Shown piece after piece: positions 1 through 64,000 of a stretch of 64,000 bases of DNA. Source of the stretch: Gulosibacter molinativorax. GTDB lineage: Bacteria > Actinomycetota > Actinomycetes > Actinomycetales > Microbacteriaceae. Under the pieces are notes generated by a model. It searched no databases and was not told where the DNA came from. It saw only the letters and a program-made list of their open reading frames with translations. The first letter of the stretch is position 1; each line of letters opens with the position of its first letter. The position numbers and the translations under genes are program-made. The stretch is from assembly GCF_003010915.2 (NCBI RefSeq), contig NZ_CP028426.1, forward strand, positions 1,240,001 to 1,304,000, in the 5' to 3' direction.

Positions 1-3000
1 AAATCTCCTCGCGGATATCCCCGAGCGGCGTGCCCGGCCCATCGGTGAGCAGCACATCCTTCGCCAGACGAACCGCCTGCTGCCCACCATCTGCGGCGAC
101 CTGGTCGAAGACCGCGGCGAGGAACTGCCGCTTCAGGATCTCCCCCGCGTCGAGGTAGGTCGCAGGCGGCGTCACCTCGCCGTCGATCAGCTCGAGCGGG
201 TCCTGATACCACGCGAGCTGGTCGTGCCGCCCGGGTACGAACGCCAGTGCCAGCGCGCTACCGCTCAGTCGCCCGGCGCGGCCGACGCGCTGCACGTAGC
301 TCGCGACGGTCTGCGGCAGCGACGCGAGCACGACGGTCGAGAGGTCGCCGATGTCGATTCCCATCTCGAGGGTGGGCGTCGCGACGAGCACGTTCGGCGC
401 ATCCGGCGCGGGGTCGGTGCTCTTGAACGCCCCCTCGTACGCCAACCGCACATCGTCCGGCAGCAGGCTCGTGTGCTCGCGCGCGACGACGCGGCGCATA
501 TCGGCCTCTTCGTACAGGCTGCGGTAGAAGTTCGGTTTCTTCAGCGCGTGGCGCTGCAGCGTGCCGCCCTCGCACTGCATCCCGGGGCATGGGCTGCCGG
601 CGAGCTGGGCGACGGTCGTGGGGCTGCCCGCGGTGAGCGCACCGCAGCGGTCGCACTCGAGCATCGTGTTACCCGCCTCGCGGTCGGCGGCGGATGCGGG
701 GCTCACCAGGATGCGGTCGGGCGTGATCCCGAAGGCGTGGCTCCCGCCGCCACGGGTGATCGGATAGGTATCGAGCAGCCCGCCCTCGGCGAGCGACTCG
801 AACAGGCGCCGCGCGAGTCGACCGCCCGCGTCCTTCGGCACGCCGAAGAGTCGCGAGGTCCAACGCGCGTACCAGCCCTGCGGTGAGGCGAGGTCATCGA
901 GTAGGAACTCGACCTTGCCCTGCTTGGGGTTCGCACCGACCCGCGCGAACGCGGGCGCGCTACGGCCGCGTGGGAATGCGGGCATGCCCTCGGCCTTCGG
1001 TCGGCCGCCCCACACGCGATAGCGCATACCGCTGTCGGCGATGTACGTCTTGAGCCACTGGTGATAGATGCCGCCGCGCGAACGCAGCTCCTCGAGCGTC
1101 CCGCGGGCCCACGCGACGAGCGTCGCTGGCGACACGACCCCGTCCGCGCCGAGCTCGGCGTCGAACTCGAAGCCGGTCACCGCATCCCGCGCGAGCCGCT
1201 CCAGCAGCGTCGCCGAGCCGGATACGACCTCGACGGTGACTGAGCCGGTGCGCTCGAGCGTGCGCGCGAACGACGACTGCAGCCCGAACTCGAGCTGCAG
1301 GTCGAACGCGAGGCGCTTCGCGACGCGCAGGCGCACGTTCACGTCGATGCTCGCGGCGTCCTCGGTATCCCAGAACGAGCGAAAGCTTTCGCGTTCCACG
1401 ATGTCCGGCCCCAGCAGCCGGTACCGCTCCGAGCGGGTCTGCGCGCGGGCGACCAGCTCGGTCGAGAGCTCGTCGAGGGTGCGCGGCTGGTCGCCGAGCG
1501 CGCGGCGGATCGCGTTGCGCAGCCCAAACGTGTGCGCGCGGCTCTGCACGAAGCCGGCGCGGTGCGCGGCGTCCTGCACGCTGTCGGTGAAGACGAGTTC
1601 TTTCTTCTCGGCCTCGTCGAGATCCCCGTCGCCGAAGAGCGCGGTCGTGACGACCGAGAGCATGGTCGCGACTGCGGCACCCATGAAGCGGATGCCGTCG
1701 CGGCGACCGCAGGCGGGGCACGTCTGGCTGTTGGATTCCTTGCTCGCGTCTTCGCCGTCGAGCCAGCGCACGGGCAGGATGTTCGAGTCGGCCTGGCCGT
1801 GATCGCGCTCGTCGCCGGCGAGGTCGGGATGCGTCGCAAACACGCGACCGTTGGGCACGTCCCACCACCCGAAGCCGGGGACGGGTGCGTTGCTCGTGTA
1901 GTGCTGATCGGCCTCGCGGTCGGCGTAGATGAGCGCCCGGAACGTGCCGGTCCGCTTCACGGCCGTCTCGCGCGGGTTGACCTCTTTCTTCTCGAGGTCA
2001 CGCCCCTCGCCGGTGCCCTTCGACGAGACGCCCCAGCCGCTGCGCCCACAGTGGCGGCAGTAGAGCGCCGGCCATGCGTCGCGGCCCTGCTCCGAGAATG
2101 CGTCGGCACCCTCTTCGACGATCGCCTCGCCGTCGTCGGTCCACCGGAATGCCACCGTTGGTCCGGCGACGCGATCGATGCGCGTGACCTCGCGGATCCA
2201 CGCGTTCACGTCCACCGACGGTGCCGAGAACCCGACCGCCGCGCGCACCTGGCTAATCGCCGCGACGATCGCGTTGACGATGTCCGAGGCCGCATCGACT
2301 TCGACCGTCAGCGCATCGGCATGCAACTGCAGCACAAGCTCCTTCAGCGAAATGGGAGATGCGGTGTGGCGCAGAAGTTGTTGAACGGTGGGATGCACCC
2401 GCAACGCATCGTGCAACTCCTTGGCGCTCAAATCCGTTGGCCGAGTAGCCCGAACCTGGTCCGCTTGCCGAGTAGCCCGTTCCCCATCCGTTTGCCGAAG
2501 AGCCCGAAGGGCGTATCGAGGCCCCGCACCAGCTTCACCTTCCGCATAAAGCTGCGCCACAACCTCCCGAGCAATATCGAGCGGCCCATCCCCCGCACCC
2601 TCAACCGCGGCACGCATCGCCACAGCATCGATCGCTTCCGTGCCGACGCCGCCAAACGTCCGAGCAATTCCAGCCGGAACCAGCTCGGCAGCCCCAGCCC
2701 ACTCCTCGACCGAGTGCCGCGTCTCCGACACGACACTCGACGCATCGAACCCGCCGCCAAACACGGTATTCGCGAAATCGACCATCACCATCGGATCATC
2801 GCCACCAAGCGTCGCCGACGTCGCGACGGGCGTGATCTTTCCGAGCGGCGCAGCTTCCGCCGCGTCATCGATCCCGAAGGCCTTGCGCGCCGCCGGGTTT
2901 GTGGGCCAGTTGCGCTTGAGTGCGAGCCCGAGCCGACGCAGCAGCATCGCGACGTCGGTACCCTGCGCGCCGTCGTAGGTGTGGAATTCGTCGAGCACGA

Positions 3001-3733
3001 GGTATTGCAGGCTCGTCGCGCTCTGCTTCCACAGCGACTGGTCGTCGGGGCGCAGCAGCAGCTGGTCGAGCATCTTGTAGTTGGTGAGCAGGATGTCGGG
3101 CGCCTTTGCCCGCATCACGCCGCGATCGGTGATGAGCCCGTCTTTGTTTACCTTCGAGGGCTTGGCGCCCTGCTCGCCGATGTACAGCCCGGCCGAGATT
3201 CCCGCCAGCTGCGGATCCTCGGTAATCAGTTTCGCGAGTCGTCGCGCCTGGTCATTCGCCAGCGCGTTCATCGGGTACAGGATGAGCGCCTTGAGCCCCG
3301 ATTCCCCCGCCTTCTGCGCCCGCAGCACGTGATCGATGATCGGAAACAAAAACGCCTCGGTCTTACCCGACCCGGTCCCGGTAGTAACGAGCGTCGGCAG
3401 GGGCCCAGACCGCTCATTGAGTAGCGCGGAGCGCGTATCGAAATGAGCCTTACGTGCAGACGACAGCCGTTCAAACGCCGCCAACTGATGCCCGTGTGGT
3501 GGATACGCCGCCCCGTACCATTCGAGCACCGCATGCGCGTCGCGCTCGGCAGCCTTGAATGGCATCCGCGTGCGGATATACGGCCCCCGAAAGATCCCGG
3601 TCCGCTCATCCGAGAGGAACAGATCGAGCTCTTTCGCCACCTCGCGGTCGGCAAGCGCAAACGTCGTGTCGAGGTAGTCGCTGATCGACTGCCGGAACCG
3701 ACCGACCTGCAGCGAGGGCAGCAGCGCGACCAC
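1..3733 (-). CDS. Large DEAD/DEAH-box helicase with Cys clusters, DrmA/DruE-like (partial)
   Basis: The gene is open from a GTG at 3733 to the window edge, about 1244 residues, so the C-terminus is missing. The GTG overlaps the methylase stop (TAGTG), so the two genes are probably translationally coupled. Motifs seen are Walker A GTGSGKT (about residues 119-125), a DEFH Walker B near 248 followed by TYDGAQGTDVAMLLRRL, a long middle region with CRHCG and CPACG pairs, and C-terminal helicase motifs ATPTLEMGIDIGDL and QRVGRAGR near 1125-1155. These match superfamily 2 helicases of the DUF1998-associated kind (MrfA, DrmA, DruE). The SNF2 and methylase genes next door favour a DISARM-type role (DrmA), but the size and zinc-like clusters also recall DruE. 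Helicase is certain; the subfamily is not. Confidence 0.85.
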   Translation of the reverse strand, partial: MVALLPSLQVGRFRQSISDYLDTTFALADREVAKELDLFLSDERTGIFRGPYIRTRMPFKAAERDAHAVLEWYGAAYPPHGHQLAAFERLSSARKAHFDTRSALLNERSGPLPTLVTTGTGSGKTEAFLFPIIDHVLRAQKAGESGLKALILYPMNALANDQARRLAKLITEDPQLAGISAGLYIGEQGAKPSKVNKDGLITDRGVMRAKAPDILLTNYKMLDQLLLRPDDQSLWKQSATSLQYLVLDEFHTYDGAQGTDVAMLLRRLGLALKRNWPTNPAARKAFGIDDAAEAAPLGKITPVATSATLGGDDPMVMVDFANTVFGGGFDASSVVSETRHSVEEWAGAAELVPAGIARTFGGVGTEAIDAVAMRAAVEGAGDGPLDIAREVVAQLYAEGEAGAGPRYALRALRQTDGERATRQADQVRATRPTDLSAKELHDALRVHPTVQQLLRHTASPISLKELVLQLHADALTVEVDAASDIVNAIVAAISQVRAAVGFSAPSVDVNAWIREVTRIDRVAGPTVAFRWTDDGEAIVEEGADAFSEQGRDAWPALYCRHCGRSGWGVSSKGTGEGRDLEKKEVNPRETAVKRTGTFRALIYADREADQHYTSNAPVPGFGWWDVPNGRVFATHPDLAGDERDHGQADSNILPVRWLDGEDASKESNSQTCPACGRRDGIRFMGAAVATMLSVVTTALFGDGDLDEAEKKELVFTDSVQDAAHRAGFVQSRAHTFGLRNAIRRALGDQPRTLDELSTELVARAQTRSERYRLLGPDIVERESFRSFWDTEDAASIDVNVRLRVAKRLAFDLQLEFGLQSSFARTLERTGSVTVEVVSGSATLLERLARDAVTGFEFDAELGADGVVSPATLVAWARGTLEELRSRGGIYHQWLKTYIADSGMRYRVWGGRPKAEGMPAFPRGRSAPAFARVGANPKQGKVEFLLDDLASPQGWYARWTSRLFGVPKDAGGRLARRLFESLAEGGLLDTYPITRGGGSHAFGITPDRILVSPASAADREAGNTMLECDRCGALTAGSPTTVAQLAGSPCPGMQCEGGTLQRHALKKPNFYRSLYEEADMRRVVAREHTSLLPDDVRLAYEGAFKSTDPAPDAPNVLVATPTLEMGIDIGDLSTVVLASLPQTVASYVQRVGRAGRLSGSALALAFVPGRHDQLAWYQDPLELIDGEVTPPATYLDAGEILKRQFLAAVFDQVAADGGQQAVRLAKDVLLTDGPGTPLGDIREEI

Positions 3734-6700
3734 TACCGCACCGCCTCGCGCTGCGCGGCCTCGTCAGTGCTGCCTCGCAGCGACGACCCGGCCGAATCCG
3801 AAGTCTCGTTCTCCGTAAACTTCCGCTCGAAGTATGCGTACGCCTCGCGCATCTCGGCCTCGCGGTCGAGCGTGCGGAACGGCAACTCGTACTGCGTCGG
3901 ATTCCCCGCCGCGTTCTCGATGAAGAGTTCGTCAGGCGTCATGTCGACGTCGACGAGGACGCCGGGCGTGAGGTCGCCGCCGCGCTTGCGCCACTCGCGC
4001 ACGAGGTGCACGGGCACTTCGCGACCGTTCATGTCATAGACGTACTTGTTCTTGTCGTAACCGTAGAGCACCGGGAACTGCGTACGGTAGATCGTGCAGA
4101 GCTCGTCGGCGGTAATGCCGAGGCTCAGCGCAACGATCGCGTCGATCTCGAGGAGCGCCTGGCGGCGTTCGGCGTCGAGCCGGAGAGGGACGGTGTCGTC
4201 CCATCTGCCCGGGAATGCGGCTTCGAGTGGTTTCGCGTCCTCCCACCATGGCGTCACCGCCCACTCGCGTGGTTCATCGCATTCTCGATATAGCTCGCTG
4301 TATTCGTACGTGAGGGCGGTGAGTCGACCAGTTCGCCACACAAGGTCCGCCCTGAGTGCTCTGAGCTCCGGGACAGAAAGCCGGCCGACAGTTGCGGCAG
4401 TGATCGTTGACTTCGGTACCAGTCGAAGCTGCATATCCGAGATCAGGGAGGAAAACACTCCACCGAGTTCGATGAGCCGGGACGAGGAATTTGAATCCGG
4501 ATCGCCGATTGAGGTCACCGCGTTGATATGTGCGGTTCCGGGCGGAACAACTGCACCAATGAGCGTGCGTTCTCCAGTGTTCGCCGCCATGTTTCGCCAC
4601 GCAAAGCGGAAGTATTCCCGCGCGCTCTTCTCGCCCCAGTGCGTGTACTGCGCGTCGTAGGCGGCGTCGCGGTACGGCTTGTACGAGGTCACCGGCAGCG
4701 CGTCGGGCGCGAGCGTTTCGAGGTCGACGCGCGTCCAATCCTGATTGTGCTTCATCGTCTCGTTCGGCGACTTGAAGAACGGGTGCGCGACGTGGAGGTG
4801 CACTCCCTGCAGAATCACATCGTCCCACGATGCGGCGGGACCCCAAGCGACGTCGAAGCGACCCTTCTGTCGGTCAGTCGTTTCGTTCCATCCTGTGGAA
4901 GACTCCAACCCAAGCGAACCAAGTCTCGGCTGCTCGACGAGCTTCTCAAGAACACCTTGCAGACTCGAAGTCACGGTGTAGACCATTGACGTCTCGACAG
5001 CAGGTACATCGAGGTCTCCTAAGAAATCCCGCCAAGAAGACAGAACATCGAAATCTACATTCGTGATCCGCGAAGCGTGCGGCCGCAAATCCCATCGACC
5101 TTCTTCATTCTTGATTCCTGGTTCGTCGCCTTCCCCGTTATGGATAAGTGATCCTTCAACGCTTTCCGGATGATAAAGGGATACAGCATTACGAAACTGA
5201 ACGTCTTGCGTATGCCCATAGACGTGGATGCCGTATACAACCTGGTCGTCAATTTCTCCAAACAGCATCAGTTCATTCTTGAATTGCCAATGGCGTCGCA
5301 AGCGTACATAGACCGACCGTCGAAATGACCCACCTTTTGCATCGGTAAAGTGCGTATCTGGGTGAATCAATGAAGTCATGCCCGGATCCGAGCTGTGCCG
5401 CCACGTCGCCACCATGAAGCACCGATACAGATCAGGGGTCATTCCGGACAAGCTCGCATACTCGTTTCGACTGCCCACAAACGCAGCCGTTGAAAGCACG
5501 TCGCTCAATCCGTCGGCCACCAATTCAGGCATCCCGGGCAGGCTCAGCGCATCACCTCGATGAATGGCCTTCTGTTGCTGTGTCGCCTTGGGGTTCAACT
5601 GCCACCAAGGATCAGCTTCGGCATAGAGTGCCTCAATATCGGTCTGCGGACGCACCCACGGCGGGTTCCCCACCTGCAGGTCGAAGCCGCCGCGATTCGC
5701 CATGACCGACGCGAAGTCGAGATCCCAGTGGAAGAAACCCTGCGCATCCGCCACCGACCGCGCCGTGCGCAGCCACGGGTGATCGCGCAGTACGTCGTCC
5801 ATCGGCATCGCGTTCGCGTAGCCGAGGTCGAGGTCCTCCGACTCCCCCAACCCTTCCCAGTTGGTGCCGATCAGGAAACCGGTCTGGCCCGCATCCTTCG
5901 CCCTTGTATTGGCCTCGAGGTGGACGCCGAGGATGTCCTTCAGCGCATCCAGCCACTGCTCGAATGTCGGCGGCACGTCGTTGCGGTCGCCGATCGGCAC
6001 GGGCCAGAACCACAGCGCGCACCATGCGTTCATCACGAGCCGCAGGCGCTGATACGCGCCGTTCGGGTCGGCGAGCTTCCGTTCGATCTCCTCGCGACTG
6101 ACTGAACCCGACGCATCCCGCTCGGCGTCGTGGCCGAAGATATCGATCGGGCGGCGGGCCTCGCGCTCGGCGATCTCGAGGCGACGCACCACGAACTGCC
6201 AGAGCCGCTCGACGCGCAGCGAGAGGTTCTGCAGCTGCTTGATCTGCGGGTTGGTGGGCTGCTTCGTCACCGTCTTGCGCCAGTCGCGCAACGCCTTCGC
6301 GCCCTCGGGCGAGAGGTACTTGACCTCTTTATTGTCGGCCGCCGCGGCCCAGCCCTCGGCGGGCAGCAGGAAGTGGAAGATCTTGCCGCTCGTCGCGGTG
6401 GCGAAGCGGTCGTCGCGGAGGTCGTCGGCGAGGGTTCTCGCCGAGATCTCGGTCGGCTCGGTTTTGAGCCAGCCACGCTTCTTGAGGTTGTCGGTGCTGT
6501 ACATCGCGCGGCGGGCACCGATGAGCGAGTTCCCGCGGCGCAGGTGCAGGCCGAACCACGGCGCATCCAGACCCTTGAGCATCGTATCGAGCCACAGCGA
6601 AATCTCGGCAAGCTCGACCGCCGTCGCGTTGAGGTCGACGCCATACACCTGGTGCAGCGCGATGTGCGCCTTCACGCGCTGCAGCTCCTGCGGGTAACGC

Positions 6701-8655
6701 TCCGGGTCGATCGTCGTTCCGGTCTCTTGCTGCTTGCGCTTGAGGTACTCGGCGGCGAGCTGACGCGTCGCCTCGATCGCGAACGCGCCCGAGCCGAGCG
6801 CGGGCTCGCACACGGTGAGCTGCAGGATCTCGTCGGCCGGCGTAGTGGTGTCGTTCTGGTCGAGCAGCTCGGCGAGCGCCTGCGACACCGTGAACTTCGT
6901 GAGCACCTCGGGCGTGTAATACGACGCCGACTGCTGCCGCGCCCGGCCCGAGAGCCGGTACACGAACGTGCCGCGACGGTGCAGCACCTTCTCGGGTGCG
7001 CCGGTGAGCTCGTTCTCGGTCATCACGAAGTCGCTGTCGCTGAGGTGCCCGGCGCGGGCGACCGGCACAACCCACGAGCCCTTCGACGAGTCACCGTTCT
7101 TCGCGACCTCGTACAGGTCGTCCTCGGCGAAGAAGCCCGTGTACGACATGAGGCCCTCGTACACGGCGCCGAGCTGGTTGATGCCGAGATCGGCGTAGCT
7201 GATGAAGCCCCGATCCTGATTCTTCTGCTTCTTCGAGAGCAGCAGGCGGGCGAGGATGCGCGTCATCGCCCCGTCGCCGAGGCCCACCTCGCTGATGAGA
7301 GCGATCGCCTCGGGGCGGAAGAGGTCGGCGCGGAGGCTGTGGAAGGTGAGGCCTTCGGTTGTGGTTGCGTCTCGATACGCTTCGCTACTCGACGATCCTT
7401 GGCCGTGACCCTGGTCGACGAGGCGGAACAGCACATCCAGCGACTCGTAGACGTGCGTTGCCTCGCGGGCGCGCGTCGACTCGAGCTCGACGAGCGCGAG
7501 ATCGCGCAGCCGGTCGACGCTGTAGCCCTCGCCATACTCGGGCGAACCGACCGGCAGCACCTCGAGCTCGGGCGAGGCCTCGGCGTAAAGCAGGAACAGG
7601 ATGCGGTAAAGGTACCGCAGCGCTTGCACCGCGAGGGGCTGCGCCTGATCTTGTGGGAGCGGTGGGAGGTTTTGGTCGCGACGGCGGCGCACGACCTCGT
7701 TCGCGATGTCTTCGATCGAGAGCCGGACTCCTTCGCGGAGGTCCTCGGAGACGCCGACGGCGTGCTTCTTCGAGGCCTCGATGACCTCGGTCCACCACGG
7801 CGTGCCGGAGTTCTCGATGCCCGCGGGTTCGAAGCCCTCGACGGCGATCGCGGCAATCGCCTTGTCGAGCTCGCCAGCCTGCTTCGTGTCGTTGCGCTCG
7901 ACGACAAGCTGCAGGTCGATCGCCAGGTAGCGGCCCTCGGGCCAGCGCTCGCGATCGGTGAGCAGCAGCCACGAACCCGCGAACACGAGGGCGTAGGGCA
8001 CCTCGTTCACTTGGAAGATGCGCGAGAGCAGCCGCGGCACCGCGGTGATCGGGTGATTCTCGTCGTCCTCGGGGATGTAAGGCTCCGTGAGTGCGTGCTG
8101 GTCCGCGCCTGCCGAGCCGTTCGTTATGGCCCCGTTCGTGCCGTTGACCTTGCGGAGCAGCTCATCGACCGACTCGGCCGGCAGCGCCTCGATGATCGCG
8201 AGGAAGGGCGTGTCGACGCCGTCCTCGTGCAGCCAGCGCACCGGGCCCTCGCGGCGCTGCTCGACAAAGCCGGCGTTGACGCCGATCGCGGTGGCGAGGG
8301 TTTCGTAGAGGAGGTCGTCGAGTTGTTGGGTTGCGTCGGGGGCCTCGATACGCGACTTTGGCGCTACTCGGCCATCGTGGGTAGCCTTCGGCGCCACGCG
8401 GCTCTCGTCGGTCGACTGCATCCAGGAGGCGCTGCCGTCGGCCGCGAGCTGGCCGAGGGTGCTGTAGCCCTCGACGAGCTTGCCGCGCTGCGACTTGAAG
8501 CGGCTGCGCGCAGACTCGTGGCCCTCATCCTCGATCGACTTCCAGCGCTTGTGGCGGCGCTGCACCTCCGCCTTGAAAGACTCGGACTTCGCGTCGGTCG
8601 TGAAGAAGTGCTCGCTGAGCCAGCTCTCGCCGATGATCATTGCGTCGTCTGCCAT
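3733..8655 (-). CDS. Eco57I/PglX-type N6-adenine DNA methylase, DrmMI-like
   Basis: This 1640-residue protein has the amino-methyltransferase motifs: CEPALGSGAFAIEA (SAM-binding motif I, near residue 615) and GNPPW (catalytic motif IV, near 995). The order and the long insert between them are those of Eco57I, PglX and DrmMI enzymes, which methylate adenine in host DNA to mark self. It starts one base after the SNF2 helicase stop and its own stop overlaps the next helicase start, giving a tight operon. I see no obvious nuclease motif. Two stretches (near residues 80-107 and 420-430) are encoded by copies of a dispersed repeat and look like tolerated insertions. BREX PglX is the main alternative, but no pglZ or brxC is in view. 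Confidence 0.85.
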   Translation of the reverse strand: MADDAMIIGESWLSEHFFTTDAKSESFKAEVQRRHKRWKSIEDEGHESARSRFKSQRGKLVEGYSTLGQLAADGSASWMQSTDESRVAPKATHDGRVAPKSRIEAPDATQQLDDLLYETLATAIGVNAGFVEQRREGPVRWLHEDGVDTPFLAIIEALPAESVDELLRKVNGTNGAITNGSAGADQHALTEPYIPEDDENHPITAVPRLLSRIFQVNEVPYALVFAGSWLLLTDRERWPEGRYLAIDLQLVVERNDTKQAGELDKAIAAIAVEGFEPAGIENSGTPWWTEVIEASKKHAVGVSEDLREGVRLSIEDIANEVVRRRRDQNLPPLPQDQAQPLAVQALRYLYRILFLLYAEASPELEVLPVGSPEYGEGYSVDRLRDLALVELESTRAREATHVYESLDVLFRLVDQGHGQGSSSSEAYRDATTTEGLTFHSLRADLFRPEAIALISEVGLGDGAMTRILARLLLSKKQKNQDRGFISYADLGINQLGAVYEGLMSYTGFFAEDDLYEVAKNGDSSKGSWVVPVARAGHLSDSDFVMTENELTGAPEKVLHRRGTFVYRLSGRARQQSASYYTPEVLTKFTVSQALAELLDQNDTTTPADEILQLTVCEPALGSGAFAIEATRQLAAEYLKRKQQETGTTIDPERYPQELQRVKAHIALHQVYGVDLNATAVELAEISLWLDTMLKGLDAPWFGLHLRRGNSLIGARRAMYSTDNLKKRGWLKTEPTEISARTLADDLRDDRFATATSGKIFHFLLPAEGWAAAADNKEVKYLSPEGAKALRDWRKTVTKQPTNPQIKQLQNLSLRVERLWQFVVRRLEIAEREARRPIDIFGHDAERDASGSVSREEIERKLADPNGAYQRLRLVMNAWCALWFWPVPIGDRNDVPPTFEQWLDALKDILGVHLEANTRAKDAGQTGFLIGTNWEGLGESEDLDLGYANAMPMDDVLRDHPWLRTARSVADAQGFFHWDLDFASVMANRGGFDLQVGNPPWVRPQTDIEALYAEADPWWQLNPKATQQQKAIHRGDALSLPGMPELVADGLSDVLSTAAFVGSRNEYASLSGMTPDLYRCFMVATWRHSSDPGMTSLIHPDTHFTDAKGGSFRRSVYVRLRRHWQFKNELMLFGEIDDQVVYGIHVYGHTQDVQFRNAVSLYHPESVEGSLIHNGEGDEPGIKNEEGRWDLRPHASRITNVDFDVLSSWRDFLGDLDVPAVETSMVYTVTSSLQGVLEKLVEQPRLGSLGLESSTGWNETTDRQKGRFDVAWGPAASWDDVILQGVHLHVAHPFFKSPNETMKHNQDWTRVDLETLAPDALPVTSYKPYRDAAYDAQYTHWGEKSAREYFRFAWRNMAANTGERTLIGAVVPPGTAHINAVTSIGDPDSNSSSRLIELGGVFSSLISDMQLRLVPKSTITAATVGRLSVPELRALRADLVWRTGRLTALTYEYSELYRECDEPREWAVTPWWEDAKPLEAAFPGRWDDTVPLRLDAERRQALLEIDAIVALSLGITADELCTIYRTQFPVLYGYDKNKYVYDMNGREVPVHLVREWRKRGGDLTPGVLVDVDMTPDELFIENAAGNPTQYELPFRTLDREAEMREAYAYFERKFTENETSDSAGSSLRGSTDEAAQREAVR
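7369..7398. repeat. Dispersed repeat copy inside the methylase gene
   Basis: A short copy of the 'CTCGATACGC...GCTACTCGACGA' family lies inside the methylase gene and is translated as a Ser-rich loop near residue 420-430. The same words recur at 8334, 8695, 15670, 17302 and 24682. Confidence 0.6.
8334..8412. repeat. Degenerate dispersed repeat inside the methylase gene
   Basis: A degenerate copy with CTCGATACGC and GCGCTACTCGG, followed by a partly repeated GTAGCCTTCGGCGCCACGCG. It is read in frame and gives the doubled residues SRVAPK / GRVAPK near residues 82-105 of the methylase. Confidence 0.55.
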
Positions 8656-8656
8656 G

Positions 8657-11600
8657 TCAGCGCGCCTCCTCGTTTTCTTCGTTCGCGTTTCGATACGCCG
8701 CTTCGCGGCTACTCAACGAGCCTTCGCTACTCAACGGGCCGCTCGAGCCGACGGGCCAGTCGACGGGGACGACCACGAGCAACGGGCGCACCGAGAGGTG
8801 GTGCGGGCGCATCGACTCGGCGAGCTGCGCCTCCTCGCTGATCTCCGACTTACGCTCGCGAAGCACGCGACGCTGGGCCAGCGCATCCGCATCCTGCTCC
8901 CACTCAGCCACGCGCTCGAGCCAGCGTTGCACCCGCTCCTCCACCGCATCCGCGATGCCCTGGAAGTGGCCGCGCGCGTATACCTCGCTCTGGTCGACCG
9001 CGGCGGTGATGAGGCCCTCGAGCGGGGCCGTGTCGACCGCGCCCGGGTTCACGAGCTGGTTCTCGGCGGTGAGCCCGAGGGTGGACAGCGCGGCATTGGC
9101 TTCCGGATGCACGCCCGTGATGAGCATGCTTGAGTCGTCGCCGAACTGCGTCTGCGTGAGGTGCATCGCGGCGACCGTGCGCGCTTGCCGATCCGAGATC
9201 GTCGCGAGGAGGTACACCGTGGGCTCGTCGACGTTGCCGCGCACCGCAAACACCTCGTTGCGTCCGAGGCTCGTGAGGGTCTTATCGGCGACCCAGTCGA
9301 GCATCGGATGCAGTGGGCCAAGATAGTGCTCGGCTGGCCAGAGCGACGGTGAGGTCACCGAGTTCTGCGCGTCGTTCAGCGACCGCTTCGCGACGTCCTT
9401 CGACGTGGTCGTCGTGAACTGCTCGGTGACGTGGCGCTCGGCGAGGTACGACTGCGGCAGCACCCGCAGCCGATGATTCAGATCGCGCGGCGGGGTGAGC
9501 GCCATCGTAAAATTGGTCGTGCTCTCGCGGAAACCGACCCCGTTGTGCTCGAGGCTCTCGCCCGGGACGGGATAGGCCGTCTCGAGGCCCGTGCGAAGGA
9601 ACTCGCCGCTGTCGCGGAAGAGCCCCGGGGCGGGGATGTCGTCGGTGCGCGCCTGCGCATCCTGGCCGACTGTCCACTGGCCGTGTACAGCCTGCGTGTC
9701 TTGGGTCTCACCGACTTGGCCCGACGCATCCGTGCCGGGCCCTGCATCCTGTGGCCCTGCATCCTGTGCCTCTGCAACCTGCCCCTTGCCGCAGTTCGCG
9801 ACGTCGACGAGGAACGCGAGGAAGGGGTCGTCGACATCGTCGCTTGCGAGAACCTCTTCCGGCGAGGCGACGACGTCGTCGAGCGACTTCGTGCCGCTCA
9901 GCACGCTGCGGATCTCGTCTTCTTCCGCCTTGGCGTTGTACTTGCCCATGAGCGACGCCGTGTCGCCGAGGGCGCGGTGAGCCTCATCCTCGCGCTCGAT
10001 GAGCCGCGCGAGCACGTTCGCGTCGCCTTTGAAAAGCTCGTTGTCAAAGTCGAGTAGGAGCGTCGTAATCTGCGGCGGGGTGCGCTGACCGTAGCGGTCG
10101 ATGCGGCCGTTGCGCTGCTCGATGCGGATAAGGCTCCACGGAATGTCGAAGTGGATGAGCTCGTGGCACTGCGAGTGCAGGTTCACGCCCTCCGAGGCGA
10201 CGTCGCCGGTGATGAGCACGCGCAGCTTCGAGGACGCCTTGCGGAATTCGTCCACAATCTCCTGCTGCTCTACGTCGCTGAGGCCGCCGTGCAGCACGCG
10301 AATCTCGTCTGCGCTCAGTTTGAATCGCTGCTTGAGTTCGTTGTGGAGCCAGTTCAGGGTCGCGACGCGCTCCGAGAACACGACCGCGCGCTGGTCCTTG
10401 TGGTGGCCGATGCCGATGCTCTCAAGGTAGGTCTCGAGTGCCGCGAGTTTCGCCGACCCCTCGGCCAGCGCATCCTGGGCGAGGGCGCCGAGCTCATCGA
10501 GGGCCCGCTTTTCGCGCTCCTCGGCCGGGCTGCGCCCGAGCCGCTTGCCGCGCTCGCGCACCGTCTCGGCGAGCGCGACCGGGGACGAGAGGAATGCCTT
10601 CGCGAGCGTCCACGGGAACAGGCCCTTGTTCTCGCCCGAGTAGGGGCTCGGTGCCTGTCCGCCTTGACCCTGTGGCTTGAGCCATGTGGTAGCGAGGTGT
10701 TCGGCGAGGCGGTTCTCGGCGTCGGTCGCGGGGATGCGCAGGTTCAGCGGCTCCTTGCGCTCGGCCCAGTCGGCCCCCACCTCGGTCCTCACCTCGGGGC
10801 TGTGGCGGTGGCGGCGGAGGACGAGTCGCTGGACTGCCTTGCGGTCGACGGTGCCGTCGGGTCGCACCGCGCTCGGCTCGAGCAGGCGGATGAGCTCGGC
10901 GAACGACTCTGCCTTGCCGTTGTGTGGGGTCGCCGACGCGAGGATCAGCGCGTGGGTGTTCGGCGCGAGCGTGTGCGCGAGGCGGTTGTTGAGTGTCGCG
11001 CCGGTGATGTTGTGCGACTCGTCGATGACCACCGCATCCCAGTGGAACTTCTGCAGGTGCGCGCGGTACTGATCCTGCTTGAGCGTGTCGATCGAGATGA
11101 TCGCGCGCTTAAAGTAGCTGAATGGGTTTCGCGTTGCCGGGAGCTGTTGGCGAACTCGTTGCAGACCGATCGAATCGAGGCGCACGAACGGGAGCGCGAA
11201 GCGGGTCCAGAGCTCCCGCTGCATCTGCTCGAGGACGTGCTTCGGCGTGACGATCAGGATGCGCTCCCCCTCGCCGCGTCTGACCAGCTCGCTCAGGATC
11301 ATGCCGATCTCGATCGTCTTGCCGAGACCCACCGCATCCGCGATGAGGAGGCGGGGCCTGAGTTGCTCTTGGTCGAAGGCGCGTTTGACCGCCGTGAGCT
11401 GGTATTGCAGCGGGTCGGCGAGCATGTGCGTGCTCACCGTGAGCCGTGGCTCGGATGTGGGGATCGGCTGTCGTCTTAGCGTTGCTTCGAGCCAGAGCCT
11501 GGCGGTGCGGTATTGCGAGGAATCGTCGCCGATGAGTTTCGCCTCGCGAGTATTGAGCGGGATGATCTCGTCGAGGTCGGTGTAGAACGCGCCCGTGGTA

Positions 11601-11773
11601 TCTCTGACGAGTTCGGAGAGGCCGATGCAGCGGACGAGCGTGCCGGAGGTCGTCGGCTCGGTGTTCGTGACGAGCCACTCCGCGTCACGGACGATGACGA
11701 CCTCGCCGGGGGCCAACTGCGTGGCTGCGTGTTTCGCATTGGTTGCAGTGTCGGCTTGAGCAGTCTGGGTCAC
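8657..11773 (-). CDS. SNF2-family helicase, DrmD-like
   Basis: This 1038-residue superfamily 2 ATPase is the first gene of the three-gene cassette. It has ADAVGLGKTIEIG (Walker A, residues 145-157), DESH (251-254), SATPHNG (about 280) and a C-terminal helicase domain with GDVASEGVNL and EQRNGRIDRYGQ. This layout is that of RapA/SNF2-like helicases such as DrmD of class 1 DISARM. It starts at a GTG preceded by AAAAGAG. A Gln/Ala/Gly-rich linker near residues 660-700 is encoded by 15-bp repeats (9740-9784), and the last 30 or so residues are encoded by a dispersed repeat at 8695. No nuclease domain was recognised. Confidence 0.85.
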   Translation of the reverse strand: MTQTAQADTATNAKHAATQLAPGEVVIVRDAEWLVTNTEPTTSGTLVRCIGLSELVRDTTGAFYTDLDEIIPLNTREAKLIGDDSSQYRTARLWLEATLRRQPIPTSEPRLTVSTHMLADPLQYQLTAVKRAFDQEQLRPRLLIADAVGLGKTIEIGMILSELVRRGEGERILIVTPKHVLEQMQRELWTRFALPFVRLDSIGLQRVRQQLPATRNPFSYFKRAIISIDTLKQDQYRAHLQKFHWDAVVIDESHNITGATLNNRLAHTLAPNTHALILASATPHNGKAESFAELIRLLEPSAVRPDGTVDRKAVQRLVLRRHRHSPEVRTEVGADWAERKEPLNLRIPATDAENRLAEHLATTWLKPQGQGGQAPSPYSGENKGLFPWTLAKAFLSSPVALAETVRERGKRLGRSPAEEREKRALDELGALAQDALAEGSAKLAALETYLESIGIGHHKDQRAVVFSERVATLNWLHNELKQRFKLSADEIRVLHGGLSDVEQQEIVDEFRKASSKLRVLITGDVASEGVNLHSQCHELIHFDIPWSLIRIEQRNGRIDRYGQRTPPQITTLLLDFDNELFKGDANVLARLIEREDEAHRALGDTASLMGKYNAKAEEDEIRSVLSGTKSLDDVVASPEEVLASDDVDDPFLAFLVDVANCGKGQVAEAQDAGPQDAGPGTDASGQVGETQDTQAVHGQWTVGQDAQARTDDIPAPGLFRDSGEFLRTGLETAYPVPGESLEHNGVGFRESTTNFTMALTPPRDLNHRLRVLPQSYLAERHVTEQFTTTTSKDVAKRSLNDAQNSVTSPSLWPAEHYLGPLHPMLDWVADKTLTSLGRNEVFAVRGNVDEPTVYLLATISDRQARTVAAMHLTQTQFGDDSSMLITGVHPEANAALSTLGLTAENQLVNPGAVDTAPLEGLITAAVDQSEVYARGHFQGIADAVEERVQRWLERVAEWEQDADALAQRRVLRERKSEISEEAQLAESMRPHHLSVRPLLVVVPVDWPVGSSGPLSSEGSLSSREAAYRNANEENEEAR
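8695..8750. repeat. Dispersed repeat forming the 3' end of the SNF2 gene
   Basis: A full copy (TTTCGATACGCCGCTTCGCG then GCTACTCAACGAGC, followed by a second CTACTCAACGGGC) is nearly identical to the intergenic copy at 24682. Here it lies inside the coding region and supplies the C-terminal residues SLSSEGSLSSREAAYRN. Confidence 0.8.
9740..9784. repeat. 15-bp tandem repeat inside the SNF2 gene
   Basis: Three units, CCCTGCATCCTGTGG, CCCTGCATCCTGTGC and CTCTGCAACCTGCCC. On the coding strand they give repeated QDAGP residues in an apparently unstructured linker. Confidence 0.75.
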
Positions 11774-12049
11774 GTCATCGGCTCTTTTCTGGACTGGGTG
11801 CGCTTCTGACTACTTTAGGCGGCAAATGTCGGGCGTTCGGCCAGTGGTCCGGGTTTTGGTGGTGGTGCCATCAATGTCGGTGGGTCGGGTGATGATTGCG
11901 AACCCGAATTTTCCTCGAGGGGATTCCGATAATTCGATCTTTTATTCGAGTTTACTTTCTGGCCAGCTTGTATTTTTGTTCGACATGCCTTACGCTTGAA
12001 CTCGTAGGACGTGCCGTGCGGGTCAACTTCTACTCCATTGGAAATCACC

Positions 12050-14023
12050 ATGAGCGTGTTCGAATCCAATACCGATGCCCACTCTGAATCCCCTTTCAGC
12101 CACGACGACAACACCTGTTCTGCCGCTGACTTCAGCGGAGATCAACCGGACTTAGCCGATGACCGTGCGCGGCTCATCGCATCCTTAGAGACGGTCCTAG
12201 CGACCTGGGACGGCCTGGTCGCAAGCACAGGACTCCCAGATGTCGGCCTCGACGGGCAGGCAATACCGTTCGAAGATCAGATCGAACCGCTGTCCGATCT
12301 GCAGCTACTGGGGCTGACGAAAGTTCTCGCGAACCACCAGCGGCAGCTCACTGCGATGCTGTCGATCACCGCCCGAGAAGTCAGCATTCGATCGAAACCC
12401 CACCTGGGAAGCGAACGCCTCGCGTTCCGACACGGGTACCGCAACGCCGCGCAATGCGTGGCAGTACAGCTCGGCGTTGACAGTCGCGAGGCGAACTCGC
12501 TCGTCCGCGTCGGGGAAGCCATCATCGGAGACCGCGGCCTGACCGGCGAACGCGTGCCAGCACGCGCCGAGCATGTCGCTGAGGCTATTCGAGGCGGGGA
12601 ACTTGGTCTCGCACCAGCGAACGCGATCGTCGAGTTCAAACAGAAGCTAACGAAGCGGTCGAACGTGGCGAGCGGTGACCTGCTTATCGCGGAGCGCGAT
12701 CTCGTCAAGGCCGCGGCGAACGGCATGCCAGTGAAAGACCTCGAGAAAATGATGGTGCGACTCGAGGGGTACTTGGACCCGGATGGCCTCGAGCCAAACC
12801 TGGAGGAACAGCGAAAGAAGCGCAGCCTCTCATTCCGCACCGACCCGACGAGCGGGCTGGTGCTGGTAAAAGGCTCGTTCGACCCGGTCTCCGGCGCCTA
12901 CTTACAAACCGCGTTCGAGGCCTACACCACCGGAGTCCTGCGCGCCTCGCGTGGGTCCAACCAGCCCGTCAGCGAGAACTCGGCCGAGGCAGCAACTGCC
13001 TCGCATAACGGCGGGGCTCCAGACCAAACCGAGAGCCCCGCGGCGGGCCCACGGTTCCGCCCCACGGCCGAGTCGGTCTACCGGCAGGACAAGGTCGGGC
13101 TCGAAGAACGCACTATCCCGCAGATACAAGCCGACGCGTTCGTGGACTTCGCGAAGCACATCCTCGGTTGCGACCATTCCAAACTCCCCGGCTCGTCAAC
13201 CTCGGTGATCGTCCGAATCGACAGCCGTGACCTCCAGCCTGAACACGTCGAGTGCGACACCGAAGCCAACGTCGGCGCGGCCGGGGCGAGTGGTGGGAGC
13301 GTCGGGACAGTCGGGAACGGCGGGACCGGCGGGACCGGCGGGACCGGCGGGACAGTTAGGAACGGCGGGACCGGCGGGACATTCAGGAACGGCGGGACCG
13401 GCAGGAGCGGTGGCAAGGTGCCCGCCGGCCAGACGAAGGGTAGTCAGGCGTCGACTGGGCGACCCTCGGGCGTGGCGATGCTCGACAATGGCACCGTGGT
13501 GAGCGCCACCACGGCTCGTAAACTGGCCGCCTCGGCGGGTCTGATCCCAATGGTGCTCGGCACCGACGGGGTCGTGCTCGACCTAGGACGAGAAGCTCGC
13601 CATTTCACGAGGTCGCAGCGACTCGCGCTCATTGAACGCGACGGCGGGTGCGCGTTCTGCGGGCTCCCGCCCGGCATGACCGAGGCCCACCACATCCGCT
13701 GGTGGACGGCCCACGAAGGTCCGACGGATCTCGACAACGGAATCCTGCTCTGCACCAGCTGCCACCATCGCATCCACGATGGCTGGGACATCAAGATCGT
13801 CCACGGCTCGAGCCGGGAAGGCGGCCAGAATTCTGGCACCGGCCTCGGCCGCGGCGGAACAGTCTGGTTCATCCCGCCCTCGTCGGTGGACCCGTGGCAA
13901 GAACCACGGCTGGGCGGTCGCAAACGATTCGATATTGCCTACCGCCTCGAGAACCCACCAATCGCTATCCCCGGTCGCGAAAGCGAAAGTTGGATCGACA
14001 CCGATAAGCAGCTCGTCGCCTAA
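12050..14023 (+). CDS. DUF222 / HNH endonuclease domain protein (13E12 family)
   Basis: A 657-residue protein starting at the ATG at 12050, which follows GGAAA. The N-terminal two-thirds is the helical DUF222 domain common in actinobacteria. The C-terminus has an HNH nuclease core: CAFCGLPPGMTEAHHIRWW, then DNGILLCTSCHHRIHDGWDI, with paired Cys for zinc and the His pair for catalysis. Between them (about residues 420-455) is a Gly-Thr repeat from 9-bp DNA units. Members are often many-copied and their function is unsettled; 13E12 repeats are linked to mobile elements. It lies upstream of the defence cassette on the opposite strand. Confidence 0.85.
   Translation: MSVFESNTDAHSESPFSHDDNTCSAADFSGDQPDLADDRARLIASLETVLATWDGLVASTGLPDVGLDGQAIPFEDQIEPLSDLQLLGLTKVLANHQRQLTAMLSITAREVSIRSKPHLGSERLAFRHGYRNAAQCVAVQLGVDSREANSLVRVGEAIIGDRGLTGERVPARAEHVAEAIRGGELGLAPANAIVEFKQKLTKRSNVASGDLLIAERDLVKAAANGMPVKDLEKMMVRLEGYLDPDGLEPNLEEQRKKRSLSFRTDPTSGLVLVKGSFDPVSGAYLQTAFEAYTTGVLRASRGSNQPVSENSAEAATASHNGGAPDQTESPAAGPRFRPTAESVYRQDKVGLEERTIPQIQADAFVDFAKHILGCDHSKLPGSSTSVIVRIDSRDLQPEHVECDTEANVGAAGASGGSVGTVGNGGTGGTGGTGGTVRNGGTGGTFRNGGTGRSGGKVPAGQTKGSQASTGRPSGVAMLDNGTVVSATTARKLAASAGLIPMVLGTDGVVLDLGREARHFTRSQRLALIERDGGCAFCGLPPGMTEAHHIRWWTAHEGPTDLDNGILLCTSCHHRIHDGWDIKIVHGSSREGGQNSGTGLGRGGTVWFIPPSSVDPWQEPRLGGRKRFDIAYRLENPPIAIPGRESESWIDTDKQLVA
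13312..13412. repeat. GGGACCGGC-type microsatellite inside the HNH gene
   Basis: The unit GGGACCGGC or GGGAACGGC is repeated about ten times with two interruptions, encoding NGGTGGTGGTGGT-like residues. It is in frame, so 9-bp gains or losses keep the reading frame. Confidence 0.8.
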
Positions 14024-14375
14024 CACAGAGTGCGGCGGGCTAGACGAGAGAGGTCGTTTATCAGCACCAATGAAGTGTGCCGCGCGCCAGTTGCAGGGAA
14101 CGAGTGACTAGGCGCGACGCCGTTGCCCTCGAAGTCGTCGAGGTGTTAGGTGGTCTCGTCGACGCTGCGATTGCCCCAGAAAACCTGAGGCATCTCAAAG
14201 CCAGATCGATGAGATCTCCACGTATCGGAATTCCCCGAGAGACTCTCTCATATCTATAAATCCAGATATGCCTACGTTTTCGGGAAATGCGGACGTCGCG
14301 CACCGAGGAAAGGACGCAAGTAACGCTCCATCACACCTCACGGATATGGACACCCGCCGACGTCGGTCCGGGCAA
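14024..14375. other. Non-coding stretch between HNH gene and toxin gene
   Basis: About 350 bases between a plus-strand and a minus-strand gene end. I see no convincing gene, RNA or strong hairpin. A 60-codon open frame at 14077-14259 (plus) has no ribosome-binding site and no recognisable domain. Confidence 0.4.
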
Positions 14376-14639
14376 TCAGTCGTAAATACTGTCGCGCTTG
14401 CCGATTTCGACAGCGACAATCACGAGCTCTTGGTCTCGAATGTCGCAAATAACGCGATAGTCGCCGACGCGGTACCGCCAGAGCCCATCCAAGCTTCCGG
14501 TCAGCGCCTTGCCGCGATCGCGTGGGTCATCCAGAACACTGACCGCCCGGAGTGCTTTCAGGATGCGACGAGCTCTCCCGCGGTCGGCTTTGCGCAGCCA
14601 CTTCGTCGCGTCCTCCGACAGCTCGAGTTTCCACCTCAT
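14376..14639 (-). CDS. RelE/ParE-family toxin
   Basis: An 87-residue basic protein of RelE size. It has the fold signature LSEDATKWLRKADRGRARRILKALR followed by DPRDRGKALTGSLDGLWRYRVGDYRVICDI and a C-terminal IVAVEIGKRDSIYD, typical of RelE mRNA interferases that cleave mRNA on the ribosome. Its start overlaps the upstream antitoxin by four bases (ATGA), the usual coupling of such pairs. The conserved basic residues and the Arg in the YRV motif are kept, so it is probably active. Activity is inferred from family knowledge. Confidence 0.88.
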   Translation of the reverse strand: MRWKLELSEDATKWLRKADRGRARRILKALRAVSVLDDPRDRGKALTGSLDGLWRYRVGDYRVICDIRDQELVIVAVEIGKRDSIYD

Positions 14640-14923
14640 TCTGCGTCGGGCAGATCATCGGGTTCGACAGGCTCACCAGCCAGACCAAACTCGCGCTCGA
14701 CCTCTTCGAGTGAAACCGTTGCCTCACGGCCTTCTCGCAGATCAGTAACGCGAGCAACGATGCGTTGTTCCCATTCCAAGTTCGCGATTTCCCGCTCCAG
14801 TGCTTCACGCACGATATCGCCACGCGTACGTCGCGTCGCGTCGGCCAATGCATCGACACGGCCCCGCAAGTCTTCTGGGAGCCGCACAGAAAAGGGACGG
14901 CTCAAAGGGGATGCTGTGCTCAT
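14636..14923 (-). CDS. Ribbon-helix-helix antitoxin (RelB-like)
   Basis: A 95-residue acidic-tailed protein. The N-terminal PFSVRLPEDLRGRVDALADATRRTRGDIVREAL is a ribbon-helix-helix DNA-binding and dimerisation region, and the Glu/Pro-rich C-terminus (EEVEREFGLAGEPVEPDDLPDAE) would wrap the toxin. The start is ATG at 14923; a GTG lies two codons upstream. There is no Shine-Dalgarno sequence, but TAATACAAT lies just upstream, so the transcript may be leaderless. It is upstream of and overlaps the toxin, and such antitoxins usually autorepress. Confidence 0.85.
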   Translation of the reverse strand: MSTASPLSRPFSVRLPEDLRGRVDALADATRRTRGDIVREALEREIANLEWEQRIVARVTDLREGREATVSLEEVEREFGLAGEPVEPDDLPDAE

Positions 14924-14950
14924 GTACACATTGTATTACACGCTGGTTTC
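14924..14950 (-). promoter_or_regulatory. Promoter/operator of the toxin-antitoxin pair
   Basis: An AT-rich patch in GC-rich surroundings. On the minus strand GTGTAATACAATGTGTACAT contains a -10-like TAATAC and partly inverted GTGTA/TACA words, a plausible ribbon-helix-helix operator right at the start codon. Confidence 0.4.
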
Positions 14951-15058
14951 TTTCGGTTGAAGGTCACGTCCTGGTTGGACACATGTTTGCGCTGAGGCAT
15001 CCCCGCGACGTAGCGACGGTGGTCGCGCGGTTCAACTCCAGCAAATACTCTCGAGACC

Positions 15059-15640
15059 ATGACCACCGAACGCGAGAAACTCGAGCAAGGCCTCTGGTAC
15101 GACGCCAACTTCGACGCGGAGCTCCTAGCCGAACGTGAGCGCGCCGCCGACCGGTACTTCCAGTTCAATCAGACGCCCCCATCCGAAACCGAACAACGCG
15201 AAGCGCTGCTTGATCAGTTGCTGCCACGGCGTGGTGCGAACGTCAGCATTGTGGCGCCCTTCTACACCGACTACGGGTACAACTGCGTCATCGGCGACGG
15301 TAGCTTCCTCAACGTGGGCTGCTATCTGATGGACGGTGCACCGATCACGTTCGGCAAGAATTGCTTCATCGGCCCGAGCTGTGGCTTCTACACCGCGAAT
15401 CATCCGCTCATTGCCGAAGAGCGGAACGCTGGGCTCGAGAAAGCGCAGCCGATCACGCTCGGCGACAACGTCTGGCTGGGCGGGAACGTCACTGTTCTGC
15501 CGGGCGTGACGATTGGTAGCGGGAGCGTGATTGGTGCCGGGAGCGTCGTGACGAAGGACATTCCGGCGGGCGTAATCGCTGTTGGGAATCCTTGTCGGGT
15601 CGTGAGAGAGATCGCTGAGGATGATCGGGTCGGCCGGTAG
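15059..15640 (+). CDS. Maltose/galactoside O-acetyltransferase family (LacA/Maa)
   Basis: A 193-residue left-handed beta-helix acetyltransferase that moves acetyl from acetyl-CoA to a sugar hydroxyl. It has the N-terminal 'Mac' domain (MTTEREKLEQGLWYDANFDAEL), then hexapeptide repeats (FYTDYGYNCVIGDGSFLNVGCYLMDGAP), the catalytic His region CGFYTANHPL, and the end GSGSVIGAGSVVTKDIPAGVIAVGNPCRVVREI. Length fits the family exactly. It stands alone, with no sugar operon beside it, so the substrate is unknown. Confidence 0.92.
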   Translation: MTTEREKLEQGLWYDANFDAELLAERERAADRYFQFNQTPPSETEQREALLDQLLPRRGANVSIVAPFYTDYGYNCVIGDGSFLNVGCYLMDGAPITFGKNCFIGPSCGFYTANHPLIAEERNAGLEKAQPITLGDNVWLGGNVTVLPGVTIGSGSVIGAGSVVTKDIPAGVIAVGNPCRVVREIAEDDRVGR

Positions 15641-15650
15641 GTCGCTGGTC

Positions 15651-15774
15651 ATTTCGATGTGCGCCTCCGGCGCTACTCATTGACCGGGTTCTACGCGCCT
15701 GCGGCCGAACTCGATGACGTACGCGAGCTGCAGCCCGGCGAGTAGCGGCGAAGCCGCGTATCGAACCACCGTAG
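15651..15774. repeat. Degenerate dispersed repeat, intergenic
   Basis: Between the acetyltransferase and MFS gene ends. It contains GGCGCTACTCATTGACCGG and, inverted, GAGTAGCGGCGAAGCCGCGT followed by ATCGAAC, i.e. a right half and an inverted left half of the repeat found at 8695 and 24682. It could form a hairpin between the two convergent genes. Confidence 0.6.
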
Positions 15775-17253
15775 CTACGCCGTGCCCTCGCGCTTTTCGC
15801 GTTGGTCGATGCGCCAGTCCATGAACGCGAGGGCGATCGCAACGACACCCAGTGCGATGACGAACGTGATCGCCGCCGATGCCGCGTCCCGATAGGTCGC
15901 GATCGTATTCGGGTCCGTCGGGTCCGGCACTCCCCCGACGAGCGGCAGCGAGGCCACGATCGAGAAGAAGATCGACGTCGCGATCGCGATACCCATAGCG
16001 TTACCGAGTCGCTGGCCAACCTGCATGAACGAGCCGCCCACTCCGGCCGACTCGAGCGGGACGTGTTTCATCGCGCGCATCTGGTTCGCCGACATCACGA
16101 GCCCCTGGCCGATGCCGCCAAAGCCCAAGACGATAGCGAGCCACATCGGGGTATCCGCCGGCCCCACGAACAGGACCACCAGCACGATCCCGAGGATGGC
16201 GATCCAAAAGACCACGAGCCCGGAGAGCACGAGGGTCGTCGCGTGCTGGAAGGTGTACCGGCCCGACACTGCTGCCGAGATGGCCGACGTGAAGGCAAAC
16301 GGAATCGTCACCATGCCGACCACGACAGCTGCATGCCCGAGACCCTGCTGCTGATACAGCGTCAACACGAAGAACAGCGGCGGCATCATGCCGAACATCA
16401 GGGTCGTGATGAGCACGCCGTTGCGATACGACGGCCACCTAAACAGCCCAAAGTCGATCACGGGCGACTTCCCGGCCGCAACGTAACGCCGCTCCCACCA
16501 CACGAACGCGACCCCAAGCACCGCCGCAACGAGCAGGAACCACCAGCGCGCCGGGTCATCCTCCTCGCCACCGCTCGTGAGCACGAACGGCAGCATGACG
16601 AAGAGAACGGTGCCTGCCATCAGCAGCGTGCCGATGAGATCGAGGTCCTTCGACGCCTGGTGCTTCTGCTTGCCCGGAATCAGCCAGATCGCGAACGGCA
16701 GGATGATTAGGGCAAGCGGGACGTTCATCCCGAACGTCCAACGCCAGCCGAGCTCCGCGCCGAGCCCACCGATAAACAGACCACCGATCGTCGGCCCGAA
16801 GGCCGTGCCGATGCCAATCGAAGCGCCAAAGATGCCGAAGGCCTGGCCGCGCTCCTGCCCCTGGAACAGGTTCTGGATGAGCCCGATCACCTGCGGCATC
16901 AGGATGCCCGCAGCCACACCCTGAATCAGCCTCGCGATGACGAGCTGGGTCGCGTCCGGTGCGAGCGCGCAGTACAAGCTCGCGGAGGCGAAGACCACAA
17001 GCCCGATGATGAACATCGCCTTGCGGTTCCAGATGTCGCCGAGACGACCCGACGGCACGAGCAGGATGCCGAACGCGAGGACGTATCCCGCCACGATCAG
17101 CTGCGCCTGCGAGGACGTGAGCCCGAGGGTCTCTTCCATCGGCGCGATCGTTACGTTGACCTTCACGAGGTCAAGAATCGTGGTGACCGCTACCGCAATG
17201 GTGACGATGAAGGCAGGCCAACGATTTGACTGAGTTGTGGAAGTAGTGGACAC
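15775..17253 (-). CDS. MFS drug transporter, DHA2/EmrB-QacA type
   Basis: A 492-residue membrane protein with about 14 predicted helices, the size of proton-driven DHA2 multidrug exporters. Early helices carry LDLVKVNVTIAPMEETLGLTSSQAQLIVAGY, then the motif A loop LVPSGRLGDIWNRKAMFIIG, and the helix 5 antiporter motif GAAFGPTIGGLFIGGL-like stretch. I chose the GTG at 17253 (reading MSTTSTTQSNRWPAFIV); the open frame further upstream has a non-membrane, Ser-rich composition and no site. Substrate cannot be told. It is convergent with the acetyltransferase. Confidence 0.88.
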   Translation of the reverse strand: MSTTSTTQSNRWPAFIVTIAVAVTTILDLVKVNVTIAPMEETLGLTSSQAQLIVAGYVLAFGILLVPSGRLGDIWNRKAMFIIGLVVFASASLYCALAPDATQLVIARLIQGVAAGILMPQVIGLIQNLFQGQERGQAFGIFGASIGIGTAFGPTIGGLFIGGLGAELGWRWTFGMNVPLALIILPFAIWLIPGKQKHQASKDLDLIGTLLMAGTVLFVMLPFVLTSGGEEDDPARWWFLLVAAVLGVAFVWWERRYVAAGKSPVIDFGLFRWPSYRNGVLITTLMFGMMPPLFFVLTLYQQQGLGHAAVVVGMVTIPFAFTSAISAAVSGRYTFQHATTLVLSGLVVFWIAILGIVLVVLFVGPADTPMWLAIVLGFGGIGQGLVMSANQMRAMKHVPLESAGVGGSFMQVGQRLGNAMGIAIATSIFFSIVASLPLVGGVPDPTDPNTIATYRDAASAAITFVIALGVVAIALAFMDWRIDQREKREGTA

Positions 17254-17301
17254 TGCGCCAGCATAGCGCCGACCAGGGACGTTCTGGGGTTTCGCGGCCG
17301 T

Positions 17302-17350
17302 TCGATACGCTGCCCTACTCACGGGTCGGAAGGATGCACTACTCACGAGG
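17302..17350. repeat. Degenerate dispersed repeat, intergenic
   Basis: TTCGATACGCTGCCCTACTC followed by two CTACTCACG words, in the divergent gap between the MFS gene and the lipoprotein gene. It belongs to the family at 8695 and 24682. Confidence 0.55.
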
Positions 17351-17380
17351 TGAGGCGGCACGGGTCGATAGGCTGGGCCA

Positions 17381-17815
17381 ATGAAGAAATCGCTGCTTGC
17401 CCCGTGCATCCTTGCGACGGCGCTGGTGCTCACCGGATGCGCTGCCAACGACGAGGGGACGCGGACGGTTCCGCTCTTCGACGCCGAGGTCGGCGAGTGC
17501 TTCACAACGGATGACGAGCAGACCACCGCGTTCGTCGCGCCGTGCGAGGTGGAGCACACCTACGAGGTCGCCGAGGCCCACTTGGTCGAGGGCGAGACCT
17601 ACCCCGGCGACGAGGCCATCCAGCAGCAGGCCGACCGGGTCTGCCCCGAGGCATTCTTGGCCTACACGGACGAGCCGGCCGCCGCATCCACCACGTGGAC
17701 CTCGATGGCCTTCGCCCCCGGCGAGGCGGGCTGGACCGAGAGCAATAACCACAGCATCCTCTGCGTTGTGACGCCGCTTAACGGCGAACAGGCAACGGGT
17801 TCCGCAAAGCAGTAG
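17381..17815 (+). CDS. Septum-formation-family lipoprotein
   Basis: A 144-residue secreted lipoprotein. The signal peptide MKKSLLAPCILATALVLTGC ends in a lipobox (LTGC), so Cys20 would be lipidated and the protein anchored outside the membrane. The mature part has FDAEVGECFTTDD, PCEVEHTYEV and HSILCVV, with three Cys set as in the 'septum formation' domain (PF13845) of actinobacteria. The exact role is not known; the name comes from one early family member. It is followed after 31 bases by the MetE-family gene. Confidence 0.75.
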   Translation: MKKSLLAPCILATALVLTGCAANDEGTRTVPLFDAEVGECFTTDDEQTTAFVAPCEVEHTYEVAEAHLVEGETYPGDEAIQQQADRVCPEAFLAYTDEPAAASTTWTSMAFAPGEAGWTESNNHSILCVVTPLNGEQATGSAKQ

Positions 17816-17846
17816 CGTTGGATCGTATATCACCTGAAGGGACAAC

Positions 17847-19073
17847 ATGACGCAGCCAAATCGCGATCGGATTCAGACCACGCACGTGGGATCGCTCCCC
17901 CGCACCGAGCGCCTGCTCCAGACCAATAAGCGCCACCAGGATGGCGAGATCGGCTGGGACGAGTTCACCGGCACCCTGCACGAGGAGGTCGTGGGCGTCG
18001 TGAAGCGCCAGGCCGACATCGGCATCGACATCCTGAACGACGGCGAGTACGGACACGTCATGACCCAGTCGGTCGACTACGGCGGGTGGTGGAACTACTC
18101 GTTCAGCCGCCTCTCGGGCCTCACCCCTGGTGACCAGGACCGCTGGGCCGCGGATGCTGCTGCCGAGCCCATCCTCTCGGAACCCGGCAAGGTGCGCCTC
18201 GCATCCTTCGCCCACCGACGCGACCGCGCCAAGTTCCGCGACGCGTATCTCAACCCCGAGAACGGCGTGCTCGCTGGCCGCAAGCCGACGGTGCAGCCTT
18301 CCGTGACCGGCGAGGTCAAGTACATCGGTCAGGATGCGGTGGCCGCCGACGTCGCTGGCCTACGTTCCGCACTCGACGAGCTTGGTGCATCCAACGAGGG
18401 CTTCGTCGCCGCACTCTCCCCCGGCTCGGCGGCTCGCCTGCCGAACGAGTTCTACGAGACTGACGAGGAGCTCGTCTGGGCTTGCGCGGATGCGCTTCGC
18501 GACGAGTACCGCGCGATCGTGGATGCGGGATTCACGGTGCAGATCGATGACCCGTCGATCGCGGAGTCGTGGGACCAGGTAGTTCCCGAGCCCGCGGTGG
18601 AGGACTACCTCGCGTTCACACAGGTGCGCATCGACGCGCTGAACCACGCGCTCGAAGGCCTGCCCGAGGACAAGGTGCGCTTCCACCTCTGCTGGGGTTC
18701 GTGGCACGGCCCGCACACCACCGACATCGAGTTCAAGTACCTCGTCGAGCAGATGCTCGAGGTGCGTGCTGGCTCGTACTCGTTCGAGGCTGCCAACGTC
18801 CGCCACGCGCACGAGTGGAAGGTGTGGCAGGACGTCAAGCTGCCCGCGGGCAAGCTAATCGTGCCGGGTGTGGTCTCGCACTCGACGAACGTGGTCGAGC
18901 ATCCTGAGCTCGTCGCCGACCGCATCGAGCAGTTCGCGTCGGTCGTAGGTGCCGAGAACGTCATCGCGTCGACCGACTGCGGCCTCGGCGGCCGCGTCCA
19001 CCAGGACATCGCGTGGGCGAAGCTCGAGTCGCTGTCGGAGGGCGCGCGCATCGCATCCGAGCGACTCTTCTAG
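17847..19073 (+). CDS. Cobalamin-independent methionine synthase family protein (MetE C-domain-like)
   Basis: A 408-residue (beta/alpha)8 protein with TTHVGSLPR at the N-terminus, HLCWGSWHGPHT in the middle and STDCGLGGRVHQDIAWAKL at the end, i.e. the zinc-binding His/Cys residues of the MetE catalytic domain. It lacks the N-terminal half of full MetE (about 750 residues), so it belongs to the single-domain class, which includes core methionine synthases and epoxyalkane:coenzyme M transferases. AGGG precedes the ATG. The methyl or alkyl donor cannot be told. The gene carries eight GGATGC/GCATCC words. Confidence 0.85.
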   Translation: MTQPNRDRIQTTHVGSLPRTERLLQTNKRHQDGEIGWDEFTGTLHEEVVGVVKRQADIGIDILNDGEYGHVMTQSVDYGGWWNYSFSRLSGLTPGDQDRWAADAAAEPILSEPGKVRLASFAHRRDRAKFRDAYLNPENGVLAGRKPTVQPSVTGEVKYIGQDAVAADVAGLRSALDELGASNEGFVAALSPGSAARLPNEFYETDEELVWACADALRDEYRAIVDAGFTVQIDDPSIAESWDQVVPEPAVEDYLAFTQVRIDALNHALEGLPEDKVRFHLCWGSWHGPHTTDIEFKYLVEQMLEVRAGSYSFEAANVRHAHEWKVWQDVKLPAGKLIVPGVVSHSTNVVEHPELVADRIEQFASVVGAENVIASTDCGLGGRVHQDIAWAKLESLSEGARIASERLF

Positions 19074-19150
19074 GCTGCTGCTGTTGTTGTTGCTGGCCCT
19101 GCGCACCCGTGGTGCGTGGGGCCAGCGTCGATTGTAGGCCCGCTTCTTGT

Positions 19151-19224
19151 CCGAGCCCGCGCATCCTGGCCGAGCCCGCGCATCCTGGCTGAGCCTGCGC
19201 ATCCTGGCCGAGCCCGCGCATCCT
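19151..19224. repeat. 19-bp tandem repeat, about four units
   Basis: Unit CCGAGCCCGCGCATCCTGG at 19151, 19170, 19189 (two changes) and 19208 (truncated). It lies in the gap between the MetE-family gene and aroQ and includes the GCATCC word common in this genome. Confidence 0.9.
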
Positions 19225-19229
19225 TTTCT

Positions 19230-19327
19230 CCGCCCGCCCGAAGAAAATTGTGCACGTATGAGCGCGACACGCTCCGACACGCCGTCGACTCTGCACGTGC
19301 GTGCACAATTTTCCTAGCGGGCGGGGG
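19230..19327. repeat. Long imperfect inverted repeat with AAAATTGTGCAC core
   Basis: The left arm CCGCCCGCCCGAAGAAAATT continues as GTGCACG; the right arm is its near reverse complement (CGTGCACAATTTTCCTAGCGGGCGGG). The arms are about 26 bases around a 45-base loop. It may be a terminator for the MetE-family gene, a small mobile-element remnant (MITE-like) or a structured RNA. The stretch 19074-19378 holds no gene that I can support. Confidence 0.75.
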
Positions 19328-19378
19328 ATTGAACCGCCGAGCATCCACCGAAAGGTTCGGGAGTTCTGAATTGCACCC

Positions 19379-19831
19379 CTACGCCGAGTGCGTGGGCCGA
19401 AGGTGGCCCTCCAGCCACTCGAGGGCGAGCTCGTAGCCGAGCGTGCCCGCGCCCGCGATCACGACGTTCGCGATCGGCGATACGTACGAGTGGTGGCGGA
19501 ACGGCTCGCGCGCGTGCACGTTCGAAATGTGCACCTCGACCGTCGGCCGCTCCGCATATTCAAGCGCGTCGTGGATCGCCACGGAAGTGTGCGTGTACGC
19601 GGCAGGATTGATCACGATGCCGGCCGCCTCGGTGCGGGCCCGCTGAATCATCTCGACGATCTCGCCCTCGTGATTCGATTGGAAGAACTCGATCCGCAGA
19701 CCCAGCGCATCCGCTCGCCGCCGCACCCGCGCCTCGACGTCGGCGAGCGTTTCGCGGCCATAGACCTCGGGCTTACGCGTGCCGAGCGTGTTGAGGTTGG
19801 GGCCGTTGAGCACAAAGATCTTCGGATGCAT
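19379..19831 (-). CDS. aroQ: Type II 3-dehydroquinate dehydratase
   Basis: A 150-residue shikimate-pathway enzyme that converts 3-dehydroquinate to 3-dehydroshikimate. It has the full set of family motifs: [20 protein letters not shown] at the N-terminus, the lid with Arg, [59 protein letters not shown] and the end [14 protein letters not shown]. The catalytic Tyr (in VYG) and His (HISN) are present. It is a single gene with no other aro gene in the window. Confidence 0.97.
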
Positions 19832-19869
19832 GGTTCGATGCTAACCGCCGAGCCGCCCGTTGCTCGGCA

Positions 19870-19908
19870 AAAAGCCCGGCCTCGCCGTGAAAGCGGGGCC
19901 GGGCTTTT
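19870..19908 (-). terminator. Intrinsic terminator after the repeat-rich membrane protein
   Basis: AAAAGCCCGGCC and GGCCGGGCTTTT form a 12-bp stem around a short loop with T-runs on both strands. It would stop transcription of the gene ending at 19958 before aroQ. Confidence 0.85.
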
Positions 19909-19923
19909 GCTGGATGCGCGGGG

Positions 19924-19974
19924 CTAGCTCCCGAGTGTGGCTAGCTCCCGAGCGCTGCTAGCTACCGAGTGCTG
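19924..19974. repeat. 17-bp tandem triplication across a stop codon
   Basis: Units CTAGCTCCCGAGTGTGG, CTAGCTCCCGAGCGCTG and CTAGCTACCGAGTGCTG. The third unit holds the stop codon of the minus-strand gene, so the gene's end has been tandemly copied downstream. Confidence 0.85.
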
Positions 19975-22747
19975 CCGTCGCGAGATCCTGGATGTTCGTG
20001 ACCTTGTCCGCGAACAGCGTTCCGAGGGAAGTGCCGGTCGTCGCCATCGAGTAGGCGCTCGGCTCAACCTTCTGCCACTCGGTAATGAGGTTGGTGTCCG
20101 CCTTGACCTCGGCGTCCGACACGGCTTGGCCGAGCCCGTCGAGTTCTGGGTACAGCGTCTCACCAACCGCGACCGTCGGCTCGGTCGAGCGGAGGTGGTC
20201 GACGATGGCCTGGTAGGCGTCGGCCGCCGCCTGGTAGTCGGTGGCGCCCACCGCACAGGCGTCGGCGAACTCGGACATGAAGCACTGATCCTTGTACAGG
20301 TTTGCGAGGCCCTCGTAGTACCCGACGTACGTGGTCTCCATCGCCGCCGCGAACTGCTCGCGCGTGTCGTCGTCGTAGAGGTTTGCACAGCCCTCGGGAG
20401 TGTCGCACTGGTAGTACACCGCGCCGTCCGAGGTGTCGATTCGGCCGCCCTCTTCGACGACGTATGCGTCTTCCATCACGCCCGTGACGTTGCTCTCGAA
20501 GGTGTCGTAGAGGTCCGCGTACGCCCCGTAATTGCCACAGAACTCGGACATCTGGGTGAGGTCCGTTTCGCTGCCGGCGAGGAATTCATCCGCCGAGGTG
20601 CGCTGGTCGGCAACCGTCTGCGCATCCTGCTGGGCCTGCTTGTAGGCCTCGGAGGCTTCTGCCGCGTCTTCCTGCGGAAGCGTCGGCACCGTCGTGTCGG
20701 CGAGTTGCTGACGCTGGTCGAGCGCAGGCTGGACGTCGGCGCACGCCGTGTCGAGCGCTTCACGATCGTCTGCGGCGAGGTCATACCAGGTGCGGTTTGC
20801 CGCGCTGATCGGGTCAGTGAGGTTCACGGCCGAGACTGCGGCGAGGTTGTCGGCGTTCCAGGTCGTGTTGTATTCCTCGAGCTGGTTGTTGAAGGTCGCG
20901 GCGAGGTTGTCACCACGATCAACGTTACGAGTGTGGATGATCAGCGGGATCGCGATCGCGGCAATGATGAGCACCGCGACGACCACGATTGCGGTAATGA
21001 GGTAGCTCTTCTTCTTGTACCAGGGCTTGCGCTTGTCATCCGACACATTGGCCGGTACGAAGCCACCGTTGCCGCTTCCGTCGCCCGGACCACCGGGTCC
21101 GCCCGGTCCGCCGGGACCTGGTTGCGCGTTCTGGAAGGGAACGTTCTGGTCGCCAGGGAATGCGGCCGGGGGTGCGCCGAATGCCTGGGTCGGAGCTTCG
21201 TTCTGCCCCTGCTGCCCGAAGGACTGGGGCTGCGCATCCTGGCCGAAGCCCTGCTGACCCGGCTGCTGGTTGAAGTTCTGCTCCTGGCCAAAGTTCTGCT
21301 GTTGGGTCGCGCCCTGATCCTGGCCGAAGTTCTGGCTTTGATCGAAATTCTGGCCCTGATCAAAGCCCTGGGCCTGGCCGAAGCTCTGGGTCTGGGCCGC
21401 GTCCTGGCCCTGGCCCCACTGATTCTCCGCGGGCGCGTTGTCGCCGCCCTGCTTCCAGGGCTGATTCGCAGCGGCCCATGCTCCCGCGCCAGCGGCTCCA
21501 GCGGCACCCGCGGCTGCAGCTGCGGTCCCCCAACCGGATGCGCCTTGACCGTCCTGGCTCTCGTCCGCGGGCTGAGCCTGGTCACCAAACTCGTTAGCGT
21601 TGAACGCTTCGGTCGGCTGGTTGTCAGTTCCGGAGGTGTCCGCGTTTGCGGAGCCGGATGCATCTGCCGGCCAAGCGCCAAAGGCCTCGGTGGGCTGGTT
21701 GTCATGTGCCGACACTGCGTCCGACGAAGCCTGCTGCGCGTCCGGCTCGTCGAATGCTGTGCTCTGCTGCTGATCGGCCGCTTCGTTGGCACCCGATTCG
21801 TCGGCTCCGCCGTCCGCAGCGACCGGCGTGGTCAGCATCTGGGTCGGAGGACCATATGAGCCCCAGTCGTCGGCACCCTGGTCGGCGCTACCGGTCGCCG
21901 CGAGTTCCGACTCCGAGTCTTCCGAGCCAGTGCCTTCAGTGTTTGCATCGCCCGGCTGGGGTTCGGGAGCGGCGGATGCGAATGCGGTCTGCTCTTCCCG
22001 TGCCTGCAATGCGCCGCCGTCGTGCGAGGCTGCAGGCTCGCCCTGTGCAGCTGCAGCGGTTGCGTCTTCGGATTCCTGCGACGCATTGAAGTTCGAGTAG
22101 CCGCCCGACCACGACGATTCGTTTTGCTGGGCGCTGTCGTCTCGGGGAGCCCCAAAGTTGGACTGCTGGCCCTGCCACTGGTTCTCGGCCGGGGCCTGCC
22201 AACCCGACTGCGCCTGCGCGTCTTGGCCGTGCGTACCCTGGGCCGGCTGCTCGCCAAAGTTGGGCTGCTCGCCAAAGTTCGGCTGCTGACCCTGCCACTG
22301 GCTCTCGGCGGGGGCCTGCCAGCCGGACTGGCCAGGAGCATCCTGGGTCGGCTGCTCGCCGAAGTTGGGCTGCTGGCCCTGCCACTGGTTCTCGGCCGGG
22401 GCCTGCCAACCTGACTGGCCTATTGCATCCTGCCCAGCCGGCTCACCAAAGTTCGGCTGCTCACCCTGCCATTGATTCCCGGCGGGAGCCTGCCAACCTG
22501 ACTGGACAGGCGCATCCTGACCTGACTGCTCACCAAAGTTGGGCTGCTCACCCTGCCACTGGTTCTCAGCTGGTGGCTGCCAGGCCGCGTGGCTCTGGTC
22601 GGCTGGGGCGTCGTTGCCTAGCTGCTCGTTCTGCGACCCGGAATCAGACTGATCCTGCTCGCGCTGCCAGCCATCGGTTGTCCACGTTGGAGTCGACTCG
22701 TCGCCGTTCTTCTCACGATCCTGGTCATTCCCTTGATTCCAAGTCAT
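19958..22747 (-). CDS. Repeat-rich one-pass membrane protein, unknown function
   Basis: A 929-residue protein. Residues 1 to about 585 are a low-complexity cytoplasmic region rich in Gln, Asn, Gly, Ala and Asp, with at least six copies of GWQAPAENQWQGEQPNFGEQ and later Phe/Gln/Gly units such as NFGQDQ and FDQGQN, ending in a Pro/Gly stretch. A basic KKKSYL then leads one membrane helix (about 590-612), and the C-terminal 320 residues with several Cys should lie outside. The start is the ATG at 22747 (MTWNQGNDQDREKNGD). I do not recognise the family. The N-terminus looks disordered and could mediate multivalent contacts; this is inference. Confidence 0.75.
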   Translation of the reverse strand: MTWNQGNDQDREKNGDESTPTWTTDGWQREQDQSDSGSQNEQLGNDAPADQSHAAWQPPAENQWQGEQPNFGEQSGQDAPVQSGWQAPAGNQWQGEQPNFGEPAGQDAIGQSGWQAPAENQWQGQQPNFGEQPTQDAPGQSGWQAPAESQWQGQQPNFGEQPNFGEQPAQGTHGQDAQAQSGWQAPAENQWQGQQSNFGAPRDDSAQQNESSWSGGYSNFNASQESEDATAAAAQGEPAASHDGGALQAREEQTAFASAAPEPQPGDANTEGTGSEDSESELAATGSADQGADDWGSYGPPTQMLTTPVAADGGADESGANEAADQQQSTAFDEPDAQQASSDAVSAHDNQPTEAFGAWPADASGSANADTSGTDNQPTEAFNANEFGDQAQPADESQDGQGASGWGTAAAAAGAAGAAGAGAWAAANQPWKQGGDNAPAENQWGQGQDAAQTQSFGQAQGFDQGQNFDQSQNFGQDQGATQQQNFGQEQNFNQQPGQQGFGQDAQPQSFGQQGQNEAPTQAFGAPPAAFPGDQNVPFQNAQPGPGGPGGPGGPGDGSGNGGFVPANVSDDKRKPWYKKKSYLITAIVVVAVLIIAAIAIPLIIHTRNVDRGDNLAATFNNQLEEYNTTWNADNLAAVSAVNLTDPISAANRTWYDLAADDREALDTACADVQPALDQRQQLADTTVPTLPQEDAAEASEAYKQAQQDAQTVADQRTSADEFLAGSETDLTQMSEFCGNYGAYADLYDTFESNVTGVMEDAYVVEEGGRIDTSDGAVYYQCDTPEGCANLYDDDTREQFAAAMETTYVGYYEGLANLYKDQCFMSEFADACAVGATDYQAAADAYQAIVDHLRSTEPTVAVGETLYPELDGLGQAVSDAEVKADTNLITEWQKVEPSAYSMATTGTSLGTLFADKVTNIQDLATAALGS
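22140..22570 (-). repeat. 60-bp coding repeats for the Trp/Gln/Asn-rich units
   Basis: Six or so copies of a roughly 60-bp unit encoding QAPAENQWQGQQPNFGEQ, with variable spacers. Copies are similar at the DNA level, so unit number may vary between strains. Confidence 0.8.
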
Positions 22748-22916
22748 GAGGTAAAGAATACGGCGACAAGGATGAGGAAACCCCCGCACCATGCGGAATC
22801 CCTCTCAGGTCGTAGTCGATTCAGGCAAGACAAGACGTGGAATCTGGAATATAGTAGTGAGTCTCAGGGTTACACCTGTTACAACTCAATAGCGCTGAGA
22901 GGTTTCAGCAGCAAAC

Positions 22917-23287
22917 GGGAGTGATCGGTTTCGACATGGCTCGTGAAACTGCGTGAAGCGGGTCGAGGACGCGGGGTTATCTCGTAAACGCCCCTCGCAA
23001 ACGATAAGTGCCAATAACAAGCGCACTGACTTCGCCCTCGCTGCCTAAGTAGCGAGCCCGAGTCCGTTAGCCCAGAATCGTGTTCGGTCTGGTTCCTAAC
23101 GTCATTTAGAACACTTGCTGTGTAGCTGCGTTGCAGGGCTGCACGGGACTTTTACTGTGACTGGGTTTGTGTCGGCCAAGGTGTTTGCCCCCATGGCCGG
23201 AACCAAGTAACACGCTCGGCAAACTGCACCCGGAGAATCCGCAGAATCTCAGTCGTGGACGGGGGTTCAATTCCCCCCACTTCCACT
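22917..23287 (+). ncRNA. ssrA: tmRNA
   Basis: Rescues stalled ribosomes and tags the nascent chain for proteolysis. The 5' end GGGAGTG pairs with CACTTCC at 23278-23284 to form the acceptor stem, and the conserved ATCGGTTTCGACA follows the 5' end. The tag frame at 23010-23048 reads ANNKRTDFALAA then TAA, a typical actinobacterial tag ending in ALAA. The T-arm GGGGGTTCAATTCCCCCC is at the 3' end. CCA is not encoded. The partner smpB lies 1.5 kb downstream on the other strand. Confidence 0.96.
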
Positions 23288-23288
23288 C

Positions 23289-23350
23289 AAGACCCCGTCG
23301 GGGCGCGCGTTTGGTACTAGTAGGCCAACGTCGCGAACCGACGGGGTCTT
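23289..23350 (+). terminator. ssrA terminator
   Basis: AAGACCCCGTCGG and CCGACGGGGTCTT form a perfect 13-bp stem around a 36-base loop, followed by CTCGTTTTC. Confidence 0.8.
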
Positions 23351-23388
23351 CTCGTTTTCATGCGGAAGTAATAACGAAAGGCGCTACT

Positions 23389-23416
23389 ATTATTAGTTAG
23401 AGTATTACCTAATAAT
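23389..23416 (+). promoter_or_regulatory. AT-rich palindrome over the Fic start, candidate operator
   Basis: ATTATTAG and CTAATAAT form an 8-bp inverted repeat with a 12-base spacer, in a strikingly AT-rich patch that ends at the TTG start of the Fic gene. It is a likely autoregulatory or promoter element. Confidence 0.55.
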
Positions 23417-24666
23417 TGACTTCGCCCCGGTTCGACGCTGTCGTGCGATTGGATGCGATCACGGAGGCAGGTGAGGTGCGGATGCAGTGGCCCCGGACAT
23501 CCAGTGTCACGGAGATTTGGCGACCAGACCCAGGCAAGTGGGCGGACCAATCCCGCGTCCCGCACTTTGGCGAGCCCTACTCCGCCTCGATTCCGCCACG
23601 CATTGCCGAGCTCGACGTCGCACTGCCCGGCCGCATCGCGGCAGACCTTGAGACAGCCACCATTCGGTTGCGCGATTTCGACGTCGAGTTCGGCGCCTCG
23701 CTCTCCCCCATCGCCGCGCTGCTGATTCGCTCCGAGTCGCTCTCGAGCTCGCAGATTGAGAACGTCAATGCCCGAGCACGGCAGATCGTCGCCGCAGAAA
23801 TCGGCGAGTCTGACAGCCGAAACGCGAAGCTCATCGCGGCGAGCAGTCGCGCGATGATCGACGCGATCGGCAACCCCGGCGAGATTAATGCTGACCTGGC
23901 GAAGCGCATCCAGGCGAGCCTTCTCGCATCCTCCCCTGAGCTGCGGCCGGGCGAGTATCGGACAGAGCCGATCTGGATCGGCACGAGCAGCGTTTCGCCG
24001 CACGGCGCGGAGTACGTCGCGCCACCTGTCGGCGAGCTTCCGGGGCTGCTTGCCGATTGGTCGCGATTTGCGTCCCGTACCGACGTGCCGATCCTCGCGC
24101 ACACCGTCCTCGCTCATGCCCAGTTCGAGGCGATCCACCCGTTTCGCGACGGGAATGGCCGCACCGGGCGCGCGCTCATGCAGGCGATGCTGCGCAAACG
24201 TGGCGCCACTCGACACGTGGCGGTACCGATCTCATCGGGACTGCTCACGGAAACCGACCGATACTTCGCCGCGCTCCAGGCGTTCGAGGCGGGCGATCCC
24301 GTACCGCTCCTCGAGGCAAGCGTCGCCGCGACGCACAGCGCGATCGACAACGCGCGTGAACTTGTGGGAGCGATCGAACAGTTGCGTGAGCGACAGCGGG
24401 CCGCGATCGTTGCGCGCCGCGACTCCAAGGTATGGGAGGTGCTCGAATACACGATTCGGCAGCCGGTCTTCACGCCCAGCATGGTCGCGGATGCGTTGGG
24501 CATCACCACGACGAACGTCCAGCGCAATCTCGACGTGCTCGTCGACGCAGAGGTACTCATTGCTACCGCGAGCGTGCACAGGGCGCGCGGTCGGATCTAC
24601 CGGTCCCAGGCGATTCTCGACGAGCTCGATCGGTTCGCCGAGCGCGCGACGCGGCGCACGGCGTAG
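23416..24666 (+). CDS. Fic-family protein with winged-helix C-terminus
   Basis: A 416-residue (TTG start) or about 394-residue (ATG at 23482) protein. The Fic core HPFRDGNGRTGR is complete, so it should be an active AMP- or nucleotidyl-transferase. An N-terminal SSQIEN fits the inhibitory motif [S/T]xxxE[G/N] of class II Fic proteins, which holds the enzyme silent. The last 80 residues (VFTPSMVADALGITTTNVQRNLDVLVDAEVL) look like a winged-helix DNA-binding domain, so it may bind its own promoter palindrome. It sits between ssrA and smpB, which are usually near neighbours. The target protein is unknown. Confidence 0.88.
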   Translation: MTSPRFDAVVRLDAITEAGEVRMQWPRTSSVTEIWRPDPGKWADQSRVPHFGEPYSASIPPRIAELDVALPGRIAADLETATIRLRDFDVEFGASLSPIAALLIRSESLSSSQIENVNARARQIVAAEIGESDSRNAKLIAASSRAMIDAIGNPGEINADLAKRIQASLLASSPELRPGEYRTEPIWIGTSSVSPHGAEYVAPPVGELPGLLADWSRFASRTDVPILAHTVLAHAQFEAIHPFRDGNGRTGRALMQAMLRKRGATRHVAVPISSGLLTETDRYFAALQAFEAGDPVPLLEASVAATHSAIDNARELVGAIEQLRERQRAAIVARRDSKVWEVLEYTIRQPVFTPSMVADALGITTTNVQRNLDVLVDAEVLIATASVHRARGRIYRSQAILDELDRFAERATRRTA

Positions 24667-24681
24667 TGTTCCTGCTGCGCT

Positions 24682-24771
24682 CGTTTCGATACGCCGCTTC
24701 GCGGCTACTCAACGAGCGGGGTAGTTCGCTTCGCGGCTACTCAACGAGCGACCCGAGCTACTCAACGAGCG
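24682..24771. repeat. Dispersed repeat array, three copies
   Basis: TTTCGATACGCCGCTTCGCG then GCTACTCAACGAGC; TTCGCTTCGCG then GCTACTCAACGAGC; and GAGCTACTCAACGAGC. It fills the gap between the convergent Fic and smpB genes. CGCTTCGCG is itself a small palindrome, so each copy may fold. Confidence 0.85.
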
Positions 24772-24781
24772 CCGGGATGCG

Positions 24782-25258
24782 CTACTCCCCGACGTACTTG
24801 CGGGCCGCGATCGCGCGGTCTGCTTCGCGCTTGTCCTGCCGCTCGCGCAGCGCCTGACGCTTGTCGTACTCGCGCTTACCCTTCGCGACGCCGATCTCGA
24901 GCTTCGCGCGACCGTCCGAAAAGTACAGCTGCAGCGGCACGATCGTGTAGCCGCCCTCGCGAGTCTTCGCCGCGATCTTGCGGATCTGTTCCTTGTGTAG
25001 CAAGAGCTTGCGCTTGCGTCGCGGCGTGTGGTTATTCCAGGTGCCCTGGAAGTACTCGGGAATGTAGACGTTATCGATCCACATCTCGCCTCGGTCGACG
25101 TAGGCATACCCGTCGATGAGCGACGCGCGCCCCTCGCGAAGTGCCTTCACCTCGGTGCCGTGGAGGACCATCCCCGCCTCGTAGGTGTCCTCGATCGTGT
25201 AGTCGTGATACGCCTTCTTATTGCGCGCAACGACCTTCTGACCCTTCTCCTTGGGCAT
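24782..25258 (-). CDS. smpB: SsrA-binding protein SmpB
   Basis: A 158-residue tmRNA partner needed for trans-translation. It shows the family core: [35 protein letters not shown], the [21 protein letters not shown] segment, and the basic C-terminal tail [25 protein letters not shown] that enters the mRNA channel. I chose the second ATG (25258, MPKEKGQK) because GGAAGGAGG lies six bases before it. Actinobacteria usually have ftsX just upstream; here an IS630 element lies between them, so smpB may have lost the ftsEX promoter. Confidence 0.97.
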
Positions 25259-25345
25259 GTGCATCCTCCTTCCGGCAACCGTGCCTCGCGATCCCTGCGA
25301 TAACCCGCAAACAGGACCAGCGTTCTAGCTTAGCGCGAGACGAGC

Positions 25346-26482
25346 TAGTGTGTTGCACCGTTAATTCGTTGCTAGTTTTGTAGAATGGAGTATGGCAACA
25401 CGTGGACCTTCTCTTCCCGAACTGAAGCTCTCTGAAACTGAGCGTGACCAACTGGAACGGTGGGTGCGTCGCCGGAAGTCAGCGCAGGATCTCGCGTTGC
25501 GTTCTCGGATCGTGTTGGAATGCGCGACTGGGGCTTCGAATTCCGAGGTGGCCAATCGTATGGCGGTGTCGTTACCGACGGTGCGCAAGTGGCGTTCGCG
25601 GTTTCTGGAGCGGCGGCTGGACGGGCTCGTTGACGATCCGCGGCCGGGTCGCCCCGCGCTGATCAGTGTGGACCGTGTGGAACAGGTGGTCATCGACACG
25701 CTGGAATCGACGCCGCAGAACGCGACGCACTGGTCACGGGCGAAGATGGCGGAAAAGTCGGGGCTGTCGAAATCGACAGTGGGGCGGATCTGGAAGGCAT
25801 TCGGGTTGAAGCCCCACCTGGAGGAAGGGTTCAAGCTCTCCAACGACCCGCTGTTTACTGAGAAGGTCTACGACATTGTTGGCCTCTATCTGAACCCACC
25901 CGAGTCGGCGGTGGTGCTCAGTGTGGATGAGAAAAGTCAGGTGCAGGCTTTGGCCCGCTCGCAACCGGCGTTCCCGATGATGCCGGGAGTCCCCGAACGG
26001 CGCTCACACGACTATGTCCGGCATGGCACCACGAGTTTGTTTGCCGCGCTGAACGTCGCTGACGGGACGGTGATCTCCTCAATTCATCGTAAGCATCGCT
26101 CGATCGAGTTCAAGAAGTTCCTCCAGAAGATCGACAAGAACGTCCCCGAACACCTCGACGTGCATGTGATCTGCGATAACTACTCCACACACAAGCACCC
26201 CACCGTTAAGGCGTGGCTTGCCAAGCACCCTCGGTTTCACATGCACTTCACGCCGACTTACTCGTCATGGATCAACCAGGTTGAACGGCTCTTCGCCGAA
26301 GTTACTCGTGATCTTTTACAGCGTTCCGATCATCGCAGCGTGCAAGCGCTCGAGAGAGACCTCCGCGGTTGGGTGAAGGCGTGGAACGAGAACCCGAAGC
26401 CGTTCATCTGGACCAAGACCGCCGAGGAAATCCTCGAATCCATCGCCAAATACCTGAAACGAATTAACGGATCAGGACACTA
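25346..26482 (+). mobile_element. IS630-family insertion sequence
   Basis: The ends are imperfect inverted repeats: left TAGTGTGTTGCACCGTTAAT, right (complement) TAGTGTCCTGATCCGTTAAT, with shared TAGTGT and CCGTTAATTCGT. It is bounded by TA on both sides, the usual IS630/Tc1 target duplication. One transposase gene fills the element. It sits between ftsX and smpB. Confidence 0.9.
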
Positions 26483-26483
26483 G
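25392..26483 (+). CDS. IS630-family transposase
   Basis: A 363-residue DDE transposase. N-terminal helix-turn-helix regions (LRSRIVLECATGASNSEVANRMAVSLPTVRKW and KSGLSKSTVGRIWKAF) are followed by the catalytic residues in SVDEKS, CDNYSTH and NQVERLFAE. It is full length with no frameshift. Its TAG stop is made of the target TA plus the flanking G, so the stop lies on the element boundary. The gene runs opposite to ftsX and smpB. Confidence 0.93.
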   Translation: MATRGPSLPELKLSETERDQLERWVRRRKSAQDLALRSRIVLECATGASNSEVANRMAVSLPTVRKWRSRFLERRLDGLVDDPRPGRPALISVDRVEQVVIDTLESTPQNATHWSRAKMAEKSGLSKSTVGRIWKAFGLKPHLEEGFKLSNDPLFTEKVYDIVGLYLNPPESAVVLSVDEKSQVQALARSQPAFPMMPGVPERRSHDYVRHGTTSLFAALNVADGTVISSIHRKHRSIEFKKFLQKIDKNVPEHLDVHVICDNYSTHKHPTVKAWLAKHPRFHMHFTPTYSSWINQVERLFAEVTRDLLQRSDHRSVQALERDLRGWVKAWNENPKPFIWTKTAEEILESIAKYLKRINGSGH

Positions 26484-27394
26484 ACGCGCAGGTACCGGCG
26501 GATCGAAACCCACGAAGAGATCGCCGCGAGCAGCACGCCGAGCACAATCAGGACGCTGGCGGTAATGATCGCCTCCGGCCACACGCCCACCATCTGTACC
26601 CCGGGCATCCGCGGCGCGAGGTAGCCCTGCACGAACCAGTGCGCGCCGCCGATGACAGCACCTGACGCGAGCAGCGAGCCGACAAGTCCCGCAAACACAC
26701 CCTCGAGGATGAACGGGGCCTGGATAAAGCCATTGGATGCACCGACGAGGCGCATGATGCGCAGCTCGCGTCGACGAGAGAATGCGGAGAGTCGGATCGT
26801 GGTCGCCACGAGCAGGACCGCGGCGACGAGCATGACCAACGCGATCGTGAAGGCAGCGAGGCTCGCGCCGTTCAGCACCGCGAAGATGGAGTCAAGGAAC
26901 TGCCGCTGGTCGGTCACCGACTCGACGCCCGACATCCCCGACACCGTCTGCACGATGATCTCAGAGTCGGAGGGGTCGACGAGGTTCACCCAGAAGGTTT
27001 GGTTCAGCTGCTCGGGCTTCACGAAGGAGACCATCGGGTCATCCTTGAACTGCTCGACGAAGCGGTCGTACGCCTCCTGCTGCGTCTCGAAGTAGTACTC
27101 GTTTATGTACGGCGACAGCGCCGGGCCGGTCAGCTCGGCCTCGACGGCAGCAATCTGCTCCTCCGTCGCGACGCCGGCAGAGCAGTCGGGCGACGTGGAG
27201 AGATCCGTACAGAAGTCAACCGCCACCTGTGCGCGGTCGTACCAGTACGTCTTCATCGATTGAATCTGGAACTGCAGCATGAGCGCCGCGCCAACAAAGG
27301 TGAGCGACACGAAGGTCACCAGGATGACCGAAATCACCATCGAGGCATTTCGGCGAAGGCCCTGCCACATTTCGCCAAGAACGAATCCGAACAT
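26480..27394 (-). CDS. ftsX: Cell division membrane protein FtsX
   Basis: A 304-residue membrane partner of FtsE that relays ATP hydrolysis to peptidoglycan hydrolases at the septum. The N-terminal helix (RRNASMVISVILVTFVSLTFVGAALML), an extracellular loop with two Cys (about residues 60-70) and three C-terminal helices, with SAFSRRRELRIMRLVGASNGFIQAPFILEG before the last pair, fit the family. The start overlaps the ftsE stop (TAATG). The IS630 element begins at the stop codon: the TAG is formed by the flanking C and the TA duplication, leaving FtsX intact with the end RRYLRV. Confidence 0.95.
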   Translation of the reverse strand: MFGFVLGEMWQGLRRNASMVISVILVTFVSLTFVGAALMLQFQIQSMKTYWYDRAQVAVDFCTDLSTSPDCSAGVATEEQIAAVEAELTGPALSPYINEYYFETQQEAYDRFVEQFKDDPMVSFVKPEQLNQTFWVNLVDPSDSEIIVQTVSGMSGVESVTDQRQFLDSIFAVLNGASLAAFTIALVMLVAAVLLVATTIRLSAFSRRRELRIMRLVGASNGFIQAPFILEGVFAGLVGSLLASGAVIGGAHWFVQGYLAPRMPGVQMVGVWPEAIITASVLIVLGVLLAAISSWVSIRRYLRV

Positions 27395-28284
27395 TAGCGG
27401 GCACCTCCCTCGTGCAGGTCCGCGTCGTCGTCTTCATCCGCATCCGGAAGTCTCGTCGTCGGGCTGTCAATGTCATCCTTGCGCGAACCCGGCCTGCGAT
27501 CCGGCGCGGCGACGCGCTCGGCCATCGCCGCGGCGATCGTCTTGCCGCGCGGTTCCTCGGTCGCGACCTCGGGAGCCTCGGGCTCCTCGTACTTCACGAC
27601 CTCCGGCGTGTAGACGCCGCCGGCCTCGTCGCGCACGAGCTCGCCATCCTTGAGCTCGATCACGCGCTGGCGGGCCTCATCCACGATCGACACGTCGTGG
27701 GTCGCCATGACAACCGCCGTGCCGTTCTTGTTAATGCGCCGCAATACGCGCATGATCTCGCGCGAGGTCTGCGGGTCGAGGTTACCGGTCGGCTCGTCCG
27801 CGAGCAGAATCGCGGGCTTGTTCACGACGGCGCGCGCGATCGCCACGCGCTGCTGCTCACCACCGGAGAGCTCGTGCGGGAGGCGATCTTCCTTGCCGCT
27901 AAGACCGACGGTCTTCAGCACATCCGGGACCGCCTGGCGAATATGCCCGCGCGACTTGCCGATCACCTTCTGCGCGTAGGCGACGTTCTCGAACACCGTC
28001 TTGTTCGCGAGCAGCCGGAAGTCCTGAAACACCATGCCGACATTGCGCCGGTAGTACGGAATCTTCCGGTTCGAAATCTTCGCGAGGTCCTGACCGAGCA
28101 CGTGCACGTGTCCCTTCGTGGGCGAGTCCTCGAGCAGGATGTGCCGCAGCACCGTCGACTTGCCCGACCCTGAAGGTCCGACCAAGAACACGAACTCCCC
28201 GCGGAGTATTTCGAAGGTCACGCTGTCCAGCGCGGGCTCGGTTTGCCCGCGGAATACCTTGGAGACGTGGTCAAATCTGATCAT
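27394..28284 (-). CDS. ftsE: Cell division ATPase FtsE
   Basis: An ABC ATPase that couples to Fts[10 protein letters not shown] (Walker A), [14 protein letters not shown] (signature), [11 protein letters not shown] (Walker B) and the switch His (MATHDV) are all present. At 296 residues it is about 65 longer than classic FtsE. The extra C-terminus is charged and looks disordered ([31 protein letters not shown]). The start is ATG at 28284. It is cotranscribed with ftsX. Confidence 0.96.
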
Positions 28285-28313
28285 GGCACGCCCACGGTAC
28301 GTCTCGGGAACAC

Positions 28314-28357
28314 AAATCGGCTGGCGACGCGCCCAGTGGCGCGTCGCCAGCCGATTT
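28314..28357 (-). terminator. Bidirectional terminator between metS and ftsE
   Basis: AAATCGGCTGGCGACGCG and CGCGTCGCCAGCCGATTT form a perfect 18-bp stem with an 8-base loop and T-rich ends on both strands. Confidence 0.9.
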
Positions 28358-28370
28358 TCTCAGGATGCGC

Positions 28371-28478
28371 TTAGTCGCGATCCGTGCCGTTCTTGCGAAG
28401 GTTGATGGTCACTGCGACCAGCCCGCCCCACACGGTCACGAGCGAGATCACCATCATGGTGATTGCTATTGGAGTCAT
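28371..28478 (-). CDS. metS: Small subunit of methionine/alanine importer (MetS-like)
   Basis: A 35-residue one-helix protein (MTPIAITMMVISLVTVWGGL, then VAVTINLRKNGTDRD). Its ATG overlaps the stop of the large transporter gene (ATGA). This size, sequence style and position match MetS of Corynebacterium glutamicum MetPS, where the small protein is needed for methionine and alanine uptake by the NSS-family MetP. A perfect terminator follows. Confidence 0.8.
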   Translation of the reverse strand: MTPIAITMMVISLVTVWGGLVAVTINLRKNGTDRD

Positions 28479-30124
28479 CGGCCTTGCTCCTTTCCGTGCT
28501 TGCCGTGTTCGCCGTGTTCGCCGTGTTCGAGCGACACGTATTCGATCTCGCCCTCGTCCGTCTCGGCGAGCTCGCCCGAAATGATGCCATCGATCTCGCG
28601 GTCGGCCTTCTCCTCATCAAAGACCGGCTGTACGCGCGTGGTCCAGGGCAGCAGGCTCAATAGGATGCCGCCGATGATGAGCACGATTGACATACCCCAG
28701 CCGTAGATCGCCACGAACTCAGCCGGGTAGCCGCCGTAAACCTCTTGCGTCTTCGAAATCAGCTCGGAAACGAGCATCCCGATCAGCGCGAGGGGCACGA
28801 TGATGCCGATCAACACCATCCAGAGCCGCTTTGCCGGGAACGAGGACAGGCGAGTGAGGTGGCGCGACAACAGCGGGAGCTTGCGGGCGATCCACGAGAC
28901 CGCGATCACCATCACGAGCGCGCCCGCGAGGATGCCGAACTGGTTCACGAAGGCATCGAGGACGTCGAGGACGTAGAGCCCCGAGGTTGTCGGGAACAGC
29001 ATGAGCGAGATGATCGCCATCGGGATGACCACGACGGTCACCGCAACCCAGCGCTTGATGCCGAGCTTGTCGCGCACACCCGCGATAACCACCTCGATGA
29101 TCGAAATCATCGAGGTAAAGCCCGCGAAGAGGAGCGATCCGAAGAACAACACCCCGATCAATGAGCCGAGTGGTGCTTGCGAAATGATCGTGGGGAAGGC
29201 CACGAAGGCAAGGCCGATGCCAGCATCCACGACGTCGTTGATCCCGGTACCCGCCGCGTTGGCCATGAAGCCGAGCGCCGCGAACACGCCGATGCCGGCA
29301 AGGATCTCAAAGCTCGAGTTGGAGAACGCAACGACGAGGCCCGAACCGGTGAGGTCGGTCTTGCGGCGCAGGTACGAGGAGTACGTGATCATGATGCCGA
29401 AGCCGACCGAGAGCGAGAAGAAGATCTGGCCGACCGCGGCCGCCCACACGCTCGGGTTGAGCAGCGCGCCCCAGTCCGGCGTGAAGAAGGCGTTAAGGCC
29501 GTCGAAGGCGCCCGGGAGGAAGAGCGAGACGATGACCATCGCGAGGAACATCACGACAAGCAGCGGCATGAACACGAAGTTCGCGCCCGCGATGCCCTTA
29601 CGCACGCCGAGCAGCATCACGACGAGCACCGCCGCCCACACGAGCAGCTGCGGCCAGAACACGCTTGGCACGAAGTCGAAGCCAACGGCGACCTCGTCGG
29701 ACAGCTGTAGGAAGTTGCCGAAGAAGAAGCCGTTGGCGTCATCGCCCCACTGCTGGGTGACCGAGAAGATTAGGTACATCGCCGACCACGCGACGATGAC
29801 GGCGTAGTAGATGCCGATGATCACACAAACAAGCACCTGCCACCAGCCGAGCGACTCCATCCATCGCTGGATTCGCGCGAGCGACAGTGGCGAGGACCCG
29901 CCGTAGCGGTGACCGATCGCGTAGTCGAGGAAGAGGAGCGGAATACCCGCACACAGCAGCGCGACAAGGTAAGGGATGATGAACGCCCCGCCGCCGTTCT
30001 CGTAAGCGACGTAGGGGAATCGCCAAATGTTCCCAAGGCCGACGGCGGAGCCGATCGCCGAGAGAATGAATGCGTTGCGCGACCCGAAGGTTTCTTTCTT
30101 GGCCGCAGTTCTAGTTTTCGCCAT
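28475..30124 (-). CDS. metP: Sodium-dependent NSS-family amino acid transporter (MetP-like)
   Basis: A 549-residue membrane protein of the neurotransmitter:sodium symporter family. The N-terminus FGSRNAFILSAIGSAVGLGNIWRFPYVAYENGGGAFIIPY is the unmistakable helix 1 signature with the sodium and substrate site. About 11-12 helices follow, then an acidic and His/Gly/Glu-rich tail (LEHGEHGEHGKHGKEQGR). AGGAG precedes the ATG. The metS gene overlaps its end, so methionine/alanine import is the best guess. It lies between prfB and ftsE. Confidence 0.92.
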   Translation of the reverse strand: MAKTRTAAKKETFGSRNAFILSAIGSAVGLGNIWRFPYVAYENGGGAFIIPYLVALLCAGIPLLFLDYAIGHRYGGSSPLSLARIQRWMESLGWWQVLVCVIIGIYYAVIVAWSAMYLIFSVTQQWGDDANGFFFGNFLQLSDEVAVGFDFVPSVFWPQLLVWAAVLVVMLLGVRKGIAGANFVFMPLLVVMFLAMVIVSLFLPGAFDGLNAFFTPDWGALLNPSVWAAAVGQIFFSLSVGFGIMITYSSYLRRKTDLTGSGLVVAFSNSSFEILAGIGVFAALGFMANAAGTGINDVVDAGIGLAFVAFPTIISQAPLGSLIGVLFFGSLLFAGFTSMISIIEVVIAGVRDKLGIKRWVAVTVVVIPMAIISLMLFPTTSGLYVLDVLDAFVNQFGILAGALVMVIAVSWIARKLPLLSRHLTRLSSFPAKRLWMVLIGIIVPLALIGMLVSELISKTQEVYGGYPAEFVAIYGWGMSIVLIIGGILLSLLPWTTRVQPVFDEEKADREIDGIISGELAETDEGEIEYVSLEHGEHGEHGKHGKEQGR

Positions 30125-30177
30125 CGTTGGCTCAACTCCTGACGAACTCGCTAAGTGGCCCGGCGAACGAAAGGACG

Positions 30178-30198
30178 CCGGGGGTTTTCATGCCCCGG
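30178..30198 (-). terminator. Possible prfB terminator
   Basis: CCGGGG and CCCCGG make a short hairpin about 50 bases after the prfB stop. There is no strong T-run, so this is weak. Confidence 0.35.
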
Positions 30199-30246
30199 AT
30201 AGTAGCAGCAACCTGAGAGCCAGGCGCATACCAGTGTGGTAAGTCG

Positions 30247-31359
30247 CTAAGCCGCCTGCTGCTCAGTTTTACGCCAGCGGATGCCCGCTGCGATAAATTC
30301 GTCAATCCCGCCGTCGAAAACCTTGTCTGGGTTCCCGCTCTCGTATCCCGAGCGGAGGTCCTTCACCATCTTGTAAGGCGCGAGCACGTAGGAGCGCATC
30401 TGGTCGCCCCACGACGCGGTGATATTACCCGCGAGCTCCTTCTTCTGCGCTTCTTCCTGCTCCCGCTGCACGAGCAGCAGTCGCGACTGGAGCACGCGCA
30501 TCGCCGCGGCACGGTTCTGAATCTGCGATTTCTCGTTTTGGCAGGAAACCACAATTCCGGTCGGGATGTGGGTGATGCGCACCGCGGAGTCGGTCGTGTT
30601 GACCGACTGGCCGCCCGGGCCGGAGGAACGATAGACGTCGACGCGGATGTCGTTCTCCGGCACCTCGATGTGATCGGTCTGTTCGATGAGCGGCACAACT
30701 TCGACCGCCGCGAAGCTCGTCTCGCGCGAACCCGCCGAGTTGAACGGGCTCATCCGCACGAGTCGGTGCGTGCCCGCCTCGACCGAGAGCGTGCCGAACG
30801 CGTACGGGGAATCGATCTCGATCGTGGCCGACTTAATGCCAGCCTGCTCGGCGTAGGAGGTGTCGAGGACGGTCGTCTTGTAATCGTGGTGCTCGGCCCA
30901 GCGGACGTACATGCGCAGTAGCATCTCGGCGAAGTCAGCGGCATCGACGCCGCCGGCGCCCGCGCGAATCGTGATGACGGCCGGCCGCGGATCGAACTCG
31001 CCGTCCAGCAGCGTCTGCACCTCGAGGTCGCCAACGACCTCGGTGATCGACTCGAGTTCCTTACGCGCCTCGGCCGCGGTGTCCTCGTCGTCCGCTTCCT
31101 TCGCGAGCTCGACGAGCACCTCGAGGTCGTCGAGTCGCTGCTCGATTCCGCGGATGCGCTTGAGATCGGCCTGAGCGTGCGACAGTTCGCTCGTCACCTT
31201 CTGGGCGCTCTCGGGGTCGTCCCAGAGGTCTGGCTGCGAGGCCTGCTGCTCGAGGTCGACGATCGCCGCTTCGAGCCCTTCCGGGTCCAGCACCTGGCTG
31301 ATGTCGTTGAACGTTGACCGCAGGTTGGCGATGTCATCGGCGATATCGAGGTTGATCAT
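30247..31359 (-). CDS. prfB: Peptide chain release factor 2
   Basis: A 370-residue release factor for UGA and UAA. It has GGQ in [24 protein letters not shown] (catalysis of peptide release) and SPF in [19 protein letters not shown] (stop-codon reading, specific to RF2). The frame is continuous from [17 protein letters not shown], so the programmed frameshift of many bacterial prfB genes is absent, as in other actinobacteria. It is upstream of metP and ftsE, the conserved order. Confidence 0.97.
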
Positions 31360-31452
31360 GATCGTTCTAGGTTACCCGGCCCGCATGGTTCACGAACGCA
31401 GCCGCGCTCCGCTGTGCGCGATCGCGTGGCTCGCTACAATCGTGTCGTTCGG

Positions 31453-31480
31453 TCGGGGGTTGAGGGTATGGAAACCCCGA
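31453..31480 (-). terminator. Possible terminator of the Tad operon
   Basis: TCGGGGGTT and AACCCCGA pair around an 11-base loop, some 45 bases after the last pilus gene. No T-run follows. Confidence 0.3.
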
Positions 31481-31523
31481 ACCCCATTGTTCGGGACTTC
31501 CAGCTTGGGAAACTTTCGTACCG

Positions 31524-31967
31524 TCACTGGAACAGCGCGCGAGCCGAAACCTCGACGCCGAGCGGCACACTCACGGGGAGGAACACTCCGCCCACTTGCG
31601 ATTGCCACTGCCCTTCAACATATATCGTTACCGAGTCCCCGTCGACAGTTACATGTGTAAGCATTGCCTCCCCGGCCGCGTGCGTCGCGAGATATTCCTC
31701 AGCCGCAGCCACGGCATTTTCGTGGTCGAGCTGAATATTTGGCGTTCCATCAGCGCTTTCGATTTCCGAGAACTCGAAACTATTCGCCGCCGCCAGCGCG
31801 GCCGCGTCGGCATGCGTGAGCAGCTGTTTGCGCTCGAGGTAGAGGTCGGCCGCGGCGAAGAGCAATAACGCTGCGGCGAGCGCGATTACGGCATAGATGA
31901 TCGCGAGCGGGGTGATCGAGCCGCGCTCGCCGCGGATGCGTTGGCCGAGCCCCCGGATGCGCGTCAC
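31524..31967 (-). CDS. TadG-like / Rv3660c-type pilus-associated protein
   Basis: A 147-residue protein with one N-terminal helix: RGERGSITPLAIIYAVIALAAALLLFAAADLYLERKQLLTHADAAALAAA. The ERGS..P motif followed by the helix and DAAALAAA is that of TadG/helicase-secretion neighbourhood proteins that are sorted by the pilus machine. The start is a GTG at 31967 that overlaps the previous stop by four bases. It is the last gene of the pilus operon. Confidence 0.75.
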   Translation of the reverse strand: MTRIRGLGQRIRGERGSITPLAIIYAVIALAAALLLFAAADLYLERKQLLTHADAAALAAANSFEFSEIESADGTPNIQLDHENAVAAAEEYLATHAAGEAMLTHVTVDGDSVTIYVEGQWQSQVGGVFLPVSVPLGVEVSARALFQ

Positions 31968-32461
31968 GGCACGGCCTCGAATCGCTCGCGCGGGAACGTG
32001 GCGCTCGCCTCAACGGGCACCGTGACGCTGCCGCCCGGGAGGAGCGGGAGCGTCACCTCGACACCGACGGTGAGCGTCAGAGTCTCCCCCAGCACCGCGC
32101 AATCGGGTGTCGGGGCACACGACATTGCGACGTTCGCCTGGTTCGGGTCGAGACCTTGGTCTTGCATCGCCCACGCAATCTGTTCCGAGGCGATCGATCC
32201 CTGCAGGCTCGGCTGCGCCTCGGCCACCAGCGTGCGCGCGCCGTTGCGAGCCGCGAGCTCGACGGCAAACATCGCCTGCTCGAGCTGCACGAGCGTGAGC
32301 ATCCCATATGCGATGGGAATGAGCAGCAGGACGCCGATGCCGAGGAACTCGAGGCTCGCCGACCCGTCCTCGCGGGTGAGGATGCGCATCCACCCGCGAA
32401 CTCGCGGTTTACTGGTCGTGCGTGAACCACGGGGCCAGCGCACACTACTCGACCGGCGCAT
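31964..32461 (-). CDS. TadE-like minor pilin (second)
   Basis: A 165-residue protein with REDGSASLEFLGIGVLLLIPIAYGMLTLVQLEQAMFAVELAARNGAR: a pilin-like segment with the Glu five residues after the Gly cleavage site, as in TadE/TadF pseudopilins. The start at 32461 is supported by GAGGTGAG seven bases upstream and overlaps the previous gene by 17 bases. The rest should lie outside the membrane. Confidence 0.78.
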   Translation of the reverse strand: MRRSSSVRWPRGSRTTSKPRVRGWMRILTREDGSASLEFLGIGVLLLIPIAYGMLTLVQLEQAMFAVELAARNGARTLVAEAQPSLQGSIASEQIAWAMQDQGLDPNQANVAMSCAPTPDCAVLGETLTLTVGVEVTLPLLPGGSVTVPVEASATFPRERFEAVP

Positions 32462-32822
32462 GGGCGCTCACCTCGACTCCGTTCGGAAAACCGATTAGCC
32501 CGATCAGCGGCAGCGGCGCGCGCACCGTCACCTCGACGAGCGTGGTGCCGCGATGCACCGTGATGTCTTGCGCGTATTCGGACGAGACCGCCGTCGCAAT
32601 GAGCTGCTCGGTGCGGTAGTGCCCGTCGGCCGCCGTCGCGTTTTCGAGTCCGGCCTGCCGCGCGCCCTCGGCCGCGGCATCGATGAGCGTCGTGCGAATG
32701 TGCATCGCGAAGCCGACCTGGAGCACCGCGAGAAACACGAGAGTCAGCAGGCCCGCGACGAGCGTCCATTCGACGGTCGCGGCACCCCGCTCATCCTCGA
32801 GCCTGGCGTGCAGTCTCCGCAC
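32445..32822 (-). CDS. TadE-like minor pilin (first)
   Basis: A 125-residue protein with LEDERGAATVEWTLVAGLLTLVFLAVLQVGFAMHIRTTLIDAAAEGAR, the standard TadE pattern (RGAATVEW, helix, AAAEGAR). Start is a GTG three bases after the Flp-like gene. Minor pilins of this kind prime or tip the Flp pilus. A prepilin peptidase is not in the window. Confidence 0.85.
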   Translation of the reverse strand: MRRLHARLEDERGAATVEWTLVAGLLTLVFLAVLQVGFAMHIRTTLIDAAAEGARQAGLENATAADGHYRTEQLIATAVSSEYAQDITVHRGTTLVEVTVRAPLPLIGLIGFPNGVEVSAHAPVE

Positions 32823-32824
32823 GA

Positions 32825-33025
32825 CTAGAAGTTTGCGGTCACGCGGTTGACCGCGTCCTCGAACACCTGCGACAGGAGCGGGCCCGCAACGGTCCAGAGC
32901 AGGATGACTATTCCCGCGCTCATTAGCGCGACCAAAACCCAGCCCGGAACGTCGCCGCGTTCCTCGGTGCGGGCGCGGTCGATGAGCTGGTCGAGACGGT
33001 TCTGAAGGTTGAGCAGGATGCGCAT
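32825..33025 (-). CDS. Flp-type major pilin candidate
   Basis: A 66-residue protein with an N-terminal basic part, TEERGDVPGWVLVALMSAGIVILLW, a helix and a short tail. Position (between tadC and tadE) and size fit the Flp pilin, but the usual Glu at position 5 after the Gly is not seen, since the sequence after Gly is DVPGW. It may be a divergent pilin with a different processing site. Confidence 0.7.
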   Translation of the reverse strand: MRILLNLQNRLDQLIDRARTEERGDVPGWVLVALMSAGIVILLWTVAGPLLSQVFEDAVNRVTANF

Positions 33026-33071
33026 GTTGGCTGCTTTCTTGTGTGTGGGTTCGGGGTATGCGGAGCGGTGG

Positions 33072-34019
33072 TCAGAAAGTCGAGGTCAGTACGAAGTAGG
33101 ACGGATAGACGGCGAAAAGCACCGTGACGGGGAGCAAAAGCAGAACAAGCGGGACCATCATGCGGATTTCTGATTTCCCGGATTCCTCGAGCAGGTCCCG
33201 CTTCGCGAGATCGCGCGCATCCTGCGCCTGGGCCCGGAGCACCTCGACGAGAGGGGCGCCGCGCTCCATCGACGTGACGATGTGGTCGAGGGTGCGCGTC
33301 AGCGGCGTGTAGGCAAGATCGCGGCCGAGCTCCCGCAGCGCCGCCGCCACCGGACGACCGGCACGCACCTGCACGATCACGCCGCCGAGCTCGCGCGAGA
33401 GCTCACTGCGACCCATCTTGCTGAGCCGGATGAGCGCATCGACGATGCCCTCACCCGCCGCGAGTGAGAGCGACATGAACTCGAGGACGGTCGGGTATTC
33501 GCTCGCGATGCGGCGAATGCGCGCGCTCGCCGCCTGGCGCAGGAGGAAGTCGCGGAGGGCGACCGCTCCCCCGGCGAACAGCACCGGCACGAGGATTGCC
33601 GCAAGGAGGTATTGCGCGGAAATGCGCATCAGGGCAATCGAGACGACGACGCCAAGGAGCGCGCCGACGAGCGCCCAGACCGCCTGTTCGGTGCGGAATC
33701 GTTCGAGCGACGTCTCGCTGCCGGACTGCCGCAGTCGCGTGCGAATGATGTCGTTGCCGCCGACGACCTCGCTCAGGACCGTCCGCAGCCACGTGATAAT
33801 CGGCGAGGCGAGGGTGCCGAGCACCGGCAGCGGATCCATCGTGCCGCGGTTCGTGTGCTGGCGGGCCTCGTCGCAGATGTCCGTGACGTGGGGCGCGACG
33901 CGGTCGATGAGGCGAACGCGGGCGAGGCGCGGGATGGTGCCGACAAGCGACCAGAGCCCAATGCCGAGGCACAGGCCGAGCAGGGATGCGATGCCGAGCG
34001 ATGCGCTCACGCGAACCAC
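33072..34019 (-). CDS. tadC: Pilus assembly inner-membrane protein TadC
   Basis: A 315-residue type II/IV secretion F-domain membrane protein. Helices lie at about residues 5-25, 110-155 and 285-312; between them is RRIASEYPTVLEFMSLSLAAGEGIVDALIRLS and GVIVQVRAGRPVAAALRELG, typical of TadC. It overlaps tadB by 13 bases. With TadB it forms the platform on which pilins are assembled. Confidence 0.88.
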   Translation of the reverse strand: MVRVSASLGIASLLGLCLGIGLWSLVGTIPRLARVRLIDRVAPHVTDICDEARQHTNRGTMDPLPVLGTLASPIITWLRTVLSEVVGGNDIIRTRLRQSGSETSLERFRTEQAVWALVGALLGVVVSIALMRISAQYLLAAILVPVLFAGGAVALRDFLLRQAASARIRRIASEYPTVLEFMSLSLAAGEGIVDALIRLSKMGRSELSRELGGVIVQVRAGRPVAAALRELGRDLAYTPLTRTLDHIVTSMERGAPLVEVLRAQAQDARDLAKRDLLEESGKSEIRMMVPLVLLLLPVTVLFAVYPSYFVLTSTF

Positions 34020-34882
34020 CGTCCCTCTTCGCGCAGGCGCCCGAGCGCGAGCATGAGCCGGTAGGCGATTACCGAGACGGCGACGCCGATCCCGATGACG
34101 ATGACGCCGCCGGGTGTGTTGTACGCGGCCGCGGCCTCCGGCCTCGATGCGAGCATCACCAGCACGATCCAGGGTGCGACGACCCCGAGCCGAGCCGCGT
34201 TCAGCACCCAGCTCTGTCGTGCCTCCGCCTCGTGACGTACGCCTTGCTCCTCGCGCAAGAACGCGGAGAAGTCGCGCAGCACGCGGACGAGCTCGGTCCC
34301 GCCGACCTCGCGGGCCATCCGCAGTGTTTCGAGGAGCCGATCGGCGACCGGGTCGGCCAGCCGCTCCTTCGCCTCGTCGACCGCGAGGTTGAAGGAACCC
34401 GTCGCGCGATACTGCCGCGCGAACGCCGCAAAATCTTCCCGCAGCGGCTCCGGCCCGGTCTTCGCGAGCTGCTCAATCGCATCCGGAAGCCCGAGGCCCG
34501 AGCGCACCGACGCGATGAGGTGATCAACGACATCCGGCCAATACGCGCGGTTCGCGCGCCTGCGCTGCTGCGATCGCCAGCGTACGAGCGCGAGCGCGCC
34601 CCACATCCCGACGATGAACCCAATCAGGCCGAGCACCAGGATGCCCGTGGCGAGCACCGCGATCGCGCCAAGGATGAGCCCGATCACGAGTGCGAGAAAG
34701 AGGAAGCCGACCACGGGGATGCGCTCGAGGCCAGCCCGCGTGAGGTCCTCGCGCAGCCGCCGAATCGCCGCGGGCTCCCTGGATGCGCGTTTCATCGCGC
34801 TCTCGGTCGGCCCGAGGATCGCGGTGAGAATGAGAAGTAACCCGGCGCCCGCGACGAGGCCCAGGGCGATCGCGGTCACCAT
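34007..34882 (-). CDS. tadB: Pilus assembly inner-membrane protein TadB
   Basis: A 291-residue F-domain membrane protein with helices near the N-terminus and at about residues 60-95 and 225-280. WPDVVDHLIASVRSGLGLPDAIEQLA and FARQYRATGSFNLAVDEAKERLADPVADRLLETLRMAREVGG are the cytoplasmic repeats of TadB. It overlaps cpaF by seven bases. It would pair with TadC. Confidence 0.88.
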   Translation of the reverse strand: MVTAIALGLVAGAGLLLILTAILGPTESAMKRASREPAAIRRLREDLTRAGLERIPVVGFLFLALVIGLILGAIAVLATGILVLGLIGFIVGMWGALALVRWRSQQRRRANRAYWPDVVDHLIASVRSGLGLPDAIEQLAKTGPEPLREDFAAFARQYRATGSFNLAVDEAKERLADPVADRLLETLRMAREVGGTELVRVLRDFSAFLREEQGVRHEAEARQSWVLNAARLGVVAPWIVLVMLASRPEAAAAYNTPGGVIVIGIGVAVSVIAYRLMLALGRLREEGRWFA

Positions 34883-36129
34883 TCAGGCACCAGCATCGGC
34901 ATCGGGTCGACGCCTCGGCGCACGTACTTCTCGAGCCGCGGCGGCTTCACCCCGGTGGCCGCGAGCACGCCGTGTTGGCGGTCGAACAGGGTGGATGCTT
35001 CGATCACCCCGGCGTGCACAGCGCCCGTCGGCGCGAGAATTTCGTGCACCTGGCGGCGACCGTTCGGGAGAATCTCGAGGTGCACGACGAGGTCGATCGC
35101 GGATGCGATGGTCGGCACGACGAAGCTCGAGTCGATGTTTCGGCCGGCAAGCAGCGGCAGCGTCGAGAGTTTGACGAGCGCGTCGCGGGCCGAGTTCGCG
35201 TGGATCGTGCACATCCCCGGCAGGCCCGAGTTCAGGGCGATGAGGAGCTCGAGACTTTCGGCCTCGCGCACCTCGCCGACGACCAGTCTGTCGGGTCGCA
35301 TCCGGAGTGCCTCCTTCACGAGTCGCCGCAGCGTGATCTCGCCGGTGCCTTCGAGCGACGGCTGGCGGCACTGCATCGCGACGACGTCGCGCGCGACGAG
35401 GTCGAGCTCGAAGGTCTCTTCGACCGTGACGATCCGCTCGCTCACGGGTGCCGCGCCGAGCAGCGCCCCGACCATCGTCGTCTTGCCCGTGTGGGTCGCC
35501 CCCGCGACCAGGATGTTCGACCCGGCCTGCACCGCGCAGCGCAGGAATGCCGCGGCCTGTGCCGTGAGCGATTCGCGATCAACCAGCGCGTTGAGATCGC
35601 GGATGCGCCGCGCGAACTTGCGGATATTGATCGCGGGGTATCGGCTCGAGACATCGGGAATTACTACATGGAGGCGACTGCCATCCGGCAACGAAGCGTC
35701 CACGAACGGCGAGCTGACATCGAGCCGCCGACCGGTGGACAGCAGCATCCGGTCGACCAGGTCGCGCAGCTCGACCTCGGGGATGACCGTCGAGGTGAGC
35801 TCGGGCACGCCGTTTCGGGCGATGAAGACGCGGCTGGGCGCGTTCACCCAGATCTCTTCGATCTCCGGGTCGTCGAGGAACGGCTGAAGCGCGCCGAACC
35901 CGGTAATCTGGGCCAGCACATCCGCCGCGGTCTTTGCCTCGTCTAAGACCAGCGGGAGATCGCTCACGAGCGCGCGCTCGGCATAGGCGCGCACCTCGGA
36001 CTGCACGAGCTGCTGCGCTTCTCGGCCCGCGGAAAGCTCGATGCGCTCGCGCTGGACGCGATCACGCACCCGCGCGGTAATGGACGACACTGCTTGGCTC
36101 ACGTGCCGGATGATGCCCGATGGACTCAA
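34876..36129 (-). CDS. cpaF: Pilus assembly ATPase CpaF/TadA
   Basis: A 417-residue secretion ATPase that powers pilus assembly. GATHTGKTTM (Walker A; the usual GATGSGKT has Thr-His here), the His box RLHVVIPDVS region, Walker B LRMRPDRLVVGEVREAESLELL and the CTIHANSARDAL motif are present. The listed start is TTG at 36129; a GTG about ten codons later is possible. The gene heads the operon. No TadZ/CpaE gene precedes it, which most Tad operons have. Confidence 0.92.
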   Translation of the reverse strand: MSPSGIIRHVSQAVSSITARVRDRVQRERIELSAGREAQQLVQSEVRAYAERALVSDLPLVLDEAKTAADVLAQITGFGALQPFLDDPEIEEIWVNAPSRVFIARNGVPELTSTVIPEVELRDLVDRMLLSTGRRLDVSSPFVDASLPDGSRLHVVIPDVSSRYPAINIRKFARRIRDLNALVDRESLTAQAAAFLRCAVQAGSNILVAGATHTGKTTMVGALLGAAPVSERIVTVEETFELDLVARDVVAMQCRQPSLEGTGEITLRRLVKEALRMRPDRLVVGEVREAESLELLIALNSGLPGMCTIHANSARDALVKLSTLPLLAGRNIDSSFVVPTIASAIDLVVHLEILPNGRRQVHEILAPTGAVHAGVIEASTLFDRQHGVLAATGVKPPRLEKYVRRGVDPMPMLVPEW

Positions 36130-36263
36130 ACCAACAAAAAGTTATCCACAGTCGGGCCTGCCGACGCTCGCGCATCCCCGCTCAGGGCCTTCTCTGTCGA
36201 ATGCTGGTGGAATGCCGATGTCTGAGGCAACGGAACCGAGGCAACCCAACCGAAAGGCCACCA

Positions 36264-36554
36264 ATGACTTCCACGTCACGCAGCGAACTGCAGCTCGAAA
36301 ACAACACCTTCCGCGTCACGAAGTGGATCATCGATCCGGGCGGTGTCATCCCGATGCACCGCCACGACTATCCCTATGTCGTCGTTCCGCTGATGACCGG
36401 CTCCATGACCGTGACGATGGCGGACGGCACGGTGCTCAGCACCGAGCTCGAGGCCGGAGCGAGCTACACCCGCCCGGCCGGTGGCGAGCACGAGGTCGCC
36501 AATCACAGCGAGGATGTGACCGTCGAGTTCGTCGAAATTGAATGGATCGGCTGA
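36264..36554 (+). CDS. Small cupin-domain protein
   Basis: A 96-residue single cupin barrel. IPMHRHDYPYVVVPLMTGSMTVTM gives cupin motif 1 with metal-binding His, and SYTRPAGGEHEVANHS gives motif 2 with the last His. Such small cupins bind a divalent metal or a small ligand; a function cannot be named. The start is ATG at 36264, after CGAAAGG. Confidence 0.82.
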   Translation: MTSTSRSELQLENNTFRVTKWIIDPGGVIPMHRHDYPYVVVPLMTGSMTVTMADGTVLSTELEAGASYTRPAGGEHEVANHSEDVTVEFVEIEWIG

Positions 36555-36611
36555 CTCGCACGAGCGGCGCCGTCCACATCCGGGCCCGCGAGCCAGTAGA
36601 CTGATCGCTGC

Positions 36612-36695
36612 GCGGGCGTGGTGGAATTGGTAGACACGCAGGATTTAGGTTCCTGTGCTTTTAGCGTGGGGGTTCAAGTCCCCCCGCCCGCACCA
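36612..36695 (+). tRNA. tRNA-Leu (anticodon UAG)
   Basis: An 84-base tRNA with GCGGGCG/CGCCCGC acceptor stem, a D-loop with GGTAGAC, anticodon loop TTTAGGT giving UAG, a long variable arm (class II, as for Leu), GGTTCAAGTCC T-arm and encoded CCA. Confidence 0.96.
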
Positions 36696-36759
36696 ATCAC
36701 GATCTCTCGTGTTGTGACCGCACGCAGGTAACGCTCATGCAAATGTTCATGCAATAGCG

Positions 36760-37461
36760 TCACGTCTTCAGCAAGACCGGAGCGGGCTTTTCGCTCGTCG
36801 CCGCCCGATCTCGCCGCCGGAAGACCTGGGTCAGCACCGTGAGGTGCGGGAACTCGATCAGCATCCCGAGCACGATCGCCGCAGCGACAAGCGGCTGTTC
36901 GGGGAATGCGGCCGTAGTGAGCGCGAGCATCAGCGGTGCGTTCCGTGCCGACGTCGTCATGGTGAGGAGCGCATGGGCACCGTGTTCAAGCCGGAATAGC
37001 CGCGCCACCGCTTCGCCGAGTGCGTAGGTCGCGACGAAGAACACGAATACCGCGAGCAGCACCCAACCGAAGTCGCCAGGATGCGACCAGATCGCTCGTG
37101 AGTTCGCGGCAAACAGGTACACGATCAACGCTGCGATCAGGTACGGCACGGCCGCATCCACCGCATCCAGCACCCGGGACCGGAGTTCCTGCGGCAGGCT
37201 CCGCAGCAGGAGCCGAAGCACGACCGCGACCGTTCGCGGGGCCGAGCGCAGGGCCCGCCAACCGTCGAAGCGCAGCGTGAAGAATATCGCGCCAACCAGG
37301 ACGAGGATCAGCGGATCCACGAGGTCGCCGAGCGCTTCCCCCGCCGCCGGCGACGCCCAGCCGGTGAGCGTCCCGACAGCAATGGCCACGAGGAATAGCC
37401 CGGTGACGAGTGCCGGGCGTGGCGCCGACAACACGCCAACGACTCGCCTCAGCACGCGCAT
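36760..37461 (-). CDS. ACR3/BASS-type permease, shortened by an internal deletion
   Basis: A 233-residue membrane protein. The ends (LVDPLILVLVGAIFFTLRFDGWRAL and LTMTTSARNAPLMLALTTAAFPEQPLVAAAIVLGMLIEFPHLTVLTQV) are those of the bile-acid:sodium symporter / ACR3 arsenite permease superfamily, whose members are about 300-330 residues with ten helices. Here the middle helices appear to be missing between about residues 78 and 95. The frame is open, so it may be a degraded gene or a short relative. It overlaps the flavoprotein upstream by 13 bases. Confidence 0.65.
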   Translation of the reverse strand: MRVLRRVVGVLSAPRPALVTGLFLVAIAVGTLTGWASPAAGEALGDLVDPLILVLVGAIFFTLRFDGWRALRSAPRTVAVVLRLLLRSLPQELRSRVLDAVDAAVPYLIAALIVYLFAANSRAIWSHPGDFGWVLLAVFVFFVATYALGEAVARLFRLEHGAHALLTMTTSARNAPLMLALTTAAFPEQPLVAAAIVLGMLIEFPHLTVLTQVFRRRDRAATSEKPAPVLLKT

Positions 37462-38567
37462 TCCGCGCCGCAGCAGGAGAGGTCGTCCGTGAGCATCCCG
37501 GCCTCACGCCAGGCCTCGAGCGCGCTCGTGTCCTTCCCGGATCGCTCACCGATAACTCGCGCGATGTGCGCGAATCGCTGGCGGAACTTGTAGATAAAGC
37601 AGAATTTCAGGCCGCCGTGGCGAATCGAGGGCCCAGAGAGGAAGAGCCCGGGCGTGATCGTCGATTGGTCATCCTCGTCGAGTTCCGGCCAACCATCAGG
37701 TCGTGCAGTGAAGAGCTGTTGCACCGGACCGAGCCCCGAACCAAAACCGGTCGCGGCGATGGGCTTCGAATCGCTGCGGATGTTCTCGCCGTCACTCAAC
37801 TTCGTGGCGAAGCCATCGCCGACGGCATGCACGCTCACGGCCCGCGCGCTCACGAGGGAAAGCCGCCCCGTCGCGAGCGCCCGCTGGAGCCGGACGCGCG
37901 ACCGTGGCGCGAGCCGGAACGAAGGATCCGAGCCGCTCCCCGCATCCCAGGGTGTGTTCTCGTCGACGACGGTGACGTGCGCGCCGTTCTCGACGTGAAG
38001 ACACGCGATATCGATACCGGACTCATAGCCGCCGATCACGACGACGTCGCCCGAGCGAATTGCCCATGCCGCAGCACCGCTGGTGTGATCGGTCAGCGTG
38101 CTGCCCGAGATTCGTGGGACGAGCGGCTGCCCGAACTCGCCGCCAGCCCACACGAGTGAGCGTGCGCGGACCGACCCACGATTGCTAAACACTTCGAAGC
38201 CGTCGCTGCGCACGGCAACACCGGCTACCTCGACTTCCTCCATGATGGGAAGCTGGAAGTGTCCGGCGACGCTACGGAGATACTTCGCATACTGAGCGCC
38301 GTTCAGGTAGTCGACGCCGATGCTGAACGCCGGGGAGGTCTCGGGATGCACCGAGTTGAGGTCGGTCGCGCCGAAGCCATTCCCGGTGAACGATGGCGTG
38401 AGAAAGGTCTGCTGCTCCGGCCAATCGAGGAACGTCTGGCCGATCTGCCCGCGATCCAACACACCAAAGTGGAGGTCGTCGACCGCGGCGAGTGCGAGTG
38501 CCGTGCCGATTCCGGCGGGGCCGGCTCCGATGACGAGCGCATCGAGAGCCTGAGGTGAGGATGCCAT
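37449..38567 (-). CDS. CzcO/YpdA-like FAD/NAD(P) flavoprotein with Cys-rich tail
   Basis: A 372-residue flavoprotein. It has GAGPAGIGTALALA (FAD Rossmann motif, residues 13-26), a second nucleotide motif VVIGGYESGIDIA (about 195-207), and FAATGFGSG-like ATGFGSG near 275. The tail ends DDLSCCGAECAC, with four Cys, suggesting metal or metalloid binding. I chose the ATG at 38567. A Fur/Zur-like box lies 30 bases upstream, and the permease gene overlaps its end, so a metal- or arsenic-linked role is likely. The exact reaction is not known. Confidence 0.75.
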   Translation of the reverse strand: MASSPQALDALVIGAGPAGIGTALALAAVDDLHFGVLDRGQIGQTFLDWPEQQTFLTPSFTGNGFGATDLNSVHPETSPAFSIGVDYLNGAQYAKYLRSVAGHFQLPIMEEVEVAGVAVRSDGFEVFSNRGSVRARSLVWAGGEFGQPLVPRISGSTLTDHTSGAAAWAIRSGDVVVIGGYESGIDIACLHVENGAHVTVVDENTPWDAGSGSDPSFRLAPRSRVRLQRALATGRLSLVSARAVSVHAVGDGFATKLSDGENIRSDSKPIAATGFGSGLGPVQQLFTARPDGWPELDEDDQSTITPGLFLSGPSIRHGGLKFCFIYKFRQRFAHIARVIGERSGKDTSALEAWREAGMLTDDLSCCGAECAC

Positions 38568-38596
38568 GGAAGCACTTTCTAAGCGATACACGTTAT

Positions 38597-38613
38597 TTGA
38601 GAATAATTCTCAA
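38597..38613 (-). promoter_or_regulatory. Perfect Fur/Zur-type box
   Basis: TTGAGAATAATTCTCAA is a perfect palindrome that contains the 7-1-7 pattern TGAGAAT-A-ATTCTCA of Fur-family (Fur, Zur) operators. It lies 30 bases before the flavoprotein start codon and probably overlaps the promoter. Confidence 0.7.
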
Positions 38614-38669
38614 TCGGCTATCGTAGTCGCAGGCGCCACTGCATCACCTCGCGACCGGCGCCACCGTGC

Positions 38670-38703
38670 GGGGATGCACGCGAGCGTCAGCGCGTGCATC
38701 CCC
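38670..38703 (-). terminator. Hairpin after the LysR remnant
   Basis: GGGGATGCACGCG and CGCGTGCATCCCC form a perfect 13-bp stem with an 8-base loop. It lies just after the LysR remnant and before the metal-box promoter. There is no T-run. Confidence 0.6.
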
Positions 38704-38723
38704 TATTCAGGACCGGTTCCGGG

Positions 38724-38954
38724 TCAGCCACCCGCGTAGAGCGCGGTCACCTCGGCAACGAGATCACTGACCCCGACAGGTCGTGAGTCACGCCACCACG
38801 CGAGTCGCACCTGCAGGGGCGGGCAGTCCCTGAGCGGCCGGTAGAAGATCCCCGGTCGCGGATGGTGGTAGGCCGTCGCGCTGGCGGTGATCCCGATCCC
38901 CTGACCGGCCGCGATCGCGTCAAGCCAGCTGTCGACGTCCGTGGAATCGACGAA
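38724..38954 (-). pseudogene. LysR-family regulator, C-terminal remnant
   Basis: Only about 77 codons remain: VDSTDVDSWLDAIAAGQGIG, then ITASATAYHHPRPGIFYRPL and a final Leu/Ala-rich helix ending AGG. This is the end of a LysR effector-binding domain. The N-terminal DNA-binding part is absent; the IS481 element abuts the fragment, and nothing of LysR is left on the far side of the element. Confidence 0.8.
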
Positions 38955-39924
38955 TGTTCTTCCCATTGACGTTGTGGACGCGGTCGATGGGTGATTTTCC
39001 TCGGATACCGGTATGGGGTCGGTGATGATTGTAATGATGGAGCCAGGCCGGATAGCTCTCGGCACGCTGCTGGTCTGAGGCGTAATGAGTGGCATAGGCC
39101 CATTCATCGGCGAGGGTGCGGTGGAACCGTTCGATCTTGCCGTTGGTCTGTGGCCGATACGGGCAGGTGTACAGGTGTTTCACGTCCTCACCAAGCGCAG
39201 TATTGAACGCGTTCGACCGGTAGCAGGAGCCGTTGTCGGTCATCACCCGCTGCACGGTAATCCCTTCGCTGGCGTAGAACGCGTTCGCCCGCTCCCAGAA
39301 TCCGGCCGCGGTGTCTTTGCGTTCGTCGTCAAGGATTTCCGAGTACACCAGCCGCGAATTGTCATCGATCGCGGAATGCAGATACGTATAGCCGACACCG
39401 GAACGGTGTTTGCGCCCGGCGGGTCGCCCGAGGGTACGCCAGCCGCCACCGTCCGGGATACGGCCGAGTTTCTTCACATCCACATGCACCAACTCGCCCG
39501 GCGTCTCACGTTCGTATCGCACCGGTTCTGCCCGCCGGACCCGGACCCCGGTGTTCTTATCGACCTGCCCCAGCAGCGGCACGCGGTACCGGCGCAAGAC
39601 TTTGGACACCGTGGACTGCGCCAAGTGCAGGTGATAGGCGATGCGGTGGGGTCCCCACCGGTGGGTGACGCGCAGCCCGATGATGCGTCGCTCAGTGCGT
39701 TGCGGGGTCCGTGTCGGGGAGGTTACTGGCCGGGAAGAGCGGTCCTGCATTCCCGCGCGGCCACCGGCACGGTAGCGGGCGACCCACTTGGAGACCGTGC
39801 TGCGGGCTACTTGGAAGCGTTCGGCGACCCGCGCTTGGGTCCAGCCTTCCTCGATCACCAGTCGAGCGATTTTGATGCGGCCTTCTACTGTGAGCGCGGC
39901 GCGGGCATGAGTAACGTATGACAT
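38920..39924 (-). CDS. IS481-family transposase
   Basis: A 334-residue transposase. N-terminal helix-turn-helix domains (LVIEEGWTQARVAERFQVARSTVSKW) precede an integrase-type catalytic core with D in VHVDVKK, D in VMTDNGSCYRS and E in NGKIERFHRTL. The frame is intact. The last 11 or so codons lie beyond the left element end, inside the LysR remnant, so the stop codon comes from the target DNA. Confidence 0.92.
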   Translation of the reverse strand: MSYVTHARAALTVEGRIKIARLVIEEGWTQARVAERFQVARSTVSKWVARYRAGGRAGMQDRSSRPVTSPTRTPQRTERRIIGLRVTHRWGPHRIAYHLHLAQSTVSKVLRRYRVPLLGQVDKNTGVRVRRAEPVRYERETPGELVHVDVKKLGRIPDGGGWRTLGRPAGRKHRSGVGYTYLHSAIDDNSRLVYSEILDDERKDTAAGFWERANAFYASEGITVQRVMTDNGSCYRSNAFNTALGEDVKHLYTCPYRPQTNGKIERFHRTLADEWAYATHYASDQQRAESYPAWLHHYNHHRPHTGIRGKSPIDRVHNVNGKNIRRFHGRRQLA

Positions 39925-40028
39925 GAGGACCTTCGTGTATTCGAGTGAGTGTGGTTACCCACATCGATACCGAAGGTCCTCACCTAATTCCCTTTGCCAC
40001 GCTGCACACAACCTCCGTGGGAAGAACA
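38955..40028. mobile_element. IS481-family insertion sequence
   Basis: The terminal inverted repeats are TGTTCTTCCCATTGACGTTG (left) and TGTTCTTCCCACGGAGGTTG (right, complement). The total length is 1074 bp. The flanks (CGACGAA on the left, ACTAGGT on the right) are not duplicates, so either there was no target duplication or an adjacent deletion removed one side. Confidence 0.88.
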
Positions 40029-40065
40029 ACTAGGTCGGAGGCCGCGAAGTTCTTATGGTGGCGTT

Positions 40066-40494
40066 ATGAGGAAGCGTCAGACCACGGTGACGGAAGCCGC
40101 AACACGGCACAGCGCCGGACCCCGCCGACAGGCCGAGGGGCTCGCGCTCATGATGGCGAGCCCGGCCGCAAGCCAGACCGGCGCGGCCTTCGGCGCAATG
40201 GCTTTCCCCGTCCTCGGTCCGGTCGGCGTGGTGGCGATCCGCCAGCTCCTGACCACTGCCGTGCTGTCCTCGCTCGTTCCCTACACGGCGGACCTGCAGG
40301 CCCTGCGCCGCGTCACGCCATCTGTCTTCGCCACGTTCACGAGCAGCCACCCCGTGTGGGCGGCGATCGCGGGCTGGGTCATCCTCCACCAGGCCCTCGA
40401 GGTCAGGGAATGGCTCGGCATCGGGCTCATCGTCGCGAGCAACACGGTCATTTCGCTGCATACGCTGCGGCGAGTGCCGCAACACGTCGGCTGA
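40066..40494 (+). pseudogene. EamA/RhaT-family transporter with large internal deletion
   Basis: 142 residues from the ATG at 40066. The first part (MMASPAASQTGAAFGAMAFP, then VLGPVGVVAIRQL) is the start of an EamA transporter, and it jumps straight into the C-terminal part (LLTTAVLSSLVPYTADLQAL, FTSSHPVWAAIAGWVILHQA). Full members have about 290 residues and ten helices, so the middle half is gone without breaking the frame. It was probably the divergent target of the lost LysR gene. Confidence 0.7.
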
Positions 40495-40533
40495 CTCCAC
40501 AGGGATGCGCAAGGTTTCCGGCAGAATTTGTCC

Positions 40534-41043
40534 ATGGACGACGATTCCCTGCCCGATGCCCCTCCGGGGGTCCCGAAAGACCGCCACCTCTTGCGCGAGT
40601 GGATGGAGATGGGCATCTACATCGCGATCAGCCTGCTAGCATCGATCGGCACGATCGTCGAAACGGGAAACCCGGGCCAGAGCCCGCTGCCCGCGCTCTG
40701 GGGCATCATCATCGGCCTGCTGATTGCGCACACCTTCGCGTTCAGCCTCGCGTCAATCGCGACGGACACGAGGGACAACCGCCGCGAAGACCTGCTGCAC
40801 TCGGCCTCCGGGGTCGCGGGCGGTCTCAGCGTCGGGGTCGCCATCACGATCGTGTCCCTCATCCTGCCTACACACTGGGAAACCGCGGCGATCTCGATCG
40901 TGTTGATTGTCTACCTCTCGCTGGCCGCAGTCGTCGTCGCTCGCAGCCGCAAGGCCAGCTGGTGGCGGACGGTGATCATCACGGCAATCGTGCTCGCCCT
41001 CGCGCTCGTCATTATCTTCGTCAAGCAGCAACTGTCGCACTAG
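40534..41043 (+). CDS. Small integral membrane protein, unknown
   Basis: 169 residues with four or so predicted helices (about residues 25-45, 60-80, 90-115, 118-135 and 145-163) and a basic loop between them. I recognise no family. The ATG at 40534 is chosen because it begins the acidic MDDDSLPDAPPG; a TTG lies two codons upstream. It stands alone, 40 bases after the EamA remnant. Confidence 0.7.
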   Translation: MDDDSLPDAPPGVPKDRHLLREWMEMGIYIAISLLASIGTIVETGNPGQSPLPALWGIIIGLLIAHTFAFSLASIATDTRDNRREDLLHSASGVAGGLSVGVAITIVSLILPTHWETAAISIVLIVYLSLAAVVVARSRKASWWRTVIITAIVLALALVIIFVKQQLSH

Positions 41044-41099
41044 CCGGGCGCGCGGGATGCGCCCCCAGGATGCGCTCCAACGTGCCACCAGGATGCGCG

Positions 41100-41720
41100 C
41101 TACAGCCCCAGCGACGACTTGAGCACCGGGATCAGCGCGTCGAAGGCCCGCCGGCGGTGACTCACCGCATCCTTCTGCTCGGGAAGCATCTCGGCAGCCG
41201 AGCGCGTCGATCCATCGGGGCTGAAGACAGGGTCGTAGCCGAACCCGCCATCGCCACGCGCGCTGCGGAGGATGGAGCCGTGCCACTTCCCGAGCACCGA
41301 GTCGGCGAAGCGCCCGGGCACGACGATAGCGGCCGAGGCCACAAACTGCGCGGTGCGCGCGAAGTCGGGTACGTCGTTGAGCTGCCAGAGCAGCAGCTGC
41401 CAGTTGTCTTCGTCGCTGCGATCGGGCCCCGACCAGCGGGCCGAAAAGATGCCCGGCATGCCGCCGAGAATGTCGACCGCGATGCCCGAGTCGTCGGCGA
41501 TCGCGGGCAGACCCGTGTGGGCGGCCGCGGCGCGGGCCTTAATCAGCGCGTTCTCTTGAAAACTCAGGCCCGACTCGACCGGGGACGGCCCGTCATATCC
41601 CACGAGCTCGAGCGTCGGCAGCGCCGGAGTCAGGATGCGCCGAAGCTCGTCGATCTTGTGCTCGTTCTTCGTCGCGAGCACTACGCGCGTGGCGGGCGCC
41701 ACGCCATCGGCGGAATTCAT
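41100..41720 (-). CDS. rdgB: Non-canonical purine NTP pyrophosphatase (RdgB/HAM1)
   Basis: A 206-residue house-cleaning enzyme that hydrolyses dITP, ITP and XTP to monophosphates. It shows [18 protein letters not shown] (substrate loop), [26 protein letters not shown] (active-site acids), [15 protein letters not shown] and the end [11 protein letters not shown], all typical. It overlaps the rph stop by four bases (ATGA), the conserved actinobacterial pairing. Confidence 0.96.
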
Positions 41721-42445
41721 TGCGACAAGACCCCCGACTGGATGCGCGCAAGGTCCGCGTTGCCCTTGATGGCGAGCGCGAGCAGCTCGTTCAGCTCGGT
41801 GCCGTCGAACGGCTCCTGCTCCGCCGTGCCCTGCACCTCGACGAACTTGCCCGAGCCGGTCATCACGACGTTCATGTCGGTGTCGGCCCGCACATCCTCC
41901 TCATAGGGCAGGTCGAGCATCGGCACGCCGTCGATGATGCCAACCGAGACTGCCGACACCGAGTGCTTGAGCACCTCTGCCTTGCGGGTGATGTGCTTCC
42001 TGGCGCGCGCCCACTCGATCGAATCGGCCAGCGCCACGAAGGCCCCCGTGATGGCTGCGGTGCGCGTCCCGCCGTCCGCCTGCAGCACGTCGCAGTCGAG
42101 CACGATCGTGTTCTCACCGAGTGCTTTCATGTCGATCGCGGCGCGTAGCGAGCGACCGATCAGTCGCGAGATTTCGTGCGTCCGCCCGCCGATCTTGCCC
42201 TTGACCGCCTCGCGCTGGGAGCGCTCGTTGGTCGCACGCGGGAGCATCGCATACTCCGCGGTCACCCAGCCGGTGCCCTTGCCCGTGAGCCAGCGCGGCA
42301 CGCCGGGCGTGAAGGATGCGGTGCACAGCACCTTCGTGTCGCCGAACGAGATCAGCGCCGAACCCTCGGCCTGCGCGCTCCAGCCTCGCTCGATCGTCAC
42401 GGGGCGAAGTTCGTCGAGTGCACGGCCGTCGGCACGGTTAGTCAT
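41717..42445 (-). CDS. rph: Ribonuclease PH
   Basis: A 242-residue phosphorolytic 3'-5' exoribonuclease that trims tRNA precursors. It has the family core: [73 protein letters not shown] and [32 protein letters not shown]. It is the middle gene of the murI-rph-rdgB group. Confidence 0.97.
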
Positions 42446-42507
42446 GAAGGCTCCTTCTAGGAATTGAGGGGGATATTGGCAGAACGGTGCAAGTACGACC
42501 GGTGCGG

Positions 42508-43329
42508 TCAGCTGCGGATCGTGGGGATGCGGCCCGTCTTGAGTCGTTCGACGTGACGGATATCGGAGCCCAGGAACCGGTTCGCGAGGGTCACGAACGC
42601 CTCGGTGTTTTCGCCCGTGGCTCGATAACTATAGGTGGGCGGAGTGTCGCCGGGGTTGAGCAATCCCTCAGTCGCGAGTGTGCGGTAGACGTCCTGCGCC
42701 GTCTCGACATCGCTCGAAACGAGGGTCACATCCGGCCCCATGACGTAGCCGATGACACCCTTGAGGAAGGGATAGTGCGTGCAACCGAGCACAACCGTGT
42801 CGACTTCGGCCTGCTTGAGCGGCTCGAGATACTCCCCGGCGAGCGCGACGAGCTCGGGACTCGTTGTGTCGCCGCGTTCGACAAACTCCACGAATCGCGG
42901 GCAGGCCTGCGCCGTGAGCTCGAGATTCACGGCCGCGGCAAACGCATCCTGATAGGCCTGCGAACCGATCGTCGCCTCGGTCGCGATCACGCCGACGCGG
43001 CCGGTGTGTGTCGAATGCATGGCGGCACGAACCGCGGGCACGATGACCTCCACAACCGGAACGTCATACCGTTCGCGCGCATCTCGCAGCATCGCGGCCG
43101 ACGCGGTGTTGCACGCGATCACGAGCATCTTGACGCCCTCGGCGACGAGCTCATCGAGGATCTCGAGCGAATACTCTCGTACCTGCGCGATGGTCTTCGA
43201 GCCGTAGGGCGAGTGCGCCGTGTCGCCCACATAGGAAATGGATTCGCGTGGCAGCTGGGCCCGGATCTCGCGGGCCACCGTCAGGCCGCCAACGCCCGAG
43301 TCAAATATTCCGATTGGTGCACTACTCAC
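42508..43329 (-). CDS. murI: Glutamate racemase
   Basis: A 273-residue cofactor-free racemase making D-glutamate for peptidoglycan. It has [17 protein letters not shown], the first catalytic Cys in [12 protein letters not shown] and the second in [11 protein letters not shown], with His beside the latter. The start is a GTG at 43329. Only 41 bases separate it from the divergent pncB gene, so the promoters overlap. Confidence 0.97.
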
Positions 43330-43370
43330 GCAAAGGATCCTACGCGGCGCGCGTGGTTATGCTTAGCCCC

Positions 43371-44741
43371 ATGACGCAGGATTCAGTGAACCGCACCCTC
43401 GGCATCCGCCCAGCCACTGCCCCCTCGACGGCGCTGTTGACGGACCACTACGAACTCACGATGGTCGACGCCGCACTGAAAGACGGCACCGCGCAGCGCG
43501 AATGCGTCTTCGAACTCTTCGCCCGAAAACTGCCGAACGACCGCCGCTACGGCGTCAGCGTCGGCATCGGTCGCGCCCTCGAGCTCCTCGAGCACTTCCG
43601 GTTCTCGGATGCGGAGCTCCAGTTCCTGAGCGACACGAAGGTCGTCAGCCCCGAGACGGTCGACTGGCTTGCGAACTACCGCTTCTCGGGTTCGATCCGC
43701 GGCTACCGCGAGGGCGAGGTCTACTTCCCGCAGTCGCCGCTGCTTGAGGTCCGTTCCTCGTTTGCCGAGGGGGTTGTGCTCGAGACGCTGCTGCTGAGCG
43801 TCTACAACTACGACTCGGCCGTCGCATCCGCCGCCGCCCGCATGGTCTCCGCCGCGGATGGCCGCCCGCTCGCTGAAATGGGATCGCGCCGCACGGGCGA
43901 GCGCAGCGCGGTCGCCGCGGCGCGCGCCGCGTACATCGCGGGCTTTGCCGCCACCTCCAACCTCGAGGCCGGTCGCGCGTGGGGTGTGCCGACGATGGGC
44001 ACCGCGGCGCACTCGTGGACGCTGCTGCACGAGTCGGAAGAAGAAGCATTCCGCTCGCAGGTCGAGTCGCTCGGCGTCGACACGACGCTGCTCGTCGACA
44101 CCTACGACGTCGAGCAGGGCGTGCGCAACGCCGTCGCCGCCGCCGGCACCGACCTCGGCGGCGTGCGCATCGACTCTGGCGACCTTCCGGTGCAGGTGCG
44201 CGAGGTGCGCGACCAGCTCGACGACCTCGGCGCTGTGAACACGAAGATCACCGTCACGAACGACCTCGACGAGTTTGCGATCGCCGCCCTCGCAGCCTCC
44301 CCCGTCGATTCCTTCGGCGTCGGCACGAGCGTCGTGACGGGCTCCGGTTCGGTCGCCTCAGGCATGGTCTACAAGCTCGTCGCCCGCAAGGATGCTAGGG
44401 ACAACTGGGTGCCCGTCGCCAAGGCATCCCCCGGCAAGCACTCGGTCGGCGGCCTCAAATTCCCGGTGCGTCGCCGCGATGAAGGCGTCGCCTCGGGCGA
44501 GCTGATCTCAGTCGGAGGCCTGCCGGTTGGCGACGATGACGACCGTCCGCTCTACGTCGATTTCGTCGTGGACGGCGAGATCGACCGCCAGTGGATCGGC
44601 CCCGCGGGCGTCACCCGGGCGCGGGAGCACCACGCGATGGCCATCGCGGAGCTCCCCCGCACCGCGCGACGACTCGGCCGCGGCGAGCCCGCCCTCGCGA
44701 CCTACTACATCGACGAGCACGGGAATACCTCGCTCGCGTAG
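43371..44741 (+). CDS. pncB: Nicotinate phosphoribosyltransferase
   Basis: A 456-residue NAD-salvage enzyme that joins nicotinate and PRPP. It has TALLTDHYELTMVDAALKDGTAQRECVFELFARKLP at the N-terminus, MGSRRTGERSAVAAARAAYIAGFAATSNLEAG (phosphate and substrate binding) and GTAAHSWTLLHESEEEAF with the catalytic His. The start is ATG at 43371. It diverges from murI. Confidence 0.95.
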   Translation: MTQDSVNRTLGIRPATAPSTALLTDHYELTMVDAALKDGTAQRECVFELFARKLPNDRRYGVSVGIGRALELLEHFRFSDAELQFLSDTKVVSPETVDWLANYRFSGSIRGYREGEVYFPQSPLLEVRSSFAEGVVLETLLLSVYNYDSAVASAAARMVSAADGRPLAEMGSRRTGERSAVAAARAAYIAGFAATSNLEAGRAWGVPTMGTAAHSWTLLHESEEEAFRSQVESLGVDTTLLVDTYDVEQGVRNAVAAAGTDLGGVRIDSGDLPVQVREVRDQLDDLGAVNTKITVTNDLDEFAIAALAASPVDSFGVGTSVVTGSGSVASGMVYKLVARKDARDNWVPVAKASPGKHSVGGLKFPVRRRDEGVASGELISVGGLPVGDDDDRPLYVDFVVDGEIDRQWIGPAGVTRAREHHAMAIAELPRTARRLGRGEPALATYYIDEHGNTSLA

Positions 44742-44756
44742 GTTGGGCTGCGCCAA

Positions 44757-45518
44757 TTACCGCTGCGCTGCCCGTATCCGTAGCTGCGCGAATTCGGCGT
44801 CGATCGACTCAGTGAAGGCGTCCGCTTCCCGGTCGAGCTCCGCGGCGAGGGCGGCGGCGGCGAAGCTCAACGAGCGCTGCCGCGCAATTCGGTGCCGATC
44901 ATCCGGCGTCAGCCGACCGCTCAGCTTGGTAATTCGCGCCAGGGCGTCCGCTTCGGTCAGCACACCATCGAGGTAACCGCGTTCGCGCGCCACATCGGCA
45001 CTCCAAATTTCCCCGCTGATAAACCACGAGTTTGCCGCAGCGTCGCCGATCGCGCGACGGACCATCGCCAACGCCCCTAGATCAGTCGTGAGGCCAAGCG
45101 AACCGAAGCCCGGCACGAATTTGGCCTCCGGGACCGCGAATCGCAGGTCACAGGCGCCCGCGATTCCCAGGCCAGCGCCCGCCACCGGTCCGCTAATGAG
45201 CGCAACCGTGAGCTGCGGTTGCGCGAGAATCCGCTCGACCAGCGAGGAGTTTTGACGCGTTCGCTGCGCGACGATTTCCGCCCCATCGGGTCCTCGACGC
45301 AGCTCAGCAAGCTCAAGCAGCGAGGTCATCGAACCGCCTGACGTGAAGGCCCTACTAGCGCCTCGAATCACGACCGTGGTCACGTCTTCGGCGGCCGCTG
45401 CCGAGTCGAGGTGCTCGTGAATTTCCACCAGCGCCTCGTCGTGAAGGGCGTTTCGAGTGGCCGGTTCGTTCAGGGTGATCGTCGCGATGGAATCTGCGAT
45501 CTCGATATCTACCTGCAT
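44757..45518 (-). CDS. Crotonase-fold protein, PaaG/isomerase-like
   Basis: A 253-residue crotonase-superfamily enzyme. The oxyanion-hole motifs (IRGASRAFTSGG and ISGPVAGAGLGIAGACDLRFA) are present. The two catalytic Glu of enoyl-CoA hydratases are not: the first is Gly (GLGIAGACD) and the second is Phe, while an Asp lies in LGLTTDLGAL, the Asp position of PaaG-type isomerases. So an enoyl-CoA or epoxyacyl-CoA isomerase role is likelier than hydration. Its start overlaps the MarR stop (TAATG). Confidence 0.85.
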   Translation of the reverse strand: MQVDIEIADSIATITLNEPATRNALHDEALVEIHEHLDSAAAAEDVTTVVIRGASRAFTSGGSMTSLLELAELRRGPDGAEIVAQRTRQNSSLVERILAQPQLTVALISGPVAGAGLGIAGACDLRFAVPEAKFVPGFGSLGLTTDLGALAMVRRAIGDAAANSWFISGEIWSADVARERGYLDGVLTEADALARITKLSGRLTPDDRHRIARQRSLSFAAAALAAELDREADAFTESIDAEFAQLRIRAAQR

Positions 45519-45988
45519 TAGTTGTCTCCAAAAGTAGGGCTATCGGGATCGTGGTCGATCAGCCGATGCAAAAGTCGAGTTAGCTCAATGACCTCGCCGC
45601 GGGTGAAGGCCGAAAGCCAGCGCTCCTGACGCGCCGCCGATGCTTTCATCGCCCGATTCGTCAACGCACGCCCCGACGGCGTCACGGTCACGATCGATTC
45701 GCGACGATTGGTCTCGTTCCGCCGCCGGTCGATGTGTCCGTCAGCCTCGAGCCGAGTCAGGATGCTCGTCACTGACCCGGGCGCGAGCCCAGTCAGATCA
45801 CTCAGATCGCCCGGCCGAAGCGGGCCCATCGCGCACAGCGAAAAGAGGATGCGGTACGCCGAAAGGCTGAGCCCAACCGGACGATACGCGTTGAGGTCGA
45901 GATCTCGCTCGAACCGAGTCGTTGCCCGTGACAGCGAGAGCGTTAGCGCGAGCAGCGATGCCGCATCCGTTTGCCCACCCTGCGCCAT
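45518..45988 (-). CDS. MarR-family regulator
   Basis: A 156-residue winged-helix protein: LDLNAYRPVGLSLSAYRILFSLCAMGPLRPGDLSDLTGLAPGSVTSILTRLEADGHIDRRRNETNRRESIVTVT contains helix, recognition helix and wing. It sits within the catabolic operon and probably responds to an acyl-CoA or free acid and controls the island. The ATG at 45988 is my choice; the open frame runs further upstream, with no better site. The operator could be the palindrome at 54456. Confidence 0.85.
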   Translation of the reverse strand: MAQGGQTDAASLLALTLSLSRATTRFERDLDLNAYRPVGLSLSAYRILFSLCAMGPLRPGDLSDLTGLAPGSVTSILTRLEADGHIDRRRNETNRRESIVTVTPSGRALTNRAMKASAARQERWLSAFTRGEVIELTRLLHRLIDHDPDSPTFGDN

Positions 45989-46082
45989 CGTCGATTGGGC
46001 AGCGCGTTCAAACTCGCGGTGCGTCGGCGGACGATCGAGACGCGGTACCGCGCCCGACTCGGATTCGGCGAGGTTCTGGGCG

Positions 46083-46568
46083 TTAGTTCCCCGCAAGTTT
46101 CGAGTTACCCGTCGACGCGACCTTCTTCGACACGACTCCGTGCATCGACAGGTATGCGACCACTGTGCCGTCATCGTCGCGAACAGAGACATCGCAAATC
46201 ACGTTGCGACCATAGCGATGGAGAATCTTGGCGGTAGCGCTGAGGACGCTCCCCTTCGCCGGTGCCGTGTAGGTCGTGTTCGACTGGTGTGTGACCATCG
46301 GCGTGCCCGCGGCCGTCCCGCTGAACGCGAACGCAGTGTCCGCGAGTAGGTACGGGAATCCGCCGTGCACGATCCCGAACCCGTTGCGCATCTCGTCGCG
46401 CACCGGGAGACGCAGCGTAACGCCGGTCTCTTCCACCTCAAGAAACTCGATCCCGAGCCACTGCACTGCGGCGTCGTGATCAATCTGGTGCTGCACGCGC
46501 TCCCGAGGAGTCTGCGTCGCGCTTTCGTTCTGTTCGCCGCTTTCGTCCTGTTGAACCGAGTCAGTCAT
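46083..46568 (-). CDS. PaaI-type hotdog thioesterase
   Basis: A 161-residue single-hotdog protein. The central LRLPVRDEMRNGFGIVHGGFPYLLADTAFAFSG contains the HGG motif and the acidic residue of PaaI-type thioesterases, which release CoA from stalled aryl- or acyl-CoA intermediates. GAAAGGGAAA precedes the ATG at 46568. It comes two bases after the crotonase gene. The N-terminal 30 residues are acidic and likely disordered. Confidence 0.88.
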   Translation of the reverse strand: MTDSVQQDESGEQNESATQTPRERVQHQIDHDAAVQWLGIEFLEVEETGVTLRLPVRDEMRNGFGIVHGGFPYLLADTAFAFSGTAAGTPMVTHQSNTTYTAPAKGSVLSATAKILHRYGRNVICDVSVRDDDGTVVAYLSMHGVVSKKVASTGNSKLAGN

Positions 46569-46570
46569 GG

Positions 46571-47377
46571 CTATTTCCCTTTCCAAACTGGAGCCCGCTT
46601 CTCCGAGAATGCGCGGGGGCCCTCGACGGCGTCTTCGCTCGCGAGAACCTCTGCAAAAAGTCTATGGCTCAGGGCAACCTGATCGGCCTCTGTGACGCTC
46701 TTGCCGTCCTCGAGGTGACGCGCAATGCGCTTCGACGCGACGACCGGCAGGGGCGCATTTCCGGCAATCAGCTTCGCGACTCGCTCGCCCTCGGCCAGCG
46801 CTTCACCGTGTTCGACGATGCGACTCGCGAAACCAAGCTCGTACATCCGCTCGGCCGAGATCGCCTCGCCGGTCAGCAGCATGTCGAGTGCGACGGCGCG
46901 CGGCAGCATCGCGGGCAGGCGGTATACCCCGCCGGCGCCGGCGAAAATACCGACCTTCACTTCCGGCAGCGCAAACTCGCGGCCGCGTTCGACGATCACG
47001 ACGTCGGATTGGAGCAGCATTTCTACGCCGCCGCCGTAGGCCGAGCCGTTGGCCGCGGCGACGATTGGTTTCGAGGTGGTCTTGTCGGTACTACCGCCAA
47101 ACCCATACTCGGCATACGGCGCGTCTTGTGGAACAACGTTTCCGCCAGCAGCCATCGATTTGAGGTCGGCGCCTGCGCTAAAGACTCGGTCTCCAGCACC
47201 GCTGAGCAGCACGCAGCGCACCACTGGATCTTCTTCCGCGCGGATGAGCGCTGCGGCGATGCCGCGGGCGACTTCCACGTTGACGGCATTCAGCGCGTCG
47301 GGCCGGTTGATCGTGACGTGGAGGATGTGGTCCTTCAGCTCGGTCAGGACTGCATCGGTCAGTACAGCATCGCTCAT
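46571..47377 (-). CDS. Enoyl-CoA hydratase
   Basis: A 268-residue crotonase with both catalytic Glu: GGGVEMLLQSD and FALPEVKVGIFAGAGGVYRLP. It should add water to a 2-enoyl-CoA in the second beta-oxidation step. The start is ATG at 47377, overlapping the dehydrogenase stop (ATGA). The N-terminus MSDAVLTDAVLTELKDHILHVTINRPDALNAVN fits the family; the longer open frame upstream is inside the dehydrogenase gene. Confidence 0.92.
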   Translation of the reverse strand: MSDAVLTDAVLTELKDHILHVTINRPDALNAVNVEVARGIAAALIRAEEDPVVRCVLLSGAGDRVFSAGADLKSMAAGGNVVPQDAPYAEYGFGGSTDKTTSKPIVAAANGSAYGGGVEMLLQSDVVIVERGREFALPEVKVGIFAGAGGVYRLPAMLPRAVALDMLLTGEAISAERMYELGFASRIVEHGEALAEGERVAKLIAGNAPLPVVASKRIARHLEDGKSVTEADQVALSHRLFAEVLASEDAVEGPRAFSEKRAPVWKGK

Positions 47378-48282
47378 GAAGTTGCCTCGTTTCGGTAGCC
47401 GTAGAAGCCCTTGCCGGTCTTGCGGCCGAGGTCGCCCGCGGCCACCATTCGCTTCAAGAGCTGCGGCGGGGCAAATCGTGGATCGTTCGACTGCTCGAAG
47501 ATGCTGTTGCCCGCCCGCAGCGTCACGTCGACACCAGTCAGGTCCATCGTCGCGAAGGGGCCCATCTTGTGTCCGAACGCCAGCTGGCATGCCCGGTCGA
47601 TTTCCTCGGGCGTCGAGAGCCCCGCTTCGACGAGGCGGGTCGCCTCTTGGACGAGGACAGTCATCAGTCGCGAGGTCACGAAGCCTGCATCGTCCCGATT
47701 CACGAGGATGGTCTCTTTGCCGAGCTGCTGCGCGAGCCCGAGGGCGCGAGCGACCGTACTGTCAGAAGTCCGGTATCCGCGTACAACTTCGCACAGCCCC
47801 ATCGCGGGAACTGGCGAGAAGAAATGCATCCCGATGATGCGCTTGGCACCGCTCGAGGTCGCCGCGATCTCGGTGATCGGCAGAGCGGAGGTGTTGGTCG
47901 CGAGCACCGCGTCCGGCCGGGCGGCCTCCGCAAGTTCCGCGAAGACTCGCTGCTTCACGTCGATTAGCTCGATGACGGCCTCGATGACTGCGTCTCCCGC
48001 TGCCGCGTGACCGAGCTCGGTCACCGGCGTGATGCGTGCAATCGCGTCGTCCGCTTCCTGGCGCGCCATCCGTTCGCGCGCGACCCGCTTGTCGAGCTGC
48101 CGGGAGATGCCTTCGATCCCCCGTTCCGCGGCGCCATCCTGCGTGTCGAAGATTTTTACCGAAATGCCAGCAATCGCAGCGACCTGCGCGATTCCCGAGC
48201 CCATCAGGCCCGCACCGACAATTCCAAGTTCGCCTACGGGCGTTATCCCCGCTGGTGTTGAGCCTTCTAGCTCCGTTGCCAT
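47374..48282 (-). CDS. 3-hydroxyacyl-CoA dehydrogenase (HbdA/FadB2 type)
   Basis: A 302-residue NAD-dependent dehydrogenase for the third beta-oxidation step. It has GIVGAGLMGSGIAQVAAIAG (NAD-binding), NTSALPITEIAATSSGAKRIIGMHFFSPVPAM with the catalytic His, VNRDDAGFVTSRLM and the C-terminal AFGHKMGPFATMDLTGVDVTL. I place the start at the ATG at 48282, seven bases after GGAG. It heads a leftward operon; the thiolase diverges from it. Confidence 0.93.
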   Translation of the reverse strand: MATELEGSTPAGITPVGELGIVGAGLMGSGIAQVAAIAGISVKIFDTQDGAAERGIEGISRQLDKRVARERMARQEADDAIARITPVTELGHAAAGDAVIEAVIELIDVKQRVFAELAEAARPDAVLATNTSALPITEIAATSSGAKRIIGMHFFSPVPAMGLCEVVRGYRTSDSTVARALGLAQQLGKETILVNRDDAGFVTSRLMTVLVQEATRLVEAGLSTPEEIDRACQLAFGHKMGPFATMDLTGVDVTLRAGNSIFEQSNDPRFAPPQLLKRMVAAGDLGRKTGKGFYGYRNEATS

Positions 48283-48335
48283 TTTCACGCTCCTGGTGTT
48301 GGTCCCTCGTTGGATAGTTCGACTCTAGACATTTT

Positions 48336-48361
48336 ACGAAAGATTCGTCAATACATTGACA
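48336..48361. promoter_or_regulatory. Divergent promoter with two small palindromes
   Basis: ACGAA-AGA-TTCGT (48336-48348) and TCAAT-AC-ATTGA (48348-48359) adjoin, and TTGACA at 48356 makes a good -35 for the thiolase operon. The patch is AT-rich. These are candidate binding sites for the island's regulator. Confidence 0.5.
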
Positions 48362-48452
48362 TTTTGATTTCAGCGCGACTAACTTGGGCTTGACCGTGCA
48401 GCGAGGCATGGAACGGTCCGTCCGTTACCGACCTCATCCTGAAAGGACCACC

Positions 48453-49670
48453 GTGTCGGATTTTCAAGACAATGACGTCGTCATCGTGAGCAGCGCGCGC
48501 ACACCCATCGGTCGTGCGCGAAAAGGCAGCCTCATCGATGTACGACCCGAAGACCTCCTGGTCACCGCCGCGCGCGGCGCGATCGAACGTGCCGGGAACG
48601 TCACCACCGCCGACTTCGACGATTTCCACGTCGGCTGCGCCGAGCCGGATGGCGAATCGGGCGACAACATCGCCCGCCGTGTCGCCATCCTGTTAGGGGA
48701 TGACACGCTCCCTGGCACGACGATCACCCGCTTTTGTGCCTCCAGCATTCAAGCGACGCGGATGGCATTCCACGCCATCCGCGCGGGCGAGGGCAACGCG
48801 TACCTCATCGGCGGGGTTGAGCAGGTCTCGCGAAGCACACCCAACCAGGCGACCAAGCACCCCACATTCGCGGATGCGCCAGCGCGAGTTGAGACGCAGC
48901 TCGGTGGCGATACCTGGGTTGATCCCCGCGAATCAGGCCTGCTGCCGGACTACTACATCGCAATGGGCCACACCGCCGAGTTCGTGGCCCGAAAGACCGG
49001 CACCTCGCGCGCTGACCAGGATGCCTGGGCGCTGCAGTCGCAGACCCGCGCCGGCGCCGCAATCACAAGCGGGTACTTCGCGGAGGAGATCGTGTCGGTC
49101 ACCCTCGCGGACGGCACGGTCGTCGAGACTGACGACTCGCCCCGCCCCGGCACCACGGCCGAGGCCCTCGCGGGGCTGGCACCGGTGTTTATCCCGAACG
49201 GCACTGTGACCGCGGGGAACGCCTGCCCGCTCAACGATGGCGCGTCCGCGCTCGTGGTGACCTCAGGCGCGTTCGCGCGTGAACGCGGGCTCACTCCTCT
49301 CGCAAAGATTCGCTCAACGGCCGTGAGCGCCCTCTCCCCCGAAATTATGGGGCTCGGGCCAGTCGCATCCTCGAAGATCGCGCTCGAGCGGGCGGGCATC
49401 TCCGCCTCCGACCTCGGTGCCGTCGAACTCAACGAAGCTTTCGCCGCCCAGGTGGTCCCCTCGATTCGCGAACTCGGACTCGACCCGGCGATCGTCAACC
49501 CTCACGGCGGAGCGATCGCGCTCGGCCACCCCTTCGGTGCCACCGGAGCGCGGATGCTCGGCACCCTCGCTCACGAGCTCACGTTACTCGATCGCGAGCT
49601 CGGTCTCGCGACGCTGTGCGTCGGTGGCGGCCAGGGCATGGCAGTCGTGCTTGAACGAGTCGGGAACTAA
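48453..49670 (+). CDS. fadA: Acetyl-CoA acyltransferase (thiolase)
   Basis: A 405-residue thiolase that cleaves 3-ketoacyl-CoA. The nucleophile Cys is in TRFCASSIQATRMA; NPHGGAIALGHPFGATGAR gives the catalytic His, and LCVGGGQGMAVVLE the second Cys. The GTG at 48453 is preceded by GAAAGGA. It is the first gene of a rightward operon with an acyl-CoA dehydrogenase and a ligase. Confidence 0.94.
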   Translation: MSDFQDNDVVIVSSARTPIGRARKGSLIDVRPEDLLVTAARGAIERAGNVTTADFDDFHVGCAEPDGESGDNIARRVAILLGDDTLPGTTITRFCASSIQATRMAFHAIRAGEGNAYLIGGVEQVSRSTPNQATKHPTFADAPARVETQLGGDTWVDPRESGLLPDYYIAMGHTAEFVARKTGTSRADQDAWALQSQTRAGAAITSGYFAEEIVSVTLADGTVVETDDSPRPGTTAEALAGLAPVFIPNGTVTAGNACPLNDGASALVVTSGAFARERGLTPLAKIRSTAVSALSPEIMGLGPVASSKIALERAGISASDLGAVELNEAFAAQVVPSIRELGLDPAIVNPHGGAIALGHPFGATGARMLGTLAHELTLLDRELGLATLCVGGGQGMAVVLERVGN

Positions 49671-49704
49671 GACCGTGATCAATCAGAATTTGGAGAATAC
49701 CGAG

Positions 49705-50880
49705 ATGCTTGCAGGCCTAGACACCGACTACTACAACTACTGGGACGACTTCAGCGTCGAGGAGCAGGAGCGCCTCACCGAGCTGCGCTCCCTACTCGAG
49801 CGCGAAGCCAAGCCTCGCGTGAACGACCTGTGGGCGAAGGAAGAGTTCCCCTTCGACCTGGTCACGCCGCTCGCCGAGCTAGGGATCTTCGGGATGCTCT
49901 TCGACGAGAGCAAGCGCTTCGAGTCGTCCGCCCGCTTCCGCGGCTGGGTGACCCTCGAGCTGGCCCGGGTGGATGCATCCCTCGCGACCTTCTTCGGCGT
50001 ACACGTCGGCCTCGGGATGAACTCGATCGGCATCCTCGGCTCGCCCGAGCAGCGGGCCGAGTGGTTGCCGAAAATGGCCCGCGGCGAAGTCATCGGCGCG
50101 TGCGGTATTACCGAACCACTTTCGGGCTCCGACACCGCGAAGGGCATCCAGGCGACCGCCCGCCGCGATGGCGACGACTGGATCCTGAACGGTCAGAAGC
50201 GCTGGATTGGTAACGCCACGTGGTCGGACATCACGATCATTTACGCGCGCGACGTCGAAGACGGCCAGGTCAAGGGCTTCATCGTGCCCACCGACACCGA
50301 AGGCTACAAGGCCGAGAAGATCGTCAACAAGCAGTCGCTGCGCATCGTGCAGAACGCTGACATCACCCTTACCGACGTCGTCGTCCCCGAGTCGCTCCGG
50401 CTCGCCAACTGCAATAGCTTCCGCGATGTGTCCCGGGTGCTCCGCCACACGCGCAGCGAGAACGGCTGGATCGCCACCGGCCTGCAGATGGGCGCAGTCG
50501 AGCTCGCCCGCGAGTACGCGCTCGAACGGGAGCAGTTCGGTCGTCCTATCGCCAGCTTCCAGCTCGTGCAGGATCTGCTCGTGAAGAGCCTCTCGAACGT
50601 CACGTCGTCCCTCGCGCTACTCGAGCGCCTCGCGACGGTCACCGACCGAGGTGAGCACATCGACGAGATGGCCTCGCTCTCCAAGGCCTACACTTCGGTC
50701 CGCGCCCGCGAGACCGTGTCATGGTGCCGCGAACTCTTTGGCGGCAATGGCATCGACCTCAACTACAGCATTTCCCGGTTCTTCTGCGATGCAGAGGCTG
50801 TCCACACCTACGAGGGCACCCGAGAGATGAACACACTCATCGTCGGCCGTGACTTCACCGGCATCGCGGCGTTCGTCTAA
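49705..50880 (+). CDS. Acyl-CoA dehydrogenase (glutaryl-CoA dehydrogenase-like)
   Basis: A 391-residue FAD enzyme that makes a 2-enoyl-CoA. GITEPLSGSDTAKGIQATARRDGDDWILNGQKRWIGNATWSD is the FAD and substrate loop, and HTYEGTREMNTLIVGRDFTG carries the catalytic Glu in the position of glutaryl-CoA dehydrogenase. The start is ATG at 49705, nine bases after GGAG. It follows the thiolase by 34 bases. The substrate chain is not certain. Confidence 0.92.
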   Translation: MLAGLDTDYYNYWDDFSVEEQERLTELRSLLEREAKPRVNDLWAKEEFPFDLVTPLAELGIFGMLFDESKRFESSARFRGWVTLELARVDASLATFFGVHVGLGMNSIGILGSPEQRAEWLPKMARGEVIGACGITEPLSGSDTAKGIQATARRDGDDWILNGQKRWIGNATWSDITIIYARDVEDGQVKGFIVPTDTEGYKAEKIVNKQSLRIVQNADITLTDVVVPESLRLANCNSFRDVSRVLRHTRSENGWIATGLQMGAVELAREYALEREQFGRPIASFQLVQDLLVKSLSNVTSSLALLERLATVTDRGEHIDEMASLSKAYTSVRARETVSWCRELFGGNGIDLNYSISRFFCDAEAVHTYEGTREMNTLIVGRDFTGIAAFV

Positions 50881-50890
50881 GGATTATCCA

Positions 50891-52585
50891 TTGACTCAAC
50901 ACACATCAGACCACCCGTTCACTTCAACCGGCCCCACGCTTCTGCTCGACGGCCGGGTCATCCCGACCGACCAGACGCTCCTCGACATGTTCCGGGGCCA
51001 CGTCGCCAATCGAGGCGACGTCACGGCGCTGCACTTCCTTGGTCGCGACTTTTCGTGGCGAGAACTCGATGACTCGAGCAACGCGTTTGCCGCGTATCTA
51101 CGCGAGGTCGGCGTCCAGCCAGGCGACCGCATCGCCGTCCAGCTACAGAACTCACCGCAGTTCCTGATTGCGACCTTGGCCGCTTGGAAGCTTCGGGCTG
51201 CGATCGCACTCGTCGGCCCAATGTATCGCGTCGCCGAGACGAACAATCTGCTCAAGATCTCGGGCGCCACCGTTTTCTTGACGCAGATCGACAACTGGGC
51301 CGCCGACGGCCACGTGGCGATCAGGGACACCCAGGTGCGTCAGGTGATCACGAGCGACTTCCGCGACTTGGCCACGGCCGTGCCCGAATACCTGCAGTCG
51401 CCCGCGCGACTCACGAACCCGACGGATGCACCTGACTTCCTGGAGCTTCTCGAGGCACATCGCGGTGCCACGCCGCCAGATTCCGACGGCGCGCAACCTG
51501 AGGATCTCGCGATCATCGCGTTCACGTCTGGAACAACCGGGCCTGCCAAGGGCACGATCACGCGTCACCGAAACCTGGTTCACGGTGTCGCGTCCTGGAC
51601 GAGCTGCTACGGCATCGACCACCCCTCGCACGTCATGCTCTCGCTCGCCCCATTCGTTCACATCACGGGCGTCGTGGGCAATATCGGCGCCTGGATCTGG
51701 TCGGGCTGCAAGATGGTCTCGCAGCCCCGATTCGCTCCCCTCGAGGCCCTGCGACTCGTTGAGGAACAGCGAGTTACCTGGATCGTGGGTGCCGCGACCG
51801 TGTACACGGCGCTCCTGCACGGCAGCACCGAGCAGTCCTTCGACACGACATCGCTTGTCCTGCTGATTTCGGGTGGCGCACCAATCCCCGCGACCCTCGA
51901 GCAGCGCCTGCAGGATGCTTTCGGGGCCGAACTGCGGCCCGGCTATGGCATGACCGAAACGACGACCTCGGCAACGCTGACATTCGCCGGGCAACGCACG
52001 CGACTCCACGAGGAGTCGGGTGTGATTTCGGTCGGGCAACCCGCCACCGGCGTCTCGATCCGCATCCTGGGCGATGATGGCGAACTCCACGGCCCCGGCG
52101 AGACCGGCGAGGTCCTGGTGCACGGCCCGAACGTCATCGATGGGTACTGGGAGCAGCCCGAGGCAAGCGCAGAGTCGGTCGTGGACGGCTGGCTGCACAC
52201 GGGAGACGTCGGGTTCCTCGACGAGGATGGCTGGCTGTACTTGGTCGACCGAACGAAGAACATGATCATCGCATCCGGATACAAAGTCTGGCCCCGCGAG
52301 GTCGAAGAGGCGCTCTACAAGTTCCCGAACATCCGTGAGGCTGCGGTAATCGGCGTTCCCGACGCCTACCGGGGCGAGACGGTGAAGGCATACGTCTCCC
52401 TCCGCGATGCGAGCGTTGAGCTCGATGTAAAGGCTGTGGAGGCACACTGCCGCGAGCTACTTGCGGCCTATAAGGCACCTCGCATTATCGAGGTCGTCGA
52501 CGAACTGCCGAAGAACCCCAACGGCAAGATTCAACACCTCGAATTGCGCAAGCGTCACGCGGATGCGCAGGCCCAAGCAAAGTAG
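50891..52585 (+). CDS. Acyl-CoA synthetase (class I adenylate-forming)
   Basis: A 564-residue ligase that activates a carboxylic acid with ATP and CoA. IIAFTSGTTGPAKGTI is the phosphate-binding loop, PGYGMTETTT motif A5, WLHTGDVGFLDEDGWLYLVDRTKNMIIASGYKVWPREVEEAL motifs A7-A8, and PKNPNGKI the catalytic Lys. A TTG start after AAGGATT is used, ten bases after the dehydrogenase stop. It is a paralogue of the ligase at 52664. Confidence 0.94.
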   Translation: MTQHTSDHPFTSTGPTLLLDGRVIPTDQTLLDMFRGHVANRGDVTALHFLGRDFSWRELDDSSNAFAAYLREVGVQPGDRIAVQLQNSPQFLIATLAAWKLRAAIALVGPMYRVAETNNLLKISGATVFLTQIDNWAADGHVAIRDTQVRQVITSDFRDLATAVPEYLQSPARLTNPTDAPDFLELLEAHRGATPPDSDGAQPEDLAIIAFTSGTTGPAKGTITRHRNLVHGVASWTSCYGIDHPSHVMLSLAPFVHITGVVGNIGAWIWSGCKMVSQPRFAPLEALRLVEEQRVTWIVGAATVYTALLHGSTEQSFDTTSLVLLISGGAPIPATLEQRLQDAFGAELRPGYGMTETTTSATLTFAGQRTRLHEESGVISVGQPATGVSIRILGDDGELHGPGETGEVLVHGPNVIDGYWEQPEASAESVVDGWLHTGDVGFLDEDGWLYLVDRTKNMIIASGYKVWPREVEEALYKFPNIREAAVIGVPDAYRGETVKAYVSLRDASVELDVKAVEAHCRELLAAYKAPRIIEVVDELPKNPNGKIQHLELRKRHADAQAQAK

Positions 52586-52602
52586 GTAGGACAAGGATGC
52601 GA

Positions 52603-52637
52603 CTGTGGGTGAGTACCAAATCGGTCCTCACCCACAG
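52603..52637. terminator. Bidirectional hairpin between convergent ligase genes
   Basis: CTGTGGGTGAG and CTCACCCACAG form a perfect 11-bp stem with a 13-base loop between the two converging synthetase genes. Confidence 0.75.
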
Positions 52638-52663
52638 CCGCATCACCACCGGAGGACGCCGTC

Positions 52664-54340
52664 TCAGTCCCCCGCGTTCGCCATCTCCTTGAGGCGCAGC
52701 GAGTCGATCTTCCCGTTCGGGTTTTTCGGCAACTCGGGAAGGAACCGCACTGCCCGCGGCACCTTGTACGCAGCGAGGGCTTCTTGGCAATACTCGCGGA
52801 GTTCTTCCTCCGACACTGGCGCTTTCAGGGACACGTAGGCGACCACAGTCTCGCCCCGATACTCATCCGCGGCACCCACGACCGCGGCCTCGCGGACGAG
52901 CGGATGCGCGTAGAGCACGTCTTCGACCTGACGCGGCCAGACCTTGTAGCCGGATGCAATGATCACCTGGCTCTGTCGGCCCGCGATATAGAGCCAACCG
53001 CGATCGTCGCGAAAGCCCATATCGTTCGTCTGCAGCCAGCCGTCCGGGAGATACGCGGCTCTCGTCGCTACTTCATCTTGCCAATAGCCAAGCGTGCGCC
53101 CAGGACCGGCGACTTGGATGAGGCCCTCCTGATGAGGCTTCAGAGTCGCCCCGTGTTCATCGACGATTCGGACCGAAACGCCCGGGAGCGGTTTGCCGAC
53201 CGAAACGATGCCGGTTTCTTCATCTACCCTCGTCACCTCGCCCACAGGGGTGGTCGTCACTGCCGCGGTCGACTCCGTGAGACCGTAGCCGGGGCCAAGT
53301 TCGACGCCGAGCGAGGCAGCGACTTCGCGTGCCAGCTGTGGTGGAATCGGTGCACCCCCGCAGCCCGCGTAGCGCCACGACGAAAGGTCAACGTTCTCGG
53401 CACCAGCTTTCATCATCGCCAGGTAGGCGGTCGCTGCTCCCGTTGTCCAGGTCACGTGATGCTCTTCGATCGCTTTGAGAAATGTCGCAGGCTCGAAGCG
53501 GTCGGCGAGCACGAGCTGGCACCCGGTGGCCAACCAGGCCCCGATGTGAAGCGAGAGGCCAGTGATGTGCACAAGTGGCGCCATCGCGAGCAGCACTTCG
53601 GCTTCACTGTCCACGCCGCTGGCCTGCACGTATGCTCGACCGATCGAGATGAGGTTCCCGTGGGAAACCCGAACACCCCTGGGACGCCCCGTCGAACCCG
53701 AGGTATATGCGAGGATCGCCTCCTCGCTTGGGCCCGGCGCATCCTGTTCACCCGCAAGGCCCCCTATCCGAGGTGGACTACCCAGGTTCGCTGCGATTTC
53801 CTTGGCGAAGCGAATGCCCTCGACGGGGCCGTCTCCGTCCTCCGCCTCGGCGATCCTCGGCTCGACTGATTCGCTGAACTCGCTCGTGCGCGCCGTCAAG
53901 AGCACCCTGAGGTTCGTGCCCGACACCGCGGCTTCGCCGTGCGCATCCCATTGCCTCGGCGTCATGAGCCATGCACGGGCCCCGCTATCGATGGCAATTG
54001 CCTTGACCTCGGCAGACGTGTACATCGGGCTGACGGGCACGATCGAGGCCCCGATGCTCCACGCCGCAAGCGTGGCGATCACGAATTGTGGGCCGTTCTG
54101 CTGTTGCACGATCATCCGGTCGCCACGCCTCATTCCGGCGCGTTCGAGGACCGAAGCCGCCGCGGCTACATCCCGCCCGAGTTGTGCGTATGACCATTCC
54201 CGACCGAAACACGCCATCGCGGTCGCGTCGGGCCTGCGACGAACGGAATGCCGAAACGCCGCGAGCGGCGTGGAGCTCTCGGTAACCCCAGTCGTGACTG
54301 GACTCACTGTGGATTCGTCGTTCGCAACTTCCTGGGACAC
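52664..54340 (-). CDS. Acyl-CoA synthetase, second copy
   Basis: A 558-residue class I adenylate-forming ligase. ILAYTSGSTGRPRGVR, GPGYGLTESTAAV, LQTNDMGFRDDRGWLYIAGRQSQVIIASGYKVWPRQVEDVL and PKNPNGKIDSL mark motifs A3, A5, A7-A8 and A10. The GTG start at 54340 follows AGGAG. It is similar to but clearly diverged from the copy at 50891 and may favour another chain length or ring acid. It diverges from the phosphotransferase gene. Confidence 0.94.
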   Translation of the reverse strand: MSQEVANDESTVSPVTTGVTESSTPLAAFRHSVRRRPDATAMACFGREWSYAQLGRDVAAAASVLERAGMRRGDRMIVQQQNGPQFVIATLAAWSIGASIVPVSPMYTSAEVKAIAIDSGARAWLMTPRQWDAHGEAAVSGTNLRVLLTARTSEFSESVEPRIAEAEDGDGPVEGIRFAKEIAANLGSPPRIGGLAGEQDAPGPSEEAILAYTSGSTGRPRGVRVSHGNLISIGRAYVQASGVDSEAEVLLAMAPLVHITGLSLHIGAWLATGCQLVLADRFEPATFLKAIEEHHVTWTTGAATAYLAMMKAGAENVDLSSWRYAGCGGAPIPPQLAREVAASLGVELGPGYGLTESTAAVTTTPVGEVTRVDEETGIVSVGKPLPGVSVRIVDEHGATLKPHQEGLIQVAGPGRTLGYWQDEVATRAAYLPDGWLQTNDMGFRDDRGWLYIAGRQSQVIIASGYKVWPRQVEDVLYAHPLVREAAVVGAADEYRGETVVAYVSLKAPVSEEELREYCQEALAAYKVPRAVRFLPELPKNPNGKIDSLRLKEMANAGD

Positions 54341-54455
54341 CTTGGATCTCCTTTGATCTGAACTGTCTCGTCGTGGCTACGGCGCCGCCCCCTACGCGAC
54401 ACCCTCCGCACGAGCTGTGCACCATCGCACAGCTTCAATCTACTAGTGTTCTAGC

Positions 54456-54469
54456 TAGATACCTATCTA
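54456..54469. promoter_or_regulatory. TAGATA-CC-TATCTA palindrome, candidate MarR operator
   Basis: A perfect 6-bp inverted repeat in the AT-rich divergent gap between a ligase and the phosphotransferase, next to CTACTAGTGTTCTAGCTAG, another partly symmetric block. It is a plausible site for the MarR protein of the island. Confidence 0.5.
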
Positions 54470-54509
54470 TTTTGGGTTGAGTGACATCGATGTCGCTGAA
54501 AGGAATGCA

Positions 54510-55652
54510 ATGACGCAATACCGTCCGACAACATCCAACCTGCCGTCAGAGTTACCAGGGTTACGTCTCGAGGAATTCGCCGAGTGGGTAGCGGATGCGC
54601 ATCCCGAACTCGGTCGCGTCACGGGCGCGCGACGGCTTGTCGGCGGGCACAGCAACCTCTCGTACATCGTGGAGACAGACAACGGCAGATACGTCCTCCG
54701 ACGCCCTCCGCTCGGCCACGTCATGGAGACGGCCCACGACATGCGTCGCGAGTTTCGAGTCCAAGCGGCTCTTGGCGGCACACCGGTACCCGTCCCGCAG
54801 ACGAGGTTTTATGCCGCCGCAGACACCAGAAACACCGGGGTGGACACCGAGTTCTACGTGATGGACTTCGTCGAGGGCACGCCCTTTGGTGACGCCTCGG
54901 TCAATGCTGACCTCTCCCCCGCCACGGCGCACGAGCTCAGCCTGGAAACTGGCCGCGTGCTCGCGCACCTGCACGAGGTTGGCCCCGCAGAGGTCGGGCT
55001 CGCAGACTTTGGCAAACCGGGAGGATTCCTCGTCCGACAGGCCAATCGCTGGAACAAACAGCTCGTTGCGTCAGAGAGCCGGGAAGTTCCCGACACGCGA
55101 CGGCTCGGTGAGCTTCTCGCGGCGAGCGCACCCGAAGATAGCGGATCGGCGATCCTGCATGGCGACTACAAATTGAACAACACGCTCGTTGATCTGACCG
55201 GGGCAATGCCAAGGATTGCGGCGTTGCTCGACTGGGAAATGTCCACACTCGGCGACCCACTCACCGACTTGGCGGTGCTGGGCATCTATTGGCGAATGTC
55301 CGAGATTCACCCGACCACGGCTGAGGCCTTTGCCTCGCCGGTCGATTTTTCCGCGGGCTACGCATCCTTCGGCGAAGTCTCGGCGGCGTATTTCGCGGCA
55401 CGAAGCATCCCCGAGCCGCCTCACATGCCCTGGTATCACGCGCTTGCCGCCTTCAAGATCGCGGTCATTACCGAGAGCCTGCACTATCGCTTCGTGACTG
55501 GCCAGACCGTCGGCGACGACTTCGCGCGGATGGGCGAGATGACCGAGCCGATCGCGGCCGAAGGGCTCCGCGCGTTCAGTGCCCTCGATAGTGATGCCCT
55601 CGATAGTGGTGCCTCCTCCCAACCATACCCCAACAGCAGTTTTGGAGCATAA
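54510..55652 (+). CDS. APH-family phosphotransferase (ACAD10/11 N-domain-like)
   Basis: A 380-residue kinase-fold protein. LVGGHSNLSYIVETDNGRYVLRRPP (nucleotide loop), HGDYKLNN (catalytic loop) and DWEMSTLGDPLTDL (metal-binding Asp) are those of the phosphotransferase domain fused to human ACAD10/11 and of LvaA of Pseudomonas putida, which phosphorylates 4-hydroxyacyl-CoA. GAAAGG precedes the ATG at 54510. The ACAD10/11-like dehydrogenase starts two bases after its stop, so the pair acts together. Two 15-bp units repeat near its end. Confidence 0.88.
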   Translation: MTQYRPTTSNLPSELPGLRLEEFAEWVADAHPELGRVTGARRLVGGHSNLSYIVETDNGRYVLRRPPLGHVMETAHDMRREFRVQAALGGTPVPVPQTRFYAAADTRNTGVDTEFYVMDFVEGTPFGDASVNADLSPATAHELSLETGRVLAHLHEVGPAEVGLADFGKPGGFLVRQANRWNKQLVASESREVPDTRRLGELLAASAPEDSGSAILHGDYKLNNTLVDLTGAMPRIAALLDWEMSTLGDPLTDLAVLGIYWRMSEIHPTTAEAFASPVDFSAGYASFGEVSAAYFAARSIPEPPHMPWYHALAAFKIAVITESLHYRFVTGQTVGDDFARMGEMTEPIAAEGLRAFSALDSDALDSGASSQPYPNSSFGA

Positions 55653-55654
55653 CC

Positions 55655-56878
55655 GTGGATTTTGCACTCGACGATAAAACGAAGGCCCTTGCCGAGGTCG
55701 CGAAACGCTTCCTGCACGAGGAGGTGATTCCTGCCGAACCCCAGCATGCCGCTGACCTTCGTGATGCGGAGAATCCGTGGCGACGAACCCCGACGGCGCG
55801 ACGGTTGGCAGCGCGTGCACGCGAACTCGGACTGTGGAATCTTTTCCTGCCGGGTGAAGACGGTGCGGGGCTCACGCAGCTGCAGTACGCAACCATTGCG
55901 GAGATCTCCGGCTGGAGCCCGAATCTCATGCCGCAGGCGATGAATTGTGCCGCGCCGGATTCCGGCAACATGGAAATGTTGCGCGATTTCGCGAGCCCCG
56001 AGGCCAAAGATCGATGGCTCAAACCTCTTCTCGACGGGGAAATCCGTTCCGCGTTCTGCATGACGGAGCCAGCCGTCGCATCCTCGGACGCGCGAAACAT
56101 CCAGGCGTCGATGATCCGCGACGGTGACGAGTATCTGATCAATGGACGCAAATGGTTCACGAGTGGCGCGATGAACCCCGAGTCCGAGATCTTCATCGTG
56201 ATGGGTAAGTCGGACCCGACTGGCGAGCCGCACCGCCAGCAGAGCATGATTCTCGTGCCGCGCGACACACCGGGCGTCACCATCCTGCGGCCGCTCACGG
56301 TATTCGGATACCTCGACCACGACCACGGTGGACATGCCGAGGTCGATTTCGTTGACGTTCGCGTGCCAGTCACGAACATTCTGAAGGGCGAAGGCGAAGG
56401 CTTCGCCATCTCCCAAGCACGGCTTGGCCCCGGGCGAATCCACCACTGCATGCGGCTGCTCGGAATGGCGGAACGGGCACTCGACCTCGTCGGGCACCGG
56501 GCCTGGGAGCGGAGTGCCTTCGGCAAGCCGCTCGCAAAACAAGGAACGGTGCGGGAGTTCGTCGCGAACGCGCGGATCACGATTGAGAGTCTGCGCTTGC
56601 TGACGCTGAAGACCGCGTGGTTGATGGACACCGTCGGTAACCGCGCCGCCCACACCGAGATTCAGGCCATCAAAATCGCCGTCCCGCGCGAGGTGCAAGC
56701 CATCATCGACGACGCCATTCAGCTCTTCGGTGGCGCAGGCCTGAGCCAGGACACTCCGCTGGCCGAACTCTTCGCCGCCGCGCGCGGGCTTCGTCTTGCG
56801 GACGGGCCGGATGCCGCGCACATTGCGTCGCTTGGCCGCAATGAACTGCGACGCTTCGAGCCCTCCGAGGCTGTCTAG
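55655..56878 (+). CDS. Acyl-CoA dehydrogenase, ACAD10/11-like
   Basis: A 407-residue flavoprotein. TEPAVASSDARNIQASMIRDGDEYLINGRKWFTSGAMNPESEI and PHRQQSMILVPRDTPGVTILRPLTVFGYLDHDHGGHAEV match the ACAD10/ACAD11 signature rather than ordinary chain-length dehydrogenases. The GTG at 55655 is two bases after the phosphotransferase stop. In the mammalian enzymes the two domains are fused in the same order. It probably handles the phosphorylated 4-hydroxyacyl-CoA made by its neighbour. Confidence 0.88.
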   Translation: MDFALDDKTKALAEVAKRFLHEEVIPAEPQHAADLRDAENPWRRTPTARRLAARARELGLWNLFLPGEDGAGLTQLQYATIAEISGWSPNLMPQAMNCAAPDSGNMEMLRDFASPEAKDRWLKPLLDGEIRSAFCMTEPAVASSDARNIQASMIRDGDEYLINGRKWFTSGAMNPESEIFIVMGKSDPTGEPHRQQSMILVPRDTPGVTILRPLTVFGYLDHDHGGHAEVDFVDVRVPVTNILKGEGEGFAISQARLGPGRIHHCMRLLGMAERALDLVGHRAWERSAFGKPLAKQGTVREFVANARITIESLRLLTLKTAWLMDTVGNRAAHTEIQAIKIAVPREVQAIIDDAIQLFGGAGLSQDTPLAELFAAARGLRLADGPDAAHIASLGRNELRRFEPSEAV

Positions 56879-56908
56879 CCACCGGACGGATCCTCACGTT
56901 AACCGCAG

Positions 56909-56943
56909 GTGAGTGGCCTCGCGAGAATCGCGAGGCCACTCAC
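56909..56943. terminator. Bidirectional terminator hairpin
   Basis: GTGAGTGGCCTCGCG and CGCGAGGCCACTCAC form a perfect 15-bp stem with an AGAAT loop between two convergent genes. Confidence 0.85.
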
Positions 56944-56968
56944 TTGCGCGCTCTGATCAGCCGCGCCG

Positions 56969-57709
56969 CTAGGGAGTCACGAGCGACAGTCCCCCATCGA
57001 TGGCGAGCGTCTGCCCGGTCACCCACCCCGCCGCATCCGACAGGAAGAAGCACACTGGGCCGGCGACATCTTCGGGAACTCCGATACGTTCGGCCGGGTA
57101 GGCCGCGGCGAGCTCGGCCTCACGGCCCTCGTACATGGCCTTCGAGAAGTCGGTCTTGATCGCTGCCGGTGCGACCGCGTTCACCCGGATGTTCGGTGCG
57201 AATTCGACTGCGAGCTGTCGGGTGAGCGCAAAGAGCGCCGATTTCGACACCCCGTACATCCCGATTCCGGTGCTTGGTCGAAGCCCCGAAATCGATCCGA
57301 CGTTGACGATCGCCCCGCGCCGCTCCCGAAGACCGAGCTCGTACCCGAGCCGACTCATCTTGAGTGCGCCAAGTACGTTCGTGTCGAGGATCTTCCGCGC
57401 GACATCGAGATCGAGCTGAACTAGCGGGCCAAACACCGGGTTCATGCCGACGTTGTTCACGAGATAGTCGATCCCGCCGAACTCATCCGTAATCGCACGG
57501 CGTAGGGCATCGTCATGTTCTGGCTGGCCAAGCTTTCCCGCCACGCCTCGAGCCCGATCACCGAGCTGCTCGAGCGCCGCATCCAGCGAATCCTGCTTAC
57601 GACCGGTAATGATCACCGTGGCGCCGCCAGCGATCAGCTCCTTCGCGATCGCGAATCCAATCCCCCTGCTTCCGCCAGTTACAACCGCGACCTTCTGGTC
57701 AAACCTCAT
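56969..57709 (-). CDS. Short-chain dehydrogenase/reductase
   Basis: A 246-residue SDR. VVTGGSRGIGFAIAKEL (NAD(P)-binding TGxxxGxG), NNVGMNPVFG, the catalytic Ser in VNVGSISGLRPS and YGVSK (Tyr and Lys) are present, and GPVCFFLSDAAGWVTGQTLAIDGGLSLV ends it. A 2- or 3-hydroxy- or keto-acid substrate from the same pathway is likely, but cannot be read from the sequence. It follows the binding-protein gene after a hairpin. Confidence 0.93.
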   Translation of the reverse strand: MRFDQKVAVVTGGSRGIGFAIAKELIAGGATVIITGRKQDSLDAALEQLGDRARGVAGKLGQPEHDDALRRAITDEFGGIDYLVNNVGMNPVFGPLVQLDLDVARKILDTNVLGALKMSRLGYELGLRERRGAIVNVGSISGLRPSTGIGMYGVSKSALFALTRQLAVEFAPNIRVNAVAPAAIKTDFSKAMYEGREAELAAAYPAERIGVPEDVAGPVCFFLSDAAGWVTGQTLAIDGGLSLVTP

Positions 57710-57737
57710 AAACCCTCCCCTTCGAGTGTCACGTGCA

Positions 57738-57787
57738 GATCAGCGCCATGATTCCACACTGTCGAGTATGGAATCACGGCGCTGATC
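57738..57787 (-). terminator. Long hairpin after the binding-protein gene
   Basis: GATCAGCGCCATGATTCCA and TGGAATCACGGCGCTGATC form a 19-bp stem with one mismatch around a 12-base loop, between the binding-protein stop and the SDR start. It may attenuate reading into the SDR. Confidence 0.75.
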
Positions 57788-57806
57788 GCAGGTGAATAGT
57801 TATTAC

Positions 57807-59054
57807 TTAGTCGTTCGTTACGGCCGGGTTCGAATACGGGCCGTCCTCACGCGAGGCAATACCGCCCGGGGCCTCCGAATCGAGCTTGATGATGAATTCC
57901 TCCACCGTGGGCGACTTGCCGAGCTCGGTGTAGTCCATGTCGGGCATGACGCCGTCCGAGGTCAGCGTGCCGAGGTCGTTCTTGGCTGCCACGACACCCT
58001 CGGGCGTCAGGTCACCCAGCTCGCAGGCGCGATCGAGAATCTGGTGCATCATGGCCGCGGTGCCGTAGCCCATCGGTACCTGGTTCGTCTCAGGCGTCGA
58101 CCCGAATTCCGCCTCGTACGCCGTGATAATTGGCTCACCGGCAGGAAGGTCGAACGTGGTCGCCATCGAGCCGGCGGTGAAGTGATCCTGCAGGTACTGG
58201 CCGCCGGTGTTGTTCATGAGCGAGGCGGTGTACGAGGGCCACGAGCCAGCCATTGCAACGTCCTCACCCGCAGCCTCGAGCACAGTCGCGACCGAGCTAG
58301 TGTGCGCCGGAACCGAAGCGATAAAGAACGCAGTGGCGCCCTGCGAGACCGCGTTGTTCACGGCGGAAGTCATGTCCGAGTCGGTGGGCTTAACCAGAGA
58401 ATCGACGAGCGTAATGTCGTGACGTTCGGCAAATGCCTGGACGCCGACGTGCGCGGATTCGCCGTAGTCACCCTCGAGGTAGACCATGCCGATCGTGTCG
58501 CCTTCAGCGATGGTGCCCTGCTCCAGCATGTACTCAAGCACCAGCTCCGCGTCGAGGTTGTACAGCATTGCCGGAGTCAGGATGACGTCGGACTGCGCAA
58601 GGTGCTCGGTTGCCGAGCTCGGCACGATGAGTCGGTGGTCGGCCTCTGCCTGGTCGAGCACGGCGGCGGTCTGCGAGCCACCGACGAGTGCCTGGTAGGC
58701 GAGCACGTTCGGAGTCATTTGGTTGTACATGGATACCGAATTCTGGACGTTGTACCCGTGGTCCTTCGTGTCGAAGGCCACCTGGTAGGTGCCGCAGACA
58801 CCGCCCGCGGCGTTGGCTTCGTTCCAGTAAAGAATGCTGCCGTTGTTCATTTCCGTGGTCAGCGCCGCGAAGGGTCCCGTCAGGTCACCGAGGAGACCAA
58901 GGGTGATCGTGTCACCCGAGATTCCGGCCCCGGTGAGAACGTCACCGGCTTCTGCGCTGCCGCCGTCAGCCTTGGTGCTGCATGCCGACATAGTCGCTAC
59001 GAGTGCGGCAGCCCCGAGGACTGCACCGGCCCGGCGAATTAGTTTCTTGTTCAT
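57807..59054 (-). CDS. ABC substrate-binding lipoprotein, LivK/branched-chain type
   Basis: A 415-residue type I periplasmic-binding-like lipoprotein. The signal peptide MNKKLIRRAGAVLGAAALVATMSAC has a lipobox at SAC, then GDVLTGAGISGDTITLGLLGDLTGPFAAL begins the LivK fold. The ATG at 59054 is five bases after GGAG. It serves the livFGHM genes upstream, but the ligand could be a carboxylate or aromatic acid rather than leucine. An IS4-family element now separates it from livM. Confidence 0.92.
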   Translation of the reverse strand: MNKKLIRRAGAVLGAAALVATMSACSTKADGGSAEAGDVLTGAGISGDTITLGLLGDLTGPFAALTTEMNNGSILYWNEANAAGGVCGTYQVAFDTKDHGYNVQNSVSMYNQMTPNVLAYQALVGGSQTAAVLDQAEADHRLIVPSSATEHLAQSDVILTPAMLYNLDAELVLEYMLEQGTIAEGDTIGMVYLEGDYGESAHVGVQAFAERHDITLVDSLVKPTDSDMTSAVNNAVSQGATAFFIASVPAHTSSVATVLEAAGEDVAMAGSWPSYTASLMNNTGGQYLQDHFTAGSMATTFDLPAGEPIITAYEAEFGSTPETNQVPMGYGTAAMMHQILDRACELGDLTPEGVVAAKNDLGTLTSDGVMPDMDYTELGKSPTVEEFIIKLDSEAPGGIASREDGPYSNPAVTND

Positions 59055-59095
59055 TGTCACTCCATCGTGAAGGGAATTGTGTTTGGGATTAGTAG

Positions 59096-60561
59096 CAATA
59101 CCGTTCAGTTAGCAGCGACTGACGCTGATCGTCGTCTGCTTAGCAGGCTGGGGCCAGTCGGCGTGCTCGGCACGTTTGACGTGCCACTTCACGTACTTCC
59201 GTTTCACCACCCGGGGAGCAGAACGGCGTCGACGCACGGGATTGAGCCGCGCAAGGAGCCGGCGAAGGAACCCGAGCCAGCCGGGACCGTCGCGGTCATG
59301 CTGGTCAGGGGAAAAAAGCGCCCGGATGGGCGAGGGTTTGACGAGTGATCCGCAACGCAGCAACAAAACTCACCCGGTCCGGATCATGCCCTTGATGGGC
59401 GGCAGCCTCGCCCATCAAGGACCGGATCGCGAAGTGGCAGCACAAGTGTCCCCAGATCTCCTGCAACACCAGATCCGGAGACTTGGAACGCAGCACCGTA
59501 CGCGGCCCTCGTTGGTGGGTCTTGAGCTCGTCGAAGGCCAGCTCGATCTCCCACCGCTGGGAATAACCGGCGGCCAGCTGCGTGGCAGACACCTCATCCG
59601 GATCAAGCAGGGTTGTGAACAGACGGTATCGCTCGGGATGTTCGCGGCCGTCATCGATCGTGTAGTCGATCACGCGCACGCGCATCGGCTCGGCCCGCCG
59701 GGCTGCGGCCGAGTGCGTCTGGCGCAGGTCAGCCAGCCACGACCCGTCGGGTAGATCCGCGACGTGGACCGGCTTCGGTGCGCTCTTGTCGGTGCGGATC
59801 CGCCACAACAAGTCCGCGCCGGTCGCGGTAGCCTTCCGCCACAGGGCGTAGGAGAAGAACCCGCGGTCGGCGGTGAGCACCATCCCCCGTTGCAGCTTCG
59901 GCACAAGCCGCGCAGCGAGGGTCGCTTCGGATTCGCGGTAGGGGCCGATCTCAGCAGCGAAGATGGCGTGGGTGCCACACTCCGCCAACGCCACGACCCG
60001 GGCTTGGGGGAACGCGGACTGCTCGCCCTTGCTGGTCGCAGGTCGACCGAAGTGCGCGTGGTTCACCGCAGTGTCGGCAACATCGAGGCACATTCCATCG
60101 ATCGCGACCAGCCGACGGCCCGCCAACCAGACACCCGGCGTGCTCGCGTCACCGATCGGGTTCGCGACTCGCTCGAACAGCGCAGCCAACGGTTCGAACC
60201 CCAACCGGGCCCGAGCTTGGAAGATCGCAGACTTGCTCGGTGGTGTGTAGGTTTCGGTCCAGCCAGAGGCCCAGGACAGGCCATCGGTCAATTGCGACCA
60301 GATGTCCTCGTACGACCCCTCCGAGTACAGCGCCATTCCGATGGAGAAATACGCCATCACCCGCGCCGGTAGCGAGCGATGACGTTGCTCGGTACGACCT
60401 GTCTCGGCGATCACGTCATCGACCACGCCGGGCGGGAACACCCGCGTCAGCACACCGACCGACACCAAATCCGACAACCGACGTTCGGACTCCGACTTCT
60501 TCCACCCAGCTCTTGGCATACCACCAAACTACACCGCTGTAACCCTAACTGAACGGTATTG
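59096..60561 (-). mobile_element. IS4-family insertion sequence with target duplication
   Basis: The perfect ends are CAATACCGTTCAGTTAG and its reverse complement. The direct repeat GGATTAGTAG flanks both sides (59086-59095 and 60562-60571), a 10-bp target duplication, so the insertion is recent and simple. The element lies between livM and the binding-protein gene, in the same orientation. Confidence 0.93.
59305..60519 (-). CDS. IS4-family DDE transposase
   Basis: A 404-residue transposase. The DDE residues are in LVAIDGMCLDVADT, GMVLTADRGFFSYALW and RWEIELAFDELKTHQRG, the last with the Y/R-E-K style of IS4. The N-terminal ESERRLSDLVSVGVLTRVFPPGVVDDVI is the family's DUF4372-like region. 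It is intact, so the element may be active. Confidence 0.93.
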   Translation of the reverse strand: MPRAGWKKSESERRLSDLVSVGVLTRVFPPGVVDDVIAETGRTEQRHRSLPARVMAYFSIGMALYSEGSYEDIWSQLTDGLSWASGWTETYTPPSKSAIFQARARLGFEPLAALFERVANPIGDASTPGVWLAGRRLVAIDGMCLDVADTAVNHAHFGRPATSKGEQSAFPQARVVALAECGTHAIFAAEIGPYRESEATLAARLVPKLQRGMVLTADRGFFSYALWRKATATGADLLWRIRTDKSAPKPVHVADLPDGSWLADLRQTHSAAARRAEPMRVRVIDYTIDDGREHPERYRLFTTLLDPDEVSATQLAAGYSQRWEIELAFDELKTHQRGPRTVLRSKSPDLVLQEIWGHLCCHFAIRSLMGEAAAHQGHDPDRVSFVAALRITRQTLAHPGAFFP

Positions 60562-60601
60562 GGATTAGTAGGGATCAATTTCGAATGCGCGGATTTCGCC
60601 G

Positions 60602-61750
60602 CTATTTGGCGACGGCTACCACGCTCTTGGTCGTGAGATCGGGGCTGTCGTCATCGTCCGGGCGGAATCGTCGTTTGAGCCATCTGCCCAGGTCGTGCCA
60701 GAGTCCGGCGAGCCCAGTGGGTTTGAAGATGAGCACGAGGATGATCGCGGCACCATAGATGTAGTTGGACAGGTGCGCGGTCGTGATCCCGAACTGCGTC
60801 ACGAACTCAAGCGAGGAAGAGTTCGCCTGGAGCACTTGCGGGAGCGCCACGACGAATGCCGCACCGACGACGGCACCGCCAACTGAGCCGAGACCGCCGA
60901 TGACGATCATCGCGAAGAACTCCAGCGACAGCGACATGTCGAACGACTGTGGTGCGATGCTCCCGATGGCGAGCGCGTACAGGACACCGCCCATACCGGC
61001 ATAGATCGAGGACAGGAAGAACACCTTCCCCTTGTGATCCATGACCTCGACACCGACGACGGATGCGGTCAGCGGCGACCCGTTAATGAGTTTCAGCGCA
61101 CGACCGGTTCGCGAGTTCAGCAGGTTCTTGGCGAACCAGATACCGATCGCCAGGACTACGAGACCGAGATACCACTGGAGTTCGGCCTTACCGAACGGCA
61201 CACCGGCGACCACGATCGGATTCTCACTGGCGCCGAACACGATTCCGAATAGTTCAAAGGTTGGGGCCGCGCGACCATTGAAGCCACCGGATAACGCGCT
61301 CGCGGTGTTCAGCACGTGCACACCGATGAACACGAGTGCGAGGCTTGCCACAGCCAGGTAGATTCCGCTGAGTCGAGCAGATAGCGGCGAGAACGCGAGG
61401 CCGGCGATTCCGGCGATAATCACCGCTCCGATCATTGCGAGCAGCGGCGGCCAGCCCAGTCCGATTATTGGCCCAAGCGAGGTCTCGCCAGATTCACCGG
61501 CGAGCACGACATAGGACAGCGCGCCGAGTCCCATGAAGAACGGGTGCGCCATCGACAGCTGGCCCGCCGTGCCGGTAAGGATGTTGAGCCCGATCGCGCC
61601 AATCGCGAGTGAGCTGACGAGGAAGCCAAGCTGCAACCAATACGCGCTGATATAGAGCGGCAGGATGAGCAGGATGATCGCGCCGACGATGAGTGCGCCG
61701 GCCTTGAGATAGTCCGAACGAGTGCGCTTCTTTCGCAGAATGTCAGGCAC
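60602..61750 (-). CDS. livM: Branched-chain-type ABC permease LivM
   Basis: A 382-residue membrane protein with about ten helices. The segment LGLNILTGTAGQLSMAHPFFMGLGAL-like IGLNILTGTAGQLSMAHPFFM, then AVASLALVFIG and SIYAGMGGVLYALAIGSIAPQSFDMSLSLEFFAMIVIGGLGSVGGAVVGA fit LivM. The GTG start overlaps livH by eight bases. Confidence 0.93.
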   Translation of the reverse strand: MPDILRKKRTRSDYLKAGALIVGAIILLILPLYISAYWLQLGFLVSSLAIGAIGLNILTGTAGQLSMAHPFFMGLGALSYVVLAGESGETSLGPIIGLGWPPLLAMIGAVIIAGIAGLAFSPLSARLSGIYLAVASLALVFIGVHVLNTASALSGGFNGRAAPTFELFGIVFGASENPIVVAGVPFGKAELQWYLGLVVLAIGIWFAKNLLNSRTGRALKLINGSPLTASVVGVEVMDHKGKVFFLSSIYAGMGGVLYALAIGSIAPQSFDMSLSLEFFAMIVIGGLGSVGGAVVGAAFVVALPQVLQANSSSLEFVTQFGITTAHLSNYIYGAAIILVLIFKPTGLAGLWHDLGRWLKRRFRPDDDDSPDLTTKSVVAVAK

Positions 61751-62624
61751 GAGAAATCTCCTTACGCCCGAAGAGTCCTTGCGGACGGATGATGAGGACG
61801 ATGATCAGCACGATGAACGGGATGACGTCGCCGATGCCTCGTCCGAGGAACTCGAGCTGGGCTTGGTAGCCAGTGGCGAACGCCTCCGTCACGCCGATGA
61901 TCATTCCGCCGACAAGGGCACCTGCCACCGAGTCAAGGCCGCCGACGATTGCGGCCGGGAACGCACGCATCGCCACTGCGGCGAGCGTTGGCGCGAGCCC
62001 CGGCGTTGGAGCTCCGGTGAGGAAGATTCCCGCGATCGCGGCAAGAGCACCCGCGATCGCCCACGAGGTGATGGAAATCTTGCCGAGCTTCATGCCGAGC
62101 AGCTCGGCGGTCTCGCGGTCTTCCGCGGCCGCGCGCATCGAGACGCCCCACGCGGAGTACCGGAACGCGAGGAGGAACACGACGACGATGACAACCGCGG
62201 TGACGATTGCGATCAGGCGGTTGATCGGGATGGGCGAGCCGAGAATCTCAACGGATGCGGAGCCCCACGGCTGGCCGAGTGGCAAGATATCCACGCCGAT
62301 TTGGCGTACGAGCTCGGTGTTGAGGATCACCTCAAGTCCGATCGTCATGATCGTCAGAGAGATCACCGAAGCGTCGCGGATCGGGCGGACGAGCACGCGC
62401 TCGACGATCACTGCGAGCAGCGCCGCGGCCAGAATGCCGGCCACGACGGCGCCGAAAAAGCCGAGCACCTCCGACGTTCGCGCCGTCACGTAGGCACCGG
62501 CGACGACGAATGAGCCATGCGCGAAGTTGAGCACTTCCGACGTCTTGTAGATGATCACGAAGCCGAGCGCGACAAGTGAGTACACCGCGCCTAGCGACAA
62601 TCCTGCGATGAGAACGTCAATCAC
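61743..62624 (-). CDS. livH: Branched-chain-type ABC permease LivH
   Basis: A 293-residue membrane protein. GLSLGAVYSLVALGFVIIYKTSEVLNFAHGSFVVAGAYV and RAFPAAIVGGLDSVAGALVGGMIIGVTEAF are the LivH signatures. Its ATG overlaps the livG stop (ATGA), and its own stop overlaps livM. Confidence 0.95.
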   Translation of the reverse strand: MIDVLIAGLSLGAVYSLVALGFVIIYKTSEVLNFAHGSFVVAGAYVTARTSEVLGFFGAVVAGILAAALLAVIVERVLVRPIRDASVISLTIMTIGLEVILNTELVRQIGVDILPLGQPWGSASVEILGSPIPINRLIAIVTAVVIVVVFLLAFRYSAWGVSMRAAAEDRETAELLGMKLGKISITSWAIAGALAAIAGIFLTGAPTPGLAPTLAAVAMRAFPAAIVGGLDSVAGALVGGMIIGVTEAFATGYQAQLEFLGRGIGDVIPFIVLIIVLIIRPQGLFGRKEISRA

Positions 62625-63403
62625 GGCGTCTCCTTTGTGGCCGGGGTGCCGAGGTACGCACCAATGACTGCGGGGTCTTCCTGGATGTCCTTCGGGACAC
62701 CGTCGGCGATGCTTCGACCAAAGTCGAGAACCGTGATCTGGTCCGAGATCGACATCACCATCTCCATGTCGTGCTCCACGAGGAGGATCGTGACATCGAG
62801 GGATTCGAGCACGACCTTGAGAAGCGACGAAACATAACGCTTCTCGTTGGCGTTCATACCCGCGACTGGCTCGTCGAGAAGTAAGAGCTTCGGCTCCATC
62901 GCGAGTGCTCGGGCGATCTCGACTCGCTTCTGTCCGCCATAGGACAGCTCGCCGACCGGGCTCTCCAGAAACGGCTCGAGGTCCAAGAAATCCGCAATCT
63001 CGTGCACGCGCTCGAGGTGCACGCGTTCCTCGCGAACCGCCGATGGGAGGCGAAGGCCGTTGGCCACGAATCCGGACTTCATCAGCGCATGGCGTCCGAG
63101 CATCAAGTTCTCTTGGACCGTTTGGTCACCCGAGAGCGCGATGTTCTGGAACGCACGGCCGACGCCGAGTCGGGTAATCCGATCTGCACGCATGCGCGTA
63201 ATGTCTTTGCCCTCAAACTCCACGCGCCCCGCTTTGGTGCGGTATACGCCGGAGAGGACGTTGAGCAGCGTGGACTTTCCCGCGCCGTTCGGCCCAATCA
63301 CCGAGTGGATCGTGCCGGGCTGTACCGAGAAGGTAACTCCATCGAGTGCCTTGACCGCGCCAAAGCGAACTTCGACTCCTTCGAGTTCGAGTAGTGCACT
63401 CAT
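62621..63403 (-). CDS. livG: Branched-chain-type ABC ATPase LivG
   Basis: A 260-residue ABC ATPase: GPNGAGKSTLLNVL (Walker A), ELSYGGQKRVEIARAL (signature), LLLLDEPVAGMNANEK (Walker B) and LLVEHDMEMV (switch His). I set the start at the ATG at 63403 after GGGAG, where it overlaps the livF stop (ATGA). Confidence 0.96.
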   Translation of the reverse strand: MSALLELEGVEVRFGAVKALDGVTFSVQPGTIHSVIGPNGAGKSTLLNVLSGVYRTKAGRVEFEGKDITRMRADRITRLGVGRAFQNIALSGDQTVQENLMLGRHALMKSGFVANGLRLPSAVREERVHLERVHEIADFLDLEPFLESPVGELSYGGQKRVEIARALAMEPKLLLLDEPVAGMNANEKRYVSSLLKVVLESLDVTILLVEHDMEMVMSISDQITVLDFGRSIADGVPKDIQEDPAVIGAYLGTPATKETP

Positions 63404-64000
63404 CGTGCTCCCTTCCACGGCGAAAGCTTCTTATCGGCAACGGCGTTGATCGCGGTCGTGTCGACGGCCGCATCTCCCCCGCCGTGGCCGAGGTAGAGGT
63501 GCTTGATCTCATCGGTCTGACGAAGATCTTCTGTCTCACCCTCGAGCGAGACGCGTCCACCTTCCAAGACGTAGGCGTAATCGGTAACGCCGAGCGCCAT
63601 GTTCGCGTTCTGCTCGATGAGCAAAATCGCGGTGCCTTCGGCATTGATCTTCTTGATCACGTCGCCGACCTGCTCGACGATGATCGGCGCGAGGCCGAGC
63701 GACGGTTCGTCAAGCATGAGGAGCTTGGGCTTCGCCATCAGTGCGCGACCAATCGCGAGCATCTGCTGCTCGCCGCCGGACATGAGGAGGCCGCGCTGAT
63801 TCGCGCGCTCTTTCAGTCGCGGGAATAGATCGTAGACGTGTTCACGAGTCTGTTCGATCGATTTGCGGCTCTGCCGCAGGCCGCCGAGGCGAAGGTTTTC
63901 CTCCACGGTAAGACGACCAAAGATGCGACGCCCTTCGGGCACCTGCACCACGCCCATCCCCACGATGGAGGGTGTGTCGCGCTTGTTCAGGATGTCGCCG
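63400..64000 (-). CDS. livF: Branched-chain-type ABC ATPase LivF (partial)
   Basis: The C-terminal 199 residues of an ABC ATPase; the start and Walker A lie beyond the right edge. GVVQVPEGRRIFGRLTVEENLRLGG, LMSGGEQQMLAIGRALMAKPKLLMLDEPSLGLAP and LLIEQNANMAL are the LivF motifs. It is the first of the livFGHM genes as transcribed in this window. Confidence 0.95.
   Translation of the reverse strand, partial: GDILNKRDTPSIVGMGVVQVPEGRRIFGRLTVEENLRLGGLRQSRKSIEQTREHVYDLFPRLKERANQRGLLMSGGEQQMLAIGRALMAKPKLLMLDEPSLGLAPIIVEQVGDVIKKINAEGTAILLIEQNANMALGVTDYAYVLEGGRVSLEGETEDLRQTDEIKHLYLGHGGGDAAVDTTAINAVADKKLSPWKGAR

Follow-up and report, generated by a model that had tools for sequence, protein, structure and literature searches.

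An operon assigned to ARMADA Type II in Gulosibacter molinativorax and the armB–armC junction of its relatives

The four genes of the operon

The window, i.e., the whole 64,000-nt stretch of DNA that was analysed, came from Gulosibacter molinativorax (NZ_CP028426.1; GCF_003010915.2; G000:C1:1240001-1304000). Four genes, armA, armB, armC and armD, followed one another in that order and in one direction, all on the minus strand. The armA gene (8657..11773) started with GTG and encoded a BrxHII/RapA-like SNF2 helicase of 1038 aa, and armB (3733..8655) encoded a PglX-like, Eco57I-type N6-adenine methylase of 1640 aa. The armC gene (1..3733 in the window, codons 1-1244 of 2245) encoded a YprA-family DEAD/DEAH helicase; it crossed the left window edge and ended at G000:C1:1236996, giving a full length of 2245 aa (L007:11733-4996). 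Outside the window, armD (G000:C1:1236999-1234684; L007:4999-2684) encoded a UvrD/GajB-like helicase of 771 aa. The armA/armB junction (TGA-C-ATG) had a 1-base gap, the armB/armC junction (TAGTG) an overlap of 1 base, and the armC/armD junction (GTGATG) an overlap of 4 bases. The original prediction had described a SNF2 helicase, an Eco57I-type methylase and a large DEAD/DEAH helicase of more than 1240 residues at the window edge, coupled by a 1-base gap and a TAGTG overlap. The coordinates were reproduced on the minus strand, both couplings were as claimed, and 1244 codons of the third gene lay inside the window. A cassette of only three genes had also been proposed; to the left of the window, the genome continued armC to its full length and carried the overlapping armD, and the cassette therefore consisted of four genes.

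The motifs that follow were all encoded on the minus strand. ArmA matched the Pfam families SNF2-rel_dom (54 bits) and Helicase_C (63 bits); its Walker A motif GLGKTIE (residues 149-155; 11309..11329) and Walker B motif DESH (residues 251-254; 11012..11023) aligned with K136 and D236 of E. coli ArmA, respectively. ArmB matched Pfam Eco57I (49 bits). The SAM-binding motif CEPALGSGAF (residues 616-625; 6781..6810) aligned with E. coli ArmB G605, and the catalytic NPPW (residues 997-1000; 5656..5667) aligned with N971.

The full ArmC matched Pfam DEAD (69 bits), Helicase_C (43 bits) and MZB (42.2 bits, cut-off 24.2), the DUF1998/MZB domain being fused within the protein. The Walker A motif GTGSGKTEAF (residues 119-128; 3350..3379) aligned with E. 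coli ArmC K110. The DEFH box and the CxxC pairs that had been noticed in the third gene were present. The former (residues 248-251; 2981..2992) was the Walker B motif and aligned with E. coli ArmC D234. Both cysteines of the pairs at residues 559-562 (2048..2059) and 672-675 (1709..1720) occurred in 22/22 ArmC proteins, and those at residues 1027-1030 (644..655) in 95 % of the 22; these pairs were the part of the zinc-type features of ArmC that was checked in the Gulosibacter copy. The C-terminus gave Vsr-like nuclease matches in the VIA search, with the acidic and His residues intact, and Foldseek on this end gave no match below E 0.001. ArmD was matched to GajB/UvrD-like helicases by profile searches and by comparison with E. 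coli ArmD. Its N-terminus aligned with that of E. coli ArmD, and the Pfam, PDB sequence and fold searches for RelE were weak or empty.

Assignment to ARMADA Type II and rival readings

ARMADA has been named as a defence system (PMC12458937; PMC12904381; PMC13192584). It was presented in a 2025 preprint as a link between DISARM and Druantia (PMC12458937), and it was grouped with systems restricting by unknown mechanisms in a 2026 review (PMC12904381). In Type II, the genes stand in the order armA-B-C-D, ArmC carries a Vsr nuclease and ArmD a RelE-like domain (Bell et al., 2025; PMC12458937). A BrxA-like insert, a beta-barrel zinc module, a MarR-like domain and a coiled-coil extension were also described for its ArmC (PMC12458937). 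In E. coli NCTC 12900, all four genes were required and the defence was non-abortive; defence was abolished by mutations in either Walker motif of ArmA and ArmC, in the ArmD Walker A motif or in the ArmB NPPW, and was partly lost in the ArmD Walker B and ArmB SAM motif mutants (PMC12458937).

The operon of E. coli ATCC 8739 (L044), taken from Bell et al. (2025), was the direct reference for the gene-by-gene comparison. The identities were 35.2 % for ArmA (424 bits), 35.2 % for ArmB (706 bits), 27.4 % for ArmC (591 bits) and 29.9 % for ArmD (256 bits). All eight residues mutated in the E. coli work aligned to identical residues in the Gulosibacter proteins; their numbers follow NCTC 12900, and each also landed on the named residue in ATCC 8739. 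The Gulosibacter operon and those of E. coli (ATCC 8739, NCTC 12900) were alike in their four genes, gene order, domains and eight mutated residues, as well as in the overlaps of 1 and 4 bases. They differed in the gap (2 bases in E. coli, 1 in Gulosibacter), in sequence (27-35 % identity) and in surroundings, since the E. coli operon adjoins Druantia III and Zorya II, whereas the Gulosibacter copy does not. We are highly confident that the cassette represents a complete ARMADA Type II operon (armA-armB-armC-armD), i.e., a phage-exclusion system. ARMADA II has already been named and tested by others, and the Gulosibacter copy is a further member and not a new system. The phrase "DISARM–Druantia intermediate" in the original prediction was thus near the wording of Bell et al. 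(2025) for ARMADA, but the undescribed variant that it envisaged proved to be ARMADA Type II.

A Type IIG restriction-modification enzyme standing beside unrelated, independently acting helicases was considered very unlikely. PADLOC labelled ArmB as Type IIG over its full length (1397 bits), but related BREX PglX enzymes were themselves once listed as Type IIG in REBASE (PMC12707154). Moreover, the order and close coupling of the four genes were kept in actinobacterial, cyanobacterial, alpha- and gammaproteobacterial copies, and independent action does not agree with the requirement for every gene in E. coli (PMC12458937).

The possibility that the operon is a Druantia variant centred on a helicase of the DruE type was judged extremely unlikely. 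The third gene had been expected to lie nearer to DruE than to DrmA, which was borne out by the PADLOC scores (260 vs 62 bits), the best model for ArmC being DruE3. Both proteins are large YprA-family helicases with CxxC modules and MZB. However, ArmC scored 112 bits against E. coli DruE and 591 bits against E. coli ArmC (BLAST). ArmA, ArmB and ArmD do not belong to Druantia, and no Druantia partner (druH, druA-D) was recognised among the neighbour ORFs scanned with PADLOC. Furthermore, PLD domains are described for Druantia III (PMC12458937), whereas ArmC has a Vsr-like end. In a tree of 15 proteins, DruE and the DrmA-DrmB row were on long branches, with DruE amid the ArmC rows.

An ordinary class 1 DISARM locus, drmD-drmMI-drmA with adjoining drmB and drmC, shares a SNF2 helicase, a methylase and a YprA helicase in one order. 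The proposed likeness of the first two genes to drmD and drmMI was found, with 333 bits for NCBIfam DISARM_DrmD on ArmA and 180 bits for PADLOC DrmMI on ArmB. The DrmD score was nevertheless under the cut-off of 610, and ArmC reached 27 bits against DISARM_DrmAL (cut-off 999) and 38 bits against a plasmid DrmA. In class 1 DISARM, drmA and drmB are separate and drmC is also present, whereas in Gulosibacter the helicase, MZB and Vsr-like nuclease formed one protein that was followed by the UvrD gene. A drmA of normal length with drmB and drmC downstream, the arrangement named in the original prediction as the case against it, was absent, and the search for drmB (DUF1998) and drmC (PLD nuclease) found neither when Pfam was run on 14 neighbour ORFs (8 to the left, 6 to the right, a selection of those present). 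The DISARM reading was refuted to near certainty because MZB was fused and a UvrD gene stood where drmB and drmC would stand.

Distribution and genomic surroundings

A search of genome contigs with ArmB found 32 loci encoding a relative of the methylase, all of which, judged by their names, we take to be Actinomycetota. A SNF2 gene preceded the methylase in 31/32 loci, a large helicase followed it in 29/32, and the fourth gene was also present in 20/32, several of the absences being due to stretch ends. The gene set at these loci is conserved far beyond chance. Within the genus, full-length ArmB occurred in 3/11 genomes (the own genome, G007 with 76 % and G002 with 69 % identity), and a fourth match was partial (36 %). 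Of 396 genomes drawn evenly from the order, 36 had ArmB at E <= 1e-100 and 37 had the window part of ArmC at E <= 1e-60. A C-terminal ArmB query (E <= 1e-15) matched 37/396 genomes of the order draw and 8/396 of the phylum-wide draw, where each draw includes the own genome and some genomes are common to both.

Copies were also located on plasmids. On the Klebsiella pneumoniae plasmid NZ_CP031815.1 (L042), a Druantia III pair was followed by the four ARMADA II genes, and on the Aulosira and Martelella plasmids the four genes stood alone. The Klebsiella plasmid was typed as IncFIB and non-mobilizable by PLSDB. On the Tsukamurella tyrosinosolvens plasmid NZ_LR134452.1 (L043:5138-29600), DrmA- and DrmB-like genes stood right before armA-armB, armC was split over two ORFs, armD was present and UvrD genes lay at both ends, forming a DISARM–ARMADA composite. 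In another locus (L068; G324:C3:1001-21000), the order was rearranged to C-D-A-B on a single strand.

A 225-aa ORF lay 42 bases after armD, to the left of the window (L006:9964-10641, minus strand), and matched PADLOC PD-T4-5 with 46 bits. Its RNRVSH stretch is reminiscent of HEPN RNases. As a candidate fifth core gene it was rejected: it was matchless in 32/32 relative loci, where loci ending at or before armD could not show it, and its match in the genus was in one other genome of 11 (28 % identity). The ORF was therefore treated as accessory. Farther downstream, the 3' end of armD was partly repeated (L006:8242-8640, minus strand; 88 % over 133 residues, 86 % over 401 bases), with small ORFs between armD and the repeat. 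This repeat resembles a scar left by a duplication around inserted cargo. The G002 operon occupied the same position, flanked by the MFS and ligase genes, but its gene neighbourhood was otherwise different, a pattern reminiscent of a defence hotspot. An empty site was not found in the genus, and in G007 both flank genes were far apart. No integrase was recognised among the neighbour ORFs scanned around the Gulosibacter operon (8 left, 6 right). Elsewhere in the window, a 944-aa ORF without a Pfam match (19958-22792, minus strand) adjoined a tmRNA gene (22917-23286, plus strand). Insertion at the tmRNA was also rejected, as neither the window nor L006 contained a second copy of the 22-base 3' end of the gene when up to 4 mismatches were allowed.

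The armB–armC slot, inverted armB copies and proposed function

The armB–armC spacing was measurable in 29/32 loci (all except L023, L028 and L032), and 12/29 held 1.86-9.07 kb between the two genes (L008, L012, L013, L016, L017, L021, L024, L025, L029, L030, L035 and L037). Gaps of >=0.9 kb occurred in 12/29 B-C pairs vs 1/31 A-B pairs and 0/20 C-D pairs (Fisher 0.0004 and 0.0006). The C-D count omits loci whose insert displaced armD beyond the stretch, four of the loci (Corynebacterium) are almost the same, and shared ancestry makes the loci non-independent. Estimated from match ends in the order sample, which overlaps the 32-locus set (L016 and G029 lie on contigs of equal length), 12/35 B-C pairs were ~1 kb or more apart; these pairs include the own locus and a rearranged operon. 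Mostly long insert ORFs were scanned (10/45 in the first set and 10/51 in the second), many of the short ones being likely spurious in GC-rich DNA. A Pfam match at cut-off was obtained for 15 of the 20. The families included AAA_15/AAA_21 ATPases, Schlafen-AlbA_2 proteins, ThsB-type TIR, GmrSD, a caspase-helicase, helicases with or without a REase domain, a GTPase and a tyrosine recombinase; generic ATPase matches in PADLOC do not denote specific systems. Among the 5/20 ORFs without a Pfam match, two were inverted armB copies and one was PD-Lambda-5-like (PADLOC 126 bits). The armB–armC junction is thus an insertion slot in relatives, and where filled it often held other defence genes, among them, in the first set, the ThsB-type TIR, GmrSD and the caspase-helicase. 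The slot was empty at the window's own junction; therefore, the findings on the slot and the inverted copies concern relatives only. Extraneous antiphage genes inside BREX clusters have been described (PMC12707154), which resembles the embedding of foreign defence genes found here, but in ARMADA II the slot is the armB–armC junction.

Two relatives carried a reversed copy of the armB 3' part inside this slot. In G222 (L055:6829-9991; G222:C2:834829-837991), armB and the copy had exact blocks of 158, 255, 267 and 335 bases in common, parted by differing segments, of which the main one covered ~1356-1475 of the L055 ArmB. A tyrosine recombinase ORF (PF00589, 70.5 bits) adjoined the reversed copy. 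In G293 (L056:10666-14354), the reversed copy was 81 % identical over 984 columns, and no recombinase was found in the 4/7 slot ORFs scanned. The slot of L056 measured 11.7 kb; besides the copy, it contained a GTPase and a helicase matching DUF2726. Opposite-strand armB copies were found in 2/37 order genomes with a match and in 0/7 others of the phylum draw; none was found in the own genome of Gulosibacter molinativorax. The main differing segment of L055 corresponded to ArmB residues 1370-1489 of the window (4189..4548, minus strand), which may form a candidate specificity segment, and conservation was lower at residues 1361-1480 among 22 ArmB proteins.

As read from these sequences, the inverted partial armB copies suggest a switchable specificity. 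We give roughly an even chance to the broader reading that ARMADA II of Actinomycetota has a built-in armB–armC cargo slot for defence genes, which in some lineages carries a reversed armB 3' spare (once accompanied by a tyrosine recombinase) that would allow the methylation specificity, and the self-mark along with it, to be switched through a region at ~1370-1489 of the window's ArmB. Recombinase-driven methylase variation in general has been described (PMC12707154). The likeness to phase-variable methylases is the recombinase-linked variation, whereas the spare in L055 and L056 is an inverted armB 3' part. The slot and the inverted copy were not found mentioned in the parts of PMC12458937 consulted, a word-start search of its main text gave no "phase vari", "inversion" or "invert", and no published report of a reversed armB copy was found among the papers listed.

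The E. coli results, together with what is known of the YprA family, were used to infer a mechanism for the Gulosibacter copy. ArmB would methylate adenine at a specific site in host DNA as a self-mark. Incoming DNA may be loaded or remodelled by ArmA (RapA/BrxHII-like) and by ArmD (UvrD-like, its N-terminus putatively RelE-like). ArmC would act as a translocase of the YprA family, equipped with zinc-binding modules and, at its C-terminus, a Vsr-type nuclease; it would engage phage DNA that is unmarked or replicating and probably nick or cut it. The system would be expected to exclude phages non-abortively, with methylation marking self; the Gulosibacter copy would be active in defence and methylation, and its Vsr domain would be the cutter.

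The Gulosibacter copy is a complete and apparently intact actinobacterial ARMADA II that is distant (27-35 %) from the operon of the tested kind, and copies at such a distance reveal the residues that matter. If confirmed, the slot and the inverted armB copy in relatives would provide a direct route to the sequence-specificity site of ARMADA and to whether its methylation is a self-mark. If the switching reading is true, ARMADA would be a phase-variable, upgradable defence platform, of which the window holds the empty-slot form.
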